DNA from: Deltaproteobacteria bacterium SG8_13
GTDB taxonomy: Bacteria; Desulfobacterota; Desulfobacteria; Desulfobacterales; SG8-13
Assembly (NCBI GenBank): GCA_001303025.1
Contig: LJNK01000001.1
Coordinates: 64,041 to 128,040, forward strand
Direction of reading: 5' to 3'
Length of the DNA stretch: 64,000 bases
The translations under genes were made by a program, and so were the position numbers. Positions within the stretch are counted from its first letter, which is position 1, and each line of letters begins with the position of its first letter. Of the stretch, positions 1 through 64,000 are shown piece by piece. The notes beneath the pieces were generated by a model, which saw nothing but the letters and a program-made list of their open reading frames with translations, did no database searches and was not told where the DNA came from.

Positions 1-1
1 C

Positions 2-274
2 CTCACCGAGGTGCGGATCATCACCGACGTCAAGGACTATTTGATGATCGCGGTCGCGGTGGCGCCGTTTGTCACCGGCTTGATCGCGCATTACCAGATC
101 GGCAATTACCAGTTCTGGTTGATTCTTCATATTTTGTGCGGGGAGCTGTTTTTGATTGCCATCCCCCTGACAAAACTGTCGCACTTTATCCTCTTCTTTA
201 TGTCCCGGGCGCAGCTGGGGATGGACTACGGGATCAAACGCGGGGGAATGAAGGGCAAAGGACTGGCCTGGTAA
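2..274 (+). CDS. tmcC: TmcC-like cytochrome b subunit, C-terminal fragment (5' truncated by window edge)
   Basis: The reading frame is open from the first bases and ends at a TAA at 272-274, so only the last 90 or so codons are present. Two hydrophobic helices are visible, with a histidine in the LILHILCGELFLIAIPLTK segment and another in KLSHF, as in heme b-binding NarI/DsrM-type subunits. It closely resembles the C-terminus of the complete homologue at 43429-44082. In the Tmc complex this subunit anchors electron transfer between periplasmic cytochrome c3 and the cytoplasmic CCG protein. It lies 27 bases upstream of tmcB. A tmcA-like cytochrome gene would be expected just outside the window. 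Confidence 0.8.
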   Translation, partial: LTEVRIITDVKDYLMIAVAVAPFVTGLIAHYQIGNYQFWLILHILCGELFLIAIPLTKLSHFILFFMSRAQLGMDYGIKRGGMKGKGLAW

Positions 275-301
275 ACCTTTAAACCATCGTGGAGAAGAAA
301 A

Positions 302-1687
302 ATGGCTGAAGGGAAACTCTGCAACAAAAAAACGGTCGATAAAATTGAGCAGTTGAACGAACTGCTGTCCGATAAAAGCGGTAAACAGTACTACGAGGAG
401 ATGAATTATCTGGACGTGGACGACAAGGCCCTGTGGGCCACCATGCAAAAGACCCTCAAGTCCCGACTGAAGACCTGGCTGGAAATCTGCTCGCACTGCG
501 GTCTGTGCGCCGAGAGCTGTTTTTACTATCTGGCCAACGACCGGGATCCGAAACAGGTGCCTTCGTACAAGATCCAGGACACACTGGGACAGCTGCTCAA
601 GCGCAAGGGAAAGGTTGACAATGAATTTATGCAGTATTGCATGGACACAGCCTTTGCCAAGTGCACCTGCTGCACGCGTTGCGGCGTTTACTGCCCCTTC
701 GGCATCGACACGGGCATCATGTTTTCCTACCTTCGCGGTCTCCTGTTTTCACAGGGCTTCACTCCCTGGGAAATGAAGATCGGCTCGGGCATGCACCGTA
801 TTTTCAGGGCTCAAATGGACGTGACCACGGAAGACTGGACGGAGACCTGCGAGTGGATGGCCGAAGAATACGAAGATGACTGGCCGGGGCTGAAGATTCC
901 CATCGACGTGCAGGATGCCGACATCCTTTACACCGTCAACGCCCGCGAACCCAAGCATTATCCGGAAGATCTGGCCGAGGCGGCAATTTTGTTTCACATT
1001 GCCGGTGAAAACTGGACCGTGCCCAGCGAAGGCTGGGAAGAGACCAGCCTGGCCATGTTTGCCGGAGACTGGGCTGCCTGCAAGATGCAGGTGGAAAGCG
1101 TCTATGATGCGATGAAACGGTTGAACCCCAAACGCATGGTGGTGACCGAATGCGGTCACGCCTACCGTGCCACCGTAATCGAGGGGCCCTACTGGGCGGG
1201 TCTTAAGACCGGCCAGACGCCGATACCGAGTTTCCATTACGTGGAATGGGTGGCCGAAGCGCTGCGCACCGGGAAGTTGAAAATCGATCCGGCCAAGAAA
1301 ATCAAAGAACCGGTCACCTATCAGGACTCGTGCAACTACATCCGAAACGCCGGACTCAAAGATGTCGCCCGGGAGATCATGAGCTATATTGCGGAAGATT
1401 TCCGTGAGATGTCTCCGTGCAAGGAGCATAATTTCTGCTGCGGTGGCGGCGGGGGTCTCAACGGTATCGGACGCTACCGCCCCCAGCGCAATGTGGGACT
1501 GAAGGTCAAGCGGGATCAGATCCTGCAAACCGGCGCCAAGCTGGTGATTGCACCCTGTCACAACTGCTGGGACGCGATCCGCGATTTGGAGGAAGTTTAC
1601 GATATCGGCATCCGATGGTCATTTTTGAAACCGCTGCTGATCAGTATGGTGGAGGTGCCGGAGCACCTGCAACCGAAAGACGAGTGA
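302..1687 (+). CDS. tmcB: TmcB-like iron-sulfur protein with CCG domains
   Basis: Cytoplasmic electron-transfer subunit of the Tmc complex, related to DsrK and HdrD. Two ferredoxin-type [4Fe-4S] motifs are visible: C63xxC66xxC69xxxC73 and C121xxC124xxC127xxxC131. The C-terminal half holds CCG-type elements, including CGHAYR, an FCCGGGGG stretch and APCHNCWD. The length of 461 aa fits the roughly 50 kDa TmcB of Desulfovibrio. An AG-rich ribosome site (GGAGAAG) precedes the ATG. It follows tmcC directly and is followed by the tmcD-like, universal-stress and response-regulator genes, a neighbourhood like that of the tmc locus in Desulfovibrio vulgaris. A second TmcB-like protein is encoded at 41575-42930. 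Confidence 0.85.
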
Positions 1688-1815
1688 TCCGGCCGGACAA
1701 GGCCCTGATGCGGGTGTCGGGGGCGGAAGCAGCATTGGCCACGGCGACGGAGGCAAATACCTCCGTCGTGCAAAGCTCCCATGCGGTGTGCCGCGATGGC
1801 TGAGCGGGAGGTTCA

Positions 1816-2352
1816 ATGAACACCATCGTTCTTCAGCCTGACGGTGAGTTGCTCGATGAGAAGGGAAGGCCGATCAGCGAACCCCTGCGGTATTTGAGCT
1901 TTCGGATCCAACTGCAGGCGGGTGCCACTTTGCGAAGTTTTTTCCGGATGATCTCCCGACACCCGGTCCTGGCGCAGATCAGCACGTTTTTTCCGTCCTT
2001 CCTTGAACAATACAGTCGATGCCCGGATACCGGCTGCACTGCCAGCGGCTACGGTCACCTCGAGTTTGGCAAGACCATCGAGATGATCGGCTATCCCGGA
2101 AAGCCGAAGCTGGAAATCTACCACTCGTTGAAGGGGGCGATCGACGGCGAAACCGAGGAGATCCGTTCCTCGCAGCTCGACGGTCTGCTGGATGTGCCGC
2201 TTACGCTCGGCAAACTCAAACACATCGTGTTCGGGGACAAGGTGGATGCGTTCGAATTTGATACCGTCTTCAACTTCTTTGAATTCATAGACGGAATTGC
2301 ATGGGAGCTGAGCTTTCACGGCAGACCCCAGGCATGTGAACTAAGGAGATGA
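1816..2352 (+). CDS. TmcD-like protein of the Tmc electron-transfer complex (tentative)
   Basis: A 178-aa protein with no clear signal peptide or membrane helix. It starts at ATG 1816 behind GGGAGG. Scattered cysteines (CPDTGC near residues 65-70) do not form a recognisable cofactor motif. I assign it to TmcD mainly from position: it lies between tmcB and the universal-stress gene, 128 bases after tmcB and 3 bases before the next start. The D. vulgaris TmcD is larger as I remember it, so this may be a different or shorter form. Its function in the complex is unknown. Confidence 0.5.
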   Translation: MNTIVLQPDGELLDEKGRPISEPLRYLSFRIQLQAGATLRSFFRMISRHPVLAQISTFFPSFLEQYSRCPDTGCTASGYGHLEFGKTIEMIGYPGKPKLEIYHSLKGAIDGETEEIRSSQLDGLLDVPLTLGKLKHIVFGDKVDAFEFDTVFNFFEFIDGIAWELSFHGRPQACELRR

Positions 2353-2355
2353 GCC

Positions 2356-3285
2356 ATGTTCAAAAAGCTTTTGTTTGCAACGACGGCTTCCCCCACCTGC
2401 GACAATGCCGCCAAGGTGGCCTTTGATCTCGAACTGAAATGGGACGCCAAACTTTTCGTGTTCCATGTCCTCGGCATGCCCACCCGCGGTTTCAGTCAGT
2501 ACATCACCGACAGCCGAACCGGTGAGACCGACCAAATCGATCCGGACTATATCGAGTGGGTAAAGGAAGAGATGAAAAACACTTACGGCGAGCTGCTGAA
2601 GGACAGCGAAAATTCCGAGCTCGAAGCGGTCATCGGCATGCCCCACCGGGAGATCCTGCGCAAAGCACGCAAAGAGAATGTCGACATGATCATCATGGGC
2701 GCGCATACCCGCGAGGAGGATGTCGGGGCGACTCGATACCGCAGCATTGCGGGCAGCACCATGCAGAAAGTCGCCAAAGCGGCCCGCTGTCCGGTGGTGA
2801 TCATCAGTCGTCCCTGCACAACCTGCTGGAAGCTGTTTTCCAATATCGTTGTCGGCGTCGACTTTTCGAAAGCGGCAGACTATGCTTTCTTGTGGGCGTA
2901 CAAGCTTGCCAAGGAAGTCGGCGCGAAACTGCATGTCTTTCATGCCCTGGATGTCAATTACGGCAGTGCCGGACAGGTCAAATCTCAGGTGGAAATTGAA
3001 AATTTGCTGGCGGCGGCCAATGAGAAAATCAAGACGCGCCACCTGAAGAAGATCAAAAATTTCGACAATTACGCGGTGGAAATCTGGGAAGGTATCCCCT
3101 ACGTTGAGATACTTAAGTACTCCAGAAAGGTTAACGGTGATCTCATTGTAATGGCTCACCACACGCGGGAGATTGATCCGGAGGAGGCCTTGCTGGGCAG
3201 CACGGTCGAGCAGGTCGTGCTGCGGGCGTCGTGTCCGGTTGCCAGCGTCAACCATCCGGACAAAGTGGCCGATGTGATCGATTGA
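2356..3285 (+). CDS. Universal stress protein with two UspA domains
   Basis: The 309-aa protein holds two tandem UspA folds. The first (about residues 1-155) carries the GSTMQKVAKAARCPVVII signature and the second (about 160-305) carries GSTVEQVVLRASCPVASV, both typical ATP-binding loop plus final strand. AAGGAG precedes the ATG and overlaps the end of the tmcD-like gene, so the two are probably co-translated. A Usp gene next to tmc is also found in Desulfovibrio. The role in regulating or protecting the redox complex is not known; soluble cytoplasmic location is inferred from the lack of a signal peptide. Confidence 0.85.
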   Translation: MFKKLLFATTASPTCDNAAKVAFDLELKWDAKLFVFHVLGMPTRGFSQYITDSRTGETDQIDPDYIEWVKEEMKNTYGELLKDSENSELEAVIGMPHREILRKARKENVDMIIMGAHTREEDVGATRYRSIAGSTMQKVAKAARCPVVIISRPCTTCWKLFSNIVVGVDFSKAADYAFLWAYKLAKEVGAKLHVFHALDVNYGSAGQVKSQVEIENLLAAANEKIKTRHLKKIKNFDNYAVEIWEGIPYVEILKYSRKVNGDLIVMAHHTREIDPEEALLGSTVEQVVLRASCPVASVNHPDKVADVID

Positions 3286-3330
3286 CCGAACGCATGCCGC
3301 CTGCGTGTTTTATCGCCGACGGAGCCGAAC

Positions 3331-3729
3331 ATGGAGAAGAAGAAGGTTCTCGTCGTGGACGACGAGATCGACATGCGCATTTACATTTCCACCGTGCTCA
3401 AAACCAGTGGCTTTGAGCCGGTTACCACCAGGGAGGGCGGCGAGGCGATTCGCAAGGCAAAAGAGATCCGGCCGGATTTGGTGGTTCTGGACGTTATGAT
3501 GCCGGGGGAAGGGGGCGCCGAGACCTATCGGGAGTTGAAACAGGATCCCGATTTACAGAATATCCCGGTGATCCTTGTGTCTGCAGTAAAAAAAGACTCC
3601 TTCCTGCATTACCTGCGAATGTTAAATGCCCGCCTGCTTGATCCAATCCCCCCGCCTTTCACTTACCTGGAAAAGCCCGTTGAACCGGAAGACCTGGCTG
3701 AAGCCGCCAAAGCGGCACTTGCGACTTGA
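3331..3729 (+). CDS. Single-domain response regulator (CheY-like receiver)
   Basis: A 132-aa stand-alone receiver. The acidic pocket DDE lies near residues 10-12, the phospho-acceptor Asp is in VVLDVMMPG near residue 54, the Ser of VSAVKK is the switch residue, and EKPVEP has the conserved Lys. There is no output domain, so it must act by protein-protein contact or as a phosphate relay. An insertion (about residues 93-106, NARLLDPIPPPF) precedes the KP loop. It follows the Usp gene by 45 bases and precedes a cluster of kinases, which are its likely partners. Confidence 0.85.
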   Translation: MEKKKVLVVDDEIDMRIYISTVLKTSGFEPVTTREGGEAIRKAKEIRPDLVVLDVMMPGEGGAETYRELKQDPDLQNIPVILVSAVKKDSFLHYLRMLNARLLDPIPPPFTYLEKPVEPEDLAEAAKAALAT

Positions 3730-3787
3730 ATTCCGCTGCCACCTGAGTTAACTGGAATTAGATCCATAACCGACAGGCGATTCACGC

Positions 3788-5752
3788 ATGGATAAGAAAA
3801 TACTGCTGGTAGACGATGAGGAAGGCATTCGCAAGGTGCTTGGCATCTCGCTGGCTGACAGCGGCTATGAAGTCCTGACGGCTGAAAACGGTGAACAGGC
3901 CCTGCGGCTGTTTCGCAAAAACCGTCCTCCCATCGTCATGACCGACATCAAAATGCCTGGAATAGACGGCATCTCTTTGCTGCAAAAGATCAAAAGCGAG
4001 CTGCCGGACACCGAAGTGATCATGATCACCGGCCACGGGGATATGGAGCTTGCCATCAAAAGCCTGCAGCTGCAGGCGATCGATTTCGTCACCAAACCGA
4101 TCAACGATGACGTCCTGGAAATTGCGCTGAACCGGGCCACCGAAAAAATCACCATGCGCGAACAACTGCGGCAGTACACTGAAAACCTGGAATCTCTGGT
4201 CAAAGAGCAGTCCGCCAAACTGGTGAAGGCCGAACGCCTGGCAGCCGTGGGACAGGCGATCGAGGGATTGTCGACCGCCATCCGGGGGATTGCGGGAGAC
4301 CTGGAAGGCGGCATTCGCTACTTTAACGAAATGCCCTGTTTTGTGTCCATCCACAACCGGGATCTGAAGATCGTGGAAACCAACCAGCTTTTCAAGCAGC
4401 GGCTGGGCAATGGGGTCGGCAGCAACTCATGGGACATTTACAAACAAGTAGGGCAAAAACCGGAAAATTGCCTGGTGGCGCGAACATTTCAAACCGGCAA
4501 AGGGCAGCGCGGCAGGGAAATCGTTCGCTGCAAGGATGGCCGGGAGCTACCGGTGATGATTCACACCGCTCCGATCCAAAACAAGGAAGGAGAGCTGGAG
4601 CTGGTGCTGGAAATTGCGGCCGATATATCTGAGGTGCATCGGCTCCAGGAGGAACTGCGCACGACCCAGCAGCGCTACCAGCAGCTTTTCGACGAAGCCC
4701 CCTGTTACATTTCCGTTCAGGACAGGGATCTGCGTCTGACGGCGACCAATCGGCGCTTCAAGGAGGATTTCGGCGAACAGAAACAGTCCCACTGTTTCGA
4801 GGTGTATAAAAATCGCGGTGAGCCGTGTCCCAACTGCCCGGTCGCCAAGACCTTTTCCGACGGCAAGTCGCATCAGTCCGAAATGGTCGTCACATCTGCA
4901 CATGGGGAGCAATACAACGTGCTCATCTGGACGGCTCCGATCCGAAATGCGGCCGGAGAGATCATTCAGGTGATGGAGATGATGACCAACATCACCCAGA
5001 TACGCCAGCTCCAGGACCACCTGACCTCTCTCGGATTTCTGATCAGCTCCATTTCCCACGGCATAAAGGGCCTGCTGACAGGCCTCGACGGCGGCATGTA
5101 CCTGATCCAAAAGGGTGTCGAGCGAAAACAGGATGACAAGATCAAAGAAGGCTGGGATGTGGTCCAGCTGATGGTCGATCGTATCCGGAGTCTGGTGCAA
5201 AATATTTTGTTTTATGCCAAAGAGCGGCAGCTGCATGCAGAGAAGGTCGACGTGCTGGGGTTTGCAGAGGATCTGTGCCTGACCGTGGTCCACAAAACCG
5301 ATGCCCACGGTATCGAATTCACGAAGCATTTTGCCCCCTCCCTCGGGAGTTTCGAGGTCGATGCCAACGTAGTGCGAACCGCCCTGATCAACATACTCGA
5401 AAACGCCCTGGAAGCAGTCACAGCCGACAAAACCAAAGACACCCGCCGCATCTCTTTAGAGGTGCGCCGGGAAAAGAAAACCGTCGTATTCGAAATTCGG
5501 GACAACGGCATCGGCATGGATCAGGAGACAATGGAAAACCTGTTCACTCTCTTTTTCTCCACGAAAGGGCATGCCGGCACCGGTCTGGGGCTGTATGTGG
5601 CCGAAAAGGTTATCCAGCAGCATGGCGGCAACATCGAGGTCGAATCCAGTGCCGGTGAAGGATCCCGTTTCCAGGTCTCACTGCCGGTGTCACTGCCCCC
5701 ATCCATAAGAAAAGCCATGAAAACAGCCGGCCCGGCGACGGCACCCAGATGA
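3788..5752 (+). CDS. Receiver-PAS-PAS-histidine kinase hybrid
   Basis: The 654-aa soluble protein starts with a receiver domain (residues 1-120; Asp in MTDIKMPG), then a helical linker, two PAS domains (about 180-285 and 300-405), a dimerisation helix with the likely phospho-acceptor His424 in SISHGIKG, and a HATPase domain (DNGIGM and GTGLGLY boxes). The second PAS has a CPNCPVAKTF motif also seen in the next kinase; the first PAS retains one of those cysteines. A degenerate copy of the dimerisation helix lies before the PAS pair, with Thr163 where the kinase at 8333-9529 has its histidine. No transmembrane helix is present. Confidence 0.85.
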   Translation: MDKKILLVDDEEGIRKVLGISLADSGYEVLTAENGEQALRLFRKNRPPIVMTDIKMPGIDGISLLQKIKSELPDTEVIMITGHGDMELAIKSLQLQAIDFVTKPINDDVLEIALNRATEKITMREQLRQYTENLESLVKEQSAKLVKAERLAAVGQAIEGLSTAIRGIAGDLEGGIRYFNEMPCFVSIHNRDLKIVETNQLFKQRLGNGVGSNSWDIYKQVGQKPENCLVARTFQTGKGQRGREIVRCKDGRELPVMIHTAPIQNKEGELELVLEIAADISEVHRLQEELRTTQQRYQQLFDEAPCYISVQDRDLRLTATNRRFKEDFGEQKQSHCFEVYKNRGEPCPNCPVAKTFSDGKSHQSEMVVTSAHGEQYNVLIWTAPIRNAAGEIIQVMEMMTNITQIRQLQDHLTSLGFLISSISHGIKGLLTGLDGGMYLIQKGVERKQDDKIKEGWDVVQLMVDRIRSLVQNILFYAKERQLHAEKVDVLGFAEDLCLTVVHKTDAHGIEFTKHFAPSLGSFEVDANVVRTALINILENALEAVTADKTKDTRRISLEVRREKKTVVFEIRDNGIGMDQETMENLFTLFFSTKGHAGTGLGLYVAEKVIQQHGGNIEVESSAGEGSRFQVSLPVSLPPSIRKAMKTAGPATAPR

Positions 5753-5932
5753 ACCGACCGGTTAGCAGGGCTGCTGCCGGAAGTTCGTTTCGGGAATCGT
5801 CGTCTCGACCGCTTCCGCTTGACGAGAAGCGGCCGGCGGGGCTATGCTTGTCTGCAGGGTGCGGTGCTGCAAAGCCCGTCAATTCCAGCCACGTCCGTTG
5901 GATTGCACATCTGATTGCGAAGGGTTTTCATC

Positions 5933-8218
5933 ATGCCCGGCTTCGTCGACAACCTCAAGCACAGCCTGTTTACAAAATTCATGATTTCTTTCGGCCTGAT
6001 CCTGATGTTCAGCATCTCCATCTGGGCCTATTTCAACATCAAGTACCAGCAGGAGCGGTTAAAAAAGGAAGTGTCCGCGGGTGCCGAGCGCCTGAGCGAC
6101 ACCATCCAGCTCGGAACGCACTATGCCATGATGAACAATTCCCGCAACGACATCAATCAGATCATCATCAACATCGCCCGTCAGAAAGACATCGAGACGA
6201 TCCGTATCTACAACAAGGCGGGGCAGATCAAGTTCTCCAACCTCGCTCCCGAGGTCGATGAAACAACCAATATCAAGGCTGAAGCGTGTGACATCTGCCA
6301 CCGAACCGACCCGCCCCTGACGAGACTGAGTCTGGGGAAACGGACCCGGATATTTTCGTCCGCAAACGGCTACCGCAGGCTGGGGATCATCAGTGCCATA
6401 TACAATGTGCCGGGCTGCTCGGCCAGCGACTGCCATTTTCACCCGGAGGAGAAACAAGTTCTCGGGGCACTGGATGTGGTGGTTTCGCTGGCCGAAACCG
6501 ACCAACAGATTGCCGCATTCGAAAGAGGTGTCATCGGTTTGGCGGTATTCGTCTTTTTTGCCACCGGTGCCGTAATCTTCTTGCTGATGGTCCGGTTTCT
6601 AAAGCAACCGATCAGCAGGCTCATTGCGGGGACCCGGCAGATATCCAAGGGCGATTATGCCGCTCACCTCGATGTTGAACAAAACAGTGAGGTCGGCCAG
6701 CTGGCCATGGCCATAAAGCAGATGGGCAAAGAGATCGGTGCGAAGCAGGCCGAGTTGAATCGGCAGATGACGGAGTACCAGAACCTGTTTGAGACGGTTC
6801 CCTGCTACATCACCGTTCAGGACCGCAATTACCGGCTGCTTCAGTACAATAAAAAATTTGCCGACAAATTCGCCCCGCAGCCGGGCGATTTCTGTTACCG
6901 TGCGTACAAGGGCAGAAGCGAGAAATGTGTCGTCTGCCCGGTGGAAAGAACCTTCGAGGACGGCCTCGCCCACCAGAGCGAAGAGTCCGGCCTCAACCGG
7001 CACGGAGAGCTCCAGCACTGGGTGGTGCAGACGTCACCGATTCGCAATGCCGACGGTGAAATCATTGCCGTCATGGAGATGAACCTCGATATCACCGAAA
7101 GAACGCAGCTGACGTTGGAGCTGGAAAAATCTGAAAAAAAGTACCAGGAGATCTTCAACAACATCCCCAACCCGGTTTTCGTTCTCGATGCCGACACGCT
7201 GGAGATTCTCGACTGCAACGACAGAATCCCCACGGTCTACGGTTTCAGCTGTGCGCAAATTAAGGGGCAGTCCTTTATGGAGACGATCCCGAAGCGCGAT
7301 CGACAACGGATGCAATCGGAGCTGACGTCGTCAGCTGTCATCAACCAGGTACGGCAGTTCACCAAAGAACAAAAGGTCATTTATGTTGACGTGCGCATCT
7401 CGCCTTCCGAGTATAAAGGACGGAAGGTACTGCTGGTTACCACCAGCGACATCACCAAGCGCCTGGAAGCCGAACAGCAGCTGATTCAGGCGAGCAAGAT
7501 GGCGACCCTTGGAGAAATGGCAACCGGGGTGGCGCACGAACTGAACCAGCCGCTTTCGGTGATCAAGACCGCCAGCAGTTTTTTGATGAAAAAAGTCCGC
7601 AAGAAAGAGCCCATCCCAGAAGACATTCTCTTTACCATGGCGGAGGAGGTCGACAGTCACGTCGACCGTGCCAGCAAGATCATCAACCACATGCGCGAAT
7701 TCGGCCGCAAGTCCGACCTGAACCTGGTGAAGGTGCAGGTGAACCAGGTGCTCGAAAGAAGTTTCGAGATTTTCAGCCAGCAACTGAAAGTCCGGGGAAT
7801 ACGGGTCGAGTGGAACCTGGACAGTGACCTGCCTGAGATAACCGCCGATCCGGATCGTCTGGAGCAGGTGTTCATCAACTTGCTGATCAACGCCAGGGAC
7901 GCGATCATCGATCGCCTGGAGGCAGGCGGCCAGGATGAGGTGCTGACAAAGATCTTTCTGCGTACCCGCGGGGAAGCCGACAAGGTGATCGTCGAAGTGT
8001 GCGACACCGGCGTCGGGATTCCCCCAGCGGTTAAAGACAAGATTTTCGATCCGTTCTTTACCACCAAAGAAGTCGGCAAGGGCACCGGCCTCGGCCTGTC
8101 GATCAGCTACAGCATCATCACCGAATTCGGCGGCAGTATTTCAGCTGTTGGAAACGAACCCCAGGGGAGCTGTTTTATAATTACCTTGCCCAGGGAAGAC
8201 GAAACAGCGGTCGAATAG
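5933..8218 (+). CDS. Membrane histidine kinase with periplasmic c-type heme motifs, HAMP and two PAS domains
   Basis: The ATG at 5933 is preferred because GAAGGG lies just upstream; an earlier TTG at 5915 would lie upstream of that site. The 761-aa protein has TM1 (about 15-35), a periplasmic region (36-195), TM2 (about 198-220), HAMP, two PAS domains, a HisKA H-box with His535 in AHELNQPL, and a HATPase domain. The periplasmic region contains CDICH (C119-H123) and CSASDCH (C162-H168), matching CX2CH and CX4CH c-heme attachment motifs. The first PAS has [10 protein letters not shown]. It probably senses redox state or a ligand of the cytochrome pool and sits in the kinase group after the tmc genes. 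Confidence 0.85.
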
Positions 8219-8332
8219 ACAGCGGTTTTGCCCCTCTCCGGGAACCGTTCGGCAAACCGGTTTGACTCCCCCCCCGGTGCCCGGCTGGCCTGCAGCGAGA
8301 CAACCGGGGAGAAAACGACTTAGTCCAAACCA

Positions 8333-9529
8333 ATGAACAATGATCTGCTCATAGTCGACGACGAAAAAGGCATCCGCAAGATGCTGGAGATTACCCTGGC
8401 CGATCGCGGGTTTTCCGTTCATTCAGCAGAAAACGGGAAGCAGGCCCTGCAGGTCTTTCGGAAGGTTCGGCCTTCCATTGTGCTCACCGATATCAAGATG
8501 CCGGACATGGACGGGATCGAGTTGTTGCGGCGCATTAAAAAAGAAGACAAGGATGTGGAAGTCATCATGTTCACCGGACAGGGGGACATGGGACTGGCCA
8601 TTCAGAGTTTGAAAAACGACGCCACCGATTTCGTCACCAAACCCATCGATGATGAAGTGCTCGGCATTGCCATCCGCAGAGCCCGGGAGAGGATTTCGAT
8701 GCGCCGCCAGATCAGGGAGTACACGGAAAACCTGGAAAAACTGGTGGATGAAAAAACCCGCCAGTTGCTCGAAGCCGAGCGGATGGCTGCTATCGGGGAA
8801 ACCATTGCAGGGCTGTCGCACACCATCAAAAATATCGCCGGCGGCCTGAGGGGCGGGATTTTCGTGCTTGGCCAGGGGATCGAACAAGATGACAAGCAGA
8901 GCCTGATGGATGGCTGGGAGATGATTCAGGGCAACGTCGACAAAATCCGTCGCCTGTCCATGGACCTGCTCAGCTACGGAAAATATGCGGAGCTGCATTA
9001 CCGGATGGAAGACCCGAACCTGCCTGCCAGAGAAGTTGCCGACCTGTTGCAGGAGCAGTGCCGCGGCGCGGGCATCACGCTGCAGGTGAAACTCAGCAGC
9101 CGGCTGGAGCGCTTTTACTTCGATCCGGAAGCGATTCACCGGTGTTTGCTCAACCTGGTGACCAATTCCGTCGATGCCTGCAGCGCGGAAGGGGATGATA
9201 GGAAAGAGAAGTTCATCACCATGGAGTCGCTTCCCGCAGACGGCTGGGGTGTTGAGTACCGTGTGCAGGACACCGGCATCGGAATGGGCGAAGAGACGCT
9301 GAAAAGAATCTTTCAAAGTTTTTTCAGCACAAAGGGGACCATGGGATCCGGCATCGGTTTGATGATGAGCAAAAAAATCGTCGACCGGCACGGCGGACAG
9401 ATCGAGGTAAGTTCACAGACAGCAGTCGGTACCACCTTCATCATTCGACTGCCGCGCAAAACCGAACTCGATGAAGAGGCGGCGGCGGAGGGACGGCAGA
9501 CCGGCAGCCGCCGGATATCAAAAGGGTAA
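8333..9529 (+). CDS. Receiver-histidine kinase hybrid without PAS domain
   Basis: The 398-aa soluble protein has an N-terminal receiver (Asp in LTDIKMPD, Lys in TKPIDD), a coiled-coil linker, a dimerisation helix with His163 in LSHTIKN, and a HATPase domain with DTGIGM and GSGIGLMM boxes. It aligns along its length with the kinase at 3788-5752, which has two PAS domains added. A receiver placed before the kinase core suggests control by phosphotransfer from another kinase, possibly the membrane kinase upstream. It is separated from the upstream gene by 114 bases. Confidence 0.85.
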   Translation: MNNDLLIVDDEKGIRKMLEITLADRGFSVHSAENGKQALQVFRKVRPSIVLTDIKMPDMDGIELLRRIKKEDKDVEVIMFTGQGDMGLAIQSLKNDATDFVTKPIDDEVLGIAIRRARERISMRRQIREYTENLEKLVDEKTRQLLEAERMAAIGETIAGLSHTIKNIAGGLRGGIFVLGQGIEQDDKQSLMDGWEMIQGNVDKIRRLSMDLLSYGKYAELHYRMEDPNLPAREVADLLQEQCRGAGITLQVKLSSRLERFYFDPEAIHRCLLNLVTNSVDACSAEGDDRKEKFITMESLPADGWGVEYRVQDTGIGMGEETLKRIFQSFFSTKGTMGSGIGLMMSKKIVDRHGGQIEVSSQTAVGTTFIIRLPRKTELDEEAAAEGRQTGSRRISKG

Positions 9530-9572
9530 TCGAAGTGCCGCAATATACAGAAGTGCTGCCAGGGGGCGGCCG

Positions 9573-11078
9573 ATGACCGACAGACAGCCAAAACCACCGG
9601 CGAGAAGACAAAGCATCCGGCGCGAAGAGGATCGGGTGCTGCGGCGGCAACTGGATCGCTATGTCCAGCTGTTTCAGGTCGGGCAGGTCATCACCGCCGA
9701 GATGAATTTCGATATTCTCTTCGACGTAATCATCGCCCAGGCCAACCGGGTAATGGACACCGAGCGCTGCTCGATTTTTCTGGCCGATGATCAGCGCGAG
9801 CACTTACGGTTGTATGTGGCCACCGATCTGCAGCGCGACGAAGTCCGAATCCCCAAAAGCCACGGCGTTGCCGGATGGGTATTCAGCAACCGGGTGCCGG
9901 TGATTATCAACAATGCCTACGAGGATCCCCGGTTCTTTGCCGGCATCGATCGCCAGACCGGGTTTCAAACCCGCAGCATACTCTGTGTGCCTTTGATCGA
10001 CCGCAAGGGGCAGTGCATCGGCACCATGCAGGTGTTGAACAAAAAAACGGGGAATTTCACCGATGATGACCGTGAAATCCTTACCTACGTCGCCGGTTCG
10101 GTTTCCGTTGCGCTGGAAAACTCCATCCTTTACGAACAGCTCAAAGCCTCCGACAGGGCCAAGGAAAAGGTCATTCACCACCTGGCCCATGAGTTGAAAA
10201 CGCCGCTGGCCATCATCAACGCCGTTCTGGATCGTATCGCCGGTATTCTGCAGGACCATGACATTTTCAGCATGGACAAGACCGTTGCCCGGGGCCGACG
10301 GAACGTAAAACGCCTGCTGGCGCTTCAGGAAAAAACCGAAGACATCATTGCCCGTAAAGACTATCGCAGCCAGCAGCGGTATGAGGACATCGTCGAAGAT
10401 GTTGCCGGATTTCTCGAAGAGCTCAGCGAAGAGGATCAAACACCGAACCGGAAGATCATCGAGCAGCTCACCCGCCGCATCCAATCCATTTTTCACACAG
10501 ACCCCGTCCGCATCGAAAAGATACGCCTCGATGAATTTTTACATCAGATCTGTACCGAAGCGTTCAGCTCCTGCAGCGACCGAAAGATCCATTTAGAAAG
10601 GCACATCACCGACAACCTCAACATAGAAATGGACCGGCAGGTTTTGCACAAGGTCTGCTGCGGGCTGCTGAAGAACGCCATCGAAAATTCGCCGGATGAA
10701 GGTTGTATCGAAGTGTCGGCTGCACGGGAAGATACAGCGGTGCGGGTGGATGTCCGCGATCATGGTGTCGGCATCACCCGGGAAAACCGAAAGGAAATCT
10801 TCAGCGGTTTCTTTCATACCCAGGACACGGCAATGTATTCCTCGAAGCGGCCTTACCAGTTTAACGCCGGAGGAGCCGGCACCGATTTGCTGCGCATGAA
10901 AATCTTTGCCCAGCGATTCGGCTTTTCCATCGACTGTGAGAGCAATCGCTGTCCGTATCTGCCGCTCGATGCCGACACCTGCCCCGGAAAAATTTCCGAG
11001 TGCCGCCCCATCGATGCCATTGAAGACTGCCTGACCTCCGGCGGGACGGTATTTACCTTGAGGTTTCCCGTTGGATGA
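9573..11078 (+). CDS. GAF-domain histidine kinase with C-terminal cysteine-rich insertion
   Basis: ATG 9573 is chosen because AGGGGG lies 6-10 bases upstream; an upstream frame extends into the previous gene but has no ribosome site. The 501-aa protein has a GAF domain (about residues 40-185), an H-box with His206 in LAHELKTPL, and a HATPase domain (DHGVGI). Between the last ATP-lid element and the end there is an unusual segment, about residues 460-485, with four spaced cysteines (RCPYLPLD..DTCPGKISEC..DC). No transmembrane segments are seen. It is the last of the four adjacent kinases and ends 40 bases before the CNNM gene. Confidence 0.82.
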   Translation: MTDRQPKPPARRQSIRREEDRVLRRQLDRYVQLFQVGQVITAEMNFDILFDVIIAQANRVMDTERCSIFLADDQREHLRLYVATDLQRDEVRIPKSHGVAGWVFSNRVPVIINNAYEDPRFFAGIDRQTGFQTRSILCVPLIDRKGQCIGTMQVLNKKTGNFTDDDREILTYVAGSVSVALENSILYEQLKASDRAKEKVIHHLAHELKTPLAIINAVLDRIAGILQDHDIFSMDKTVARGRRNVKRLLALQEKTEDIIARKDYRSQQRYEDIVEDVAGFLEELSEEDQTPNRKIIEQLTRRIQSIFHTDPVRIEKIRLDEFLHQICTEAFSSCSDRKIHLERHITDNLNIEMDRQVLHKVCCGLLKNAIENSPDEGCIEVSAAREDTAVRVDVRDHGVGITRENRKEIFSGFFHTQDTAMYSSKRPYQFNAGGAGTDLLRMKIFAQRFGFSIDCESNRCPYLPLDADTCPGKISECRPIDAIEDCLTSGGTVFTLRFPVG

Positions 11079-11118
11079 TACGAACTGACCTTAGAACCAA
11101 TCGAAAGGACACCGAAAC

Positions 11119-12438
11119 ATGTCGGACTGGATGTACGACATTACCAAAATTTTCTTTGCCTTCCTGCTCGTTATGGTCAATGGTTTTTTTGTCGGTGCCG
11201 AGTTCGCACTGGTGAAAGTGCGCCGATCCAGGCTCACCGCGCTGTCGAGTGCCGGTCGACCCTTTGCCGGCACGTCCCTGTGGCTCCTGAACCGATTGGA
11301 CGGATCGCTGTCCGCCTGCCAGCTGGGGATTACCATGGCTTCTCTGGCACTGGGGTGGATCGGTGAGCCGGCCATCGCCCACCTGATCAGACCCTTGCTG
11401 TTGTCGGCCGGGATTGCATCCGAAATGCTGCTTCACGGTATCGCCTTTGCCATTTCTTTTGTGCTGATCACCGCCGCTCACCTGGTGCTGGGGGAGCAGG
11501 CGCCCAAAATCGCGGCGATTCGAAACCCGGAAACCGCCGTGCTCTGGTCCGCGCTGCCGCTGAAGATATTTTACTTCATGGCGTATCCGTTCCTGGCCGG
11601 TCTCAGCGCGTCGACGACCTTTCTGCTGCGCAGGTTCGGTATAGAAGGGTCATCCGAACACGAGATGCCCCACAGTGAAGAGGAAATCCGGACGTTGATT
11701 CGACAGTCCCACGTGGATGGCCAGCTGAGCCGCAGCGAACTGCGCCTGATCAGTGCCGTGTTCGATTTCGACGAATTGATCTGCCGGCAGGTGATGGAGC
11801 CGCGGGTTGACGTCGCCTTTGTGGATGTGAAACATACCTTTTCACAAATCGTCGAAGAAGCCGGCAAGACCAAACACTCCCGCTACCCGGTGTGCGACGG
11901 GTCGATGGACAACATCGTGGGTGTCATTCACATCAAGGACCTGATGCTGATGGATCCGGAAACGACTTTTGACATTCGGTCTCTCATGCGCCCGCCCCAG
12001 TTCGTGCCCGAAACCCTGCCGCTGCGGCGGCTGCTTCGGCAGTTTCAGGCGACAAAACAGCACATGGCCTTTATGGTCGACGAACATGGAACCGTAACCG
12101 GTCTGCTCACCCTGGAAAACGTGCTGGAGCCGATCGTCGGCTCCCTGGAGGACGAGTTCGACGACGAGCCGCCGGACGTTTTCCCGGAAGGACCGCTACA
12201 GTTCGTGATTACCGGGGGAATGCCGGTTGAGATCGTCAACCGGAAGTTCGGGCTTGCACTGGAAACCGAAGACATCGACACGATTGCCGGTCTGCTGACG
12301 TTGAAGGCCGACCGAATGCTGGTGCCGGGAGACGGCTTCGAGCTTCCGGGTGTTGAGGCGACGGTGGTGGAGGTCAGGGACCACCGGGCCACCCGCATCC
12401 GCCTGAAACTCGCCGAGCTGCCGCCGCAACCGGTATGA
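11119..12438 (+). CDS. CNNM/CBS-domain transporter family protein (hemolysin C / CorC-like)
   Basis: The 439-aa inner-membrane protein has a DUF21/CNNM transmembrane domain (about residues 1-190, several hydrophobic helices), two CBS domains (about 205-330) and a C-terminal CorC_HlyC domain (about 345-435). The order and length are standard for the family, whose members are linked to magnesium or cobalt export and sodium exchange. Ribosome site GAAAGGA precedes ATG 11119. It begins a run of ion-transport genes that ends with a diadenylate cyclase. Confidence 0.85.
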   Translation: MSDWMYDITKIFFAFLLVMVNGFFVGAEFALVKVRRSRLTALSSAGRPFAGTSLWLLNRLDGSLSACQLGITMASLALGWIGEPAIAHLIRPLLLSAGIASEMLLHGIAFAISFVLITAAHLVLGEQAPKIAAIRNPETAVLWSALPLKIFYFMAYPFLAGLSASTTFLLRRFGIEGSSEHEMPHSEEEIRTLIRQSHVDGQLSRSELRLISAVFDFDELICRQVMEPRVDVAFVDVKHTFSQIVEEAGKTKHSRYPVCDGSMDNIVGVIHIKDLMLMDPETTFDIRSLMRPPQFVPETLPLRRLLRQFQATKQHMAFMVDEHGTVTGLLTLENVLEPIVGSLEDEFDDEPPDVFPEGPLQFVITGGMPVEIVNRKFGLALETEDIDTIAGLLTLKADRMLVPGDGFELPGVEATVVEVRDHRATRIRLKLAELPPQPV

Positions 12439-12561
12439 ATCAGGTCGCCATCCGATCACCTGACCTGACCGGTATCGGGGGCGGCTATGAGCCGCTGGGG
12501 GAGACGAACGATCGAACAAGGGCTCGTCTGCCGCGGCGGTGCCTTTTGGAGTTCCGCATAT

Positions 12562-15141
12562 ATGAATCGTAACAACTCCTCCTCTCAACCCGACAGCGGG
12601 CGCTTTGGCAGCCTCGGCACTTTTGCGGGGGTCTTCACCCCCAGCATCCTCACCATTCTCGGCATCATCCTTTTTTTGCGGCTCGGTTATGTCGTGGGCA
12701 GCGCCGGTCTGGGCCGGGCCCTGCTCATACTGCTGCTGGCCAACGGGATATCGGTTCTGACCACTTTTTCCCTTTCTGCCATTGCCACCAACCTGAAGGT
12801 CAAAGGAGGCGGAGATTACTACCTGATATCCCGCACCCTGGGTATGCAGTTCGGGGGATCCATCGGCATTGTACTGTACCTGGCCCAGTCGGTATCGATC
12901 GCCTTTTACTGCATCGGGTTCGGTGAGGTCGTCGCTGCCCTGCTGGGCGGCGGGTATCCACTGATGCCGCAAATCGTTGCCGCGTCGGCCGTGGTATTTT
13001 TGTTTGTTTTTGCCTGGCTTGGAGCCGATGTGGCCACCCGCTTTCAGTACGTGGTGATGACCATCCTGGGCCTGGCGCTGGTTTCCTTCTTTGCCGGGGG
13101 GGTGAGTCGCTGGGACGGGGCCCTGCTGACGGCTAACTGGTCTGCGCCGGCTTCTCCGCCACCCTTCTGGGTCATATTTGCCATATTCTTTCCGGCGGTC
13201 ACCGGGTTTACCCAGGGGGTGAGCATGTCGGGAGATCTGAAGGATGCCGGTCGCAGTCTGCCGCTGGGGACCTTTTTGGCTGTCGGGCTTTCCATCGGTG
13301 TCTATTTCCTGGCTGCGGTGGTGTTCGCCGCTTCGGTCGACCAGCAGGTTCTGATCAGCGATTACAGTTCGATGCAGCGCGTGGCGGTCGTCGACTTTTT
13401 GATCACCGCCGGTGTGATTGCCGCCACGCTGTCTTCGGCCATGGCCTCGTTTCTCGGCGCTCCGCGAATTCTGCAGTCACTGGCCGCCGACCGGATCTTT
13501 CCCTTCCTGAATGTTTTTGCCCAGGGATACGGGCCGGCCGGCAATCCGCGGCGCGGCGTCCTGCTTTCGGCCGCCATCGCTTTTGTGACCATCGCTTTGG
13601 GCAACCTGAACCTGGTGGCACCGGTGGTCTCCATGTTCTTCCTGGTTTCCTACGGGCTTTTGAACTATGCCACCTATTTCGAAGCGCGAACCGCCAGTCC
13701 CTCCTTTCGGCCGAGATTTCGCTGGTTCGATCACCGCGCCAGCCTGGCAGGCGCCATCGCCAGCCTGGCCGCTATGGTGGCGATCGATCCGGTGGCCGGC
13801 ATCGTTGCCCTGGCGATCCTGTTTGCCATTCACCAGTACCTGAAACGAACCGCCGGGCCGGCACGCTGGGCGGACAGTCAACGCTCCTGGCATCTGCAGC
13901 GAATCCGGCATCATCTGCTGGCGGCCGCTGCGGAGCCGGAACACCCCCGATACTGGCGGCCCCAGATACTGCTGTTTTCAGATGATTCCCATCGGCGCGA
14001 GCGCCTGCTTACCTTCGCCTCCTGGGTTCAGGGGGAAAGCGGTTTTACCACGGTGGTGCGCATACTGGAGGGCCGCGGTCTGAAAATGCTCAAAGCCAGG
14101 GAAGAAGCCCAGCTGGATCTGAACAAAACGATCCAGAAAAACGGGATCGATGCTTTTCCCCTGGTCATTTCCGCTCCGGATATGAGTCAAGCCATCCAGA
14201 CCCTGGTGCAGGCATCCGGTATCGGCCCGGTGCAGGCCAACACGATTTTGATGAACTGGATCGAAAATGCTCCCCGACCTGCCTCGCGCTATCTGGAGGT
14301 GCTTTTCAGCCGCAACCTGCGCACGGTGCACCGCTTCGGATGCAATATCGTCCTGCTGGCCACCGAGGACGACAAGTGGGATGCGCTGGCCGGTGCCCGG
14401 GAAGGGGAAAAGCGCATCGATGTCTGGTGGTGGGCGGACGCCACCAGCCGGTTGATGCTGCTGCTGGCATACCTGCTCACGCGCAGCCAGCCCCTGGACC
14501 AGGCAAAGATCCGCGTCATCGCCTCATCGAATCAGGGCTCTGCGGATGAGGCGCTGGAAAGTCTGCAGAAAACCATCGAAGAGGTTCGGATCGATGCCCG
14601 GGCGCACATTGTAGCGACACTGGATACCGGTACCCTAGTCGAGGAATCGGCCGATGCGGCGCTGGTGTTTATTCCGTTTCAGATCCGCAATGACAAACCG
14701 CTCGATCCGTTTGGCGGCATCCTGGAGGAGACCATCTTCACCCTGCCGACGTGCGCCCTGGTCATGGCGGCGGAAGATATCGACCTGGAGGCCGAGCCGG
14801 AGGAAGGCAAAGCGGCGGAGATGGCCGAGGCGCTGGATGCCGTGGCCGATGCCGAGACTCGGGTAAAGTATGCGGAAAAAGATTTCGAAAAGGCCGCTGC
14901 CGCATTTGAGTCGATCAGGGGGAATCTGCAGCAGATGCTGGCAGATCCAAAGAATATCCGCGACGAGGCCGGCCTGAACCGGCTGATGAAAGCGGTGTCC
15001 GAGACGGAAGAAAAACTCGGCAAGGCCCATCGACGGTTTCTGCGCGAAAAAACCAAGGCCGATGATGCCGCCCGGGAGGCCGAGGCCCTGGGGGTTACGC
15101 TAATCGACAAGGAAGCCGAAGACGGCCAAAACAAAACCTGA
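12562..15141 (+). CDS. SLC12-like (cation-chloride cotransporter / APC superfamily) permease
   Basis: ATG 12562 behind TTGGAG is preferred over an earlier in-frame ATG at 12487. The 859-aa protein starts with the GTFAGVFTPSILTILGIILF region typical of Na-K-Cl and K-Cl cotransporters in the APC superfamily, followed by about 12 transmembrane helices to residue 435. A long cytoplasmic C-terminal region (about 400 residues) ends in a charged, probably coiled segment (about 740-850). The substrate cannot be read from sequence; potassium/chloride or amino acids are possible. Its neighbours suggest an osmotic or ionic role. Confidence 0.75.
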   Translation: MNRNNSSSQPDSGRFGSLGTFAGVFTPSILTILGIILFLRLGYVVGSAGLGRALLILLLANGISVLTTFSLSAIATNLKVKGGGDYYLISRTLGMQFGGSIGIVLYLAQSVSIAFYCIGFGEVVAALLGGGYPLMPQIVAASAVVFLFVFAWLGADVATRFQYVVMTILGLALVSFFAGGVSRWDGALLTANWSAPASPPPFWVIFAIFFPAVTGFTQGVSMSGDLKDAGRSLPLGTFLAVGLSIGVYFLAAVVFAASVDQQVLISDYSSMQRVAVVDFLITAGVIAATLSSAMASFLGAPRILQSLAADRIFPFLNVFAQGYGPAGNPRRGVLLSAAIAFVTIALGNLNLVAPVVSMFFLVSYGLLNYATYFEARTASPSFRPRFRWFDHRASLAGAIASLAAMVAIDPVAGIVALAILFAIHQYLKRTAGPARWADSQRSWHLQRIRHHLLAAAAEPEHPRYWRPQILLFSDDSHRRERLLTFASWVQGESGFTTVVRILEGRGLKMLKAREEAQLDLNKTIQKNGIDAFPLVISAPDMSQAIQTLVQASGIGPVQANTILMNWIENAPRPASRYLEVLFSRNLRTVHRFGCNIVLLATEDDKWDALAGAREGEKRIDVWWWADATSRLMLLLAYLLTRSQPLDQAKIRVIASSNQGSADEALESLQKTIEEVRIDARAHIVATLDTGTLVEESADAALVFIPFQIRNDKPLDPFGGILEETIFTLPTCALVMAAEDIDLEAEPEEGKAAEMAEALDAVADAETRVKYAEKDFEKAAAAFESIRGNLQQMLADPKNIRDEAGLNRLMKAVSETEEKLGKAHRRFLREKTKADDAAREAEALGVTLIDKEAEDGQNKT

Positions 15142-15161
15142 ACCGGCCTGCGATCCTGCTG

Positions 15162-15179
15162 CCGGCCATCCCTGGCCGG
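15162..15179. terminator. Possible bidirectional terminator hairpin between convergent genes
   Basis: CCGGCCA (15162-15168) pairs perfectly with TGGCCGG (15173-15179) around a 4-base loop and is followed by TTGCTTTT-like sequence. It sits between the converging SLC12-like gene and mgtE, where a shared terminator is expected. The T-run is short, so support is moderate. Confidence 0.4.
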
Positions 15180-15247
15180 TTGCTTTTGGATCGCATATCC
15201 CGTAAGTGGCGATGGCTGCCGGATAAACACACGGGGCCGAGCACGAC

Positions 15248-16558
15248 CTACAGCAGATAATTCTGGAACAGGACCGCAAAACCGAGGAAGGCGAAAAAGC
15301 CGATAACGTCGGTCACCGTGGTCAGAATAATACTGGAGCTTTGCGCCGGATCGATTCCCGCTTTTTTCATTAACAGCGGAATGGCCGCACCCGACAAACC
15401 GGCACAGATCAGATTGACCAGCATGCCCAGTCCGATCACCAGCCCCAGGTAGGTACTGCCGTACCAGAACCAGGCCACCAGCGCGGTCACCACACCGATG
15501 ATCGCACCATTTATTGCACCCAGCTTTCCTTCTTTTATTATCAAAGCGAGCTTTTTGTTTTTTGGGATTTCGCGCATGACGATTCCCCGCATCACCACCG
15601 CAAGAGATTGGGCGCCGGCATTTCCGCCCTGGCCGGCCACTACCGGTAAAAACACCGCTAAAACCGTGAGCTTTGCGATGATGCCTTCAAACATGGCGAC
15701 CACGGCGGCAGCCATGAAGGCGGTGACCAGGTTTACGTGAAGCCAGGGCAACCTTTTTTTCAGGGAAAACCGGATACTGGAAAATACCCGCTCATCCCTG
15801 CCCGCGCCGAACATCTGTTGAATGTCTTTGGTGGCATCTTCCCGCACGCCCCTTATCATCCGTTCGGCTTTAACGACCCCGAGCATGCGGTTTTCACTGT
15901 CCACGACAGGTGCGGCAAAGTACTTCCGTTTCGCCAGCTCGCCGGCGGCTTCCTGCAGATCGACAAAACAGTGAAGGGAAAACACCTCCTTGCGGATGAT
16001 GGTCTCAAGCCGTTGATGGGGCTCGGAGATCATCAGGTCGCGCATGTTCAGAACGCCGATCAGACGATTCTCCTCATCAACCACGTAGGCATAGGACGAC
16101 GGGTAACGCTTTTGGGCCAACGCCCGGATTTTATCGATGGCCTCATGCGCCTGCAGATTCCTGCGGAACGATAAAAAATCGGTAGTCATGGTTCGACCGA
16201 CGCTTCCTTCGGGATATTCGAGCTGCTCTCGGATTTCTCCTTCCAACTTGCCGGTTATGTGTTCCCTCAGCCGCTCACGCGACTCTTTCGGAAGGTGCAC
16301 CAGTACGGTGGCTAAAAACTGAGGCTCCAGCTGGGGCGCTATCCTTTGCAGAAACGCGTCGTCGGTTTTGTCTAAAATGGCCGCTGCATAACTGATCTGC
16401 AGGTTTTTGACGATTCGCAGCACCAGGGAAGGCGGCAGGGACTGCAGTATGCCCGCAGCCTGCTCTTCGGTCAGGCCTTCAAGGATGTGCGATGCGGCCG
16501 ACATGTCATGTTCAAAAAATTTTGTAACCATTGGGATATAGATGTTTTGTTCATCCAT
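15248..16558 (-). CDS. mgtE: Magnesium transporter MgtE
   Basis: The 436-aa protein shows the standard MgtE order: an N-terminal helical domain (about residues 15-125), a CBS pair (about 130-250), and a five-helix transmembrane domain (about 275-436) containing the GQGGNAGAQSLAV motif of the pore family. The family moves Mg2+ into the cell through a channel gated by Mg2+ bound to the cytosolic domains. The gene is on the minus strand, 124 bases downstream of the diadenylate cyclase and may share its transcript. Confidence 0.92.
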   Translation of the reverse strand: MDEQNIYIPMVTKFFEHDMSAASHILEGLTEEQAAGILQSLPPSLVLRIVKNLQISYAAAILDKTDDAFLQRIAPQLEPQFLATVLVHLPKESRERLREHITGKLEGEIREQLEYPEGSVGRTMTTDFLSFRRNLQAHEAIDKIRALAQKRYPSSYAYVVDEENRLIGVLNMRDLMISEPHQRLETIIRKEVFSLHCFVDLQEAAGELAKRKYFAAPVVDSENRMLGVVKAERMIRGVREDATKDIQQMFGAGRDERVFSSIRFSLKKRLPWLHVNLVTAFMAAAVVAMFEGIIAKLTVLAVFLPVVAGQGGNAGAQSLAVVMRGIVMREIPKNKKLALIIKEGKLGAINGAIIGVVTALVAWFWYGSTYLGLVIGLGMLVNLICAGLSGAAIPLLMKKAGIDPAQSSSIILTTVTDVIGFFAFLGFAVLFQNYLL

Positions 16559-16682
16559 TTCCTGTCTTCCTCATTTTGAGCGGTTATCACTCTTTTTTCC
16601 GTTCGAGCCAAAATAAAAACGAGCGGTACTGTTGTCTGCTGGCGCTGCAGGCGCTTCAGCGGGCCGGCCGTGCGGGGGGCGC

Positions 16683-18128
16683 CTATCTGCGTTTGATCCG
16701 GATGGTTACCTGAACATCGGGCCAGCGCTTGTCGACCGGCTGGATCGACGGTGGTGCGATGATTTTACAATAAATCTGCGTGTCGTCGGTTATGCTTTCC
16801 AGGTAGATCGGTGTGGTGATGATGCTGGCGGCAACTTCTTTTTGTTGTGTGACCGGGGAGAGCACCTTGAGCATGGCCGGTGTTACTTCGATCGAGGCGA
16901 TTTTCAAACCTGCCGGCAGCTTGCCTACCAGCTGCGGTTTGATCGGGATTTCATGTTCCAGGATTTCCGTCAGCTCGAGCTCGATGCTATGCGGGACGAC
17001 ATCGAGTAAAAGTACGTGTCGAGGCAGTTTGATGTTGTCCTGGGTGATCAAAAATGCCTGCTTTCCGGCTACGGCCTTCGACAAATCGATTTTTACGTTC
17101 ACCTGATCCGGATTGACGGAGTCTAGATCCGATTTTGGGCCGCTCAGGTGAAGACGCACCTCTTTGGCCTTGTCGCCCGCCAGAACCAGATGGGCCGGCG
17201 AGGCTGTGTATTCCACCGGGACGGTGACGACTTTCTCCAGCACCTCGCCCTGGGCGATGATCAGCGACGAGTAAAACAATACGGCCACCACCAGGCTTGC
17301 CAATATCTGGGAAAAAACCGGCCAGCGCGGTCTCCCCTTTTGCCACTCGATCGGGGATGATGCCGTGTCCTTCCAGTGTGCAGAAATCAGGCGCAGCAGA
17401 TCCTCACCGCCGGCAACCGGTTGCATCTGCCCATTGAGGAACACCGACACCGTTCCGCGTTCCTCGGAGACAACGATCGCCATCGCATCCGATCTTTCCG
17501 CCAACCCCATGGCCGCGTGGTGTCGGGTGCCATAATCATCGGTTAATGTAGAGCGTTGCGAAAGGGGCAACCGTACGCCGAACCGTGTAAACCGGCCCTT
17601 CTCGGCGATCATGGCTCCATCGTGGCCGGGGGAGTTGGGATCAAAAATGCTCAGGATCAGCGGGATGCTGACTTTCGCATCCAGTGGATATCCCCCCGAA
17701 AGCCATTCTTCGATTGGATCTTTGCCCGGCAAAACGACAATGGCGCCCTGGCGCTTTCGGGCCATTGCCAATATGGCCTCAGAGAGCATTTGCACAAACT
17801 CTTCGCTGTACTTGCCGATTCTTGCCCGCCGGATGGAGGCGGTTCGTTCGAGCAGTTTTCTGATTTCCGGTTGGAATATGATGATGATTGCAATAACGGC
17901 CACCTGGCTGATGTTGCTAAATACCCACTCGATGCCCCTGAGATCCAGCAGGTTGGCAACCAGAAAGAATACGATGGCGATGAAAATACCGGTCACCATC
18001 TTCCATGTCCCCAGACCGAGTAGGGTTCGATACAGGACGTACAGACCGGCAGCCACCAGCAGGATGTCTATGACCGCTCTCCAGGTGAGCAATTGCGTCA
18101 CCAGAGCGGTTGAAATAATCGGCTCCAT
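16683..18128 (-). CDS. CdaA-type diadenylate cyclase fused to YbbR-like repeats
   Basis: Makes c-di-AMP from two ATP. The 481-aa chain has three N-terminal membrane helices (about 12-87), a DAC domain (about 95-245) with the catalytic GHDGA motif (DGA 170-172) and a TRHHAA motif (RHH 202-204, where the family usually has RHR), then a fourth membrane helix (270-292) and about 190 residues of beta-rich repeats resembling YbbR (CdaR) domains. In Firmicutes CdaA and its regulator CdaR are separate genes; here both parts are in one chain. The YbbR part would lie outside the inner membrane. The mgtE gene is downstream in the same orientation. Confidence 0.88.
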   Translation of the reverse strand: MEPIISTALVTQLLTWRAVIDILLVAAGLYVLYRTLLGLGTWKMVTGIFIAIVFFLVANLLDLRGIEWVFSNISQVAVIAIIIIFQPEIRKLLERTASIRRARIGKYSEEFVQMLSEAILAMARKRQGAIVVLPGKDPIEEWLSGGYPLDAKVSIPLILSIFDPNSPGHDGAMIAEKGRFTRFGVRLPLSQRSTLTDDYGTRHHAAMGLAERSDAMAIVVSEERGTVSVFLNGQMQPVAGGEDLLRLISAHWKDTASSPIEWQKGRPRWPVFSQILASLVVAVLFYSSLIIAQGEVLEKVVTVPVEYTASPAHLVLAGDKAKEVRLHLSGPKSDLDSVNPDQVNVKIDLSKAVAGKQAFLITQDNIKLPRHVLLLDVVPHSIELELTEILEHEIPIKPQLVGKLPAGLKIASIEVTPAMLKVLSPVTQQKEVAASIITTPIYLESITDDTQIYCKIIAPPSIQPVDKRWPDVQVTIRIKRR

Positions 18129-18843
18129 TCAACTTTCCTTATTTGTTCTTACAGCTGTGAGGATGACTTTTTGGCAGTTCGGCATGATACGGTCTGCTGC
18201 CCTCCGTGCTGTTGAACACCGGTTGCCATCCTCCGGGCAGCATTTGCACAGGCAGCAAGGCCTTGCGCATGTCGCGTGCCTGTTCGATCATTTATATACC
18301 AGTGTATCCAGTTTCCCGGCCTCCCGCAAGGTTCCAATGCTATCGCGGCGAATGCAAAGGCTATACCGCTCGGCAGCGCGCATCTATTGTCCTTGTGGAG
18401 TTCTCACATCATATACCAAAGCATTTCTTATCCCGGTCCGCGTCTCCTTCGGCAGTGCCGCCCTGCCGGCGCTTCCGGTCCTTTGGCATCGCGCCATCCA
18501 AGCCCAATGGGCTCACTTGGGGTTGCATTCGCCGATTCGATCATCTAAAAAATTCAGAACAACCATTTCCATATTCCACTACAATACCGCTGATTTTCGG
18601 AACTCAAAATTCCGATAAAGTTCATACTTCCAATTAAACACAGCTATATCAAATGGTTATGCTTTTGGCATCATCTTTGCGATAATAGTCTGCTTGAATA
18701 CACTTTTGCGCTGGATGACGTCTTGCCGCGCTATTGGCCGCATAACCTATCGTAATAAGTACAAAACTTGATGAGTGGCAAGCCGATTCATTTGTCTGCC
18801 CGGCAGCAGCCGGTGCGGTTGTCGCTTTCGTGCAGGTGTGAAA
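18129..18843. other. Intergenic region between divergent cyclase and glucan phosphorylase genes
   Basis: 715 bases without a supported gene. Reading frames here have no ribosome site or family likeness. The AT content rises after about 18540. The only clear element is the sigma-54-type promoter at 18666-18680, which leaves a leader of about 160 bases before glgP. No tRNA or terminator was recognised. Confidence 0.6.
18666..18680 (+). promoter_or_regulatory. Sigma-54-type -24/-12 promoter upstream of glgP
   Basis: TGGCATCATCTTTGC has GG and GC separated by exactly 10 bases, matching the TGGCAC-N5-TTGC consensus except for one T. It is followed by ATAATAGT, as is the similar site at 35163. It points toward the glucan phosphorylase gene 163 bases downstream. 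No enhancer sequence was identified. Confidence 0.5.
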
Positions 18844-20988
18844 ATGACAGACATACGAGCGCTGTTTCCCAACCTCCCCGATCGCATTGTCGGCCTGGGA
18901 GAGCTTGCGGAGAATCTGTGGTGGAGCTGGCGTCCCCGGGCCCGCATGCTGTTTAAGATGCTGGACCGCCAGGCGTGGAAGGACAGCGGGCACAATCCGG
19001 ATAAAATGCTCCGGGAACTGCCGGCGGAGATTCTGAACTCCGCTGCCGTAAATCCGGACTACCTGCGGCATTACGATGTGGTGCTTTCCATCTTTCGAAA
19101 TTACATGAACCGGAAGCAGTGCCCCATTTTGAAAACGCCCCTGGAGAGTGGATCGGTCGCCGTTGCCTATTTCAGCGCTGAATACGGCCTGCATCGATCA
19201 CTGCCGTTTTACGCCGGCGGTTTGGGATTCCTGGCCGGTGATTTTTTAAAGGAATCCAGCGATTTGAATCTGCCGGTGGTGGCGGTGGGCTTTATGTACC
19301 CGGAGGGGTACCTGCATCAGAAGATTGGGGAAGACGGATGGCAGGAAAATATCGAAGAGTATTTCGATCGGGACGCCGCTGCAATTTCCCGGGTGTTGAA
19401 TTCGCAAGGAAACCAGCTGGTGGTAAAGGTTCCGGTGATCGAGCCGGTGGTGCATGTCGCTGTCTGGAAAGTCGCAGTCGGCCGGGTGCCGCTGTTTCTC
19501 CTTGATACGGACATCGAACAGAACGACCCCTGGAACCGCGTGATGAGCGCCCGGCTTTACACCGGGGATCTGGAACAGCGCATGAGGCAGGAAATCGTCC
19601 TCGGCATCGGTGGGGCCACCGTGCTGAAAACCTTGGGCGTTGCGTATCAGGTTATGCATCTGAACGAAGGCCACGCCGCCTTTGCACTGCTGGAGCGCAT
19701 CCGGGACCTCACTGCCGACGGAGATAACTTTGAAGAAGCGTTCGAAAAGGTGAAACAGCGAACAGTTTTCACCACGCATACACCGGTGCCGGCCGGACAT
19801 GACGTGTTTTCTTTTCAGATGATGGAAAAATATTTCCATCGATATTGGCCGGCACTGGGAATCGAACGCGAGCGGTTCTTACAGTTGGGTGTTTCCCCTG
19901 CCGCCCCGCAAGCCGGATTCAACATGACAGCTTTTGCGCTCCGCTCGTCACTTTGCCGAAATGCCGTGTCCAAAAAGCATGCAGCGGTCACCGGTGAGAT
20001 GTGGCAGGGCCTTTTGCCTGCGGCTGGGACGGGGCAAGAGGCGATGGAACATGTCACCAACGGTATTCACTTGCCGACGTGGGTGGAACCCAAGCTCAAG
20101 ATGCTATTCGATCGGTACCTCGGTGCCGGCTGGGTCGATGATCACGACAACCCGCTGGTTTGGGAGATGATCGATAAAATACCGGATCAGGAGCTGTGGC
20201 AGGTCCATTACTGGATGAAAATCAAGCTGATCGATGCCGTTCGGGAAAGATCCAGGCGGCGCTGGGTTCAAGACCGCGCCGGATCCTCGATTATCCTGGC
20301 CGGGGGCGCGCTCCTCGATCCTTCCGTATTGACAGTCGGGTTTGCCCGCCGGTTTGCCACCTACAAAAGGGCGGCTCTGATCCTCAATGACCTTGAAAGG
20401 CTGAAACGGCTGGTGAACGATCGCTGGCGACCGGTCCAGATCATATTCGCCGGCAAAGCGCATCCGGCCGACAGTCCAGGTAAAATGATTCTCCAGCAGA
20501 TTTTCAACGCCTGCCGGAATCCGGAGCTGGGCGGTCGCATCGCTTTTGTCGAGGATTACGGGGAACAGCTGGCCCAGTATCTGGTCCACGGAGTTGACCT
20601 GTGGTTGAACACTCCGCTGCCGCCCATGGAAGCCAGCGGCACCAGCGGCATGAAAGCGGCCCTAAACGGCGTGCCGCAATTGAGCATCCTCGACGGCTGG
20701 TGGATCGAAGGCTACAACGGCAAAAACGGCTGGGCCTTCGAACATCGGGCGCAGGAAGGCGATCGTGACAGCTTGGATGCGAACGAGATCTACCGCCTCC
20801 TGGAACACGATATCATCCCGCTTTATTACCGCGTCTCCGATGACGGTATCCCCACCGGGTGGGTGGACATGATGAAGGAAACCATCAAGGCATCTGCAGC
20901 GCGTTTTTCTGCGCGCCGCATGGTCAAGGATTACGTCGAGAAATTCTATGCACCCGCTTTGGAAGTAAAGCGGCAAAATGGGCTGTGA
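18844..20988 (+). CDS. glgP: Alpha-glucan (glycogen/maltodextrin) phosphorylase
   Basis: Releases glucose-1-phosphate from alpha-1,4-glucans using pyridoxal phosphate. The ATG at 18844 gives the usual start of the bacterial/archaeal long GlgP subfamily (LPDRIVGLGELAENLWWSW), and AGGTG lies upstream; an earlier GTG at 18775 would add a non-homologous leader. The 714 aa match the family length. The segment SGTSGMKAALNG near residues 598-609 holds the conserved region around the PLP lysine. A sigma-54-type site lies upstream and the eRF1-like small gene follows after 21 bases, suggesting an operon. Confidence 0.9.
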   Translation: MTDIRALFPNLPDRIVGLGELAENLWWSWRPRARMLFKMLDRQAWKDSGHNPDKMLRELPAEILNSAAVNPDYLRHYDVVLSIFRNYMNRKQCPILKTPLESGSVAVAYFSAEYGLHRSLPFYAGGLGFLAGDFLKESSDLNLPVVAVGFMYPEGYLHQKIGEDGWQENIEEYFDRDAAAISRVLNSQGNQLVVKVPVIEPVVHVAVWKVAVGRVPLFLLDTDIEQNDPWNRVMSARLYTGDLEQRMRQEIVLGIGGATVLKTLGVAYQVMHLNEGHAAFALLERIRDLTADGDNFEEAFEKVKQRTVFTTHTPVPAGHDVFSFQMMEKYFHRYWPALGIERERFLQLGVSPAAPQAGFNMTAFALRSSLCRNAVSKKHAAVTGEMWQGLLPAAGTGQEAMEHVTNGIHLPTWVEPKLKMLFDRYLGAGWVDDHDNPLVWEMIDKIPDQELWQVHYWMKIKLIDAVRERSRRRWVQDRAGSSIILAGGALLDPSVLTVGFARRFATYKRAALILNDLERLKRLVNDRWRPVQIIFAGKAHPADSPGKMILQQIFNACRNPELGGRIAFVEDYGEQLAQYLVHGVDLWLNTPLPPMEASGTSGMKAALNGVPQLSILDGWWIEGYNGKNGWAFEHRAQEGDRDSLDANEIYRLLEHDIIPLYYRVSDDGIPTGWVDMMKETIKASAARFSARRMVKDYVEKFYAPALEVKRQNGL

Positions 20989-21009
20989 ACACTGCAAAAG
21001 GAGCCATAT

Positions 21010-21459
21010 ATGAAACGATACATCGGCGTCTGGGTGGACCACCGCAAGGCGTATGTTGTCAGGTTACTGCGCCCGGATCAGGAATATGAAAAAGGGCTGG
21101 AAAAAGAGACGATCAAGCAGATTACCTCCGATATCGATCGTCGCACGCGGCTATCCGGTGGTTCGCGCACCGGGAAAACGCCGTGGGGTCCTCAGGAGGT
21201 GGCGGTAGACAGCAAAATCGAAGACCGGCAGAAACATCGTCTGAAAAACTATTATGACAAGATCATTGAAAAATTGAAGGATGCGGATAAAATTCTGATA
21301 ATGGGGCCAGGGGAAGCCAAACACGAACTTCGAAAGCAAATCGACAAAACGATGAACAATTTGAAGGGCCGGATTGTCGATCTGGAAACCCGTGATAAAA
21401 TGACCGAACGGCAGATCGCCGCGCATGTGCGTTTGGTACTGGATCCGAGAAAAAAATGA
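21010..21459 (+). CDS. Small eRF1/baeRF-like protein of unknown function
   Basis: The 149-aa protein begins MKRYIGVWVDHRKAYVV and contains an ILIMGPGEAKHELRKQI segment (about residues 95-112) and a C-terminal KMTERQIAAHVR segment, features of small bacterial proteins resembling the central domain of translation release factor eRF1 (the baeRF group). It lacks a GGQ motif. Behind glgP by 21 bases with ribosome site AAAAGGAG, it is probably cotranscribed with it. A role in ribosome rescue or stress is possible but cannot be read from sequence. Confidence 0.6.
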   Translation: MKRYIGVWVDHRKAYVVRLLRPDQEYEKGLEKETIKQITSDIDRRTRLSGGSRTGKTPWGPQEVAVDSKIEDRQKHRLKNYYDKIIEKLKDADKILIMGPGEAKHELRKQIDKTMNNLKGRIVDLETRDKMTERQIAAHVRLVLDPRKK

Positions 21460-21550
21460 ACCAGCGACGAAACCGCGAGCCGAACGGTGCGTATCAGAGC
21501 CTATCGCTTCGAACCATCAATATTCCACTTCAACCGCATATCAGCGAATC

Positions 21551-21565
21551 CGGCACCGGTATTGC
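21551..21565 (+). promoter_or_regulatory. Sigma-54-type promoter upstream of Na/phosphate cotransporter
   Basis: CGGCACCGGTATTGC has the GG-N10-GC spacing and keeps GGCAC and TTGC of the consensus; only the first base differs from TGGCAC. It lies 90 bases before the ATG at 21655 in the correct orientation. Confidence 0.42.
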
Positions 21566-21654
21566 CATAGTGCCGCCCGTGGAACACATGGCCGGTATGT
21601 AAGGCGAAATATCGAGAACGAAACTTCAGTGCGGTAAAGTCAAAGGGACAATTA

Positions 21655-23370
21655 ATGCCATTTAGTATGGATTTATGGAAACTGCTGGCAGGACTCGGTA
21701 TTTTTCTGTTCGGCATGCTGTTGATCGAGGAATCGGTAAAGGCGCTATCCGGCCGTGCTTTCCGGCGTATTATCCGAATGTACACCAACGGCAGGCTGCG
21801 GTCGATCGGAAGCGGTGCACTGGTCACCGCCCTGCTGCAGAGCAGTTCGGCGGTGTCGCTGATGGTGCTGGCCTTTGTGGGTGCCGGCGTTATGAACATG
21901 CAAAACGCCATCGGCGTCATCATGGGCTCGAATATCGGCACGACCCTGACCGCATGGATCATCGCCACCATCGGGTTTAAGATCAAAATTGAAAGCCTGG
22001 CCCTGCCCTTTATCGGACTGGGCGCCGTCGGTATCATAATTTTTAAACCCTCGACCAAACCATCGCTGATCACCAGATTTCTCATCGGATTCGGATTTTT
22101 ATTTCTGGGCCTCGATTTCATGAAGGGCAGTGTCGAAAACTTTACGCAAACCTTCCGATTGGAACAACTGCCCGATTACGGATTGTGGTTTTACCTGCTG
22201 GCCGGTACCCTTGCCACGGCACTAATGCATTCCAGCGCGGCCACCATCGCCATAGTGCTCACAGCGGTAAACAGTGGACTGATTACCTTTGAAATCGGGG
22301 CCGTGATGGTTATCGGGGCCAATATCGGTACGACCATAACCGTGTTGTTGGGGGCCATCGGAGGTGTGCAGGCCAAAAAAAGGGTAAGCTTAAGCCACCT
22401 GGTTTTCAATTTGGTTACCGGTGCAGTGGCCTTTTTGGGGCTTCCCGCACTGATATGGATCATAGCGTTTTTCGTGGACATCCGTTCCGAAAGCCTGATC
22501 GGGCTGGCGCTTTTTCACACGCTTTTCAATATTCTGGGAGTGGTGCTTTTCTTCCCTTTTTTCGGACCGCTGTCGCGGCTGCTCACCAAAATATATCCGG
22601 ACCACAAAACCGTGCTTACTGTCTATCTGGATAAGACGCCGCCGGAAATCACGGATGCCGCCACTGCTGCACTAAGAAATGAAACCCGGCATTTGCTGCA
22701 GGAGTGCCAGCTCTACAACCTGCGGCTGCTGCGAATTGACGAACGGCTGGTGTTCGATGCCGGTCTGCCTTTTGAAGCCAACAGAAAGAAAAAATACACC
22801 CTCGATGCGTTTTACGAAAACATCAAGCTGCTCCACGCGGAAATTTTCACCTTTTATTCCAAAGTTCAGACACACAAACTCGATGAAGCAGAGACCAAGG
22901 AGCTGGAGAGATTAACTTATGCCTCGCGCAACATTATGAACGCGTTAAAAAACTTTAAAGGCGTTCGGCATAATATGGATGAGTTCGACGGCTCGGACAA
23001 TGAATACCTCAATGCCCAGTATAAAACGTTCCGAAGGCGCCTTGTGGAACTCTATCACAACATGCTGCGTATCCTGAATATGGAAGACAAGGACGAACAG
23101 TACCATAGCCTGCTGGCTTCTTTCAGGCAGATCGAAGAGTCAGACGAACGCTTTATCAAAAGCACCATGAAGGCTGTGGCCGAACAAAGAATCCAGGAAA
23201 TTGACATCGCTTCCCTGTTGCTGGTGAACCGCTTGTTCACCCAGTCATGCCGAATGCAGATTTACAGCATGAAGGACTTGCTGCTCTCCCAGGAACAAGT
23301 CGACAATTTCGATCGTGCCATGGACAATAGAGTAAATCCGGGAACGCAAAAGGAGAAAATAAGCGGCTGA
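21655..23370 (+). CDS. Na+/phosphate cotransporter family protein (NptA/YjbB-like) with PhoU-like tail
   Basis: The 571-aa protein has two inverted repeats, each with the QSSSAVSLMVLAFV or HSSAATIAIVLTAV type motif and a GSNIGTT / GANIGTT motif (near residues 100 and 222), hallmarks of type II Na/Pi cotransporters. About eight membrane helices reach residue 310. The remaining 250 residues are helical and charged, resembling PhoU. AAAGGGA precedes the ATG. It likely takes up or exports phosphate with sodium and may be expressed from the sigma-54-type site 90 bases upstream. Confidence 0.85.
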   Translation: MPFSMDLWKLLAGLGIFLFGMLLIEESVKALSGRAFRRIIRMYTNGRLRSIGSGALVTALLQSSSAVSLMVLAFVGAGVMNMQNAIGVIMGSNIGTTLTAWIIATIGFKIKIESLALPFIGLGAVGIIIFKPSTKPSLITRFLIGFGFLFLGLDFMKGSVENFTQTFRLEQLPDYGLWFYLLAGTLATALMHSSAATIAIVLTAVNSGLITFEIGAVMVIGANIGTTITVLLGAIGGVQAKKRVSLSHLVFNLVTGAVAFLGLPALIWIIAFFVDIRSESLIGLALFHTLFNILGVVLFFPFFGPLSRLLTKIYPDHKTVLTVYLDKTPPEITDAATAALRNETRHLLQECQLYNLRLLRIDERLVFDAGLPFEANRKKKYTLDAFYENIKLLHAEIFTFYSKVQTHKLDEAETKELERLTYASRNIMNALKNFKGVRHNMDEFDGSDNEYLNAQYKTFRRRLVELYHNMLRILNMEDKDEQYHSLLASFRQIEESDERFIKSTMKAVAEQRIQEIDIASLLLVNRLFTQSCRMQIYSMKDLLLSQEQVDNFDRAMDNRVNPGTQKEKISG

Positions 23371-23395
23371 TGTCCGCCAGCCAGGATAAGAATTG

Positions 23396-24088
23396 TCAAC
23401 GCAGCGGCAGTTTTTGCAAAACCGATTTCACACCGTACCGGGCCAGTTCATCGGCCGAGAGCCAGGAAAGGCCCATGTTCAGCTGCTTCAAACTGCCAAG
23501 GACATCTTCCGTCAAGGCTTTCTGGGTGCCGTCAAAGGACCCGTGCCACAGCCGGACGCCGGTATTTACATCCACAAGGTAAAGGGCGAATCCCACCGAA
23601 GCAGGGCTGTCCGGCACATCGGCAAGAGCTCCTTTCTCCCGGTACCGCCACAGCGTGCCTACCATCACGTGCCCCGCTTCCAGGGTTTCTCCCAATCGTA
23701 CCGCACGTTTGCGGGGGGTATCCAGAGTTTGATCCGTTACAAGGCTCTGATAGGCATCGGCCACATGATCGGAAGGCACCAGACGGTCCTGAAAGCGCTG
23801 TTTCAGCATTTCGTTGGTGAATCGGTTCATCATCCGGTCGGCACCCACCGGCAATCTGGGATCGTCTATCATAAGCTGGGTGAGCGGTTTGCTCAGCGGT
23901 TTTTCAATAGGTGCGTTCGGTGATTCCAGTTGGCCCATCAGAAAGGGCATCATCGCAATTTTTTCCACGGTGACATTCGGCAGGCTGCGTGGGCTGGCCT
24001 GGCTTTGAGCGCCGCATCCGGCGGGATGCAGAAAGATCACCACCAAGGCTGCAGAATAGCCAAAAATGCTACGGATGGATTTTATCAC
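23396..24088 (-). CDS. Putative lipoprotein of unknown function
   Basis: A GTG start at 24088 lies 8 bases after a good AAGGAG site. The 230-aa product has a hydrophobic N-terminus ending in HPAGC, a plausible but imperfect lipobox, so it is probably attached to a membrane. The rest resembles periplasmic TolB-N or LPS-assembly-like folds in containing an AxxxVxGTLWRYREK strand and LYLVDVNTGVRLWHGSF; no catalytic motif is seen. It converges with the Na/Pi cotransporter gene, 25 bases away. Confidence 0.65.
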   Translation of the reverse strand: MIKSIRSIFGYSAALVVIFLHPAGCGAQSQASPRSLPNVTVEKIAMMPFLMGQLESPNAPIEKPLSKPLTQLMIDDPRLPVGADRMMNRFTNEMLKQRFQDRLVPSDHVADAYQSLVTDQTLDTPRKRAVRLGETLEAGHVMVGTLWRYREKGALADVPDSPASVGFALYLVDVNTGVRLWHGSFDGTQKALTEDVLGSLKQLNMGLSWLSADELARYGVKSVLQKLPLR

Positions 24089-24592
24089 AGATGGATCTCC
24101 TTTTGCCTCACCGGTTGGTTGGCATGCCTAGGTCAATGCTTTGCCTATTAACGCCTCAGAAATACCAAATCGTGCGGATGATCACAACACGACAATGGAA
24201 ATTGTATACAAAGACCAAACCTTCTGCATTTCCAATGCGCCAGCCGTTTCAGCAAGGGCAAACAGGTAATCGAAACGGTTGTGGAGCAGGCGATCGGTGA
24301 CAGCCTCCAACGGTGATGTGCGCTAAAAGGCCTTGCCAGGGCTTTGCAATAGAAACATGAAAACGGTGTATAAGTTGCTGTAATCAACGCAAGCAAGAGC
24401 CGTTGCCATTTTTTCGGTCCCGCGTTTACTCCAAGACATGCCGGTACGGTTGTATTTTTTTGTGTCAGAAGGTATCTTCTCTCCGATTGGATGCAATTCA
24501 TGCTGTGCATCGATCAGGTGAAATGAGGGTCAAAACGCTTCATCGGGTTTTGGCGGCTCGACCGGAAATATGAGAGACTATGATCGAAGCTG
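24089..24592. other. Intergenic region between divergent lipoprotein and protease genes
   Basis: 504 bases with no supported gene. It is AT-richer than its neighbours and presumably holds promoters for both flanking genes. A sequence resembling a minus-strand sigma-54 site at 24393-24408 has an 11-base spacer and was not accepted. No tRNA or repeat was recognised. Confidence 0.55.
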
Positions 24593-25213
24593 ATGGGACC
24601 GACAAATGAACCGTATCTTGGACTAATGTGGAAAAATAAAATGAACCATATCCCAACCATCGAATCGCTTCGTTTTCATCACCACGTGGTTTTCTCGAAG
24701 AATCGGTGTTTCGTGTTGTTTGTTTTACTCTGCCTGCTCTTTCCCGTCGGGGATGCTGCTGCACAGGGGCGAGACAAACAGGTGTGCGGTTGGCTCGAGA
24801 AGGTGCGGGTGTCCCCCGGCGATCTGGTTTTTCGGGCCAAGATGGACACCGGGGCCAAACATTCGTCGTTGAACGCACGCAGCATCGCCGAATTTGAGAA
24901 AAAAGGGGAGCCCTGGGTGCGTTTTGTCGTCCAGGACCGCAACGGCAAAAAGATGAAAATGGAGATGCCTCTGGTGCGCACCGCGGAAATCAAACTGCGC
25001 AGCAAGCAAAAGCGCATCCAGGAGCGACCGGTTATCCTACTGGGCATTTGCCTGGGCTCGACATACAAGGAGGTGGAAGTCAATCTGGTGGATCGCAGCA
25101 ATTTCAATTACCAGATGCTGATTGGACGCAGTTTTCTGGGCGGAGATTTTTTCGTGGATGCCGCCGAGTCGTTTACATTGAAGCCCAACTGCCGCGTAGA
25201 GGCCAAGCCTTGA
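24593..25213 (+). CDS. Retropepsin-like 'ATP-dependent zinc protease' family protein (RimB-like), secreted
   Basis: The 206-aa product has an N-terminal signal peptide (hydrophobic LFVLLCLLF followed by GDAAAQ, cleavage near residue 58) and then a domain of the Pfam zn_protease/retropepsin-like type: MDTGAKHSSLNA (about residues 82-93) supplies the DTGA aspartate, and IGRSFLGGDFFVD near residue 175 is the second conserved motif. An in-frame ATG at 24641 is an alternative start. It overlaps the next gene by 4 bases and forms a three-gene unit with the membrane pseudo-transglutaminase and the ATP-grasp gene. Families of this set have been linked in genome surveys to amidoligase-type peptide modification. 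Confidence 0.8.
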   Translation: MGPTNEPYLGLMWKNKMNHIPTIESLRFHHHVVFSKNRCFVLFVLLCLLFPVGDAAAQGRDKQVCGWLEKVRVSPGDLVFRAKMDTGAKHSSLNARSIAEFEKKGEPWVRFVVQDRNGKKMKMEMPLVRTAEIKLRSKQKRIQERPVILLGICLGSTYKEVEVNLVDRSNFNYQMLIGRSFLGGDFFVDAAESFTLKPNCRVEAKP

Positions 25214-26730
25214 GAAACAAACACCTTTACATATTGTGTTTTTTGCTGGCAGCCGCCGGTCTGGGCGGTTTTTTGTTTAAAGCGCTGGTGCTCTATTTTC
25301 CGGTATGGCCCGGCGAGAAATCCACTACATGGAACATCGAGGCACAGATTTCCTTTACGGCCATCGAGGGTCCCGTAAAGCTTTCTTTGCATCTTCCCCG
25401 CAACAGTAGCCGATTTGCCATTATCAACGAAAATTTCATTTCCCGGGGATATGGGGTTACCACCAGCGCCAAAGAGGGAAAGCGAATCGCCACCTGGTCG
25501 ATTCGGCGATCAAAGGGACCGCAGACCTTGTACTACAGTGCCTCCGTGCATCGAATGGAGCGTGAAGACATTCGTGCCATTCCGCCCTCTGAGTTGACGG
25601 TGCCGGATTTCAAAGGAGTAAAGCGGGAAGCGGCCCAGTCGTTGATCACAGACATTCGTGAGAAATCGGCCGATCTGCAATCCCTGGTACCCATGTTGAT
25701 CGGCAGGATCAACCGGCCCCAGCCAGGAGGCGACATCGAGCTGCTTTTGGGGAAAGAGGCCTCCAGGCTGAGAAAAATCGAGCTGGCAGAGAACATCCTC
25801 GCCTTGATCGGCGTTCATACCCGGTCGGCACATGGTATCCGACTCACAGATCAGGGAAAAGACATTCCCCTGGTTCACTGGCTGGAGGTGTTAGACCGGA
25901 AACGCTGGGTTGCCTATAATTTCGATACCGGTGAAAGCGAACTCCCAGAGGATTATTTCCCCTGGTGGAGAGGCGCTGACCCGATACTGCAGGCGCAGGG
26001 AGTCAAAAAGGCCCGGGTCGAATTGTCCGTTGTTGTCAGCCAGGAGGAGGCGATCCGTTCCGCCATCTCCATGGAGAAGATCAGCCGGCCGGTGTTGAAC
26101 AATTTTTCCATATTCGGTTTGCCGCTCCAGATCCAGTCCGTATATCGGATACTGCTGCTCGTTCCCATCGGAGCGCTCCTGCTGGTAATTTTGCGCAATG
26201 TGGTCGGCCTCAAAACTTTCGGAACGTTCATGCCGGTGTTGATTGCCCTTGCGTTTCGCGAAACCCAGCTCATCTGGGGGATCGTTCTTTTCACTCTTCT
26301 CGTGGCGGCGGGCATGTGTGTGCGACTTTACCTGGAGCACTTAAAACTGCTTGTTGTACCGCGGCTTGCCGCCATACTCACGGTGGTGATCCTGCTGATG
26401 CTGGCCTTCAGCGTGCTGACCCACAAGCTCGGACTCGAGCGGGGGATGTCGGTGGCTTTGTTTCCCATGGTGATTCTTGCCATGACCATCGAGCGGATGT
26501 CGGTGATCTGGGACGAAACAGGACCGGCAGATGCCCTCGCACAAGCCGCCGGGACCCTGCTCGCCGCTGCAGGTGCATATTTGATCATGTCGATTCAAAT
26601 AGTCGAGCATGTGGTATTTGTTTTCCCGGAACTGCTGCTCATCGTGCTGGCGGTTGTGATTCTGCTGGGTCGTTATTCCGGGTATCGGTTGCTGGAATTG
26701 GGGCGGTTCAAAGCGATGGAGGAAGAGTAG
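25210..26730 (+). CDS. Inactive transglutaminase fused to seven-helix membrane domain
   Basis: A TTG at 25210 overlaps the upstream stop (TTGA) and begins a signal-anchor (LYILCFLLAAAGLGGFLF), so it is preferred over an upstream start inside the protease gene. The 506-aa product has an extracytoplasmic domain (about residues 35-315) with a transglutaminase-like fold lacking an evident catalytic Cys (the KIELAENILALIGV segment stands where the active Cys helix is expected), then about seven transmembrane helices (about 320-490). This matches the UUP-type inactive transglutaminase / 7TM family. It sits between the retropepsin-like and ATP-grasp genes with no gap. Confidence 0.82.
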   Translation: MRNKHLYILCFLLAAAGLGGFLFKALVLYFPVWPGEKSTTWNIEAQISFTAIEGPVKLSLHLPRNSSRFAIINENFISRGYGVTTSAKEGKRIATWSIRRSKGPQTLYYSASVHRMEREDIRAIPPSELTVPDFKGVKREAAQSLITDIREKSADLQSLVPMLIGRINRPQPGGDIELLLGKEASRLRKIELAENILALIGVHTRSAHGIRLTDQGKDIPLVHWLEVLDRKRWVAYNFDTGESELPEDYFPWWRGADPILQAQGVKKARVELSVVVSQEEAIRSAISMEKISRPVLNNFSIFGLPLQIQSVYRILLLVPIGALLLVILRNVVGLKTFGTFMPVLIALAFRETQLIWGIVLFTLLVAAGMCVRLYLEHLKLLVVPRLAAILTVVILLMLAFSVLTHKLGLERGMSVALFPMVILAMTIERMSVIWDETGPADALAQAAGTLLAAAGAYLIMSIQIVEHVVFVFPELLLIVLAVVILLGRYSGYRLLELGRFKAMEEE

Positions 26731-27696
26731 GTGCTTTGGGGGGCGATAAAAAAACTGCATAAATCCGGGTTGTTAGGAATCAATTGCCGTAATGCGAACT
26801 ACACTCTGAAGTACAATTTACGGAAACGATATCCGCTGGTGGACGACAAGCTCCTCACCAAGGCAATTGCCATTCGTGCCGGCCTGTCCGTGCCTGACTT
26901 GTATGCAGTGGTCGAGTTTCAGCACCAGATCGAATCTTTGCCCGACCTTCTTTCGGGGTATTCCGAATTTGCCGTGAAGCCGTCCCGCGGCTCCGGCGGT
27001 AACGGTATCGTGGTGATCTCCGGACGCATTCGGGAGCGGTTGCGGAAGGCCGGCGGACAGTTGGTCTCCATGGACGATCTCAAGTTTCATGTCCATAACA
27101 TACTCAGCGGAATGTTCAGCCTGGGCGGACAGCAGGACAAAGCGATGTTCGAGTATCGGGTGCGGTTCGACCCGGTGTTCGAACCCGTCACCTTTCAAGG
27201 GGTGCCGGACCTGCGTATCATTGTATTTCTGGGCTTTCCGACGATGGCCATGGTGCGACTGCCCACCATGATGTCCGGCGGGAAGGCCAATCTTCACCAG
27301 GGTGCTATCGGTGTCGGAATCGACATGGCTACCGGTCGGACGCTCAATGCGGTATGGCGCAACGAGGTTATCGAAGAACACCCGGACACCGGTAACCCGG
27401 TAGGCGGGATTCAAATCCCTCACTGGGAGAAGCTGCTGCGGCTGGCCGCCGAGTGTTACGAACTGACCGGACTGGGCTACATCGGTGTGGACTTGGTGCT
27501 GGATGCGACCAGGGGACCCCTGATTCTCGAATTGAATGCCCGGCCGGGCTTGAGCATTCAGCTGGCCAATCACCGTGGGCTGTTGCCCAGGCTGAAGAAG
27601 GTGGAATCAGTTTGCCAGGACCTTGCCGACATCGACGCGCGGGTAAATTTTTCAATGAATCACTTTCGACACTCGACGTTGCAGTCGGCACTGTGA
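26731..27696 (+). CDS. ATP-grasp ligase (alpha-L-glutamate ligase-like)
   Basis: GTG start at 26731 follows the upstream TAG directly. The 321-aa cytoplasmic enzyme has ATP-grasp features: AVKPSRGSGGNGIVVI (about residues 80-95) for the glycine-rich ATP loop, and LILELNARPG (about 263-272) with the metal-binding Glu and Asn. ATP-grasp ligases join a carboxylate to an amine through an acyl phosphate. In this gene set they are thought to make a peptide or amide product that the membrane and protease partners handle; substrate unknown. Confidence 0.85.
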   Translation: MLWGAIKKLHKSGLLGINCRNANYTLKYNLRKRYPLVDDKLLTKAIAIRAGLSVPDLYAVVEFQHQIESLPDLLSGYSEFAVKPSRGSGGNGIVVISGRIRERLRKAGGQLVSMDDLKFHVHNILSGMFSLGGQQDKAMFEYRVRFDPVFEPVTFQGVPDLRIIVFLGFPTMAMVRLPTMMSGGKANLHQGAIGVGIDMATGRTLNAVWRNEVIEEHPDTGNPVGGIQIPHWEKLLRLAAECYELTGLGYIGVDLVLDATRGPLILELNARPGLSIQLANHRGLLPRLKKVESVCQDLADIDARVNFSMNHFRHSTLQSAL

Positions 27697-27937
27697 GCGG
27701 CAAAATCGCCTGTTTTTCCTGTTGCCCGGAAGTGGGACCGCTGTTCGAAAGAAGCTCACGGCAGTTTTCAAACTCCCAAATTCAACACAAGCGCAGCTGG
27801 CGCAGAACGCACCGTGCCGGGCGAGTTTCCCCAGGGATGCCGACCGCTAGTAGTGCAGAGCCTGGCGGTCATCGCCCCAAACAACCTGAGGACGACACGG
27901 GCTGCAACCACAATCGGAGCCTGGCCCACGCCCGGTT

Positions 27938-28534
27938 CTAAAGTTCTTTCATCCAGTCCTTTTTGACCAGACCCCGCCGAAAAGATTCGTAGGTCTTGAC
28001 GAGAAATTCCCTGTAGTTCTCGTAAAGCAGTTTTTCCACATACAACAGCCGCACGTAGTGAGGGCTTAGTCGTTGCAGCTCGATGTAGGTGGTTCCTTTT
28101 TCCCAGAGCACGTGGGTGTAGTCGCTGGAGTAGCTCTGTCCCTGCAGGTGCTTTTTCACCAGTTTGTATTTTCGGTCGAGATCTTCCATCACCGACTCGA
28201 ACAGGTTCGGTTCGATGACGATTAGAAGCGCATTCAGGACGGAGTCGCTGCTGAAAAACAGAATCATGCGGCGGATGTCTTCGAGTTTTCCAGGCGATAC
28301 CAGCAAGAACGTGTTTTTGCCCCGGTTCGGATCTTGGGGCCCGATTTCATGGAACTGCTTTTTTTCATACTCCTGGAATTTCCACCCTCTGGATTGCAGC
28401 AGGTCGACTGCGGCTGCGTATGACGTATGGCCGGTTTGCAATCCGAAAGGTTGCGGATTGTCGGCCGCAAGTGCATTGCCCTGCCCGCCGAAAACCAGAA
28501 GGCAGATCGTTGCAATGATCAACAAACGGTTCAT
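27938..28534 (-). CDS. Secreted protein of unknown function
   Basis: The 198-aa product has a clear signal peptide (LLIIATICLLVFGGQGNALA, cleavage near residue 24). The mature part contains no cysteine and no recognised motif; it has strands such as GKNTFLLVSPG and TTYIELQRLSPHYVRLLYV. AGGAGG precedes the ATG. It ends 241 bases from the converging ATP-grasp gene and lies 32 bases downstream of corA on the same strand, so it may be cotranscribed with it. Confidence 0.6.
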   Translation of the reverse strand: MNRLLIIATICLLVFGGQGNALAADNPQPFGLQTGHTSYAAAVDLLQSRGWKFQEYEKKQFHEIGPQDPNRGKNTFLLVSPGKLEDIRRMILFFSSDSVLNALLIVIEPNLFESVMEDLDRKYKLVKKHLQGQSYSSDYTHVLWEKGTTYIELQRLSPHYVRLLYVEKLLYENYREFLVKTYESFRRGLVKKDWMKEL

Positions 28535-28566
28535 GGAGCCCTCCTTTCTTCATCATTTTTATCGAT

Positions 28567-29703
28567 TCATAACCATTTTTTGCGCCGGAACCACAACAGC
28601 ATTCCACTAAATATTCCGAACAAAATCAACAAAAGAGCCGGGTACCCCCAGCGCCACTTGAGCTCGGGCATGTATTCGAAGTTCATGCCGTAGACACCGG
28701 CGATAAAGGAAAGGGGAATGAAGATGGTGGCGATGATGGTGAGCACCTTCATGACCTCGTTCATCCGGTTGCTGACCGTTGAAAGATAGACATCCAGCAG
28801 CCCGGAGAGAACGTCTCGAAACGATTCGAGGGTGTCGATCACCTGGATGGTGTGGTCGTAAACATCGTTGAGAAACACGGTTACGGACGGATGAACGAAA
28901 GCGGACTCCTCCCGTGCGAGGCTGGCGAGCAGTTCGCGCATGGGCCAGACCTGCTTGCGGAAATAGATCAGTTCTCGTTTCAGCACGTACAGGCTGCGCA
29001 AACCGTCGCGGGTGGGATCGGCAAGTAGCTCTTGCTCCAGATCTTCGATTTTTTCACCCAGCACCTCCAGAACCAGAAAGTAGTGGTCCACCACGGCATC
29101 GATCAGCGCATAGGCCAGGTACCCGCAGTCGGAATTTCGGATGCGACCCTTTCCTTTGCGCAGCCGCTCCCTGACGGGAACAAAGACATCTCCTGGAATT
29201 TCCTGGAAGGAGATCAGGAATCGCTCTCCCAAAACCAGGCCTACCTGCTCGGTTTCGATGTGATTTTTCGCCTCGTTGAAATACAGCATTTTGAGCACAA
29301 CCAGCAGGTAGGTTTCGAACTCTTCCATCTTGGGGCGATGACCGGTGTTGACGATGTCCTCCAGTGTCAGAGCATGGATGCCGAACAGGTCCCCCACCTG
29401 TCGGATCAGATCCATGTCATGCAGGCCGTCGATGTTGATCCAGGTAACGGTGGGAGCATCTTTCATCGGCAGCACTTCCCGGATCTCGGAGACTTCTCTT
29501 TCCTGCAACTGTTGAGCGTCATAGTCGATCAGGGAAATTCGGGACTTGTCGATTCTTCTTTCACCCACTGGTATCAGCGTGCCCGGTGCGCTGCCCGGTT
29601 TTTTAGCCGATGGTCTTACAAAGCGCGTTGCACTGCGAGCCACCTGATTGACTTCCTTGGCGAACCACCGAAAGGTTTTGGAAACCGACTTTTCAGCTGT
29701 CAT
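28567..29703 (-). CDS. corA: Magnesium/cobalt transporter CorA
   Basis: The 378-aa protein has the long soluble N-terminal funnel domain and ends with two transmembrane helices joined by the YGMNFEYMPEL signature (GMN near residue 333), followed by a basic tail (FRRKKW). It forms Mg2+/Co2+ channels in the inner membrane. Upstream on the same strand, 20 bases away, lies a small secreted-protein gene, so it is probably part of a minus-strand run of ion-homeostasis genes reaching back to 31259 or 32967. Confidence 0.93.
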   Translation of the reverse strand: MTAEKSVSKTFRWFAKEVNQVARSATRFVRPSAKKPGSAPGTLIPVGERRIDKSRISLIDYDAQQLQEREVSEIREVLPMKDAPTVTWINIDGLHDMDLIRQVGDLFGIHALTLEDIVNTGHRPKMEEFETYLLVVLKMLYFNEAKNHIETEQVGLVLGERFLISFQEIPGDVFVPVRERLRKGKGRIRNSDCGYLAYALIDAVVDHYFLVLEVLGEKIEDLEQELLADPTRDGLRSLYVLKRELIYFRKQVWPMRELLASLAREESAFVHPSVTVFLNDVYDHTIQVIDTLESFRDVLSGLLDVYLSTVSNRMNEVMKVLTIIATIFIPLSFIAGVYGMNFEYMPELKWRWGYPALLLILFGIFSGMLLWFRRKKWL

Positions 29704-29723
29704 CTTCTTTTTCCTTTCTGACG

Positions 29724-30251
29724 CTATCGGTTGGATTCAATCTCCTTGATTGCCTGCCGCAGCAGCACCATCGAGGAGAGCACCACCTTGTTTTCTTTCG
29801 GGATCAGGGCCAGCTCTTCTTTACTGTGGGAGATCAAGGAATGATTGATTTGCATCTGCTCCTGCATGACCGCAATTTGTTCCACCGACAACTGCAGACT
29901 CTTGAGTCGAACACCATAGAAATGTTTGCGGTTTGCTTGTCTCAAATCAGTGAACAGCGTCAGCAGGTCCCGCTGGTATTCACACACGGAGGCGATTGCC
30001 GCCAGGGTCAATGCAGAGGAGAGCCAGATATTTTTCTGCTCACTGTAATTTTCATTGGACCTGGACAGGTCCGTGAGACGCTCCTGCAGGTATTCAAATG
30101 TATCGATATTTGTCGAAAGGGAGGCGATAATTTCGTCGACCTTATGCTCCCAGGGCTGACGTGTTTCACCCGCCAGGGTGCCAGGCAAGAGCAGCGAAAG
30201 CGATGCCGACAGCACCACCATCAGGGTCCAACTTTTGTTGGGTCGTGACAT
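29724..30251 (-). CDS. Secreted helical protein of unknown function
   Basis: The 175-aa product has an N-terminal signal peptide (about residues 1-27, ending LPGTLAGE) and then an almost wholly helical mature part rich in Glu, Gln and Leu, suggesting a coiled-coil or four-helix bundle. No cofactor motif is visible. AAGGAG is well placed before ATG 30251. It lies between corA and the Ca2+/Na+ antiporter on the same strand, which hints at a shared transcript. Confidence 0.6.
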   Translation of the reverse strand: MSRPNKSWTLMVVLSASLSLLLPGTLAGETRQPWEHKVDEIIASLSTNIDTFEYLQERLTDLSRSNENYSEQKNIWLSSALTLAAIASVCEYQRDLLTLFTDLRQANRKHFYGVRLKSLQLSVEQIAVMQEQMQINHSLISHSKEELALIPKENKVVLSSMVLLRQAIKEIESNR

Positions 30252-30296
30252 GATCTTCTCCTTAATAAGAAACGTCCAGGCGCCGGCAACACTGCA

Positions 30297-31259
30297 TCAT
30301 GCAGCCCAGACTCGATAGGCGATATAGGCGGCGTACATGATGACAAATATCGCTCCCTCCCAGCGGTCCAAGGAGCGCCGCAGTCCGGTAAACATGAACA
30401 GAAACAGCAGTAGGCTGGCGGCAATCACCACCATGATGTCAAGGTTTCCGCCGGCGGGAAACGGCAGTGGTTTGACAGTGGCGCTGATGCCCAGCACGAG
30501 AAAAATGTTAAAGATGTTCGAACCGACCACGTTGCCTACCGCGATTTCGACATTGCCCCTGCGCACTGCCACGGCGGAGGTGGCCAGCTCGGGCAGGGAA
30601 GTTCCGATGGCCACGATGGTCAGGCCGACTACAACCTCGCTCATGCCAAGCTGCAAAGCGATGGCAGCGGCCCCGTCGACGATCCACTTGCCGCCCAGTG
30701 AAAGGCTCACCAATCCGCCTGCGGTCAGCAACAGCGACACGGACAACCGGTGTTTTTTGGCCGGTGTGTGCGAGTCGAGGCCGGGAACTTCGGTGGCGAC
30801 GTCAAAGGAATAATAGAGAAAGATAATGAAAAATGACAGCAGCACCAGCCCGTCGCCGCGGGAGATGACCGCCGGTCCGGTAGCATCGAGCAGCGGGTCG
30901 TTGGTTGTAATTGCCAAAACAATGACCGCCAGCAGGCTGAAAGGGATCCCCTTCCAGACCGTGCCCCTGCTCACCGAAAGGGGATGAATCAGGGCGCAGA
31001 CACCGAGAATCAGAAAGATGTTGGCGATGTTGCTGCCGACGATGTTCCCCACGGCAATGCCCGTGGTCCCTTTGAAAGAGGCGAGCAGGTTGACGAACAG
31101 CTCCGGTGTGGACGTGCCGAAAGCTACCACCGTTAGGCCGATCACCAGATCGGAGATTTGCAGGCGGCGGGCGATCGATACGGCGCCGTCCACCAGAAAA
31201 TCGGCCCCCTTGATCAGCAGGACCAGGCCCAGGATCAGATAGATTACCGGCAGCAGCAT
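30297..31259 (-). CDS. Calcium/sodium antiporter (CaCA family, YrbG-like)
   Basis: The 320-aa inner-membrane protein has two alpha-repeats in opposite halves: GTSTPELF with VGNIVGSNIANIF (about residues 47-87) and GTSLPELA with VGNVVGSNIFNIF (about 210-250). These acidic repeats form the ion-binding centre for exchange of Ca2+ with Na+. About ten membrane helices are predicted by eye. It is in the minus-strand run with MscS and CorA. Confidence 0.92.
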   Translation of the reverse strand: MLLPVIYLILGLVLLIKGADFLVDGAVSIARRLQISDLVIGLTVVAFGTSTPELFVNLLASFKGTTGIAVGNIVGSNIANIFLILGVCALIHPLSVSRGTVWKGIPFSLLAVIVLAITTNDPLLDATGPAVISRGDGLVLLSFFIIFLYYSFDVATEVPGLDSHTPAKKHRLSVSLLLTAGGLVSLSLGGKWIVDGAAAIALQLGMSEVVVGLTIVAIGTSLPELATSAVAVRRGNVEIAVGNVVGSNIFNIFLVLGISATVKPLPFPAGGNLDIMVVIAASLLLFLFMFTGLRRSLDRWEGAIFVIMYAAYIAYRVWAA

Positions 31260-31282
31260 ATTATCGGTTGCGATGTCCTTTT

Positions 31283-32359
31283 TTATTTTTCGTCCAGTTG
31301 CGGTGATTCCTTGCGGTTCGTCAGCCGCAGCTCTAGCTGTCGCTGGGTGTCCAGGTGCACATCGAGCTGTGGGAAAGCGATGGTGATGCCGGCTTCGCGG
31401 AACAGCTCGTCGATGCGAAAACGGATGCTGCTTTCGATCTGGCGACGTTCGATGACGCGATGAATGCTGACCCAGAAAAAGATTTCGAATATCAACGCAC
31501 TGTCACCGAAATCGCGAAAGAGCACAAATGGCTCGGGGTGTTTCAACACCTGCTGGTTTTCAACGGCCGCCCGAACCAGCAGCAGCTCGACTTCCCGCAC
31601 CGGGGAGCCGTACACTACGCCCACGCTGACTTGGGTCCGTATTTTTCTGTCCGACAGGGTCCAGTTGGTGATGTTTTTTTCCAGAAAACTGCTATTGGGA
31701 ACCATGATGTGAATGTTTTCCCCGGTGCGAACCCGGGTGCTGCGGGCACCGATTTCTTCCACCTGGCCCAGGACCCCCTCCACTTCTATCAGATCCCCAA
31801 TGCTGATGGGACGCTCACCCATGATGATGAAACCGCTGATAAAGTTGTTGATCAGATTCTGAGCACCGAAACCGACGCCGATGGCCACTGCTCCGCCGAG
31901 AAAGGCAAATGCAGCCAGCGGGATGTTGACCATCCGCAGGGCGAAAAGAAACACCAGGCAATATGCCGAAAAGGAAAGCACCTTCTGGATGGCCGCACCT
32001 GCCGAATCCTTCATACGGGCATAGCGGGTAAGCCGCTTTACCGCAAAGCGGATCAGGAATTTGGCGGCGACCAGGCCGACCATCAGGATACACAGCGAAA
32101 ATACAACTTTTTTCACCGTCACCGAGTTGTTGTCGATGACGATGATCTCGTAGTTCCAGGCGCTGTCGATTTCGGCCTGGTAATCCGCGAAACGCTCTTG
32201 CAGGGTGCTGCGGTCCCCGGTCTGCCCGGCAGCCGGTTTTTTTCCTGGGGACTCCGGAGCTGTTTTCCCTTTTTCTAGGCCAGCCTGGCCGAAGGCAACC
32301 CCGGTCATCGCTGCGGCCCCACAAAAGAGGAGAACCGCAAACCATTTGCGGGCGATCAT
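31283..32359 (-). CDS. Small-conductance mechanosensitive channel (MscS family)
   Basis: The 358-aa protein has a signal-like N-terminus, a Pro/Lys-rich spacer (about 28-50), two membrane helices near 80-100 and 125-145, and the pore helix region GGAVAIGVGFGAQNLINNFISG (about residues 152-173), followed by the MscS beta domain (PISIGDLIEVEG) and cytoplasmic cage. MscS opens under membrane tension after osmotic downshock. Its ATG overlaps the DUF502 stop by 4 bases, so translation is probably coupled. Confidence 0.9.
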   Translation of the reverse strand: MIARKWFAVLLFCGAAAMTGVAFGQAGLEKGKTAPESPGKKPAAGQTGDRSTLQERFADYQAEIDSAWNYEIIVIDNNSVTVKKVVFSLCILMVGLVAAKFLIRFAVKRLTRYARMKDSAGAAIQKVLSFSAYCLVFLFALRMVNIPLAAFAFLGGAVAIGVGFGAQNLINNFISGFIIMGERPISIGDLIEVEGVLGQVEEIGARSTRVRTGENIHIMVPNSSFLEKNITNWTLSDRKIRTQVSVGVVYGSPVREVELLLVRAAVENQQVLKHPEPFVLFRDFGDSALIFEIFFWVSIHRVIERRQIESSIRFRIDELFREAGITIAFPQLDVHLDTQRQLELRLTNRKESPQLDEK

Positions 32360-32967
32360 TGCTGTTTTCCTTCAGCGTATTTGAGAATCAGCTTGGAAGA
32401 ACCGGCACCGCAACCGATAACCGTTCGAAACGCTTCCTCCACGGAAACCTTTACCGGATGAACATATTGCGGTTGCAGATGGAAAATAAAACCGGTGGTC
32501 GGGTTCGGTCCGGTGGGGACAAACACCGAAAAGCTGCCGTCGGCATGCCGCTCCGTGATAAAGGCCGTCATCAGTGTGTCGTTTTCAAACGCCTGAACCA
32601 GGGCAACCTTTGAAAACGGCTGTTCCTGCCTGCCCAGAAACTGGCCAACAATCGATTTGATCATCGGGTAGCCCGGGGCGATCTGCAGGATGCGGTTTTC
32701 AAGGCTCGTGTGTAAAAATTGACCGGCCTTGGTCCTTACGATCACCCCGATGATGAAACAGGTGGACAGAATCAGGGCAATGACGATCAAATCGGCTGCC
32801 AGCTCGGGAAACGGCATTTTGCGGGTGACGATATCGGTCAGGGGCTGGATCAGGTCCGTGATCCACCGAAACAGCCACCGGAAGATAAAGAAAAAGATAA
32901 CAGCGGGCATGATAACCGATGTCCCGCCGAGAACAGAGGTTTTCAGAAAATTCTTAAAGCGTGCCAT
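32356..32967 (-). CDS. DUF502 family membrane protein
   Basis: The 203-aa protein has two hydrophobic segments (about residues 15-38 and 60-80), and the family motif region PGYPMIKSIVGQFLG (about 98-112) followed by a VFVPTGPNPTTGFIF segment (about 150-164). DUF502 proteins are integral membrane proteins of unknown function. It overlaps the MscS gene by 4 bases and is transcribed first, suggesting a joint role in osmotic adaptation. Confidence 0.85.
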   Translation of the reverse strand: MARFKNFLKTSVLGGTSVIMPAVIFFFIFRWLFRWITDLIQPLTDIVTRKMPFPELAADLIVIALILSTCFIIGVIVRTKAGQFLHTSLENRILQIAPGYPMIKSIVGQFLGRQEQPFSKVALVQAFENDTLMTAFITERHADGSFSVFVPTGPNPTTGFIFHLQPQYVHPVKVSVEEAFRTVIGCGAGSSKLILKYAEGKQQ

Positions 32968-33312
32968 GCTGCATGCGTCCTTTCATCGACGATGGGCAAC
33001 AAATTCAGTTGTGATGGTTTATATGCCAACGCGGGCAGGCCGTCAATCGGCTGGAGAATACAAACAGGTCGTGCCGCGGAAGGTGTCTGGATGTTGGTGC
33101 AGATTCGATCCCATCGGCCGGGTGCCTTCCGCTGATTGCCCGTAACGTAACTTGAAGGCCAGACAACGGTATAGCCGTATCGATTTCAGGATGCTCTGTA
33201 AAACATAGCCCCGGCGGTATATATCGATGGAGGTGAACGCCGAGACAGCTTTTCCGACTGGTCCAGACCCGGCAGGAGGGTGCGTTGCACGGAAGAAGGA
33301 TTTATCTTTTAC
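32968..33312. other. Intergenic region between DUF502 and LapA-family genes
   Basis: 345 bases without a supported gene. It must hold the start of the DUF502-mscS transcript (minus strand). A small inverted motif CAACAAATTCAGTTGTG near 33000 is the only structure noticed. No terminator or sigma-54 site was found. Confidence 0.5.
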
Positions 33313-33519
33313 TCACCTGGCTTTAAATGTTTTGCGATTTCTGGGGACGGTGAGCAGCCATCCTCCCACCAGCCCGATGGCCAGGGTGATCAGCAGAATC
33401 AGGGCCCTGGACATCGACAGTGTCCAGAAGAGAAATCTGACCTCCACCACCTGGGTGTTCTGGGCGACAAAGACCAGCACCACTCCGATCAGCACCAGGA
33501 ACATGATGTTGCGTACCAT
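33313..33519 (-). CDS. LapA-domain (DUF1049) small membrane protein
   Basis: The 68-aa protein has two transmembrane helices separated by a short polar loop (NTQVVEVRFLFW), the typical lipopolysaccharide assembly protein A domain layout, with a basic C-terminus. AAAGGAG lies just before ATG 33519. In enterobacteria LapA works with LapB in LPS control; here no lapB is next to it, so the role is open. Confidence 0.75.
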   Translation of the reverse strand: MVRNIMFLVLIGVVLVFVAQNTQVVEVRFLFWTLSMSRALILLITLAIGLVGGWLLTVPRNRKTFKAR

Positions 33520-33655
33520 TTTTACTCCTTTGCCTGGCTATGCGCACAGCCGTTGTTCTTTTCCTTTGTTTACCTTCAGACATTGCAGTCAAACTAAAGT
33601 TGATCATGAAAACAATCAAAAGCAAGCCGGAGTGACGGCAGGTTGAACGCACCCG

Positions 33656-34510
33656 TTACCAATGCGGCTGGTTGCCGATCCGCTGCCCCATCACCTCCAG
33701 GGTGTCGGTGACCACTACGAAGGCCTGCGGGTCGATCTCCCGGGTCATCCTCTTGAGCCGGGAAAGCTCCTGAAAGGTTACTACAGAATAGAGGATGGTG
33801 CCCTGCCGGCGGGTGTATCCGCCTTCCCCGCGAACCCGGGTGACACCGCGGTTGAGTCGCTGGAGAATGACCTGCTCGATCTCCTGCCAGCTTTCCGAAA
33901 TGATCATCACCAATTTGCGCTGGCTCAGTCCCGACACCACCAGATCCACCAGCCGGGAGCTTACAAAGATGAAGATCAGCGCATACAGTGACGCTTCGAT
34001 ACCGAACAAAACGGAGACCAGCGTCAGCAGTACGACGTTAAAAGCCAGGATCGTGGAACCGAGGCGGATGGAATATACTTTCATGACGATTATGGAAAGA
34101 ATATCGAGCCCTCCGGCCGAGCCACGCGATCGCAAAATGATGCCCGAACCGATCCCGGTAATGATGCCCGCCAGCAGGATACTCAAAAACCGGTCCTGCA
34201 CCGGAATTTTGATATTGATTAACTCCACTGCACCCGAGAAGATGAAAAGGCCGGCAACACTGTAGAGAAAGAACCGTTTTCCCACGTACTTCCAACCCAG
34301 CGCATAGATCGGGATGTTAATCAGAAAGTAGATCACCCCCACCGGCAGCTTTGGCCAGATAAAATGGACCAGCAGGGCCAAACCGGTGACGCTGCCGGCC
34401 AGAAACTGCTGCGGGATCAAGATGCCCTTTATGGCCAGGGCGCACAGCAGGCTGCCGGCGGTGATCAATGCCAGGTTCCAGGCGATATTTTTCGGATCGG
34501 CTTGTTTCAT
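33656..34510 (-). CDS. YitT family membrane protein (DUF161 + DUF2179)
   Basis: ATG 34510 is preferred over an upstream in-frame start at 34567 because the protein then begins directly with the family's first helix (KNIAWNLALITAGSLLCALA). The 284-aa product has five or six membrane helices (about 10-185) containing RSRGSAGGLDILS, and a C-terminal DUF2179 domain (about 205-275) with GVTRVRGEGGYTR and a SRLKRMTREIDPQAFVVV strand. Function is unknown; DUF2179 is thought to bind a small ligand. Confidence 0.88.
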   Translation of the reverse strand: MKQADPKNIAWNLALITAGSLLCALAIKGILIPQQFLAGSVTGLALLVHFIWPKLPVGVIYFLINIPIYALGWKYVGKRFFLYSVAGLFIFSGAVELINIKIPVQDRFLSILLAGIITGIGSGIILRSRGSAGGLDILSIIVMKVYSIRLGSTILAFNVVLLTLVSVLFGIEASLYALIFIFVSSRLVDLVVSGLSQRKLVMIISESWQEIEQVILQRLNRGVTRVRGEGGYTRRQGTILYSVVTFQELSRLKRMTREIDPQAFVVVTDTLEVMGQRIGNQPHW

Positions 34511-34735
34511 TTTTCCGGAAATTGCGGGTGCGCGTCTGCAGATACCCTGTTTGCCATTACCAACCAACTACGAGATGTACGGACACTTTGTCAAGGACGG
34601 TTCTATCTTGTCGATTCGACCCGGTTCCGGTCGATGAAACATATGAGCATAAAGAAATGGCTTCGCCATCAAAGCGCAGCCATCTCCATTGCTGATAGGC
34701 GACCGATGCCGTTATGACGACGGGCAGCGCGCCGA

Positions 34736-35059
34736 TCAGATCAGCAGATATTTTACTCCGGTGGCAAACACCGTATTCCACCGATCACCGACCGGGCGGC
34801 ACCATCTCACTTCCACAATTCCCTGCGACCGGACCAGGCGGCGGGCAGGCCGTTCGGATTCTGCCGAATCGATTTGCTCCACCTGAACCATCAATGTGCT
34901 GCCGGGCTTGAGTTCGGATGCCGAGAGAAATCCCAGCCCTTCCTCGGAGAAATCGGTCAGATCGGCGGTAATCGTCATTTCCCGGTCGACCCGGGAGAAT
35001 CGAATGCGCCCGCTGCAAACGGCCCTGACAGACTTTCTGCGTTCCGTATCCGGCAGCAT
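34736..35059 (-). CDS. PilZ domain protein, probable c-di-GMP receptor
   Basis: The 107-aa protein is a single PilZ domain. RRKSVR (residues 7-12) gives the RxxxR motif and TDFSEEGLGF (about 34-43) gives the D/NxSxxG motif, so both c-di-GMP-binding elements are intact. With no effector domain it is expected to act by contacting partners. A sigma-54-type promoter on the minus strand lies 54-68 bases upstream, divergent from that of the dksA-like gene. Confidence 0.85.
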   Translation of the reverse strand: MLPDTERRKSVRAVCSGRIRFSRVDREMTITADLTDFSEEGLGFLSASELKPGSTLMVQVEQIDSAESERPARRLVRSQGIVEVRWCRPVGDRWNTVFATGVKYLLI

Positions 35060-35112
35060 GGCAGCCCCCCTGGTTAAACGATCCTTGTGCTGTTTCCACC
35101 GTATTTATACAA

Positions 35113-35127
35113 GCAAACCGTGTGCCA
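35113..35127 (-). promoter_or_regulatory. Sigma-54-type promoter for the PilZ gene
   Basis: Read on the minus strand, TGGCACACGGTTTGC matches the -24/-12 consensus with all of TGGCAC and TTGC present and exact GG-N10-GC spacing. It lies 54 bases upstream of the PilZ start codon. Confidence 0.58.
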
Positions 35128-35162
35128 TCCGCATCGGCAGCCGCGAAGAATCGGCTCGAAAT

Positions 35163-35177
35163 TGGCATGTTATTTGC
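35163..35177 (+). promoter_or_regulatory. Sigma-54-type promoter facing the DksA-like gene
   Basis: TGGCATGTTATTTGC has GG-N10-GC spacing and differs from TGGCAC-N5-TTGC at one base. ATAATAGT follows, as at the glgP promoter. It points to the DksA-like and KH genes. Confidence 0.55.
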
Positions 35178-35425
35178 TCCATAATAGTTTGTGTCGGCGG
35201 CCCAGCGGTTATGAAACGTCAATAAAACGTTATGGTGTCGAAGGCCTTGCAAGTCGGTTTCTGCGGGCAGTAAAACAACACCGAGATGGAGAACGTTGAG
35301 GGATGGGGGACGCGAAACATCCGACGCAGTTCAAAGGCTCTGCGAGTCGCCTCGATTTCATGTGGTAATCGCAGGCGGCTGTGGCAGCCTATCGGGCAAA
35401 TACCTGTTGAAAAGGAGGGTAGCAT

Positions 35426-35788
35426 ATGAGAAACGAGATTCTGATCTACTTCAAGAACCTGCTGACCCGACAGCTGGAAGAACTCGAGATGCAGGCTGAC
35501 AACCAGGTGGTCGACTGGATCAACAGAGACGAGCGGGCCACCGATCTGATCGACATCGCTGCCATTGAGTCTGAGCGGGCGTATACGTTGCGGATTCGTG
35601 AACGGGAACACCGCCTGATCCATAAGATCCGGCAATCTTTGGAAGATATCCAAAAGGGTACTTACGGTATCTGTAAGCTTTGTGGGGAGGACATTTCCGT
35701 ATCCCGCCTGAAAGCCAGGCCGGTGGCCCGGCATTGCATCGAGTGCAAGCAGAAAATGGAACGCCTGGAAAGGGCCTCTGGTTTTTAA
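35426..35788 (+). CDS. DksA/TraR family zinc-finger protein
   Basis: The 120-aa protein has a coiled-coil (about residues 1-85) with the acidic TDLIDIA tip motif near 40-46 (DxxDxA), and a C4 zinc finger CKLC(x18-20)CIEC in the C-terminal part. DksA-type proteins enter the RNA polymerase secondary channel and modulate initiation, often with ppGpp. AAAAGGAGGG lies close before the ATG. It is followed by khpA after 46 bases and preceded by a sigma-54-type promoter. Confidence 0.88.
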   Translation: MRNEILIYFKNLLTRQLEELEMQADNQVVDWINRDERATDLIDIAAIESERAYTLRIREREHRLIHKIRQSLEDIQKGTYGICKLCGEDISVSRLKARPVARHCIECKQKMERLERASGF

Positions 35789-35834
35789 CGCTCCATTTGA
35801 AATCGACAAATCCAATGCGAAGTAAAGGGGTATA

Positions 35835-36065
35835 ATGAAGGCGCTGATGGAAACCATAGTCAAGTCGCTGGTGGATCGTTCCGAGTCGGTGGTGATAAGG
35901 GAAGTGAAGGGTGAGCGGATCACCGTTCTCGAGCTGCAGGTGGCCAAAGAGGATCTGGGCAAAGTGATCGGTAAGAAGGGACGCAATGCACAAGCCCTGC
36001 GCACCGTTCTGGCGGCTGCATCGGCAACTTCCGGCCAGCGATATGTACTGGAGATTATCGACTGA
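35835..36065 (+). CDS. khpA: KH domain RNA-binding protein (KhpA/YlqC family)
   Basis: The 76-aa protein is a single type II KH domain. VIGKKGRNAQALR (about residues 44-56) contains the GxxG RNA-binding loop. Family members bind many RNAs, often with KhpB. AAAGGGG lies just upstream of ATG 35835. It follows the DksA-like gene closely and ends just before a hairpin at 36071. Confidence 0.85.
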   Translation: MKALMETIVKSLVDRSESVVIREVKGERITVLELQVAKEDLGKVIGKKGRNAQALRTVLAAASATSGQRYVLEIID

Positions 36066-36070
36066 TCCGA

Positions 36071-36089
36071 TCGGAACTTGCAGTTCCGA
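36071..36089 (+). terminator. Hairpin after khpA, possible terminator
   Basis: TCGGAACT pairs with AGTTCCGA (8 bp) around a TGC loop, 6 bases after the khpA stop codon. There is no T-run, so it may be an mRNA-stabilising hairpin rather than an intrinsic terminator. Confidence 0.35.
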
Positions 36090-36345
36090 ATAAATGGATC
36101 GATCGGACACCAAAATTCTCATTATTTTACAGCTTACCGCAAGGCTGAACCGTTGCCGGGCGGGTCACACCAGGCGATGCGGCTGCCGGATTTCCCCTGC
36201 GTTGCCGCACAGCCGTTTTTTCGAGCAGAAAAAGCCACCGTTTGTGAAAAAGACTCCCTGATCCCCTGCGGCAAAGTGGATATCAAGGCAGCAACCGCCG
36301 TACGGCGGTGATGTCGCAAAATAAAATGGATCTTTGAGTCGGTTT

Positions 36346-36360
36346 TGGCACATCCATTGC
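36346..36360 (+). promoter_or_regulatory. Sigma-54-type promoter for zinc-ribbon and HU genes
   Basis: TTTGGCACATCCATTGCTTT contains TGGCAC, exact GG-N10-GC spacing and TTGCTT, an excellent -24/-12 match. It points to the zinc-ribbon gene 95 bases downstream and perhaps the HU gene beyond. Confidence 0.62.
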
Positions 36361-36454
36361 TTTGTCCACTGCCCGATCAGATGCAAACCCTTGCCGTTAC
36401 CTGTTTTGAATGCTATGATGACAAATCCGAATCCGGGAGGCACTGTTTGCCGGT

Positions 36455-36667
36455 ATGAGCAGCCCTGTTCTCGTATGCAAGCAATGCGGCAGCGAATTCG
36501 AACTGACTTTCCAGCAGGAGCTGAAATACGAGGCGCGCGGATTCGATTTGCCGGAGCGCTGCGCGGTATGCCGCAAAAGAAAAACCAGAGTGCCAGCGCA
36601 GCCAGGCAGCAACAAACATCGGGACAAAAAGAAACATTATCGGCTGAAGTACATGGTCTCTCCATAG
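36455..36667 (+). CDS. Small zinc-ribbon protein
   Basis: The 70-aa protein has CKQC near residue 8 and CAVC near residue 36, a four-cysteine zinc ribbon with the [23 protein letters not shown] spacing typical of the small 'probable zinc-ribbon' family, and a basic tail ([12 protein letters not shown]) suited to nucleic-acid binding. GGGAGG lies about 15 bases upstream, longer than usual. It follows a sigma-54-type promoter and precedes the HU gene. Confidence 0.7.
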
Positions 36668-36750
36668 GGCCGGTGGAAGACCAGGAGGAAGGTGGTGCCG
36701 GCGATAGCCGCGGCACCGAGAACGTGAATGGATGCGAAAGGAGAGACAAA

Positions 36751-37020
36751 ATGAACAAAGGTGATCTAGTTGAAGAAGTGGCAAAGTTGTTGAGCACCAA
36801 AAAGGACGCGCAGGCGGCTGTGGACTGCGTGCTGGAGACCATCGTGAAGTCTTTGAAGAGGGGAGGCGACGTGACGCTGGTCGGCTTCGGCACTTTCAAG
36901 GTGGCCTCGAGGAAAGCGCGCAAAGGGAGAAATCCGCAAACCGGAGAAGTAATCCAGATCAAGGCGTCCAAGGTGCCGAAGTTTGTACCCGGAAAAGCGT
37001 TTAAAGACGCCGTGAAATAG
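36751..37020 (+). CDS. HU-family DNA-binding protein
   Basis: The 89-aa protein has the HU fold: helices 1-45, then [11 protein letters not shown] and the DNA-binding arm [16 protein letters not shown] with the conserved Arg-Asn-Pro-Gln-Thr-Gly motif, ending [24 protein letters not shown] precedes ATG 36751; frames extending further upstream lack support. It bends and compacts DNA as a dimer. A strong intrinsic terminator follows 36 bases after the stop. Confidence 0.93.
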
Positions 37021-37055
37021 CACTGCGGGGAAATCCATCCCATTGGATGAGAATG

Positions 37056-37096
37056 CGGCAGTGCCCCCAAGGGCACTGCCGTATTTTATTTTTTAT
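37056..37096 (+). terminator. Rho-independent terminator of the HU gene
   Basis: CGGCAGTGCCC (37056-37066) pairs perfectly with GGGCACTGCCG (37071-37081), an 11-bp stem with a CCAA loop, followed by TATTTTATTTTTT. This is the clearest intrinsic terminator in the window. Confidence 0.9.
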
Positions 37097-37168
37097 CCGC
37101 CCCCGCGTGCGGACCGTAAATATTTGCTCCCGCCTGCACCCCGAGGGCTTGCATTTTATCGCCGTGAA

Positions 37169-38890
37169 ATGTACGCACAACAGATGCAACACGAACTGTG
37201 GACAAAACCGACCGGATGCTGTCTGCTTGTCGGCACGCTGATCGCCCTGGCGGTGACGGCCGGCTTCGCGGCGACGGCTTCGGACGCACCTGTTGCGCTC
37301 ACCACCGCTGTCCAGTCCCTGCTGCAAACCCGTCTGACGACCATCGGATCCGGTGCCGCTGCTACCGTGCAGGGTCGGCACCTGGCCAGCCCGGCCATGG
37401 TCCGCTTGTTTTACGATCAAAGACAATACCGGCCGGCCTGGGCGGGTGCCGACGGCTCCGGCCGGCCGCTATCCGAATTGCTGACAGCCCTGGAGGGTCT
37501 CCGGCAGGAGGCCCTGAACCCGGAGGCCTATCACCTCCAATCGCTCCAACGGCTCTATGGAGATCTGCAGAGCAGCGGGCTGCTGCGCGAAGAAGTGCGA
37601 CTGGAGTTGCTGGTTGACGCGGAGCTGCTCGCCACGGACGCTTTTTTGACCAGCGCCGGTCACCTGCTGAGCGGCAGGATCGCCCCTGAAACCTTGGGCC
37701 CGGAGCAACAGGCCGTTCACAAAGACGCCGATTTGATCGGCGCGCTGGAAACGGCAGCCCATTCCGGCCGCCTGCAGCCGGTTCTCAGCAGCTTTCTACC
37801 GGACCACAGCGGATACCGGCGATTGCGCCGGATTCTGCAGCGCTATCGTCGGATCGAGGAAAAAGGCGGTTGGACACAACTGCCGGATGGACCCACCTTG
37901 CGGGCCGGCGTCGAAGATGAGCGGGTGTCCATGCTGCGGTTCCGGCTCGTTGCGGAAGGATTTCTGGATGGGCGGCGTGCGCGCGACGGCAACCACTTCG
38001 ATTCGACGTTGAAACGGGCCGTAGCGGCATTTCAGAGACAGCACGGCCTGGCGGCCGACGGGGTGATCGGCGCGCTTACCCGAGAGGCGCTCAATGTTTC
38101 CGCGCGCAGCCGCGTCCGGCAGATCGAGCTGAATATGGAGCGCTGGCGCTGGCTGCCCCGGTATCTCGGGAAACGCTACCTGCTGGTCAACATCGCCGAC
38201 TATCAGATGGAGATTGTCGACGAAAACCGACGCGTGATGGTCATGCGGGTGGCAGTCGGCAGGGATTATCGACGCACGCCGGTGTTCAGCGCGGAGCTGA
38301 CCAGACTTGTACTCAATCCGCACTGGTACGTTCCGCCGACGATCTTCACCGAAGATCTGCTGCCGGCGATTCGCTCGAATCCCGAGTACCTGCGAGAGCG
38401 CGGATACAGGGTTTTCAGCAGCCTGGGGCCGGACGCCGAAGAGATGGACCCGGATCGCATCGACTGGCAGGCAGTCGATCCGGGAAACTTTCCATACATC
38501 CTGCGCAAGGACCCGGGGCCGTTCAATCCCATGGGGCGGGTGAAGTTTCTGTTTCCCAACAAGTATGACGTTTACATTCACGACTCGCCCGACCGGTCGA
38601 TCTTCACCCAGCCCAAAAGGACCTTCAGCTCCGGGTGTATCCGGATCGAAAAACCGATCGAGCTGGCCGAATACCTCCTGAAGGACCATTTCAACTGGAC
38701 CCGCAGGCGGATTCTGGCGGAAATCGAAAGCGGTCGATCGGAAATCATCGAAGTGCCCGCGCCCCTGCCGACTTACATCCAGTACTGGACCGCGTGGGTC
38801 GACGAAAGCGGCAACGTCCAATTCCGCGAGGATATATACGGCCGGGACGCTTTGCTGGGCGAAACCCTTTCCAAGTTACCAGATTTTTGA
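37169..38890 (+). CDS. L,D-transpeptidase (YcbB/LdtD-like) with peptidoglycan-binding domain
   Basis: Start ATG 37169 is chosen because an earlier start (37043) would overlap the HU terminator; 37184 is an alternative. The 573-aa product has a signal segment (LLVGTLIALAVTAGFAATA), a long helical scaffold domain (about 45-240), a peptidoglycan-binding domain (about 250-310; FQRQHGLAADGVIG), and a YkuD catalytic domain (about 330-540) with HDSP and SSGCIRIE, whose Cys (about 489) is the nucleophile. It forms 3-3 crosslinks in peptidoglycan. Confidence 0.9.
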   Translation: MYAQQMQHELWTKPTGCCLLVGTLIALAVTAGFAATASDAPVALTTAVQSLLQTRLTTIGSGAAATVQGRHLASPAMVRLFYDQRQYRPAWAGADGSGRPLSELLTALEGLRQEALNPEAYHLQSLQRLYGDLQSSGLLREEVRLELLVDAELLATDAFLTSAGHLLSGRIAPETLGPEQQAVHKDADLIGALETAAHSGRLQPVLSSFLPDHSGYRRLRRILQRYRRIEEKGGWTQLPDGPTLRAGVEDERVSMLRFRLVAEGFLDGRRARDGNHFDSTLKRAVAAFQRQHGLAADGVIGALTREALNVSARSRVRQIELNMERWRWLPRYLGKRYLLVNIADYQMEIVDENRRVMVMRVAVGRDYRRTPVFSAELTRLVLNPHWYVPPTIFTEDLLPAIRSNPEYLRERGYRVFSSLGPDAEEMDPDRIDWQAVDPGNFPYILRKDPGPFNPMGRVKFLFPNKYDVYIHDSPDRSIFTQPKRTFSSGCIRIEKPIELAEYLLKDHFNWTRRRILAEIESGRSEIIEVPAPLPTYIQYWTAWVDESGNVQFREDIYGRDALLGETLSKLPDF

Positions 38891-38948
38891 TAACACCTGA
38901 CCAGATTTCGGCAATGTTGAAACGAAAAAACGCGCAGGGAACCCTACC

Positions 38949-40208
38949 ATGAGCAAAAACATCGGCTTCGTATCCACCCGTTTCGCAGGTACCGACGGCG
39001 TGACCCTGGAGGCCAGCAAGTGGGCCCGGGTGTTGGAACAAAAAGGGCACGCCTGTTTCTGGTTCGCAGGGCTGTTGGATCGGGAAGGCAATTCCTGCTT
39101 CATGGTGCCCGAGGCCCATTTCAAGTACGAGCAGAACGAGTGGATCAACAAGCGGATTTTTGGAAAAACGGATCGCAAGCCGTCGGTGACCGAAACGATC
39201 CATGCCCTGACGTCGATCCTGAAGGTGCAGCTGCAGGAGTTCATCGAACAGTTTCACATCGACATCCTGATTGTCGAAAATGCCCTGACGATTCCCATGC
39301 ACGTTCCGCTGGGAATTGCCCTGACGGAGCTGATCGCCGAGTCGAAAATGCCCACCATCGCCCATCACCATGACTTTTACTGGGAAAGAACCCGTTACGC
39401 GGTCAATGCGGTGGGCGATTACCTGCGGATGGCCTTCCCGCCGAAGCTGCCGAGCATTGAACACGTGGTGATCAACTCGGCCGCCCAGGAGGAGCTGGCC
39501 CTGCGCAACGGTATTGCCTCCATCATCATTCCCAACGTGCTCGATTTCGAAAACCCCCCGGAGGTTGATGAGCAGGCGACACAGGCGTTTCGCGAATCGA
39601 TCGGGCTGCAGCCCGATGACATCATGTTTTTACAGCCGACCCGGATCGTCCAGCGCAAGGGCATCGAGCACGCCGTCTCCCTGCTGGAGGATTTAAAAGA
39701 TCCCCGCTGCAAACTGGTTATTTCCCACGAAGCCGGCGACGAGGGCTATGACTATGTCGACTGGCTCAAAGAGGATTCCCGGGAGCGGGGAGTCGATCTG
39801 CGAATGGTCTCCACCCGAATCTCCGACCCGATTTACAACCACTTCAACCACAAGGATCGATACTCCCTCTGGGATGTTTACCCGCACGCCGATTTCATCA
39901 CCTACCCGAGCCTGTATGAAGGATTCGGCAACGCTTTTCTGGAGGCGGTCTATTTCAAAAAACCGCTTTTGATCAACCGCTACGCCACGTTTGTGAGGGA
40001 CATCGAACCAAAGGGATTCGACCTGGTGGTGATGGACGGGTACCTGAACAAAAAGAACGTGCAGGAAGTCAAGGACATCCTTCAATCACCGCAGCGAAGG
40101 GAAAAGATGGTCGAATTCAACTATGCCACCGCAGCCCGCCATTACTCTTATGCCATGCTGCGTCGCTGGCTGGGAACCCTGATGGTCAATTTTTTCGGTA
40201 TGGAATAG
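38949..40208 (+). CDS. GT4-type glycosyltransferase
   Basis: The 419-aa cytoplasmic enzyme has a GT-B fold: an N-terminal domain beginning NIGFVSTRFAGTDGVTLEASKW, an acceptor-side AHHHDFYWE motif (about residues 137-145), and a C-terminal nucleotide-sugar domain with QPTRIVQRKGIEHAV and the EGFGNAFLEAVYFKKP motif (about 325-340). It resembles GT4 enzymes acting on small acceptors such as those making glucosylglycerate-type solutes, but the substrate is not assignable. It ends 23 bases before the DUF169 gene. Confidence 0.8.
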   Translation: MSKNIGFVSTRFAGTDGVTLEASKWARVLEQKGHACFWFAGLLDREGNSCFMVPEAHFKYEQNEWINKRIFGKTDRKPSVTETIHALTSILKVQLQEFIEQFHIDILIVENALTIPMHVPLGIALTELIAESKMPTIAHHHDFYWERTRYAVNAVGDYLRMAFPPKLPSIEHVVINSAAQEELALRNGIASIIIPNVLDFENPPEVDEQATQAFRESIGLQPDDIMFLQPTRIVQRKGIEHAVSLLEDLKDPRCKLVISHEAGDEGYDYVDWLKEDSRERGVDLRMVSTRISDPIYNHFNHKDRYSLWDVYPHADFITYPSLYEGFGNAFLEAVYFKKPLLINRYATFVRDIEPKGFDLVVMDGYLNKKNVQEVKDILQSPQRREKMVEFNYATAARHYSYAMLRRWLGTLMVNFFGME

Positions 40209-40231
40209 AAAATCGAGTGCGGGAGAGATCG

Positions 40232-41068
40232 ATGGACAAGAAGCTATCAGACCGCCTGCCGGTCTTTCTTAACACCCTGGGCCTGTCGGAGGAGCCGATG
40301 GGCGTGTTTTTTGCCGACGAACGGCCGTCGGAAGGTTTTACACCCGCTGCCGGTGAACTGCCCACGCGTGAAAAAGAGGCAAAGAACGAGATCGACTGGC
40401 AGCAGGTGTTCAGCGATTTTTCCTGCGCGATGGGCCATATATGGCGTGCCCGCCGGAAAAAAACCGCAGCCTACTTTTCCGCAGAACAATTCGGATGTCC
40501 CGGAGCGGCTTTCTGGTTGGGTTTCATGAAGCCGCAGACAGAGACCATCATCCATTACGTGTCTTCGGGAGTCCCGGAGCGCATGAAGGGGGAGTTCTAC
40601 TGTGAATCCCCGGATCAATTGCGCAACATATTCGAGATGGTCGACCCCCCGCCGGCGCCCGGCAAATACTGCATATTCAAACCGCTCGGCCTTTTCGGCC
40701 CGGAGGAAGAGCCGGATATCGTCTCCTTTTTCCTGCGGCCCGAATCACTGTGTGGTCTGCATCAGCTGGCGGCGTTTGTCACCAACGATCCGGAGGTGGT
40801 GACTTCTCCCTGGAGCGCCGCCTGCGGCAGCCTGGTGGTATGGCCCCGAAAATACATGGCCCTGGGCAAACTGAAGGCGGTGGTCGGTGGGTGGGATCCC
40901 TCGGCCCGCAAGTTCTTCAAAACCGACGAGCTTTCTTTCAGTGTTCCTCTTGAGATGTTTCGCCGCATGCTGCAGCGTTTCGAGGGATCTTTTCTCGCAA
41001 CCGAAACCTGGAAGACGGTGCGGAAAAAAATCGAGCGCAGCCAAAAAGCCTGGGGTGAAGCTCCCTGA
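40232..41068 (+). CDS. DUF169 family protein
   Basis: ATG 40232 follows GGGAGAG; a GTG 15 bases earlier would include the ribosome site. The 278-aa soluble protein shows the DUF169 pattern: an N-terminal LGLSEEPMGVFF segment, a central SAEQFGCPGAAFWLGF motif with a conserved Cys, and a C-terminal SAACGSLV motif. Function of the family is unknown, though it is common in anaerobes. The next gene starts 17 bases downstream. Confidence 0.82.
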   Translation: MDKKLSDRLPVFLNTLGLSEEPMGVFFADERPSEGFTPAAGELPTREKEAKNEIDWQQVFSDFSCAMGHIWRARRKKTAAYFSAEQFGCPGAAFWLGFMKPQTETIIHYVSSGVPERMKGEFYCESPDQLRNIFEMVDPPPAPGKYCIFKPLGLFGPEEEPDIVSFFLRPESLCGLHQLAAFVTNDPEVVTSPWSAACGSLVVWPRKYMALGKLKAVVGGWDPSARKFFKTDELSFSVPLEMFRRMLQRFEGSFLATETWKTVRKKIERSQKAWGEAP

Positions 41069-41085
41069 CACAGGAGCCTTGTCAA

Positions 41086-41559
41086 ATGCCACGGATGGAC
41101 GCACGCGATGAAAAAAGATTGCCGGTTACCCTGAGCGGTGTTCGAGCCGGAGAAGGGCCGGCCGTGGAGGCGGTGATCGCCGGCTGCGGACTGCATCACG
41201 CGGACATAACGGCCAATATTTTACGAAACACCATCGTGGCGCGAAAAGGGCCCCGGGTTGTCGGGACCGTATCGATAGAGGTGGCCGGCAGCTCCGGTCT
41301 GCTCCGGTCGCTGGCGGTGGTGGAGAAATTTCGCTGCCAGGGAGTGGCGACTCAGCTGGTGGCTGCCGCTGAAAAATCGGCCCGGCAGATGAGGATCCGG
41401 ACCCTGTATCTGCTCACCCTGACGGCCGAACCGTTTTTTTCGGCCAGGGGTTTCGAGAAAGTCGACCGCTCCTCCGCCCCTGCGGAGATCCGGGACACGG
41501 CCGAATTCAGGAGCTTGTGCCCGGACAGCGCCGTTTGCATGAAAAAATCGATCGTCTGA
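41086..41559 (+). CDS. arsN2: GNAT acetyltransferase, ArsN2-like
   Basis: The 157-aa protein has a GNAT core: LLRSLAVVEKFRCQGVATQLVAAAE (acetyl-CoA-binding loop Q/RxxGxA) near residues 65-90, followed by LYLLTLTAEPFFSARGF and a C-terminal DTAEFRSLCPDSAVCMKK segment. The last two segments match ArsN2, the acetyltransferase family linked to arsenic resistance. No other ars gene is nearby, so the physiological substrate may differ. An alternative ATG lies at 41095. It converges with the Tmc-like operon after 15 bases. Confidence 0.75.
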   Translation: MPRMDARDEKRLPVTLSGVRAGEGPAVEAVIAGCGLHHADITANILRNTIVARKGPRVVGTVSIEVAGSSGLLRSLAVVEKFRCQGVATQLVAAAEKSARQMRIRTLYLLTLTAEPFFSARGFEKVDRSSAPAEIRDTAEFRSLCPDSAVCMKKSIV

Positions 41560-41574
41560 TGCGGCCCGTCCGGC

Positions 41575-42930
41575 TTACCGGATCAGTGATTCAGAAACCA
41601 GCTCCACGATACTCTTCACCTCGACACCCTCTAGTTCATAGATCTGAATCAGGTCGCGGATCTGGGTCAGGCAGTTAAAGCAGTTGGTGACCACGATTTT
41701 GGCACCGGTTTGACGAATCTGCTCGGCTTTTGTCTTGCCCACGGTCGCCCGTATTTTACCGAAATCAGCGGTGGATGCCAAACCGCCGCCGCCACCGCAG
41801 CAGAAGTTGCGGGCCCGGTTGGGCTGCATCTCCACAAAATCGGAAGTCAACGCATGCAAAACGTCTCGAGGGGCCTCGATGACGCCGCCGCGCCGGGCAA
41901 TGTTGCATGGATCGTGATAGGTGATCGGTCCTTCGAACTTGTTTTTTTCAACGCGGATCCGGCCCTCGCGGAGGTAACGGTGGATGAGTTCGATGAAGGT
42001 TCGCACCGGCGGAAAGTCAAACCGTTTTCCCAGGTATTTCTCCGCTTCCCACCGCATTACGCGATACCCATGACCGCAGGGGGATAGGACAATGGTTTTG
42101 GCCTGCAGCTTTTCCCTGGCATCCAGCATTCGCCTTGCGATACGCATCATGTTGTCTTTGTTGCCCTGATAATAAGCATAATTGGCGGTATCGAAATCAT
42201 AGGAAGAGAATGTGTAGTCTTCGCCGGCGGCATGCAGGATTTTGATGCAATACATCAGCAAAAACGGCAGATCCCTGGTTTCAAGGGGATGGGGGATATA
42301 CAGGACTTCCGCATTTTGCTTATCTATGGGAACGCTGAAATCTGGATCTCCGATCTCGTCGGCCAACTCTTCTGCGAGCCATTCGATGTTTTCGACAAAA
42401 TCCTCGGTGCTCAGCCCCACGTAATTGCCGATCTCGATAGCGGTTTCAACCGGTTTCATCAACCCGGACGGCAGGCGCCCGATGCTGCACAGCATGGCCC
42501 GGGCCAGCGAGAGGATTTCGCCCGTATTTATGCCCATGGGACATGTCAGGGCGCATTTGGCGCACAAGGTGCAATTTTCAAAGGCGGCCGTATAAAGCCC
42601 TGCCAGCGCTTCCTCATCGAGATGGTTATTGGCGGAAAAGGGCAGGCGGGACTTTACCGGGTGGAAATAGGTTTGCAGCACCCGGGCCAACACGTCGAAT
42701 TTATTCGCCGGTATGACAGCGCTGTCACCGGTCGAACAATAGTAATGGCAGGATTCCGCGCACAAACCGCAGTTCACGCAGCTGCCGAGCATGGCCAGGA
42801 TCTTGCGGCTCAGATTCTTCTTAAGTGCCTGTCGCATTTGCCCCATCTGTTGTGCCGGTTCGATACCCGCACTTTCCGGGGTTTGGGGCGTCTGCTTGGC
42901 CTCGTCGACTTGATTGCTGTTTTGTTCCAT
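41575..42930 (-). CDS. TmcB-like CCG-domain iron-sulfur protein, second copy
   Basis: The 451-aa protein has a polar N-terminal extension (about 1-30), two [4Fe-4S] motifs (C51xxC54xxC57xxxC61 and CTLCAKCALTCP near 119-130) and C-terminal CCG elements ([20 protein letters not shown]). It resembles the protein at 302-1687 but is not a near-identical duplicate. It is the last gene of a minus-strand operon with cytochrome c3 and cytochrome b genes, so it is the cytoplasmic electron-transfer subunit of a second Tmc/DsrMK-like complex. Confidence 0.85.
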   Translation of the reverse strand: MEQNSNQVDEAKQTPQTPESAGIEPAQQMGQMRQALKKNLSRKILAMLGSCVNCGLCAESCHYYCSTGDSAVIPANKFDVLARVLQTYFHPVKSRLPFSANNHLDEEALAGLYTAAFENCTLCAKCALTCPMGINTGEILSLARAMLCSIGRLPSGLMKPVETAIEIGNYVGLSTEDFVENIEWLAEELADEIGDPDFSVPIDKQNAEVLYIPHPLETRDLPFLLMYCIKILHAAGEDYTFSSYDFDTANYAYYQGNKDNMMRIARRMLDAREKLQAKTIVLSPCGHGYRVMRWEAEKYLGKRFDFPPVRTFIELIHRYLREGRIRVEKNKFEGPITYHDPCNIARRGGVIEAPRDVLHALTSDFVEMQPNRARNFCCGGGGGLASTADFGKIRATVGKTKAEQIRQTGAKIVVTNCFNCLTQIRDLIQIYELEGVEVKSIVELVSESLIR

Positions 42931-42977
42931 ATCCTTCCTGCGTCCGATGATTTTTCATACAGACTATTGCCTCTACA

Positions 42978-43394
42978 TCAGTTTTTTCGGTGGCAGCCGC
43001 CGCAGGTGGTCGGTCCACTCTGAAGATTGCCGGATTTGATTTGGTCGCGATGACAACCGGTGCAGTTTGCGTGATAGGCCTCTCGTAGCGCAGGGATGCG
43101 ATTTGCTTTTTGAAGACCGTGACATTCCATGCAGGGTTGCTCGTCTCCGTCGATGTAGCCGAGCTGACCGGTTTTATCGTCCGGTGCGTGGTGACACTTC
43201 CCGCAGCCGCCATCTTCCAGTTTATCGACGTGGGTTTCATGGGAAAAACCGACCTGCGGCCGCCGCAGGTTGCCGAATACATCTTCGTGGGCCAGAATGT
43301 ATTCCTCTTCCTGGGCCATGGACACCTGCCAGCCGACAGCACTGGTCACAACCAGACCAAACACGAACGTTACAATCGACAGTTTGAATCGCAT
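42978..43394 (-). CDS. Tetraheme cytochrome c3 (TmcA-like)
   Basis: The 138-aa product starts at ATG 43394 and has a signal peptide (about residues 1-28, ending VSMAQ). Four CXXCH motifs are present: CGKCH, CMECH, CTGCH and CGGCH, with additional histidines (HETH, HHAP, AYH) as likely distal ligands, which fits class III cytochrome c3. It would sit in the periplasm and pass electrons from hydrogenase or formate dehydrogenase to the cytochrome b subunit encoded just upstream (34 bases). Confidence 0.92.
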   Translation of the reverse strand: MRFKLSIVTFVFGLVVTSAVGWQVSMAQEEEYILAHEDVFGNLRRPQVGFSHETHVDKLEDGGCGKCHHAPDDKTGQLGYIDGDEQPCMECHGLQKANRIPALREAYHANCTGCHRDQIKSGNLQSGPTTCGGCHRKN

Positions 43395-43428
43395 AATCTC
43401 CCCATGCGGTGGTTGCCGGATTTCGTTT

Positions 43429-44082
43429 TTACCACTCCCGGGCCTTGAGCACTTTGCCGAACTCGGCTCCCATGTATGCCCGGGAAAACATAACAAACAG
43501 CATATGTCCCAGTTTCGTAAACGGGATGGCGATCAGCAGGATTTCACCGGAAAGCACATGCAGAATCAACATCGGCCGGTAGGGGCCCCACTGATGGTAG
43601 GCTAAAAATCCGGTTAAAAACGTCAGCAAAATCATCACCGGCAGCAGGACATCGGTCGTGCGGGTGATCTTTTTGACCTCCGGCACTGCCCATCGGCGAA
43701 CCAGGAAATAAATGCAGGCCAGGATGATCCAGACGGCCATGATATCCGCCAGCCAATCCGGCAGACTCCACCACAAAACCTGCCAGGACTCGTACCACAA
43801 CACGATGTGGGCCAGCAGAAAAATCGGTAAGATAATGACACACAGATGAAAACCGATGGTTACGACGGCAAACAGCGGCTGGCGGCGCATATAGGTGGAC
43901 CCGAAAGGAACCAGGCCGTGCAGAATGGAACGCAAACCGTCCGTAAAGCTCGTGGAAGGGTAGAGGGTGGTTTCCTTTTTGCCCGTGAGGAGTGTTGAAA
44001 GCAGACGAAAAAGACAGCCCGCAACGAAAACAATCAATGCCACCCAGGCCAGGGGACCGCGCACCAGTTCATAGACATCCAT
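43429..44082 (-). CDS. TmcC-like cytochrome b membrane subunit, second copy
   Basis: Start ATG 44082 is preferred: GAGG lies 7 bases upstream and MDVYELVRG begins the protein naturally; 35 further upstream codons lack support. The 217-aa product has five membrane helices with histidines in HGLVPF, HLCVIIL/HIVLWY, HVLSGE and LGHML positioned as heme b ligands. It is the first gene of the second Tmc-like operon and is nearly collinear at its C-terminus with the fragment at 2-274. Confidence 0.87.
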   Translation of the reverse strand: MDVYELVRGPLAWVALIVFVAGCLFRLLSTLLTGKKETTLYPSTSFTDGLRSILHGLVPFGSTYMRRQPLFAVVTIGFHLCVIILPIFLLAHIVLWYESWQVLWWSLPDWLADIMAVWIILACIYFLVRRWAVPEVKKITRTTDVLLPVMILLTFLTGFLAYHQWGPYRPMLILHVLSGEILLIAIPFTKLGHMLFVMFSRAYMGAEFGKVLKAREW

Positions 44083-44542
44083 ATCAGACCTCTTCGGGAA
44101 GTATTTCGACACCTGCCAATCGCCGGGATGGGTGCGAAGCATTTGTCGTCCGAAAAATATCCAGGTCGAAGTGTTGGTCTGTCGCAAAATTTTGGCAAAA
44201 TGTCAATAGTGTGTCTTTGCGGCGATCGTTGGCAGTAGGATGATCAGGGGCGATGATTGGCGGATGAGGGTTTCCGGTCGCCGAAAAACCGGGGCACGCA
44301 TGCGACCGGGTCAACTTCGGAATGGAACCGATCGTCTCTTTGCTTGACATCCCCGGCCCGGCTTTTTACAGTATCGACCCTGCGGTCAGGATTGTCCGCT
44401 GTGGCTCCGGCCCTATAGAACCGGATAACGACCGGCGACGGCGCTGCGGGGAAACTGCCGCGGAAGGTGGGTAAAATGGGTTCGGTCTATCTTGTCGATA
44501 ACACCGCCCGTCGTATCACAATCGAGTCCAAGGAGTCTGCAA
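44083..44542. other. Divergent intergenic region between Tmc-like operon and fumarase
   Basis: 460 bases with no supported gene. It contains a sigma-70-type promoter for the fumarase gene at 44344-44372 and presumably the promoter of the minus-strand operon near 44180-44220, where an AT-rich AAAATTTT segment lies. Confidence 0.55.
44344..44372 (+). promoter_or_regulatory. Sigma-70-type promoter upstream of fumarase
   Basis: TTGACA (44344-44349) is followed after 17 bases by TACAGT (44367-44372), which matches TATAAT at 4 of 6 positions. It lies about 170 bases before the fumarase ATG in the right orientation. Confidence 0.5.
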
Positions 44543-46150
44543 ATGATCGATTTCACCTATCAGGAACTGTTTCCGCGGGGAGAGGACAACACGGTATACC
44601 GGAAACTGACTACCGAATACGTATCCCCGGCACAATTCGATGGGGTCGAAATGCTGCGGGTTGCGCCGGAGGGGCTCACGCTGCTGGCCGAGCAGGCGTT
44701 TACCGATGTGGCGCATCTGCTGCGGTCTTCCCACCTCCAATCACTGGCCAGCATCCTGGAGGATCCGCAGGCCTCAAACAACGACCGCTACGTGGCCCTG
44801 GAGATGCTCAAGAACGCGGTGATTTCCGCTGAAGGAGTGTTCCCCATGTGCCAGGACACCGGCACGGCCATCGTGATCGGTAAGAAAGGACAGCGGGTCT
44901 GGACCGGAGGGAAAGACGAGGAAGCCATTTCCCGGGGCATTTTTAACGCCTACACCCAAAACAACCTGCGCTATTCGCAGAACGCCCCGCTGAGCATGTA
45001 CGACGAAAAAAACACCGGCTGCAACCTGCCGGCCCAGCTCGACCTGTACGCCACCGCCGGCGATGCTTACAAGTTCCTGTTTATTGCCAAGGGCGGCGGG
45101 TCGGCCAACAAGACCTATTTGTTTCAGGAGACCAAGGCGGTGTTGACCCCCGAAAAGCTGGTCGATTTCCTGACAGCCAAGATGAAATCCCTGGGAACCG
45201 CAGCCTGTCCACCTTACCATCTGGCGGTTGCGGTGGGAGGCACGTCGGCTGAAGCCAATCTGAAAACCGTCAAGCTGGCCACTGCCGGTTACCTGGACAA
45301 CCTGCCCGTCATGGGCAGTGCGTCCGGACACGCTTTCCGCGACGTGGCGCTCGAAGAGCGGCTGCTGGAGGTTTCTCGCCAGCTGGGGATCGGTGCCCAG
45401 TTCGGCGGCCGGTATTTTTGTCACGACGTACGGGTCGTTCGCCTGCCGCGACACGGTGCATCCTGTCCCATCGGCATCGGGGTGAGCTGCAGTGCCGACC
45501 GCAACGTGACCGCCAAGATCACCCGGGAGGGCATCTTTCTGGAGCAGCTGGAAACCAATCCGGCGGCATATCTGCCGGAGCCGGATGAAACCGAAACACC
45601 GTCCGTGCGGATCGATTTGAACCGGCCGATGAACGAGATCCGGGCCGAATTGAGCAAACACCCCGTTGCCACGCGCCTGCTGCTGACCGGCAGCATTGTT
45701 GTCGCCAGGGATATCGCCCACGCCAAACTGCAAGAACGACTGGATCGAGGAGAGGATCTGCCGACCTACGTCAAAGATCACCCGATCTATTATGCCGGGC
45801 CGGCCAAAACGCCCCGGGGCTATCCTTCCGGTTCCTTCGGGCCAACCACCGCCGGCCGCATGGACTCCTATGTTCCGGCATTTCAAGCCAGGGACGCATC
45901 TCTGGTAATGCTGGCCAAGGGCAACCGTTCCCAGGTTGTCACCGATGCCTGCAAGAAATACGGCGGTTTCTACCTGGGTTCGATCGGCGGTCCGGCCGCG
46001 AGGCTGGGAAAGGACTGCATCACGGCAGTCGAATTGATCGAATATCCGGAGCTGGGGATGGAAGCGATCTACCGGATCACCGTCAGGGACTTTCCGGCGT
46101 TCATCATCGTCGACGACAAGGGAAACGACTTTTTCTCGACCCTGCTGTAG
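44543..46150 (+). CDS. Fumarate hydratase, class I ([4Fe-4S], fused subunits)
   Basis: ATG 44543 follows AAGGAGT; an upstream in-frame start lacks a site. The 535-aa enzyme has the alpha domain (about 1-330; [11 protein letters not shown] near 103 and a Cys in GCNLPAQLD near 160 as cluster ligands) followed by the beta domain (about 350-530; [15 protein letters not shown] and YYAGPAKTP motifs). It interconverts fumarate and malate in the TCA cycle or its reductive branch. It lies 221 bases upstream of the pyruvate oxidoreductase gene in the same orientation. Confidence 0.92.
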
Positions 46151-46316
46151 CATGAATTGCAGAAGATAAGCCGGTTGCCGCCCGCCCGCTGGCCCGTCAA
46201 CATCGGCGGGTGACAGCGCATAGACGTTATTCAGCAAATGAATGACCTTCAAAATTTATTGCTTTACAAATCCCACTGTTTACCGTAATTCACAGAATTT
46301 GATCTATGCCCATCCG

Positions 46317-46356
46317 AACCATCGAAAACCATCGACCCGGGGTCGAAAAACCATCG
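46317..46356 (+). promoter_or_regulatory. Repeat-rich leader before pyruvate:ferredoxin oxidoreductase
   Basis: AACCATCG occurs three times (46317-46324, 46327-46334, 46349-46356), and TCGACCC-G-GGGTCGA (46332-46346) is a perfect inverted repeat between the second and third copies, just before AAAGGAG. This looks like an operator or an mRNA element; no regulator is known. Confidence 0.35.
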
Positions 46357-46359
46357 TAA

Positions 46360-49917
<3,558 letters not shown>

Positions 49918-50352
49918 ACTACCCGGAAGGCCTTGACAGAAACGCAGGAATTGATATCAGCAGCAGTGGAGGCCATCGGCGACAGCCCGGTGGCCTCCGG
50001 CATTCTGCAGCAAAAATCCCCGCACCGGGCTTTCAACTGCCATCCGCGCCGCTTCCTCACGGAACACGCCGTTCTCCCGGATGCCTCGTGCAATAGACGC
50101 CCATGCGTCGGATCGGTGGATATCCGATGGTGCCTGGGGATCTCCCCAAATGCAGCGGTTCCCTGCGCCATGCTCAATCACCCTGATGTCACTCCGGTCA
50201 GGGGCTAGTGATGGGCGGAGGAATTCACAGCATGTCCGTCACAGTGGACGTGACACCGTCGATCCGAACAAAAGCCTTGATCCGACGTCCCGCCACCGGA
50301 TAGGGTTGACGAGAGTACATGGCTCCTGGGCCAAGCCGAGAAGGAGGAATAT
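49918..50352. other. Intergenic region upstream of the selenoprotein gene
   Basis: 435 bases without a supported gene. A weak sigma-70-like TTGACA-N16-TATCAG lies at 49933-49960. Short GTCC..GGAC and GTCAC..GTGAC repeats occur near 50234-50260. No tRNA was recognised. Confidence 0.45.
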
Positions 50353-51240
50353 ATGGATCAGCAGGAAAAAAGAGTCGACGGATTTCGATTCATGCCGCCC
50401 GGACTGGCGGCGTGGATACAAACATTCATTCCGGACGAGCAGTTCAACGGACCGATCCCCTGGACACCACTTGCTCGTCCCCTGTCCCAGGCGACTGTGG
50501 CACTGATCACCAGCGCCGGCATCAGCTGCAAATCGGATCCGCCTTTTGACATGGAGCGGGAGAAACGCGAGCCCACCTGGGGGGACCCAACCTACCGGTG
50601 TATTCCCAGAAACACCGCGGCTGCGGATATCGACGTCAATCACCTGCACATCAACACCGATTACATCCGTAAAGATCCGGACGTGATGCTGCCGCTGACC
50701 CGATTGGCGGAATTTGAAGCCGAGGGCATCATCGGGCGCCTGGCACAGACCGCCTACTCCTTTTACGGGTTTCAGTGGCAAAACGAGCGATTCATCGACG
50801 AGGCGATCCGGCCGATGGCCTCCAGGATGAAGTCCGAACAAGTGGAAGCCGTGCTGCTGACCCCGGCCTGACCTTTCTGCTGCCGGTCCGTGGGACTGGC
50901 TGCAAGAGTGCTGGAGGAAGACGGATTTACGACGGTTATTCTAACGCCCACACACGAATTCAACCGCGAGGTGGGCATCCCGCGATCGGTGGCGCTGGAG
51001 TACCCGTACGGCCGGCTGCTCGGTGAGGTGGGCGATGCAGACGGGCAGCGCCAGGTGCTGCTGGCAACGCTGGCAGTTTTAGAACAGGCGCAGGCCCCCG
51101 GACAGGTGAAGCACCTGCCGTTCGAGTGGCCGGAGGATCCCCGGCATACCCACTGGCATCCGCCCGAAATGAGCCCCATCGTAAAGGCTCATCTGGACGA
51201 CATCAAACGGGCCAGGGAGCGCATGAAAGAGCGCGGTTGA
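50353..51240 (+). CDS. Glycine/sarcosine/betaine reductase selenoprotein B-like protein (Sec at in-frame TGA 50869-50871)
   Basis: The frame is open from ATG 50353 (behind AAGGAGG) to a TGA at 50869, then continues in the same frame to a TGA at 51238. Codon 173 is the internal TGA; around it the protein reads LLTPA-U-PFCCRSVGLAARVLEEDG. Related GrdB/PrdB-family proteins have a CPVCHQSVGL-type motif there, so Sec replaces a redox Cys in a UxxC pair. The half after the TGA keeps family features (IPRSVALEYPYGRLLG). A hairpin follows the TGA directly. The full product is 295 aa, soluble; its substrate is unknown. The cysteine-cluster gene starts one base after its stop. Confidence 0.85.
50879..50903 (+). 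promoter_or_regulatory. Candidate bacterial SECIS hairpin
   Basis: GCTGCCGGTCC (50879-50889) pairs with GGACTGGCTGC (50893-50903) around a GTG loop: nine Watson-Crick pairs, one G-U pair and one T-T mismatch. The stem begins 7 bases after the TGA and its loop starts 18 bases after it, with G as first loop base, all within the usual limits for bacterial SECIS elements. Confidence 0.7.
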
Positions 51241-51241
51241 A

Positions 51242-51967
51242 ATGACCCGTACCCGAATCGAACCTTCCGCTCCGCAGTGCCAAAGGTGCGGCACCTGTTG
51301 TAAAAAAGGGGGCCCGGCGCTGCATAAAAAAGATCGGGTGCTGGTGGAAAGCGGCCGGCTGCCGCTAACGGATCTTTTCACCATCCGCCGCGGGGAGCTG
51401 GCCCGGGACAATGTCCGCGGAACGTTGCAGCCACTGGACACGGAGATCGTCAAGATCAAGGCCCGGGAGGCTGCATCTTGGACCTGCCGTTATTACAGCG
51501 ACCATGACAGTGCCTGCCGGATCTATTCCACCCGGCCTTTAGAGTGCCGCGTCCTGCAATGTTGGGATACCCGGGAAATCGAGCGGCTTTACAGCGTTGG
51601 AAGACTGCGGCGAAAAGACCTTTTGGTTCCGGTGGAAGGTCTCTGGGACCTGATCGTCGATCACGACAGGCGATGCAGCTACGAAAGCCTCCACCGGCTG
51701 ACAAGACGGCTGAAATCAGGTGGCGGTGAAGCGGACGCTGGAAAAGTTCTTGAAGTCATCCAGTACGATGCCGAGCTGCGGGATCTGGTAAACGAAAGGG
51801 GCAACCTGGATCCGGAGATGCTCGACTTTCTCTTCGGCCGCCCCCTGACCCGGACCGTCGGCCAGTTCGGGATACGGGTGGAATGCGAGAATGGGAAGGT
51901 TGTCCGGCTGGTTGTCGAACGTTCGGTGGATACCGGCGGTGTGGGTAATCCGAAGACAGGCCAATGA
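51242..51967 (+). CDS. YkgJ-family cysteine cluster protein
   Basis: The 241-aa soluble protein begins with CQRCGTCCKKGG (about residues 14-25), and continues with CRYYSDHDSACRIYSTRPLECRVLQC (cysteines near 80, 90, 99 and 104), the YkgJ zinc or iron-sulfur cluster pattern. The C-terminal half has no known motif. Its ATG starts one base after the selenoprotein stop, so the two are very likely cotranscribed and perhaps functionally paired. Confidence 0.8.
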   Translation: MTRTRIEPSAPQCQRCGTCCKKGGPALHKKDRVLVESGRLPLTDLFTIRRGELARDNVRGTLQPLDTEIVKIKAREAASWTCRYYSDHDSACRIYSTRPLECRVLQCWDTREIERLYSVGRLRRKDLLVPVEGLWDLIVDHDRRCSYESLHRLTRRLKSGGGEADAGKVLEVIQYDAELRDLVNERGNLDPEMLDFLFGRPLTRTVGQFGIRVECENGKVVRLVVERSVDTGGVGNPKTGQ

Positions 51968-52006
51968 GAGGGGCCGGGCTGTAACCTGCAGGGGCAGCCC
52001 GCCGTC

Positions 52007-53212
52007 TTATTCGGGGTTCTGAAACGACCGCTGCGGTTCGCGGGACAGATGCTCTTCCACCAGCACCTCGATCTCTTCCAGCGTGTCGTCGTCGGTCAGG
52101 GGGGTGATCTCTTCCGCTTCCTCGATCGGCTCTATCTCCTGGGTGTCATCCTCCGGCAGGTGGCCGGCAGCCGGTCGCTGGGGCATATCTGCATTTCCCC
52201 AGATGTGCTTTCCGTATTTCAGGTATCCCATCACGTTGTTGAGGCGGGCATCCACGTTGTTCATCACCGGGCGTACGTTGCCGGCGATAAGGGGCTGCAG
52301 GTAATGGGCCAGTTCCATGCTGCCGCCGCCGGTCAGCACGATCGTGTCGATGTCCCAGTCTTCGGCCCACAGGCGGTCTATGTCGTTGGCAATGTTGGCC
52401 GCCAGCTGGGAATAGACCTGGTCCCTGATCTTGGTAAAGTTCAATCCGTGTCCCTTCATCTTGATGGTGCCGGATTCCGCGGCATTGTAGAGACGGTAGA
52501 GCTGGACGTTTACACCGCACTTTTCCCGCAGCTTGTTGGAGATGATGCTGAAGGCCTTGGAGATCCCGGTATCCATCGTACGGCTGCCGCGATCGATATA
52601 TCGCAGTCGATCCATGATGGTAAAATCGGTCGTCCGGAAACCGATGTCCACGACACCGATTTTCTGCCGGGCCAGGTCTGCATTGACAATCTTGCCGTGG
52701 TCGTCCATCAGCAGATTCAAGATGCTCCCCAGCGGCTGCGGCACCATGCGAACTTTGTTGATGTAAATTTCTTTGCTGACCCGGTTGCCGTCGGGCTGAT
52801 GATAGATGACCTTGTGGTGCCCGGTAAGAATTTCGTTGAACCGCTCGTGGTTGTTTTTAAAATGCCCGATGGGCAGGCCGGAGACAACGTTGATCGGCAC
52901 ATTGATTTCGGCGTCTTTGTCCTGGAACACTCCTGTTACGGTCAGTGCCAGAATCTTCACGAATTCGTTGATCAGTTTTTCCTGATCCAGGGTGAAGTTC
53001 AGAACGTTGGACTGCTGTTCGGCAAGGTCGCCGATGAAGTAGGAACGTCCGTCGATGGTGACGTTGAAGAAATCGCTGATTCCCTGCGGACCGAAATCCA
53101 TCCAGAACTGAAGATCGGATGCATCTCCGAAAAGAGATTTGAAGACCAGTGTGTCTTTGCCGTTGGTGGCTTTGGTGAACCCGAATCCAATATCGATTCC
53201 GAGAATCTTCAT
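52007..53212 (-). CDS. ParM/StbA-like actin family ATPase
   Basis: The 401-aa protein has an actin/Hsp70 nucleotide fold: LGIDIGFGFTKAT (phosphate 1, residues 4-16), KIGVVDIGFRTTDFT (phosphate 2, about 187-201) and TIVLTGGGSMELAHYL (adenosine motif, about 293-308). Length and pattern fit ParM/StbA filament proteins rather than MreB. The C-terminal 60 residues are strongly acidic. No ParR-like gene or parC repeat array is nearby, so it is a chromosomal orphan whose filament role is unknown. A sigma-70-type promoter lies 55-83 bases upstream. Confidence 0.8.
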   Translation of the reverse strand: MKILGIDIGFGFTKATNGKDTLVFKSLFGDASDLQFWMDFGPQGISDFFNVTIDGRSYFIGDLAEQQSNVLNFTLDQEKLINEFVKILALTVTGVFQDKDAEINVPINVVSGLPIGHFKNNHERFNEILTGHHKVIYHQPDGNRVSKEIYINKVRMVPQPLGSILNLLMDDHGKIVNADLARQKIGVVDIGFRTTDFTIMDRLRYIDRGSRTMDTGISKAFSIISNKLREKCGVNVQLYRLYNAAESGTIKMKGHGLNFTKIRDQVYSQLAANIANDIDRLWAEDWDIDTIVLTGGGSMELAHYLQPLIAGNVRPVMNNVDARLNNVMGYLKYGKHIWGNADMPQRPAAGHLPEDDTQEIEPIEEAEEITPLTDDDTLEEIEVLVEEHLSREPQRSFQNPE

Positions 53213-53266
53213 GCAGTTCCTCCATGAGTGCCGCGGGTGCGACCCCCATCAATTTTCATTCTAATA

Positions 53267-53295
53267 ATAGTACCTTATCGCGGCCGAAATGTCAA
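53267..53295 (-). promoter_or_regulatory. Sigma-70-type promoter of the ParM-like gene
   Basis: On the minus strand TTGACA (53295-53290) is followed after 17 bases by TACTAT (53272-53267). The ParM-like start codon lies 54 bases further downstream. Confidence 0.55.
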
Positions 53296-53326
53296 AATGC
53301 AAGATGCCGCCGATCGGCCGGAACCG

Positions 53327-53917
53327 CTACGGGGGCTGCACCATCAGGGTCCATTCCACGATCCGGTCACCTTTGACAATCGAAGCGATGTGCCCGTCAA
53401 AAAAATAGTGCTGCACCGGCCATAGCCGGTCGTGGTAGGCGACCACCAGGTGGTGGGAGTCGATCACCGCCACCACCCGGCAGGCCGAAAGGTCCTTCAG
53501 ACCGATTCCGATCGCCTTCAGGACCGCCTCTTTGGATGTCCACACACGATGGAAATTGTCCCACGACTTCCCACCGGCAATTTCCCACTCCTCGTCGGCA
53601 GCCGTTTTGCCGAACAGTGCCTGGGTGTTGCGCGGTTTCACCTTTTCCAGATCGATACCGATCTCCGCCCGGCTGACCACAGCGCCGACATACTCGATTT
53701 TGTGCGTAAGGGACCAGTGGATGCCGTTAGAGGGCAGCGGCCGGCCTTCGGCGTCCTTTTCCAGGTCGCCGAGCGTGATTCGGCTCTTTCGAGCCGATGC
53801 GGTCAGTGCTGTACGCGCGTACCGGCTCAGGTATTTCACCCGCTCGGGCGGCGGCAGCCTGCGGGCGCTTTCCGGTACGGCCAGCAGGACAGGATAGAGG
53901 GTCTCTTTGTTCACCAT
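53327..53917 (-). CDS. 4'-phosphopantetheinyl transferase superfamily protein
   Basis: The 196-aa enzyme carries the Sfp-type motifs: HWSLTHK (about 67-73), GIDLEKVKPR (about 87-96, with the Mg-binding Asp) and WTSKEAVLKAIGIGL (about 126-140). It transfers phosphopantetheine from CoA to a carrier-protein serine. No carrier-protein or synthase gene is adjacent. It is 110 bases downstream... on the minus strand it is transcribed toward the ParM-like gene's upstream region. Confidence 0.88.
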   Translation of the reverse strand: MVNKETLYPVLLAVPESARRLPPPERVKYLSRYARTALTASARKSRITLGDLEKDAEGRPLPSNGIHWSLTHKIEYVGAVVSRAEIGIDLEKVKPRNTQALFGKTAADEEWEIAGGKSWDNFHRVWTSKEAVLKAIGIGLKDLSACRVVAVIDSHHLVVAYHDRLWPVQHYFFDGHIASIVKGDRIVEWTLMVQPP

Positions 53918-54172
53918 GCGATCACCGGTGGGAGTCGATCGGATAAATAAATTCAGTTGCCTGAATAGCCATTGTAGGATATTATATCATAATAATTTAA
54001 TTATTTTTATTAGTTAGCTCTCGTCCGGTAAAAAAATCCCATCCAGGTGGGCGCAGGCATCGGAGCCAGTCAGCCATCGGGTTTGGGCACCGTTACCATC
54101 TGTTTGCCGCCGCCGACCGTTTGGCAAATGTTCGCCCGGCGAAGCGGTCGGCAGTGACGTGAAGTTGGATCC

Positions 54173-56707
54173 ATGAAGGAAGCAGCCCACGGCATAACAT
54201 CGGGCCGGCGGTTTTCCACCGTGCTGATGGTCACCATTATTACCCTGGTGACCGTGTCGGTGTTTTTGATTCTGACCGTGGTCAACCGGCATTTCAATCG
54301 CCGGATGGAACGCGAGTTCGAGAAGAAACTCAAGGCCCAAAGCGGCCAGGCGGAGATCATTGTTCGAAACCGCATTGCCGAAATCCAGGGAATTCTTCAA
54401 GATCTCAGCTCGGACAACACCGTTCGCGTTACCATGATGCTGGGAGCCAGACCCCAGCTTTACCAGCGGATCACCGACACCTATCCCTCCGGCAACGGTG
54501 TGTATCACTTCGTGCAAAAATACGGTGAGGCATCCATTTTCCCGGAGGGGTATCCGGAATTTTCCCACGATCTGACGATGCAGGCGTTAAAAGATCTCCC
54601 CTACGGAGAAACGGTTGCGGACGGATCGGGAAAAACCCTTCTATGGGTGTTTACCTCCCCGATCATGAATACCAACCGGCGGATGGGAACCGCCTATGCC
54701 CTTTACAGTCCGGTAAAGGATCAAAAGCTGATCGATTCCGTTCATGCAGCCGTGGAAGGCGATATTTTAATCATCGAGGAGAATTTCAGCCAGATCCTGA
54801 CTTCCGGTAAAAAACCGGCCTTCGGTCTTCCGGTTCTCTCCGGCGAGTCCACCGAGTCGGACATGATGCCGGTAGACCAGAACTCGGTTCTGGTGGAGCT
54901 CGACGGTTTTGAAAATTTGTATCTGCTTTCCTCCTTGCAATCCTTCAACCAGGACAAGCGCCGACTGACCATTCTGACCGCCCTGTTTTCCGCATTGGCG
55001 CTGGCGGTGTCCATCCTGATCTCCGTGTTCGTCGGGCGCAAAATGGTTCGTCCACTGGGCGATATGACCCGCAAGGCGATTCAGATATCCCGTGGAGAAA
55101 AAGACCTGGGTTTCGACAGTACCGGCGGATACTGGGAGTTCGGTCAGCTCTCCCGGGCGTTCAACTACATGCTTTCGAACCTCAAGGATGCCGAAGAGCG
55201 GTCCCGGTATAAGGAGCTGCTGGAGAATGTGGATGATGCGGTCTACATCATAGACACAGAAGGCGGGATTCTGGACGCGAACGCAGCCGCTTATCTGCAA
55301 TTGGGGTATCCTCCGGATGCGTTCTTTCGGCTGACGCTCGACCAAATCGTTCCTGCCGAAGACGCCGGCAGAATCCTGATGGAGCTGGGAGATCAGGGTG
55401 GCGGTGGGGATGGGAGAAAAATGCGGCTGGAGACGGTTCATCTCAAGGAAAACGGGGACCTCGTTCCGGTGGAAATACTTTCCCGGGCGATCACCTATCG
55501 CGAACAGCCGGTGATTTTGAATGTGGCCAGGGATATCAGCCGGCGCATGGAGATCGAGAGGGAAAAAAAGCAGCTGGAAGCCCAGCTGCTGCACGCCCAG
55601 AAGATGGAGGCCATCGGTACCCTGGCCGGTGGTATTGCCCATGATTTCAATAATTTGTTGATGGGTATCCAGGGACGTATATCGATGATTCGGGCCCACT
55701 CCGATCCCGAACAGCCGCACTACCGTCATGTCGACCAGATCGAAAAAACGGTGACCAGCGCCGCGAACCTCACCAAACAGTTACTCGGCTTCGCCCGCAA
55801 AGGAAAGTACCAGATCGAGCCGACCTCCATCAACACGTTGGTGGAAGATAGCACCCGAATGTTCATCCGCAGTCGTAAGGAGATCAACCTGAGTCTCGAT
55901 TGTGCGGAGAGCTGCTGGACGGTGAATGTCGATCGCGGGCAGATCGAGCAGGTCCTGATCAACCTCTACGTTAACGCTTGGCATGCGATGCCCGAAGGGG
56001 GGGATCTGACCATCCGCACCGAGAATGTGAACCTGGAGGAGACGTTTTGCCTGCCCCATGAGGTCTCTGCCGGACCGTATGTTCATATTTCGGTCGCCGA
56101 TACCGGCATCGGTATTGATCCGAAAATCATCGACCGAATATTCGAGCCGTTTTTTACCACCAAGGGCACCGGGAAGGGTACCGGTCTCGGCCTGGCTTCC
56201 GCTTACGGGATCGTGAAAAACCATAACGGGATCATCCAGGTGGAAAGTCGAAAAGGGGAGGGCACCACCTTCGATATCTTTCTGCCCGCATCATCCGAAA
56301 CAATAGAGAAAATCGCACCCGCCTCACCTGCGGTGACCGGGCGCGGTACGGTGCTGGTGGCCGATGATGAAGAGGAAACCCTGCTGGCCGCAGAGATGAT
56401 GCTCAATGAGCTGGGATACAGGGTGCTGAAGGCTACCGGCGGCCGGGAAGCGGTTCGGGTGTATCGCGAGAACGTGGACGGCGTGGACCTGGTGGCCGTC
56501 GACATGGTGATGCCGGATCTGAACGGCGGTGAAACATACGAGCAGCTGAAAGCGGTGAACCCGGCGGTCAAGGTACTTTTGATGAGCGGTTTCAGCCAGA
56601 GCCGTATGGTCGAAGAGCTGTTGGAGACAGGCTGTGCCGGGTTCCTGCAGAAACCGTTCGACACGCGAACCCTTTCCCTGAAAATCCATGAAGCGTTGCA
56701 GCTATAG
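54173..56707 (+). CDS. Hybrid sensor histidine kinase with PAS and C-terminal receiver
   Basis: The 844-aa protein has TM1 (about 13-38), an extracytoplasmic sensor region (about 39-263), TM2 (about 264-290), HAMP, a PAS domain (about 345-465), HisKA with His490 in IAHDFNNLL, HATPase (DTGIGI, GTGLGLA) and a C-terminal receiver with Asp777 in AVDMVMPD and the Lys of QKPF. All catalytic residues appear intact. No partner regulator or DNA-binding output protein is adjacent. It is a complete membrane hybrid kinase. Confidence 0.88.
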
Positions 56708-56742
56708 TGCGACGGACACGGCAGGGGACAGGGCTAAAATCG

Positions 56743-56770
56743 CTTCGATCACCGGATCCGGTGATCGAAG
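56743..56770. repeat. Perfect 28-base palindrome
   Basis: CTTCGATCACCGGA is followed directly by its reverse complement TCCGGTGATCGAAG. It lies between the converging hybrid kinase and lipoprotein genes. As RNA it folds into a 12-bp stem with a 4-base loop, but no T-run follows on either side, so it may be a bidirectional terminator or a protein-binding site. Confidence 0.7.
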
Positions 56771-56925
56771 GCCCGTGTATGCTGCCGACCGAATCACACC
56801 CTGCAAAGTCAGCCGGCTTTCTCGACAGGGGTGAGAAGTCGTCCGCATACCGGCAGCAAGCACCCCCATCGGCAGCTCTCCGGCATTTCATTCGGCATCT
56901 TCGCGCGACAACGATCGTGATTACG

Positions 56926-57456
56926 CTATTTGGGCAGCTTCTTGAACATCTGCGTTACCGCGTAATCCAGGCGCGCCTTGACCGTCTTGGTATCAGGGTT
57001 TTGCTGAAGCTGCGCGGTGGCCGTGCCCACCCAGATGGCGAAACCCGTCTCCCTGTCAGCCAGCACAACCGCCAGACCACCTTGGGGAACACTTTCCAGC
57101 ATGTCTGATCCGGTATCCGGATTTTCCTTCAACCCGAGGGCGTCCATGTCGATTCCCGCCGCGAAGGCTACGATCAAATCCGGGTTGGTCGTATTCTCCG
57201 ACATGCCGCGTTTACGCAGCTCACGGTCGATCAGAAATATGATTTCCGCATCTGCATCGAACTGCGGGGGCTCCCATTGACCGTACGGGTCATTGACGAT
57301 CGCAGCTGCGCCCAGCCAGGCGTAAGTCTTGTAGCCGCTGAAATTCGCTGTGGGATCGACCTGCGCATCGACCGCAATGTCCTTTGTGGGAACAGACGCA
57401 CAGCCGGCAACAAGTATCAGAATCGCGATCCATACCGACACACGAGTTTTGTTCAA
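56926..57456 (-). CDS. DUF4136-type lipoprotein
   Basis: A TTG start at 57456 lies 8 bases after a strong AAGGAGG; frames starting further upstream ignore that site. The 176-aa product has a lipoprotein signal (LILVAGC, Cys about 18) and a mature domain with NFSGYKTYAW, AIWVGTATAQL and a C-terminal VTQMFKKLP, as in DUF4136 proteins. It is probably anchored in the outer membrane. Function unknown. Confidence 0.8.
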   Translation of the reverse strand: MNKTRVSVWIAILILVAGCASVPTKDIAVDAQVDPTANFSGYKTYAWLGAAAIVNDPYGQWEPPQFDADAEIIFLIDRELRKRGMSENTTNPDLIVAFAAGIDMDALGLKENPDTGSDMLESVPQGGLAVVLADRETGFAIWVGTATAQLQQNPDTKTVKARLDYAVTQMFKKLPK

Positions 57457-57771
57457 GACCGGTTCCTCCTTATGCAAGACCCGCTGCCTTTGTGGGCGCC
57501 GGGTCTCAAAAGATGTTTTCAACACGGGCGGCACCCTCCGACACTATCATCCGTGACATCGAAAATGCAAACTGTGGAAACCGCAGTCATCACCAGGTTC
57601 TATTTCTATCTTCTCCGACGTTGGATAAGGGCTTTGACACGATGTGATTATTCTGGCAAAAATCGAGGCGGACCGGCTGCGGTGTTCGACCGGCAGCTTG
57701 ATACCACGGCAGCCCGCACACCGGCTGCATCGAACAGTCAAAAATCGAAAAACGGTGACGGTTCTTTGCTG
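57457..57771. other. Intergenic region between lipoprotein and radical SAM genes
   Basis: 315 bases between divergent genes with no supported gene. A TTGACA at 57634-57639 could be a -35 box but no good -10 follows at the right distance. Confidence 0.45.
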
Positions 57772-59448
57772 ATGAAAATTCTCCTTATCTACCCTTATTT
57801 CCTGGAAAAACGCATCCACGAGGACGAGATCAGCGTGCCGCCCCAGGGGTTGTACTTTGTCGGCGCCATGCTCCAATCGCACGGTTACGAGGTGAAACTG
57901 CGAAACTGGTATGATGCCGGTCCGGATGCCGGACAGATTCCGGAAACACTGCAAGAACTGAGACCGGATGTGATCGGCTTTTCGATTCTGCATGCCAACC
58001 GCTGGGGTGGCGTCGAGATTGCCGGGATTGCCAGAAAATTACTTCCGGCTACCAAGATCGTGTTCGGCGGTATTGGCGCCGGCTGCCTGTGGGAGCATCT
58101 GCTCACTCATTTCCCGCAGATCGATGCCGTGGTGATCGGGGAAGGGGAAAAGAGTTTCCTGAACCTGGTGCGGCATTATGAAAAGGCGCGGCCGTCGCTG
58201 GAGGCCATCGGTGGAATCGCCTATCGCCGAAACGGTCATCCGACCCGCAACGCCTGCGACCCTCTGATCCGCGATCTCGACGAGCTGCCCAACCCGGCCC
58301 GGTATTTTTCATACCGGCACCTGTCGCTGACACGGGGCTGCCCCGGAGAATGCGCTTTCTGCGGCTCTCCGGGTTTGTGGGGCCGCCGGGTCCGCTTCCA
58401 TTCGGCCACGTACTTCGTCGACCAGCTGGAAATGTTATATCGGCGTGGCGTCGGCCATTTTTTCATCTCCGACGACACATTCACCGTCAACCGGAAAAAA
58501 ACCATCGCCGTGTGCCGGGAGATCATCAGCAGAAAGCTGCCCATCGTCTGGCAGGCCATATCGCGGGTGGATATGATCGATGAAGAAATTCTGCTGGAAA
58601 TGCGCAAAGCCGGGTGCATCCAAATCAGCTACGGCGTGGAGAGCGGTTCGGAAAAGATCCGCAAGCTGTTGAAGAAGAACTGCTCGGCCGATGAGATCGA
58701 AAAGGCCTTCGCCCTTACTGCCCGATACGGGATTCTGTCGCGGGCCTATTTTATTTACGGCTGCCCGGGAGAGACCGACGATACCGTCGATGAGACCATC
58801 GCGCTGATCAGACGGATCAAGCCGCTCGGCACGATTTTTTACATTCTCGATATCTTTCCCGGAACCGAGCTCTACCGGGATTACCGGGAAAGGTGCGGCG
58901 TCACTGATGATGTCTGGTTAGAGCGCATCGAAGATATTCTCTACTTCGAGACCGATCCGGCCCTTTCCCGGGAACAGGTGCTGGCCTTCGGCCGCAAGCT
59001 GCGCAACGCCTTTTACGACAGCTTGCCCGGATTCGTGGACGCCTTGCAACTGGCGGACATCGATGAGCTGTATCCCTTCCACGCCGATTTTCTTTCCCGG
59101 CTGGCCATGACCTTCGATCACGGTGACTACTCCACCGTCGATGCCATCAACGGTAAGGGCGCTATAGCCCGGAAGTTGTATGAAAAAGCCCTTGCCTACC
59201 ATCCGGACGCAAGGGCCTACCTGGGACTGGGTATGCAGCTGCAGAAAGCCGGTCGTCTGCAAGCCTCTGTAAAGCTGCTCGCCGAAGCCACAGAGCATTT
59301 TCCCGATGATGAGAAGTTGAATGTCTGCCTCGGTGTCAGCTACATGAACCTGGAAAGGTATGACGATGCGCTGGGGTGTTTCGAGCCCTTCCGCAGCAGC
59401 GGCCAGGCGCGGCATTTCTTGCAGATCTGCCGTCAGAACCGGAAATAG
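57772..59448 (+). CDS. B12-binding-type radical SAM protein with C-terminal TPR-like repeats
   Basis: ATG 57772 (MKILLIYPYF) is the natural start of the B12-binding domain; an open frame further upstream has no homology. The 558-aa protein has a Rossmann-type cobalamin domain (about 1-135), a radical SAM core with RGCPGECAFC (Cx3Cx2C, near residues 189-198), a GVESGSEKIRKLLKK segment and a C-terminal TPR-like helical region (about 460-555). It likely does an SAM-radical methylation or rearrangement; substrate unknown. It stands alone and converges with fabV. Confidence 0.85.
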   Translation: MKILLIYPYFLEKRIHEDEISVPPQGLYFVGAMLQSHGYEVKLRNWYDAGPDAGQIPETLQELRPDVIGFSILHANRWGGVEIAGIARKLLPATKIVFGGIGAGCLWEHLLTHFPQIDAVVIGEGEKSFLNLVRHYEKARPSLEAIGGIAYRRNGHPTRNACDPLIRDLDELPNPARYFSYRHLSLTRGCPGECAFCGSPGLWGRRVRFHSATYFVDQLEMLYRRGVGHFFISDDTFTVNRKKTIAVCREIISRKLPIVWQAISRVDMIDEEILLEMRKAGCIQISYGVESGSEKIRKLLKKNCSADEIEKAFALTARYGILSRAYFIYGCPGETDDTVDETIALIRRIKPLGTIFYILDIFPGTELYRDYRERCGVTDDVWLERIEDILYFETDPALSREQVLAFGRKLRNAFYDSLPGFVDALQLADIDELYPFHADFLSRLAMTFDHGDYSTVDAINGKGAIARKLYEKALAYHPDARAYLGLGMQLQKAGRLQASVKLLAEATEHFPDDEKLNVCLGVSYMNLERYDDALGCFEPFRSSGQARHFLQICRQNRK

Positions 59449-59451
59449 GTC

Positions 59452-60627
59452 TCAGAAGATGTCCGGGGGGACGTCCTGGCGGTAATCCACACCGGGCATT
59501 CCGAATCCGTGGTGCCGCAAGAACTCCTCCCGCAGTCCCTTGACGTCGGCCAGCTGTTTGAGGTTCCCGGTATCGGCCAATTGCCACAGCCGGGCGACCT
59601 CCTTCTGAACATCTTCCCGCATCTCCCAATCGTCGATCCGGATGCGCCCTTTTGCATCCACCGCCGGCGGTTGCCCGGTGAACAGAAATTCGCTGTAGAG
59701 GCGGTGCATCTGCTGGATGCAGCCCTCATGAAGCTGTTTTTCCTTCATCACCTTGTACAGCAGGGCGATGTAAAGCGGAACTGCCGGGATCACGGCGCTC
59801 GCCCGGGTTACCAGGGCCTTGTTGACGCTGATCAGCGCACGGCCGCCGATGGGCTGCAGCATCTGGTTGATCGCCGCGGTTTTCTGTTCCAGGTCTTTTT
59901 TGGCGGCGCCGATGGTGCCGTCCCGGTAAAGCGCCCGGGTGTGCTCCGAACCGATATAGGAGAATGCGATGGTCAAAAATCCGTTGGACAGCAGGTTTGC
60001 GGACATCATCTGCTCGACCCAGCGCATCCAGTCCTCGCCGCCCATTACTTTGACCGTCTGGCTGATTTCCTCCTTGTTGGCCGGCTCGGCCGAAACCCGG
60101 CCCACCTCGCCGGTGTGAAAATCGACGGTCTTGGCGGTGAAGGTGCCGCCGATGGGCTTGATCACCGAAGAGTAAATTTCTCCGGTGTCCGGATCGATTC
60201 GGCGCGGTGCGGCAATACTGTAGACCAAAAAGTCGATCTGCCCGAGATGGTTGCGAACAATCCGTTCCACCTCCCTTTTGATCTCGTCTGAAAACGCATC
60301 CCCATTGATGTTGTAAGCCGGCAGTCCTGCGGCATCGGCCTCGCGACGAAATGCTTCGATGTTGTACCAGCCGGCGGTACCGGTCCGCTTTTTGTTTCCG
60401 GGTCTTTCAAATCCGACGCCGATGGTGGCGGCATCGGATGCAAATGCGGAAACAATCCGCGCCGCCAGCCCGTATCCGTTGGAGGCTCCGATCACCAGAA
60501 CCTTTTGGGGGCTGTCGATTCTTCCCCGGGACCTGACGTAGTGAATCTGCGCCTGCACCTGAGCAGCACAGCCCATCGGGTGCGCGTTGACGCAGATGTT
60601 TCTCCGGATGCGCGGTTGGATGATCAT
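59452..60627 (-). CDS. fabV: Trans-2-enoyl-ACP/CoA reductase, FabV family
   Basis: The 391-aa enzyme reduces enoyl thioesters with NADH in fatty acid elongation. VLVIGASNGYGLAAR (about residues 43-57) binds NADH; FSYIGSEHT and the catalytic YRDGTIGAAK (Tyr-x8-Lys) are present. Its start overlaps the RND gene stop by 4 bases (ATGA), so it is translated as the third gene of the efflux operon. It is a single-chain, full-length FabV/TER. Confidence 0.93.
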   Translation of the reverse strand: MIIQPRIRRNICVNAHPMGCAAQVQAQIHYVRSRGRIDSPQKVLVIGASNGYGLAARIVSAFASDAATIGVGFERPGNKKRTGTAGWYNIEAFRREADAAGLPAYNINGDAFSDEIKREVERIVRNHLGQIDFLVYSIAAPRRIDPDTGEIYSSVIKPIGGTFTAKTVDFHTGEVGRVSAEPANKEEISQTVKVMGGEDWMRWVEQMMSANLLSNGFLTIAFSYIGSEHTRALYRDGTIGAAKKDLEQKTAAINQMLQPIGGRALISVNKALVTRASAVIPAVPLYIALLYKVMKEKQLHEGCIQQMHRLYSEFLFTGQPPAVDAKGRIRIDDWEMREDVQKEVARLWQLADTGNLKQLADVKGLREEFLRHHGFGMPGVDYRQDVPPDIF

Positions 60628-62972
60628 GATAGTTTTCCTGAAGGGGTGGCTGGTTTCGTGTCTTTACCTGGGTGAATACCGAAAAGCCGGTATTTGAAGC
60701 GGTTGATGGTTTCGGTGATGTCCCGGTGGATCACGTATCCACAGGGGATCAGCACCAGCGTGATCACCGTGGAAAACAGTACCCCGAAGCTGAGGCTGAC
60801 CGCCATCGGGATTAGGAACCGGGCCTGCACGCTTTTTTCCAGCAGCATGGGGGTCAATCCCGCAAAGGTGGTCAGCGACGTGAGGATGATGGCCCTGAAG
60901 CGCAGACCCCCGGCCGCAGTGACCGCCGAGACGGCGCTTTGGCCTGTCTCGGCCAGCCGGTTGGCGGCGTAGACCAGCACCAGCGAATCGTTTACCACCA
61001 CCCCGGCCAGCCCCACCATTCCGAACACACTTAAAATGCTCAGATTGAATCCCATCAGCAGGTGTCCCAGAACGGCACCGACAAAGCCGAAGGGGATGGC
61101 CGCCATCACGACCAGTGGCTGGGTGAAGGATCGGAAAGGGATGGCCAGCAGGGCGTAGATGCCGAACATGGCCAGGGCAAAACCCCTGAACACATCGGAA
61201 AAAGCCTCTTTTTGCTGTTTGCCTTCCCCTTCGATGGTGTACCGCAGACCGAAGAACTCGGTTTTCAGGTTCGGCAGGAAATCGTCTGCCAGGGTGCTGC
61301 GGACCCGGTTGGCATTGGTGACGTTTTCGTCCACATCGGCGGTGACCTTGATCACGCGCCGTCGCTGGGCCCTTTCGATGGCGGTGTAGCCCTGCTCCAT
61401 GTTGACTTCCGCCACCTGGCTGAAAGGAACCACGCTGCCGTCGGGGGTGCGGATGCGCATCTCCTCCACATAACCGAGCGACTGGCGTTCGGCTTCCGGG
61501 TAGCGGACCATCACCTTGACTTCGGCCTGGTCTCTTTGAAGCCGCAGGGCTTCGGCGCCGTAAAATGCGTGACGGACCTGGCGGGCCAGATCGGTGAGCG
61601 TCAGCCCCAGACTGCGGGCGGCCGGCTTGAGCTTGAGCTGCATCTCCATTTTTCCCGGCAGGTAACTGTCTCCCACGTCGAAAACGCCCGGATAGCGCTG
61701 CAGCTCGGATTTCAATGCCTCTGCAGCGGACAGCAGCTGCTGCGGGTTGTCGGAGGAAAGGTGAACTTCGATGGGGTTGCCGGCGCTGTGAATTTCGCTG
61801 CGGAACGAAATCGATTCGGCATCCGGGACGCTGCCGATCCGCTTGCGCCAGAGGCGGGACAGTTCGCCGGTGCTGATATTGCGCTGCTCGCTTTCCAGCA
61901 GGTTGATCCATACCTGGCCCAGATGCCCGCCGGAGCCGATGGTTCCGCCCCGTCCCGAGTGCCTGCCGATCAGCGAAAGGCTGTATTCCATCAGCGGCGG
62001 CTCGCCGGCCGGCCGGTTTTTCCCGGCCTCCTCGAGCACCTGCCGCGCAGATTGTTCGACATGGTTCACCACTTCCCGGGTCCGCTCGACCGCCGTTCCG
62101 GTGGGCATGGTGATGTAAGCGCGCATGGTGTTGCCTTCCACTTTGGGAAAGAAGGTAAACTGGACCCACCCGGCTTTCCACAGCCCGAAGCTGATCACCA
62201 GAAGCGCGATGCCGCCGGCCACCGTTGCATATCGCCAGCGCACGCAAAAACGCACCAGCCGGGCGTAAGGGTGAGCAATCACCCATTTGAGCCAGCGAAC
62301 GGAGAGCTTGCGGTTTGCAGCCGTGTGGACCGGGCGGCGCCTTTTTTCAGCGCTGCGGTTCAGGTGAGCCGGCAGGATAAAGAGCGATTCCACCAGCGAC
62401 GCCAGCAGTACCAGGATGACCACGATGGGGATATTGCGCATCAGTTTGCCGGTGGTGCCGCTGGCCATCATCAAGGGCCAGAAGGCCACCACGGTGGTTA
62501 GCACCGCGAAGATCACCGGGCGTCCGACTTCCAGTGCTCCTTCCACAGCAGATGCCAGGGGCGGCAGTCCCTCCTCCTGCTTGCGATAGATGTTCTCGCC
62601 GACGATGATGGCATCATCCACCACGATACCGAGCACCATGATGAAGGCAAACAGGGAAATCATGTTGATGGACACGTCGAATTGGGGCAGCACCATCAGG
62701 CCTGCTGCAAACGAGACGGGAATGCCGAGGGTGACCCAGAAAGCCAGTCGGATGTCCATGAACAGCCAGAGCAAAAAACTCACCAGCACCAGACCGATGC
62801 CCAGGTTGCGCAACAGCAGGTTCAGCCGGCTTTTTAGGACGTCGGATCGATCGCGGTAATAGGCGATGCTCACCCCTTCCGGCATGCTGCTGCGTACGTC
62901 ATCCACATAGCGCTTGACGGTTTCGGCCACCTGCAGTGCGTTTTGATCGGCCACCCGATAGACGTGAATCAT
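60624..62972 (-). CDS. RND efflux permease, C-terminal part (frameshifted from the N-terminal part)
   Basis: Carries most of an AcrB/CzcA-type inner-membrane pump: the frame begins at RPAAMIHVYRVADQNAL near residue 275 of the whole pump and runs through the TM bundle (FDVSINMISLFAFIMVLGIVVDDAIIVGENIY with the conserved Asp-Asp pair), the second docking domain, and the final helices. About 782 codons. The N-terminal part is in another frame (62899-63804); the two join near 62985 if one base is removed or two are added. It may be a pseudogene or a sequence error. Confidence 0.8.
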   Translation of the reverse strand: MIHVYRVADQNALQVAETVKRYVDDVRSSMPEGVSIAYYRDRSDVLKSRLNLLLRNLGIGLVLVSFLLWLFMDIRLAFWVTLGIPVSFAAGLMVLPQFDVSINMISLFAFIMVLGIVVDDAIIVGENIYRKQEEGLPPLASAVEGALEVGRPVIFAVLTTVVAFWPLMMASGTTGKLMRNIPIVVILVLLASLVESLFILPAHLNRSAEKRRRPVHTAANRKLSVRWLKWVIAHPYARLVRFCVRWRYATVAGGIALLVISFGLWKAGWVQFTFFPKVEGNTMRAYITMPTGTAVERTREVVNHVEQSARQVLEEAGKNRPAGEPPLMEYSLSLIGRHSGRGGTIGSGGHLGQVWINLLESEQRNISTGELSRLWRKRIGSVPDAESISFRSEIHSAGNPIEVHLSSDNPQQLLSAAEALKSELQRYPGVFDVGDSYLPGKMEMQLKLKPAARSLGLTLTDLARQVRHAFYGAEALRLQRDQAEVKVMVRYPEAERQSLGYVEEMRIRTPDGSVVPFSQVAEVNMEQGYTAIERAQRRRVIKVTADVDENVTNANRVRSTLADDFLPNLKTEFFGLRYTIEGEGKQQKEAFSDVFRGFALAMFGIYALLAIPFRSFTQPLVVMAAIPFGFVGAVLGHLLMGFNLSILSVFGMVGLAGVVVNDSLVLVYAANRLAETGQSAVSAVTAAGGLRFRAIILTSLTTFAGLTPMLLEKSVQARFLIPMAVSLSFGVLFSTVITLVLIPCGYVIHRDITETINRFKYRLFGIHPGKDTKPATPSGKLS

Positions 62973-63804
62973 GGCGGCCGGCCGACATGAAGCGGCCGCT
63001 GACGTCCACGTCCTCGAAACCGTCCCGCAGCTCGGCGATCTGCCCCAAAGTGACCTTGCTGCCGTCAGTGCGCGTGATCACGGCTACGTCCCGATACTCG
63101 TCGGCAAAATAGCGCCGGCCCTTGGTCCGGATCAGGATTTCTCCGCCGGAGGTTTTGATGCGACCGGCCGGCAGATCCAGGCTGGCTCGCCGGACGGCTT
63201 CGGCCACCTGGTCCAATGTCAGGCCGTAGCGGCGCAAGGTGATCTCGGAGATTTCAATCTGGATTTCCGGAGAGCGCATGCCGTGGATTTCCGCCAGGCT
63301 GATGTTGGGAAGGTTTGTGATGTCATCCTTGACTTTTTCGGTCAGGTTTTTCAGGGTCGCTTCGGACACGTCGCCGTAAACGGCCACGTTGATGACCAGA
63401 CTGCGGCGGGTGACTTCGCTGACCACCGGTTTTTCGGCTTCTTCCGGCAACGTGGTGATGCGGTCTATTTCGGCCTTGACCTCCTCCAGCAGCTTTTTCA
63501 GGTCCCAGTTCTTGACCACCTCGATGGTTATCGATCCAAATCCCTCGCGAGCCACCGAGTCGATCCGATCGACGCCGGCCAGGCCGGCGATCTTCTCTTC
63601 GATCTGCCGAACGATTCCTTCTTCCACCTCGGCCGGCGATGCACCCGGATAGGAAGTCGAAATCTGAATTACATCCAGATCGGTTTCCGGAAACACCTCT
63701 ACCTTGGTCGACAGGGCGGTCGCCACCCCGCCGATCAGCAAAAAAAGCATCAGCAGATTGGCTGCCACATGATTTTCGGCAAACCAGGCCACGACAGTTT
63801 TCAC
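62899..63804 (-). CDS. RND efflux permease, N-terminal part (frameshifted)
   Basis: GTG start at 63804 overlaps the adaptor stop (GTGA). The frame encodes TM1 (FAENHVAANLLMLFLLIGGVATALS) and the porter region (PGASPAEVEEGIVRQIEEKI) to about residue 273, where homology continues only in a different frame; the last 28 codons to 62899 look unrelated. With 60624-62972 it would make a normal ~1050-aa pump. The break is near 62985 in a GGCCGGCC-rich stretch. Confidence 0.8.
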   Translation of the reverse strand: MKTVVAWFAENHVAANLLMLFLLIGGVATALSTKVEVFPETDLDVIQISTSYPGASPAEVEEGIVRQIEEKIAGLAGVDRIDSVAREGFGSITIEVVKNWDLKKLLEEVKAEIDRITTLPEEAEKPVVSEVTRRSLVINVAVYGDVSEATLKNLTEKVKDDITNLPNISLAEIHGMRSPEIQIEISEITLRRYGLTLDQVAEAVRRASLDLPAGRIKTSGGEILIRTKGRRYFADEYRDVAVITRTDGSKVTLGQIAELRDGFEDVDVSGRFMSAGRHDSRLSGGRSKRTAGGRNRQALCG

Positions 63805-64000
63805 GAGGTGGTCCCCCCGGAGTTTCTCCCGATTCGCACCCGCATGCCGTCGGTAACGGTTTTGATGGGAGAGGTGACGATCATTTCGCCGGCCTTCAAA
63901 CCCCCACTCAGATAGACCACATCCGGAAACAGGCGGGCGACTTTCACATCGCGGAAGGTAAGGGTCCCCTTATCGTCCACAACCCAGACAACCTGGTTCT
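63801..64000 (-). CDS. RND periplasmic adaptor (membrane-fusion protein), C-terminal fragment
   Basis: The minus-strand frame is open to the window edge and ends at TGA 63803-63801. The visible 66 residues include VWVVDDKGTLTFRDVKVARL and SGGLKAGEMIVTSPIKTVTDGMRVRI, the C-terminal barrel strand of HlyD-type adaptor proteins. Its stop overlaps the RND gene start by 4 bases, so it is the first visible gene of the operon adaptor-RND-fabV. The N-terminus is outside the window. Confidence 0.85.
   Translation of the reverse strand, partial: NQVVWVVDDKGTLTFRDVKVARLFPDVVYLSGGLKAGEMIVTSPIKTVTDGMRVRIGRNSGGTTS

Follow-up and report, generated by a model that had tools for sequence, protein, structure and literature searches.

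A PrdB-like gene with a conserved in-frame UGA in a deltaproteobacterium is predicted to encode a selenoprotein that most likely acts without a pyruvoyl partner

The window, a stretch of 64,000 nucleotides from Deltaproteobacteria bacterium SG8_13, contains a PrdB-like gene in which the UGA at codon 173 almost certainly encodes selenocysteine (Sec), as judged from comparative sequence analysis. We hold with high confidence the explanation as a whole, namely that the product is a genuine selenoprotein, that it belongs to a clade of its own in the PrdB/GrdB superfamily, and that it is most likely free of a partner subunit. The relevant features are as follows.

50353 to 51240, forward strand: PrdB-like gene for a predicted selenoprotein of 295 amino acids, with Sec at codon 173 in a UPFCC motif; one frame, single internal TGA.
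50869 to 50871, forward strand: in-frame TGA, read as Sec; Cys in some homologues.
50872 to 50880, forward strand: P-F-C codons that complete the UxxC motif; Cys176 is invariant across the alignment.
50879 to 50903, forward strand: predicted bacterial SECIS hairpin, beginning 7 bases past the TGA, with the apical loop GUG at 50890 to 50892.
51242 to 51967, forward strand: downstream gene of 241 amino acids with a PF03692 domain (CxxCxxCC, putative metal-chelating), beginning 1 base past the stop codon.

A GGAGG ribosome-binding site lies just 5′ of the ATG at 50353, and the frame that follows is interrupted by one stop only, the TGA at codon 173, directly before codons for PFCC. Translation thereby bears out the original prediction of a TGA at 50869 within one continuous frame and of a U-P-F-C motif at that site. 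The expectation that automatic annotation would split the gene agrees with mechanical ORF calling, which yields fragments of 172 and 116 amino acids, the second starting from GTG 50890; the split is corrected here. Each half is recognizable by itself, the N half matching PF07355 (3.5e-12) and TIGR04483 (1.8e-24) and the C half matching TIGR04483 (5.4e-10), and the homologue search that had been proposed for the two halves together returned proteins that span both. The nearest relative (L022) is 84% identical in each half, with third codon positions taking most of the changes between the two genes on both sides of the TGA. Thus, the part of the gene that follows the TGA is under selection at the protein level.

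A scan of one genome per species across ∼85,000 species recovered 26 related loci. The 25 that cover the site belong to Thermodesulfobacteriota, Nitrospirota, and Chloroflexota, and every one of them has TGA at the equivalent codon, a position that is therefore not due to chance. In a second sample, comprising 395 genomes of the phylum, close relatives (61–68% identity) were found in 14 further genomes, again with TGA at the site, along with more distant relatives, most of which contain one internal TGA. Because the two samples share some genomes (for example, L026 and L080), they are not fully independent, and the close relatives amount to 29 distinct proteins. These data bear on whether the TGA is a real stop in a pseudogene or an artefact of sequencing, as a single in-frame TGA can come from error and the assembly is a draft of 125 contigs. 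The comparative data refute this reading, to which we give next to no credence: the same TGA recurs in every spanning locus across many assemblies, the C and N halves show the same constraint at the protein level, and the hairpin described below is conserved and shows synonymous constraint.

The aligned codon is also TGA in authentic PrdB of Peptoclostridium, Terrisporobacter, and Ligilactobacillus, and is a Cys codon in PrdB of Enterococcus gilvus (TGT) and in a Haematobacter homologue (TGC). The alternation of TGA with Cys at this column is, from the alignment, that of a classical Sec/Cys pair. The original prediction had placed the TGA where homologues have the first Cys of a CxxC motif, which holds for the E. 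gilvus and Haematobacter proteins but not for the near homologues, which have Sec. Among the more distant homologues, conservation of the predicted Sec is not absolute: a PrdB-like gene at L076:1504-2169 has Gly (GGA) where all of its sampled kin have TGA, a one-base difference that is either natural or an assembly error. Two loci carry a partial second copy of the C-terminal part downstream of the full PrdB-like gene (L026:8093-8272 and L051:3651-3830), matching residues 212–271 of the query at 65% identity. Of 16 genomes sampled from the same order, none contains a close relative, and in the tree the nearest relatives beyond L022 fall in other groups; the distribution of the gene across the sampled genomes is consequently patchy, perhaps through horizontal transfer.

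The hairpin was found exactly as originally described, starting 7 bases after the TGA and stable. Positions 50869 to 50910 (42 bases) fold at −19.9 kcal/mol (z = −3.6), a stability equalled by 1 of 200 shuffled sequences, and the inclusion of longer flanks gives z-scores of −1.7 and −2.5. In bacterial SECIS-like elements, the hairpin directly follows the UGA and has a small apical loop containing a G (PMC1088965), a description to which the GUG loop here conforms. Nearly all close homologues form the stem: among 24 sequences, 95% of stem cells are paired, vs 13–49% in a control in which the partner strand was slid. Only two compensatory changes occur in the stem, a modest covariation that results from the near invariance of the protein sequence at the hairpin. 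Codon choice is a stronger test for a SECIS element than covariation. Measured at conserved codons with four- or six-fold degeneracy, synonymous diversity falls from 0.69 outside the hairpin to 0.41 within it, and none of 186 ten-codon control stretches is as low as the hairpin; the codon for Ser179 is TCC in 27 of 29 sequences and that for Leu182 is CTG in 28 of 28.

The check for Sec machinery that had been suggested shows that this genome encodes SelA (608 bits), SelB (328 bits), and SelD (371 bits), as well as a tRNA-Sec (76.5 bits) with anticodon TCA (UCA), all scoring above cut-off. The selD gene (L018; G000 contig C34:9626-10549) has an internal TGA, and SelD of this organism is probably itself a selenoprotein. 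Readthrough or Trp recoding, in which the UGA is read as some other amino acid, would produce a full-length protein as well, but is hardly credible: homologues have Cys at the column, the genome has an intact Sec system that includes a UCA tRNA-Sec, a SECIS-like hairpin follows the codon, and the PrdB-like frame itself terminates at TGA, with homologues ending in TAA, TAG, or TGA. The conservation of the TGA, the existence of Cys homologues, the conservation and synonymous constraint of the hairpin, and the presence of SelA, SelB, SelD, and tRNA-Sec together give strong support to the Sec reading. Sec insertion had been put forward in the original prediction on the understanding that homologues should cover both halves, that the genome should hold Sec machinery, and that Cys should occur in the alignment at the TGA; all three were found. 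The host machinery would thus decode codon 173 as Sec, with insertion presumably directed by the hairpin.

The assignment to the GrdB/PrdB family stands at the level of the superfamily but not at that of function. The protein scores 44.8 bits against PF07355 (gathering cut-off 22) and carries the UPFC motif, which together place it in the PrdB/GrdB superfamily. Against TIGR01917 (GrdB) it scores 38.7 bits where 602 are needed, and it is not a full-length GrdB. The PrdB equivalog model TIGR04483 is its best NCBIfam match (E 1e-41) and covers most of the protein, which is 34% identical to authentic E. gilvus PrdB and has the UxxC motif in the same place. These likenesses are what would be expected of a true PrdB, a subunit of D-proline reductase whose PrdA the assembly has missed. 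We consider this very unlikely, given that the score of 142.9 bits falls short of the TIGR04483 cut-off of 300, with authentic PrdB sequences at 310–453, and that the gene lies outside the PrdB clade. In a maximum-likelihood tree, the 29 close sequences are monophyletic (100/99) and PrdB forms a separate monophyletic group (100/100).

The distribution of the pyruvoyl subunit also argues against a true PrdB. This genome and 13 of the 14 other clade genomes yielded no member of PF09338, the family of GrdE and PrdA, whereas in a control the same search was positive in all four genomes with long GrdB-type homologues. Since this genome is ∼91% complete, absence from it alone would be weak evidence, but the pattern across the clade makes assembly gaps an unlikely cause. 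In the sole clade genome with a PF09338 protein (G258), the gene for it is on a separate contig and adjoins a long gene of GrdB type. A search of the genome of SG8_13 for GrdA (PF04723) and one for PrdD (TIGR04482), both run without a positive control and hence not counted as demonstrating absence, gave no match. Authentic PrdB adjoins prdA in Enterococcus, Ligilactobacillus, and Terrisporobacter; no prdA was seen beside the gene in any clade locus.

The gene and the downstream PF03692 gene are probably co-transcribed, given that only 1 base separates them. The closest relative, L022, shares this gene order, which the other clade members do not have. The neighbours vary by lineage: some loci adjoin thymidylate kinase/holB and others an arsenosugar cluster, PBP1 is found elsewhere, and the lineage studied here has pyruvate:ferredoxin oxidoreductase together with the CxxCxxCC protein. 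Operon context was accordingly rejected as a clue to function, the adjacencies being lineage-specific. The arsenosugar loci raise the question of whether the clade serves the chemistry of arsenic or organometals and not general redox. Five loci of a Syntrophaceae-related group (L028, L031, L032, L036, and L037) adjoin, divergently or in line, a cluster of ArsS, glycosyltransferases 1 and 2, and a VTT-domain protein, and ArsS is also encoded in this genome (G000 contig C119:2629-3528), with an internal TGA of its own. We regard such a role as very unlikely and rejected the link: the five related loci are a single group among about 25, the gene having elsewhere the other neighbours listed above, and ArsS is found both alongside the gene and in its absence, with several clade genomes having no ArsS above cut-off. 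A literature search turned up no paper on arsenosugar in combination with a selenoprotein and a radical SAM protein.

Elsewhere in the same genome is a second PrdB-like gene (L049 / L093, about 1523-2330; G000 contig C46), with TGA at the equivalent codon in the context VPV-U-PKCHQ. It adjoins genes for a knotted carbamoyltransferase (ygeW), two PLP-enzyme-like proteins, and a TRAP transporter.

With PF09338 missing from most clade genomes and neighbours that are not conserved, the PrdB-like gene of the window looks stand-alone. Its product is probably a stand-alone UxxC selenol oxidoreductase rather than a reductase of D-proline or glycine, both of which are unlikely substrates, and the protein would most likely work without a pyruvoyl (PrdA/GrdE) partner. 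In a confident AlphaFold2 model (pLDDT 94), Sec173 follows a strand (residues 166–170) and directly precedes a helix (residues 174–189). A sequence search of solved structures found no relative, its single weak hit, to a rod outer segment protein (E 0.01), being ascribed to chance, and a fold search with Foldseek gave no significant match (best E 0.036). From the UxxC motif and this model we suggest a mechanism in which Sec173, positioned at the N terminus of the helix, may act as a selenolate nucleophile. Cys176 would then resolve it through a selenenylsulfide, which a thioredoxin-like donor would reduce. We give this mechanism an even chance. More tentatively, the UPFCC clade may constitute an undescribed family of selenoenzymes that carries out reductive chemistry on a new substrate without a pyruvoyl subunit.

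Selenoproteins resembling PrdB and GrdB have been known since 2005, and PrdB-type ones are on record from Deltaproteobacteria as well as from metagenomes of the ocean. Reports of Sec-containing PrdB homologues with UxxC cover 42 sequences from the Sargasso Sea (PMC1088965), 235 from the GOS data (PMC2398784), and examples in Deltaproteobacteria, Anaeromyxobacter and Geobacter uraniireducens among them (PMC1794560), and a 2026 review includes D-proline reductase among prokaryotic selenoproteins (PMC13188914). It is less well known that this clade is without the partner to be expected of a ‘proline reductase’: PrdB and GrdB require a pyruvoyl subunit, which this clade mostly lacks. Proteins of sulfate-reducing and syntrophic bacteria that homology would name ‘proline reductase PrdB’ can thus come without a partner for proline reduction. 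Should the stand-alone reading hold, the clade represents a widespread, Sec-retaining enzyme of anaerobic bacteria.

The PrdB-type selenoproteins of marine metagenomes and Deltaproteobacteria share Sec and UxxC with this gene (PMC1088965, PMC2398784, PMC1794560); the family is there named proline reductase PrdB, and those sets may include the UPFCC clade. Selenoprotein B of glycine, sarcosine, and betaine reductases (GrdB, GrdF, and GrdH) resembles the protein over C-terminal positions 215–345 of the GrdB profile and in the UxxC motif, but has an N-terminal half that is missing here, and no GrdE (PF09338) was found to accompany this gene. Residues 36–259 are homologous to PrdB, the D-proline reductase (dithiol) subunit modelled by TIGR04483, which has Sec or Cys in the same column and shares the UxxC motif. 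The present gene differs from PrdB in lacking a nearby prdA, in belonging to a clade whose genomes nearly all lack a PF09338 partner, and in scoring under half of the model cut-off. It further differs in its extra terminal segments (residues 1–35 and 260–295) and in a second Cys directly after UxxC, which gives UPFCC where PrdB has UGTCH.
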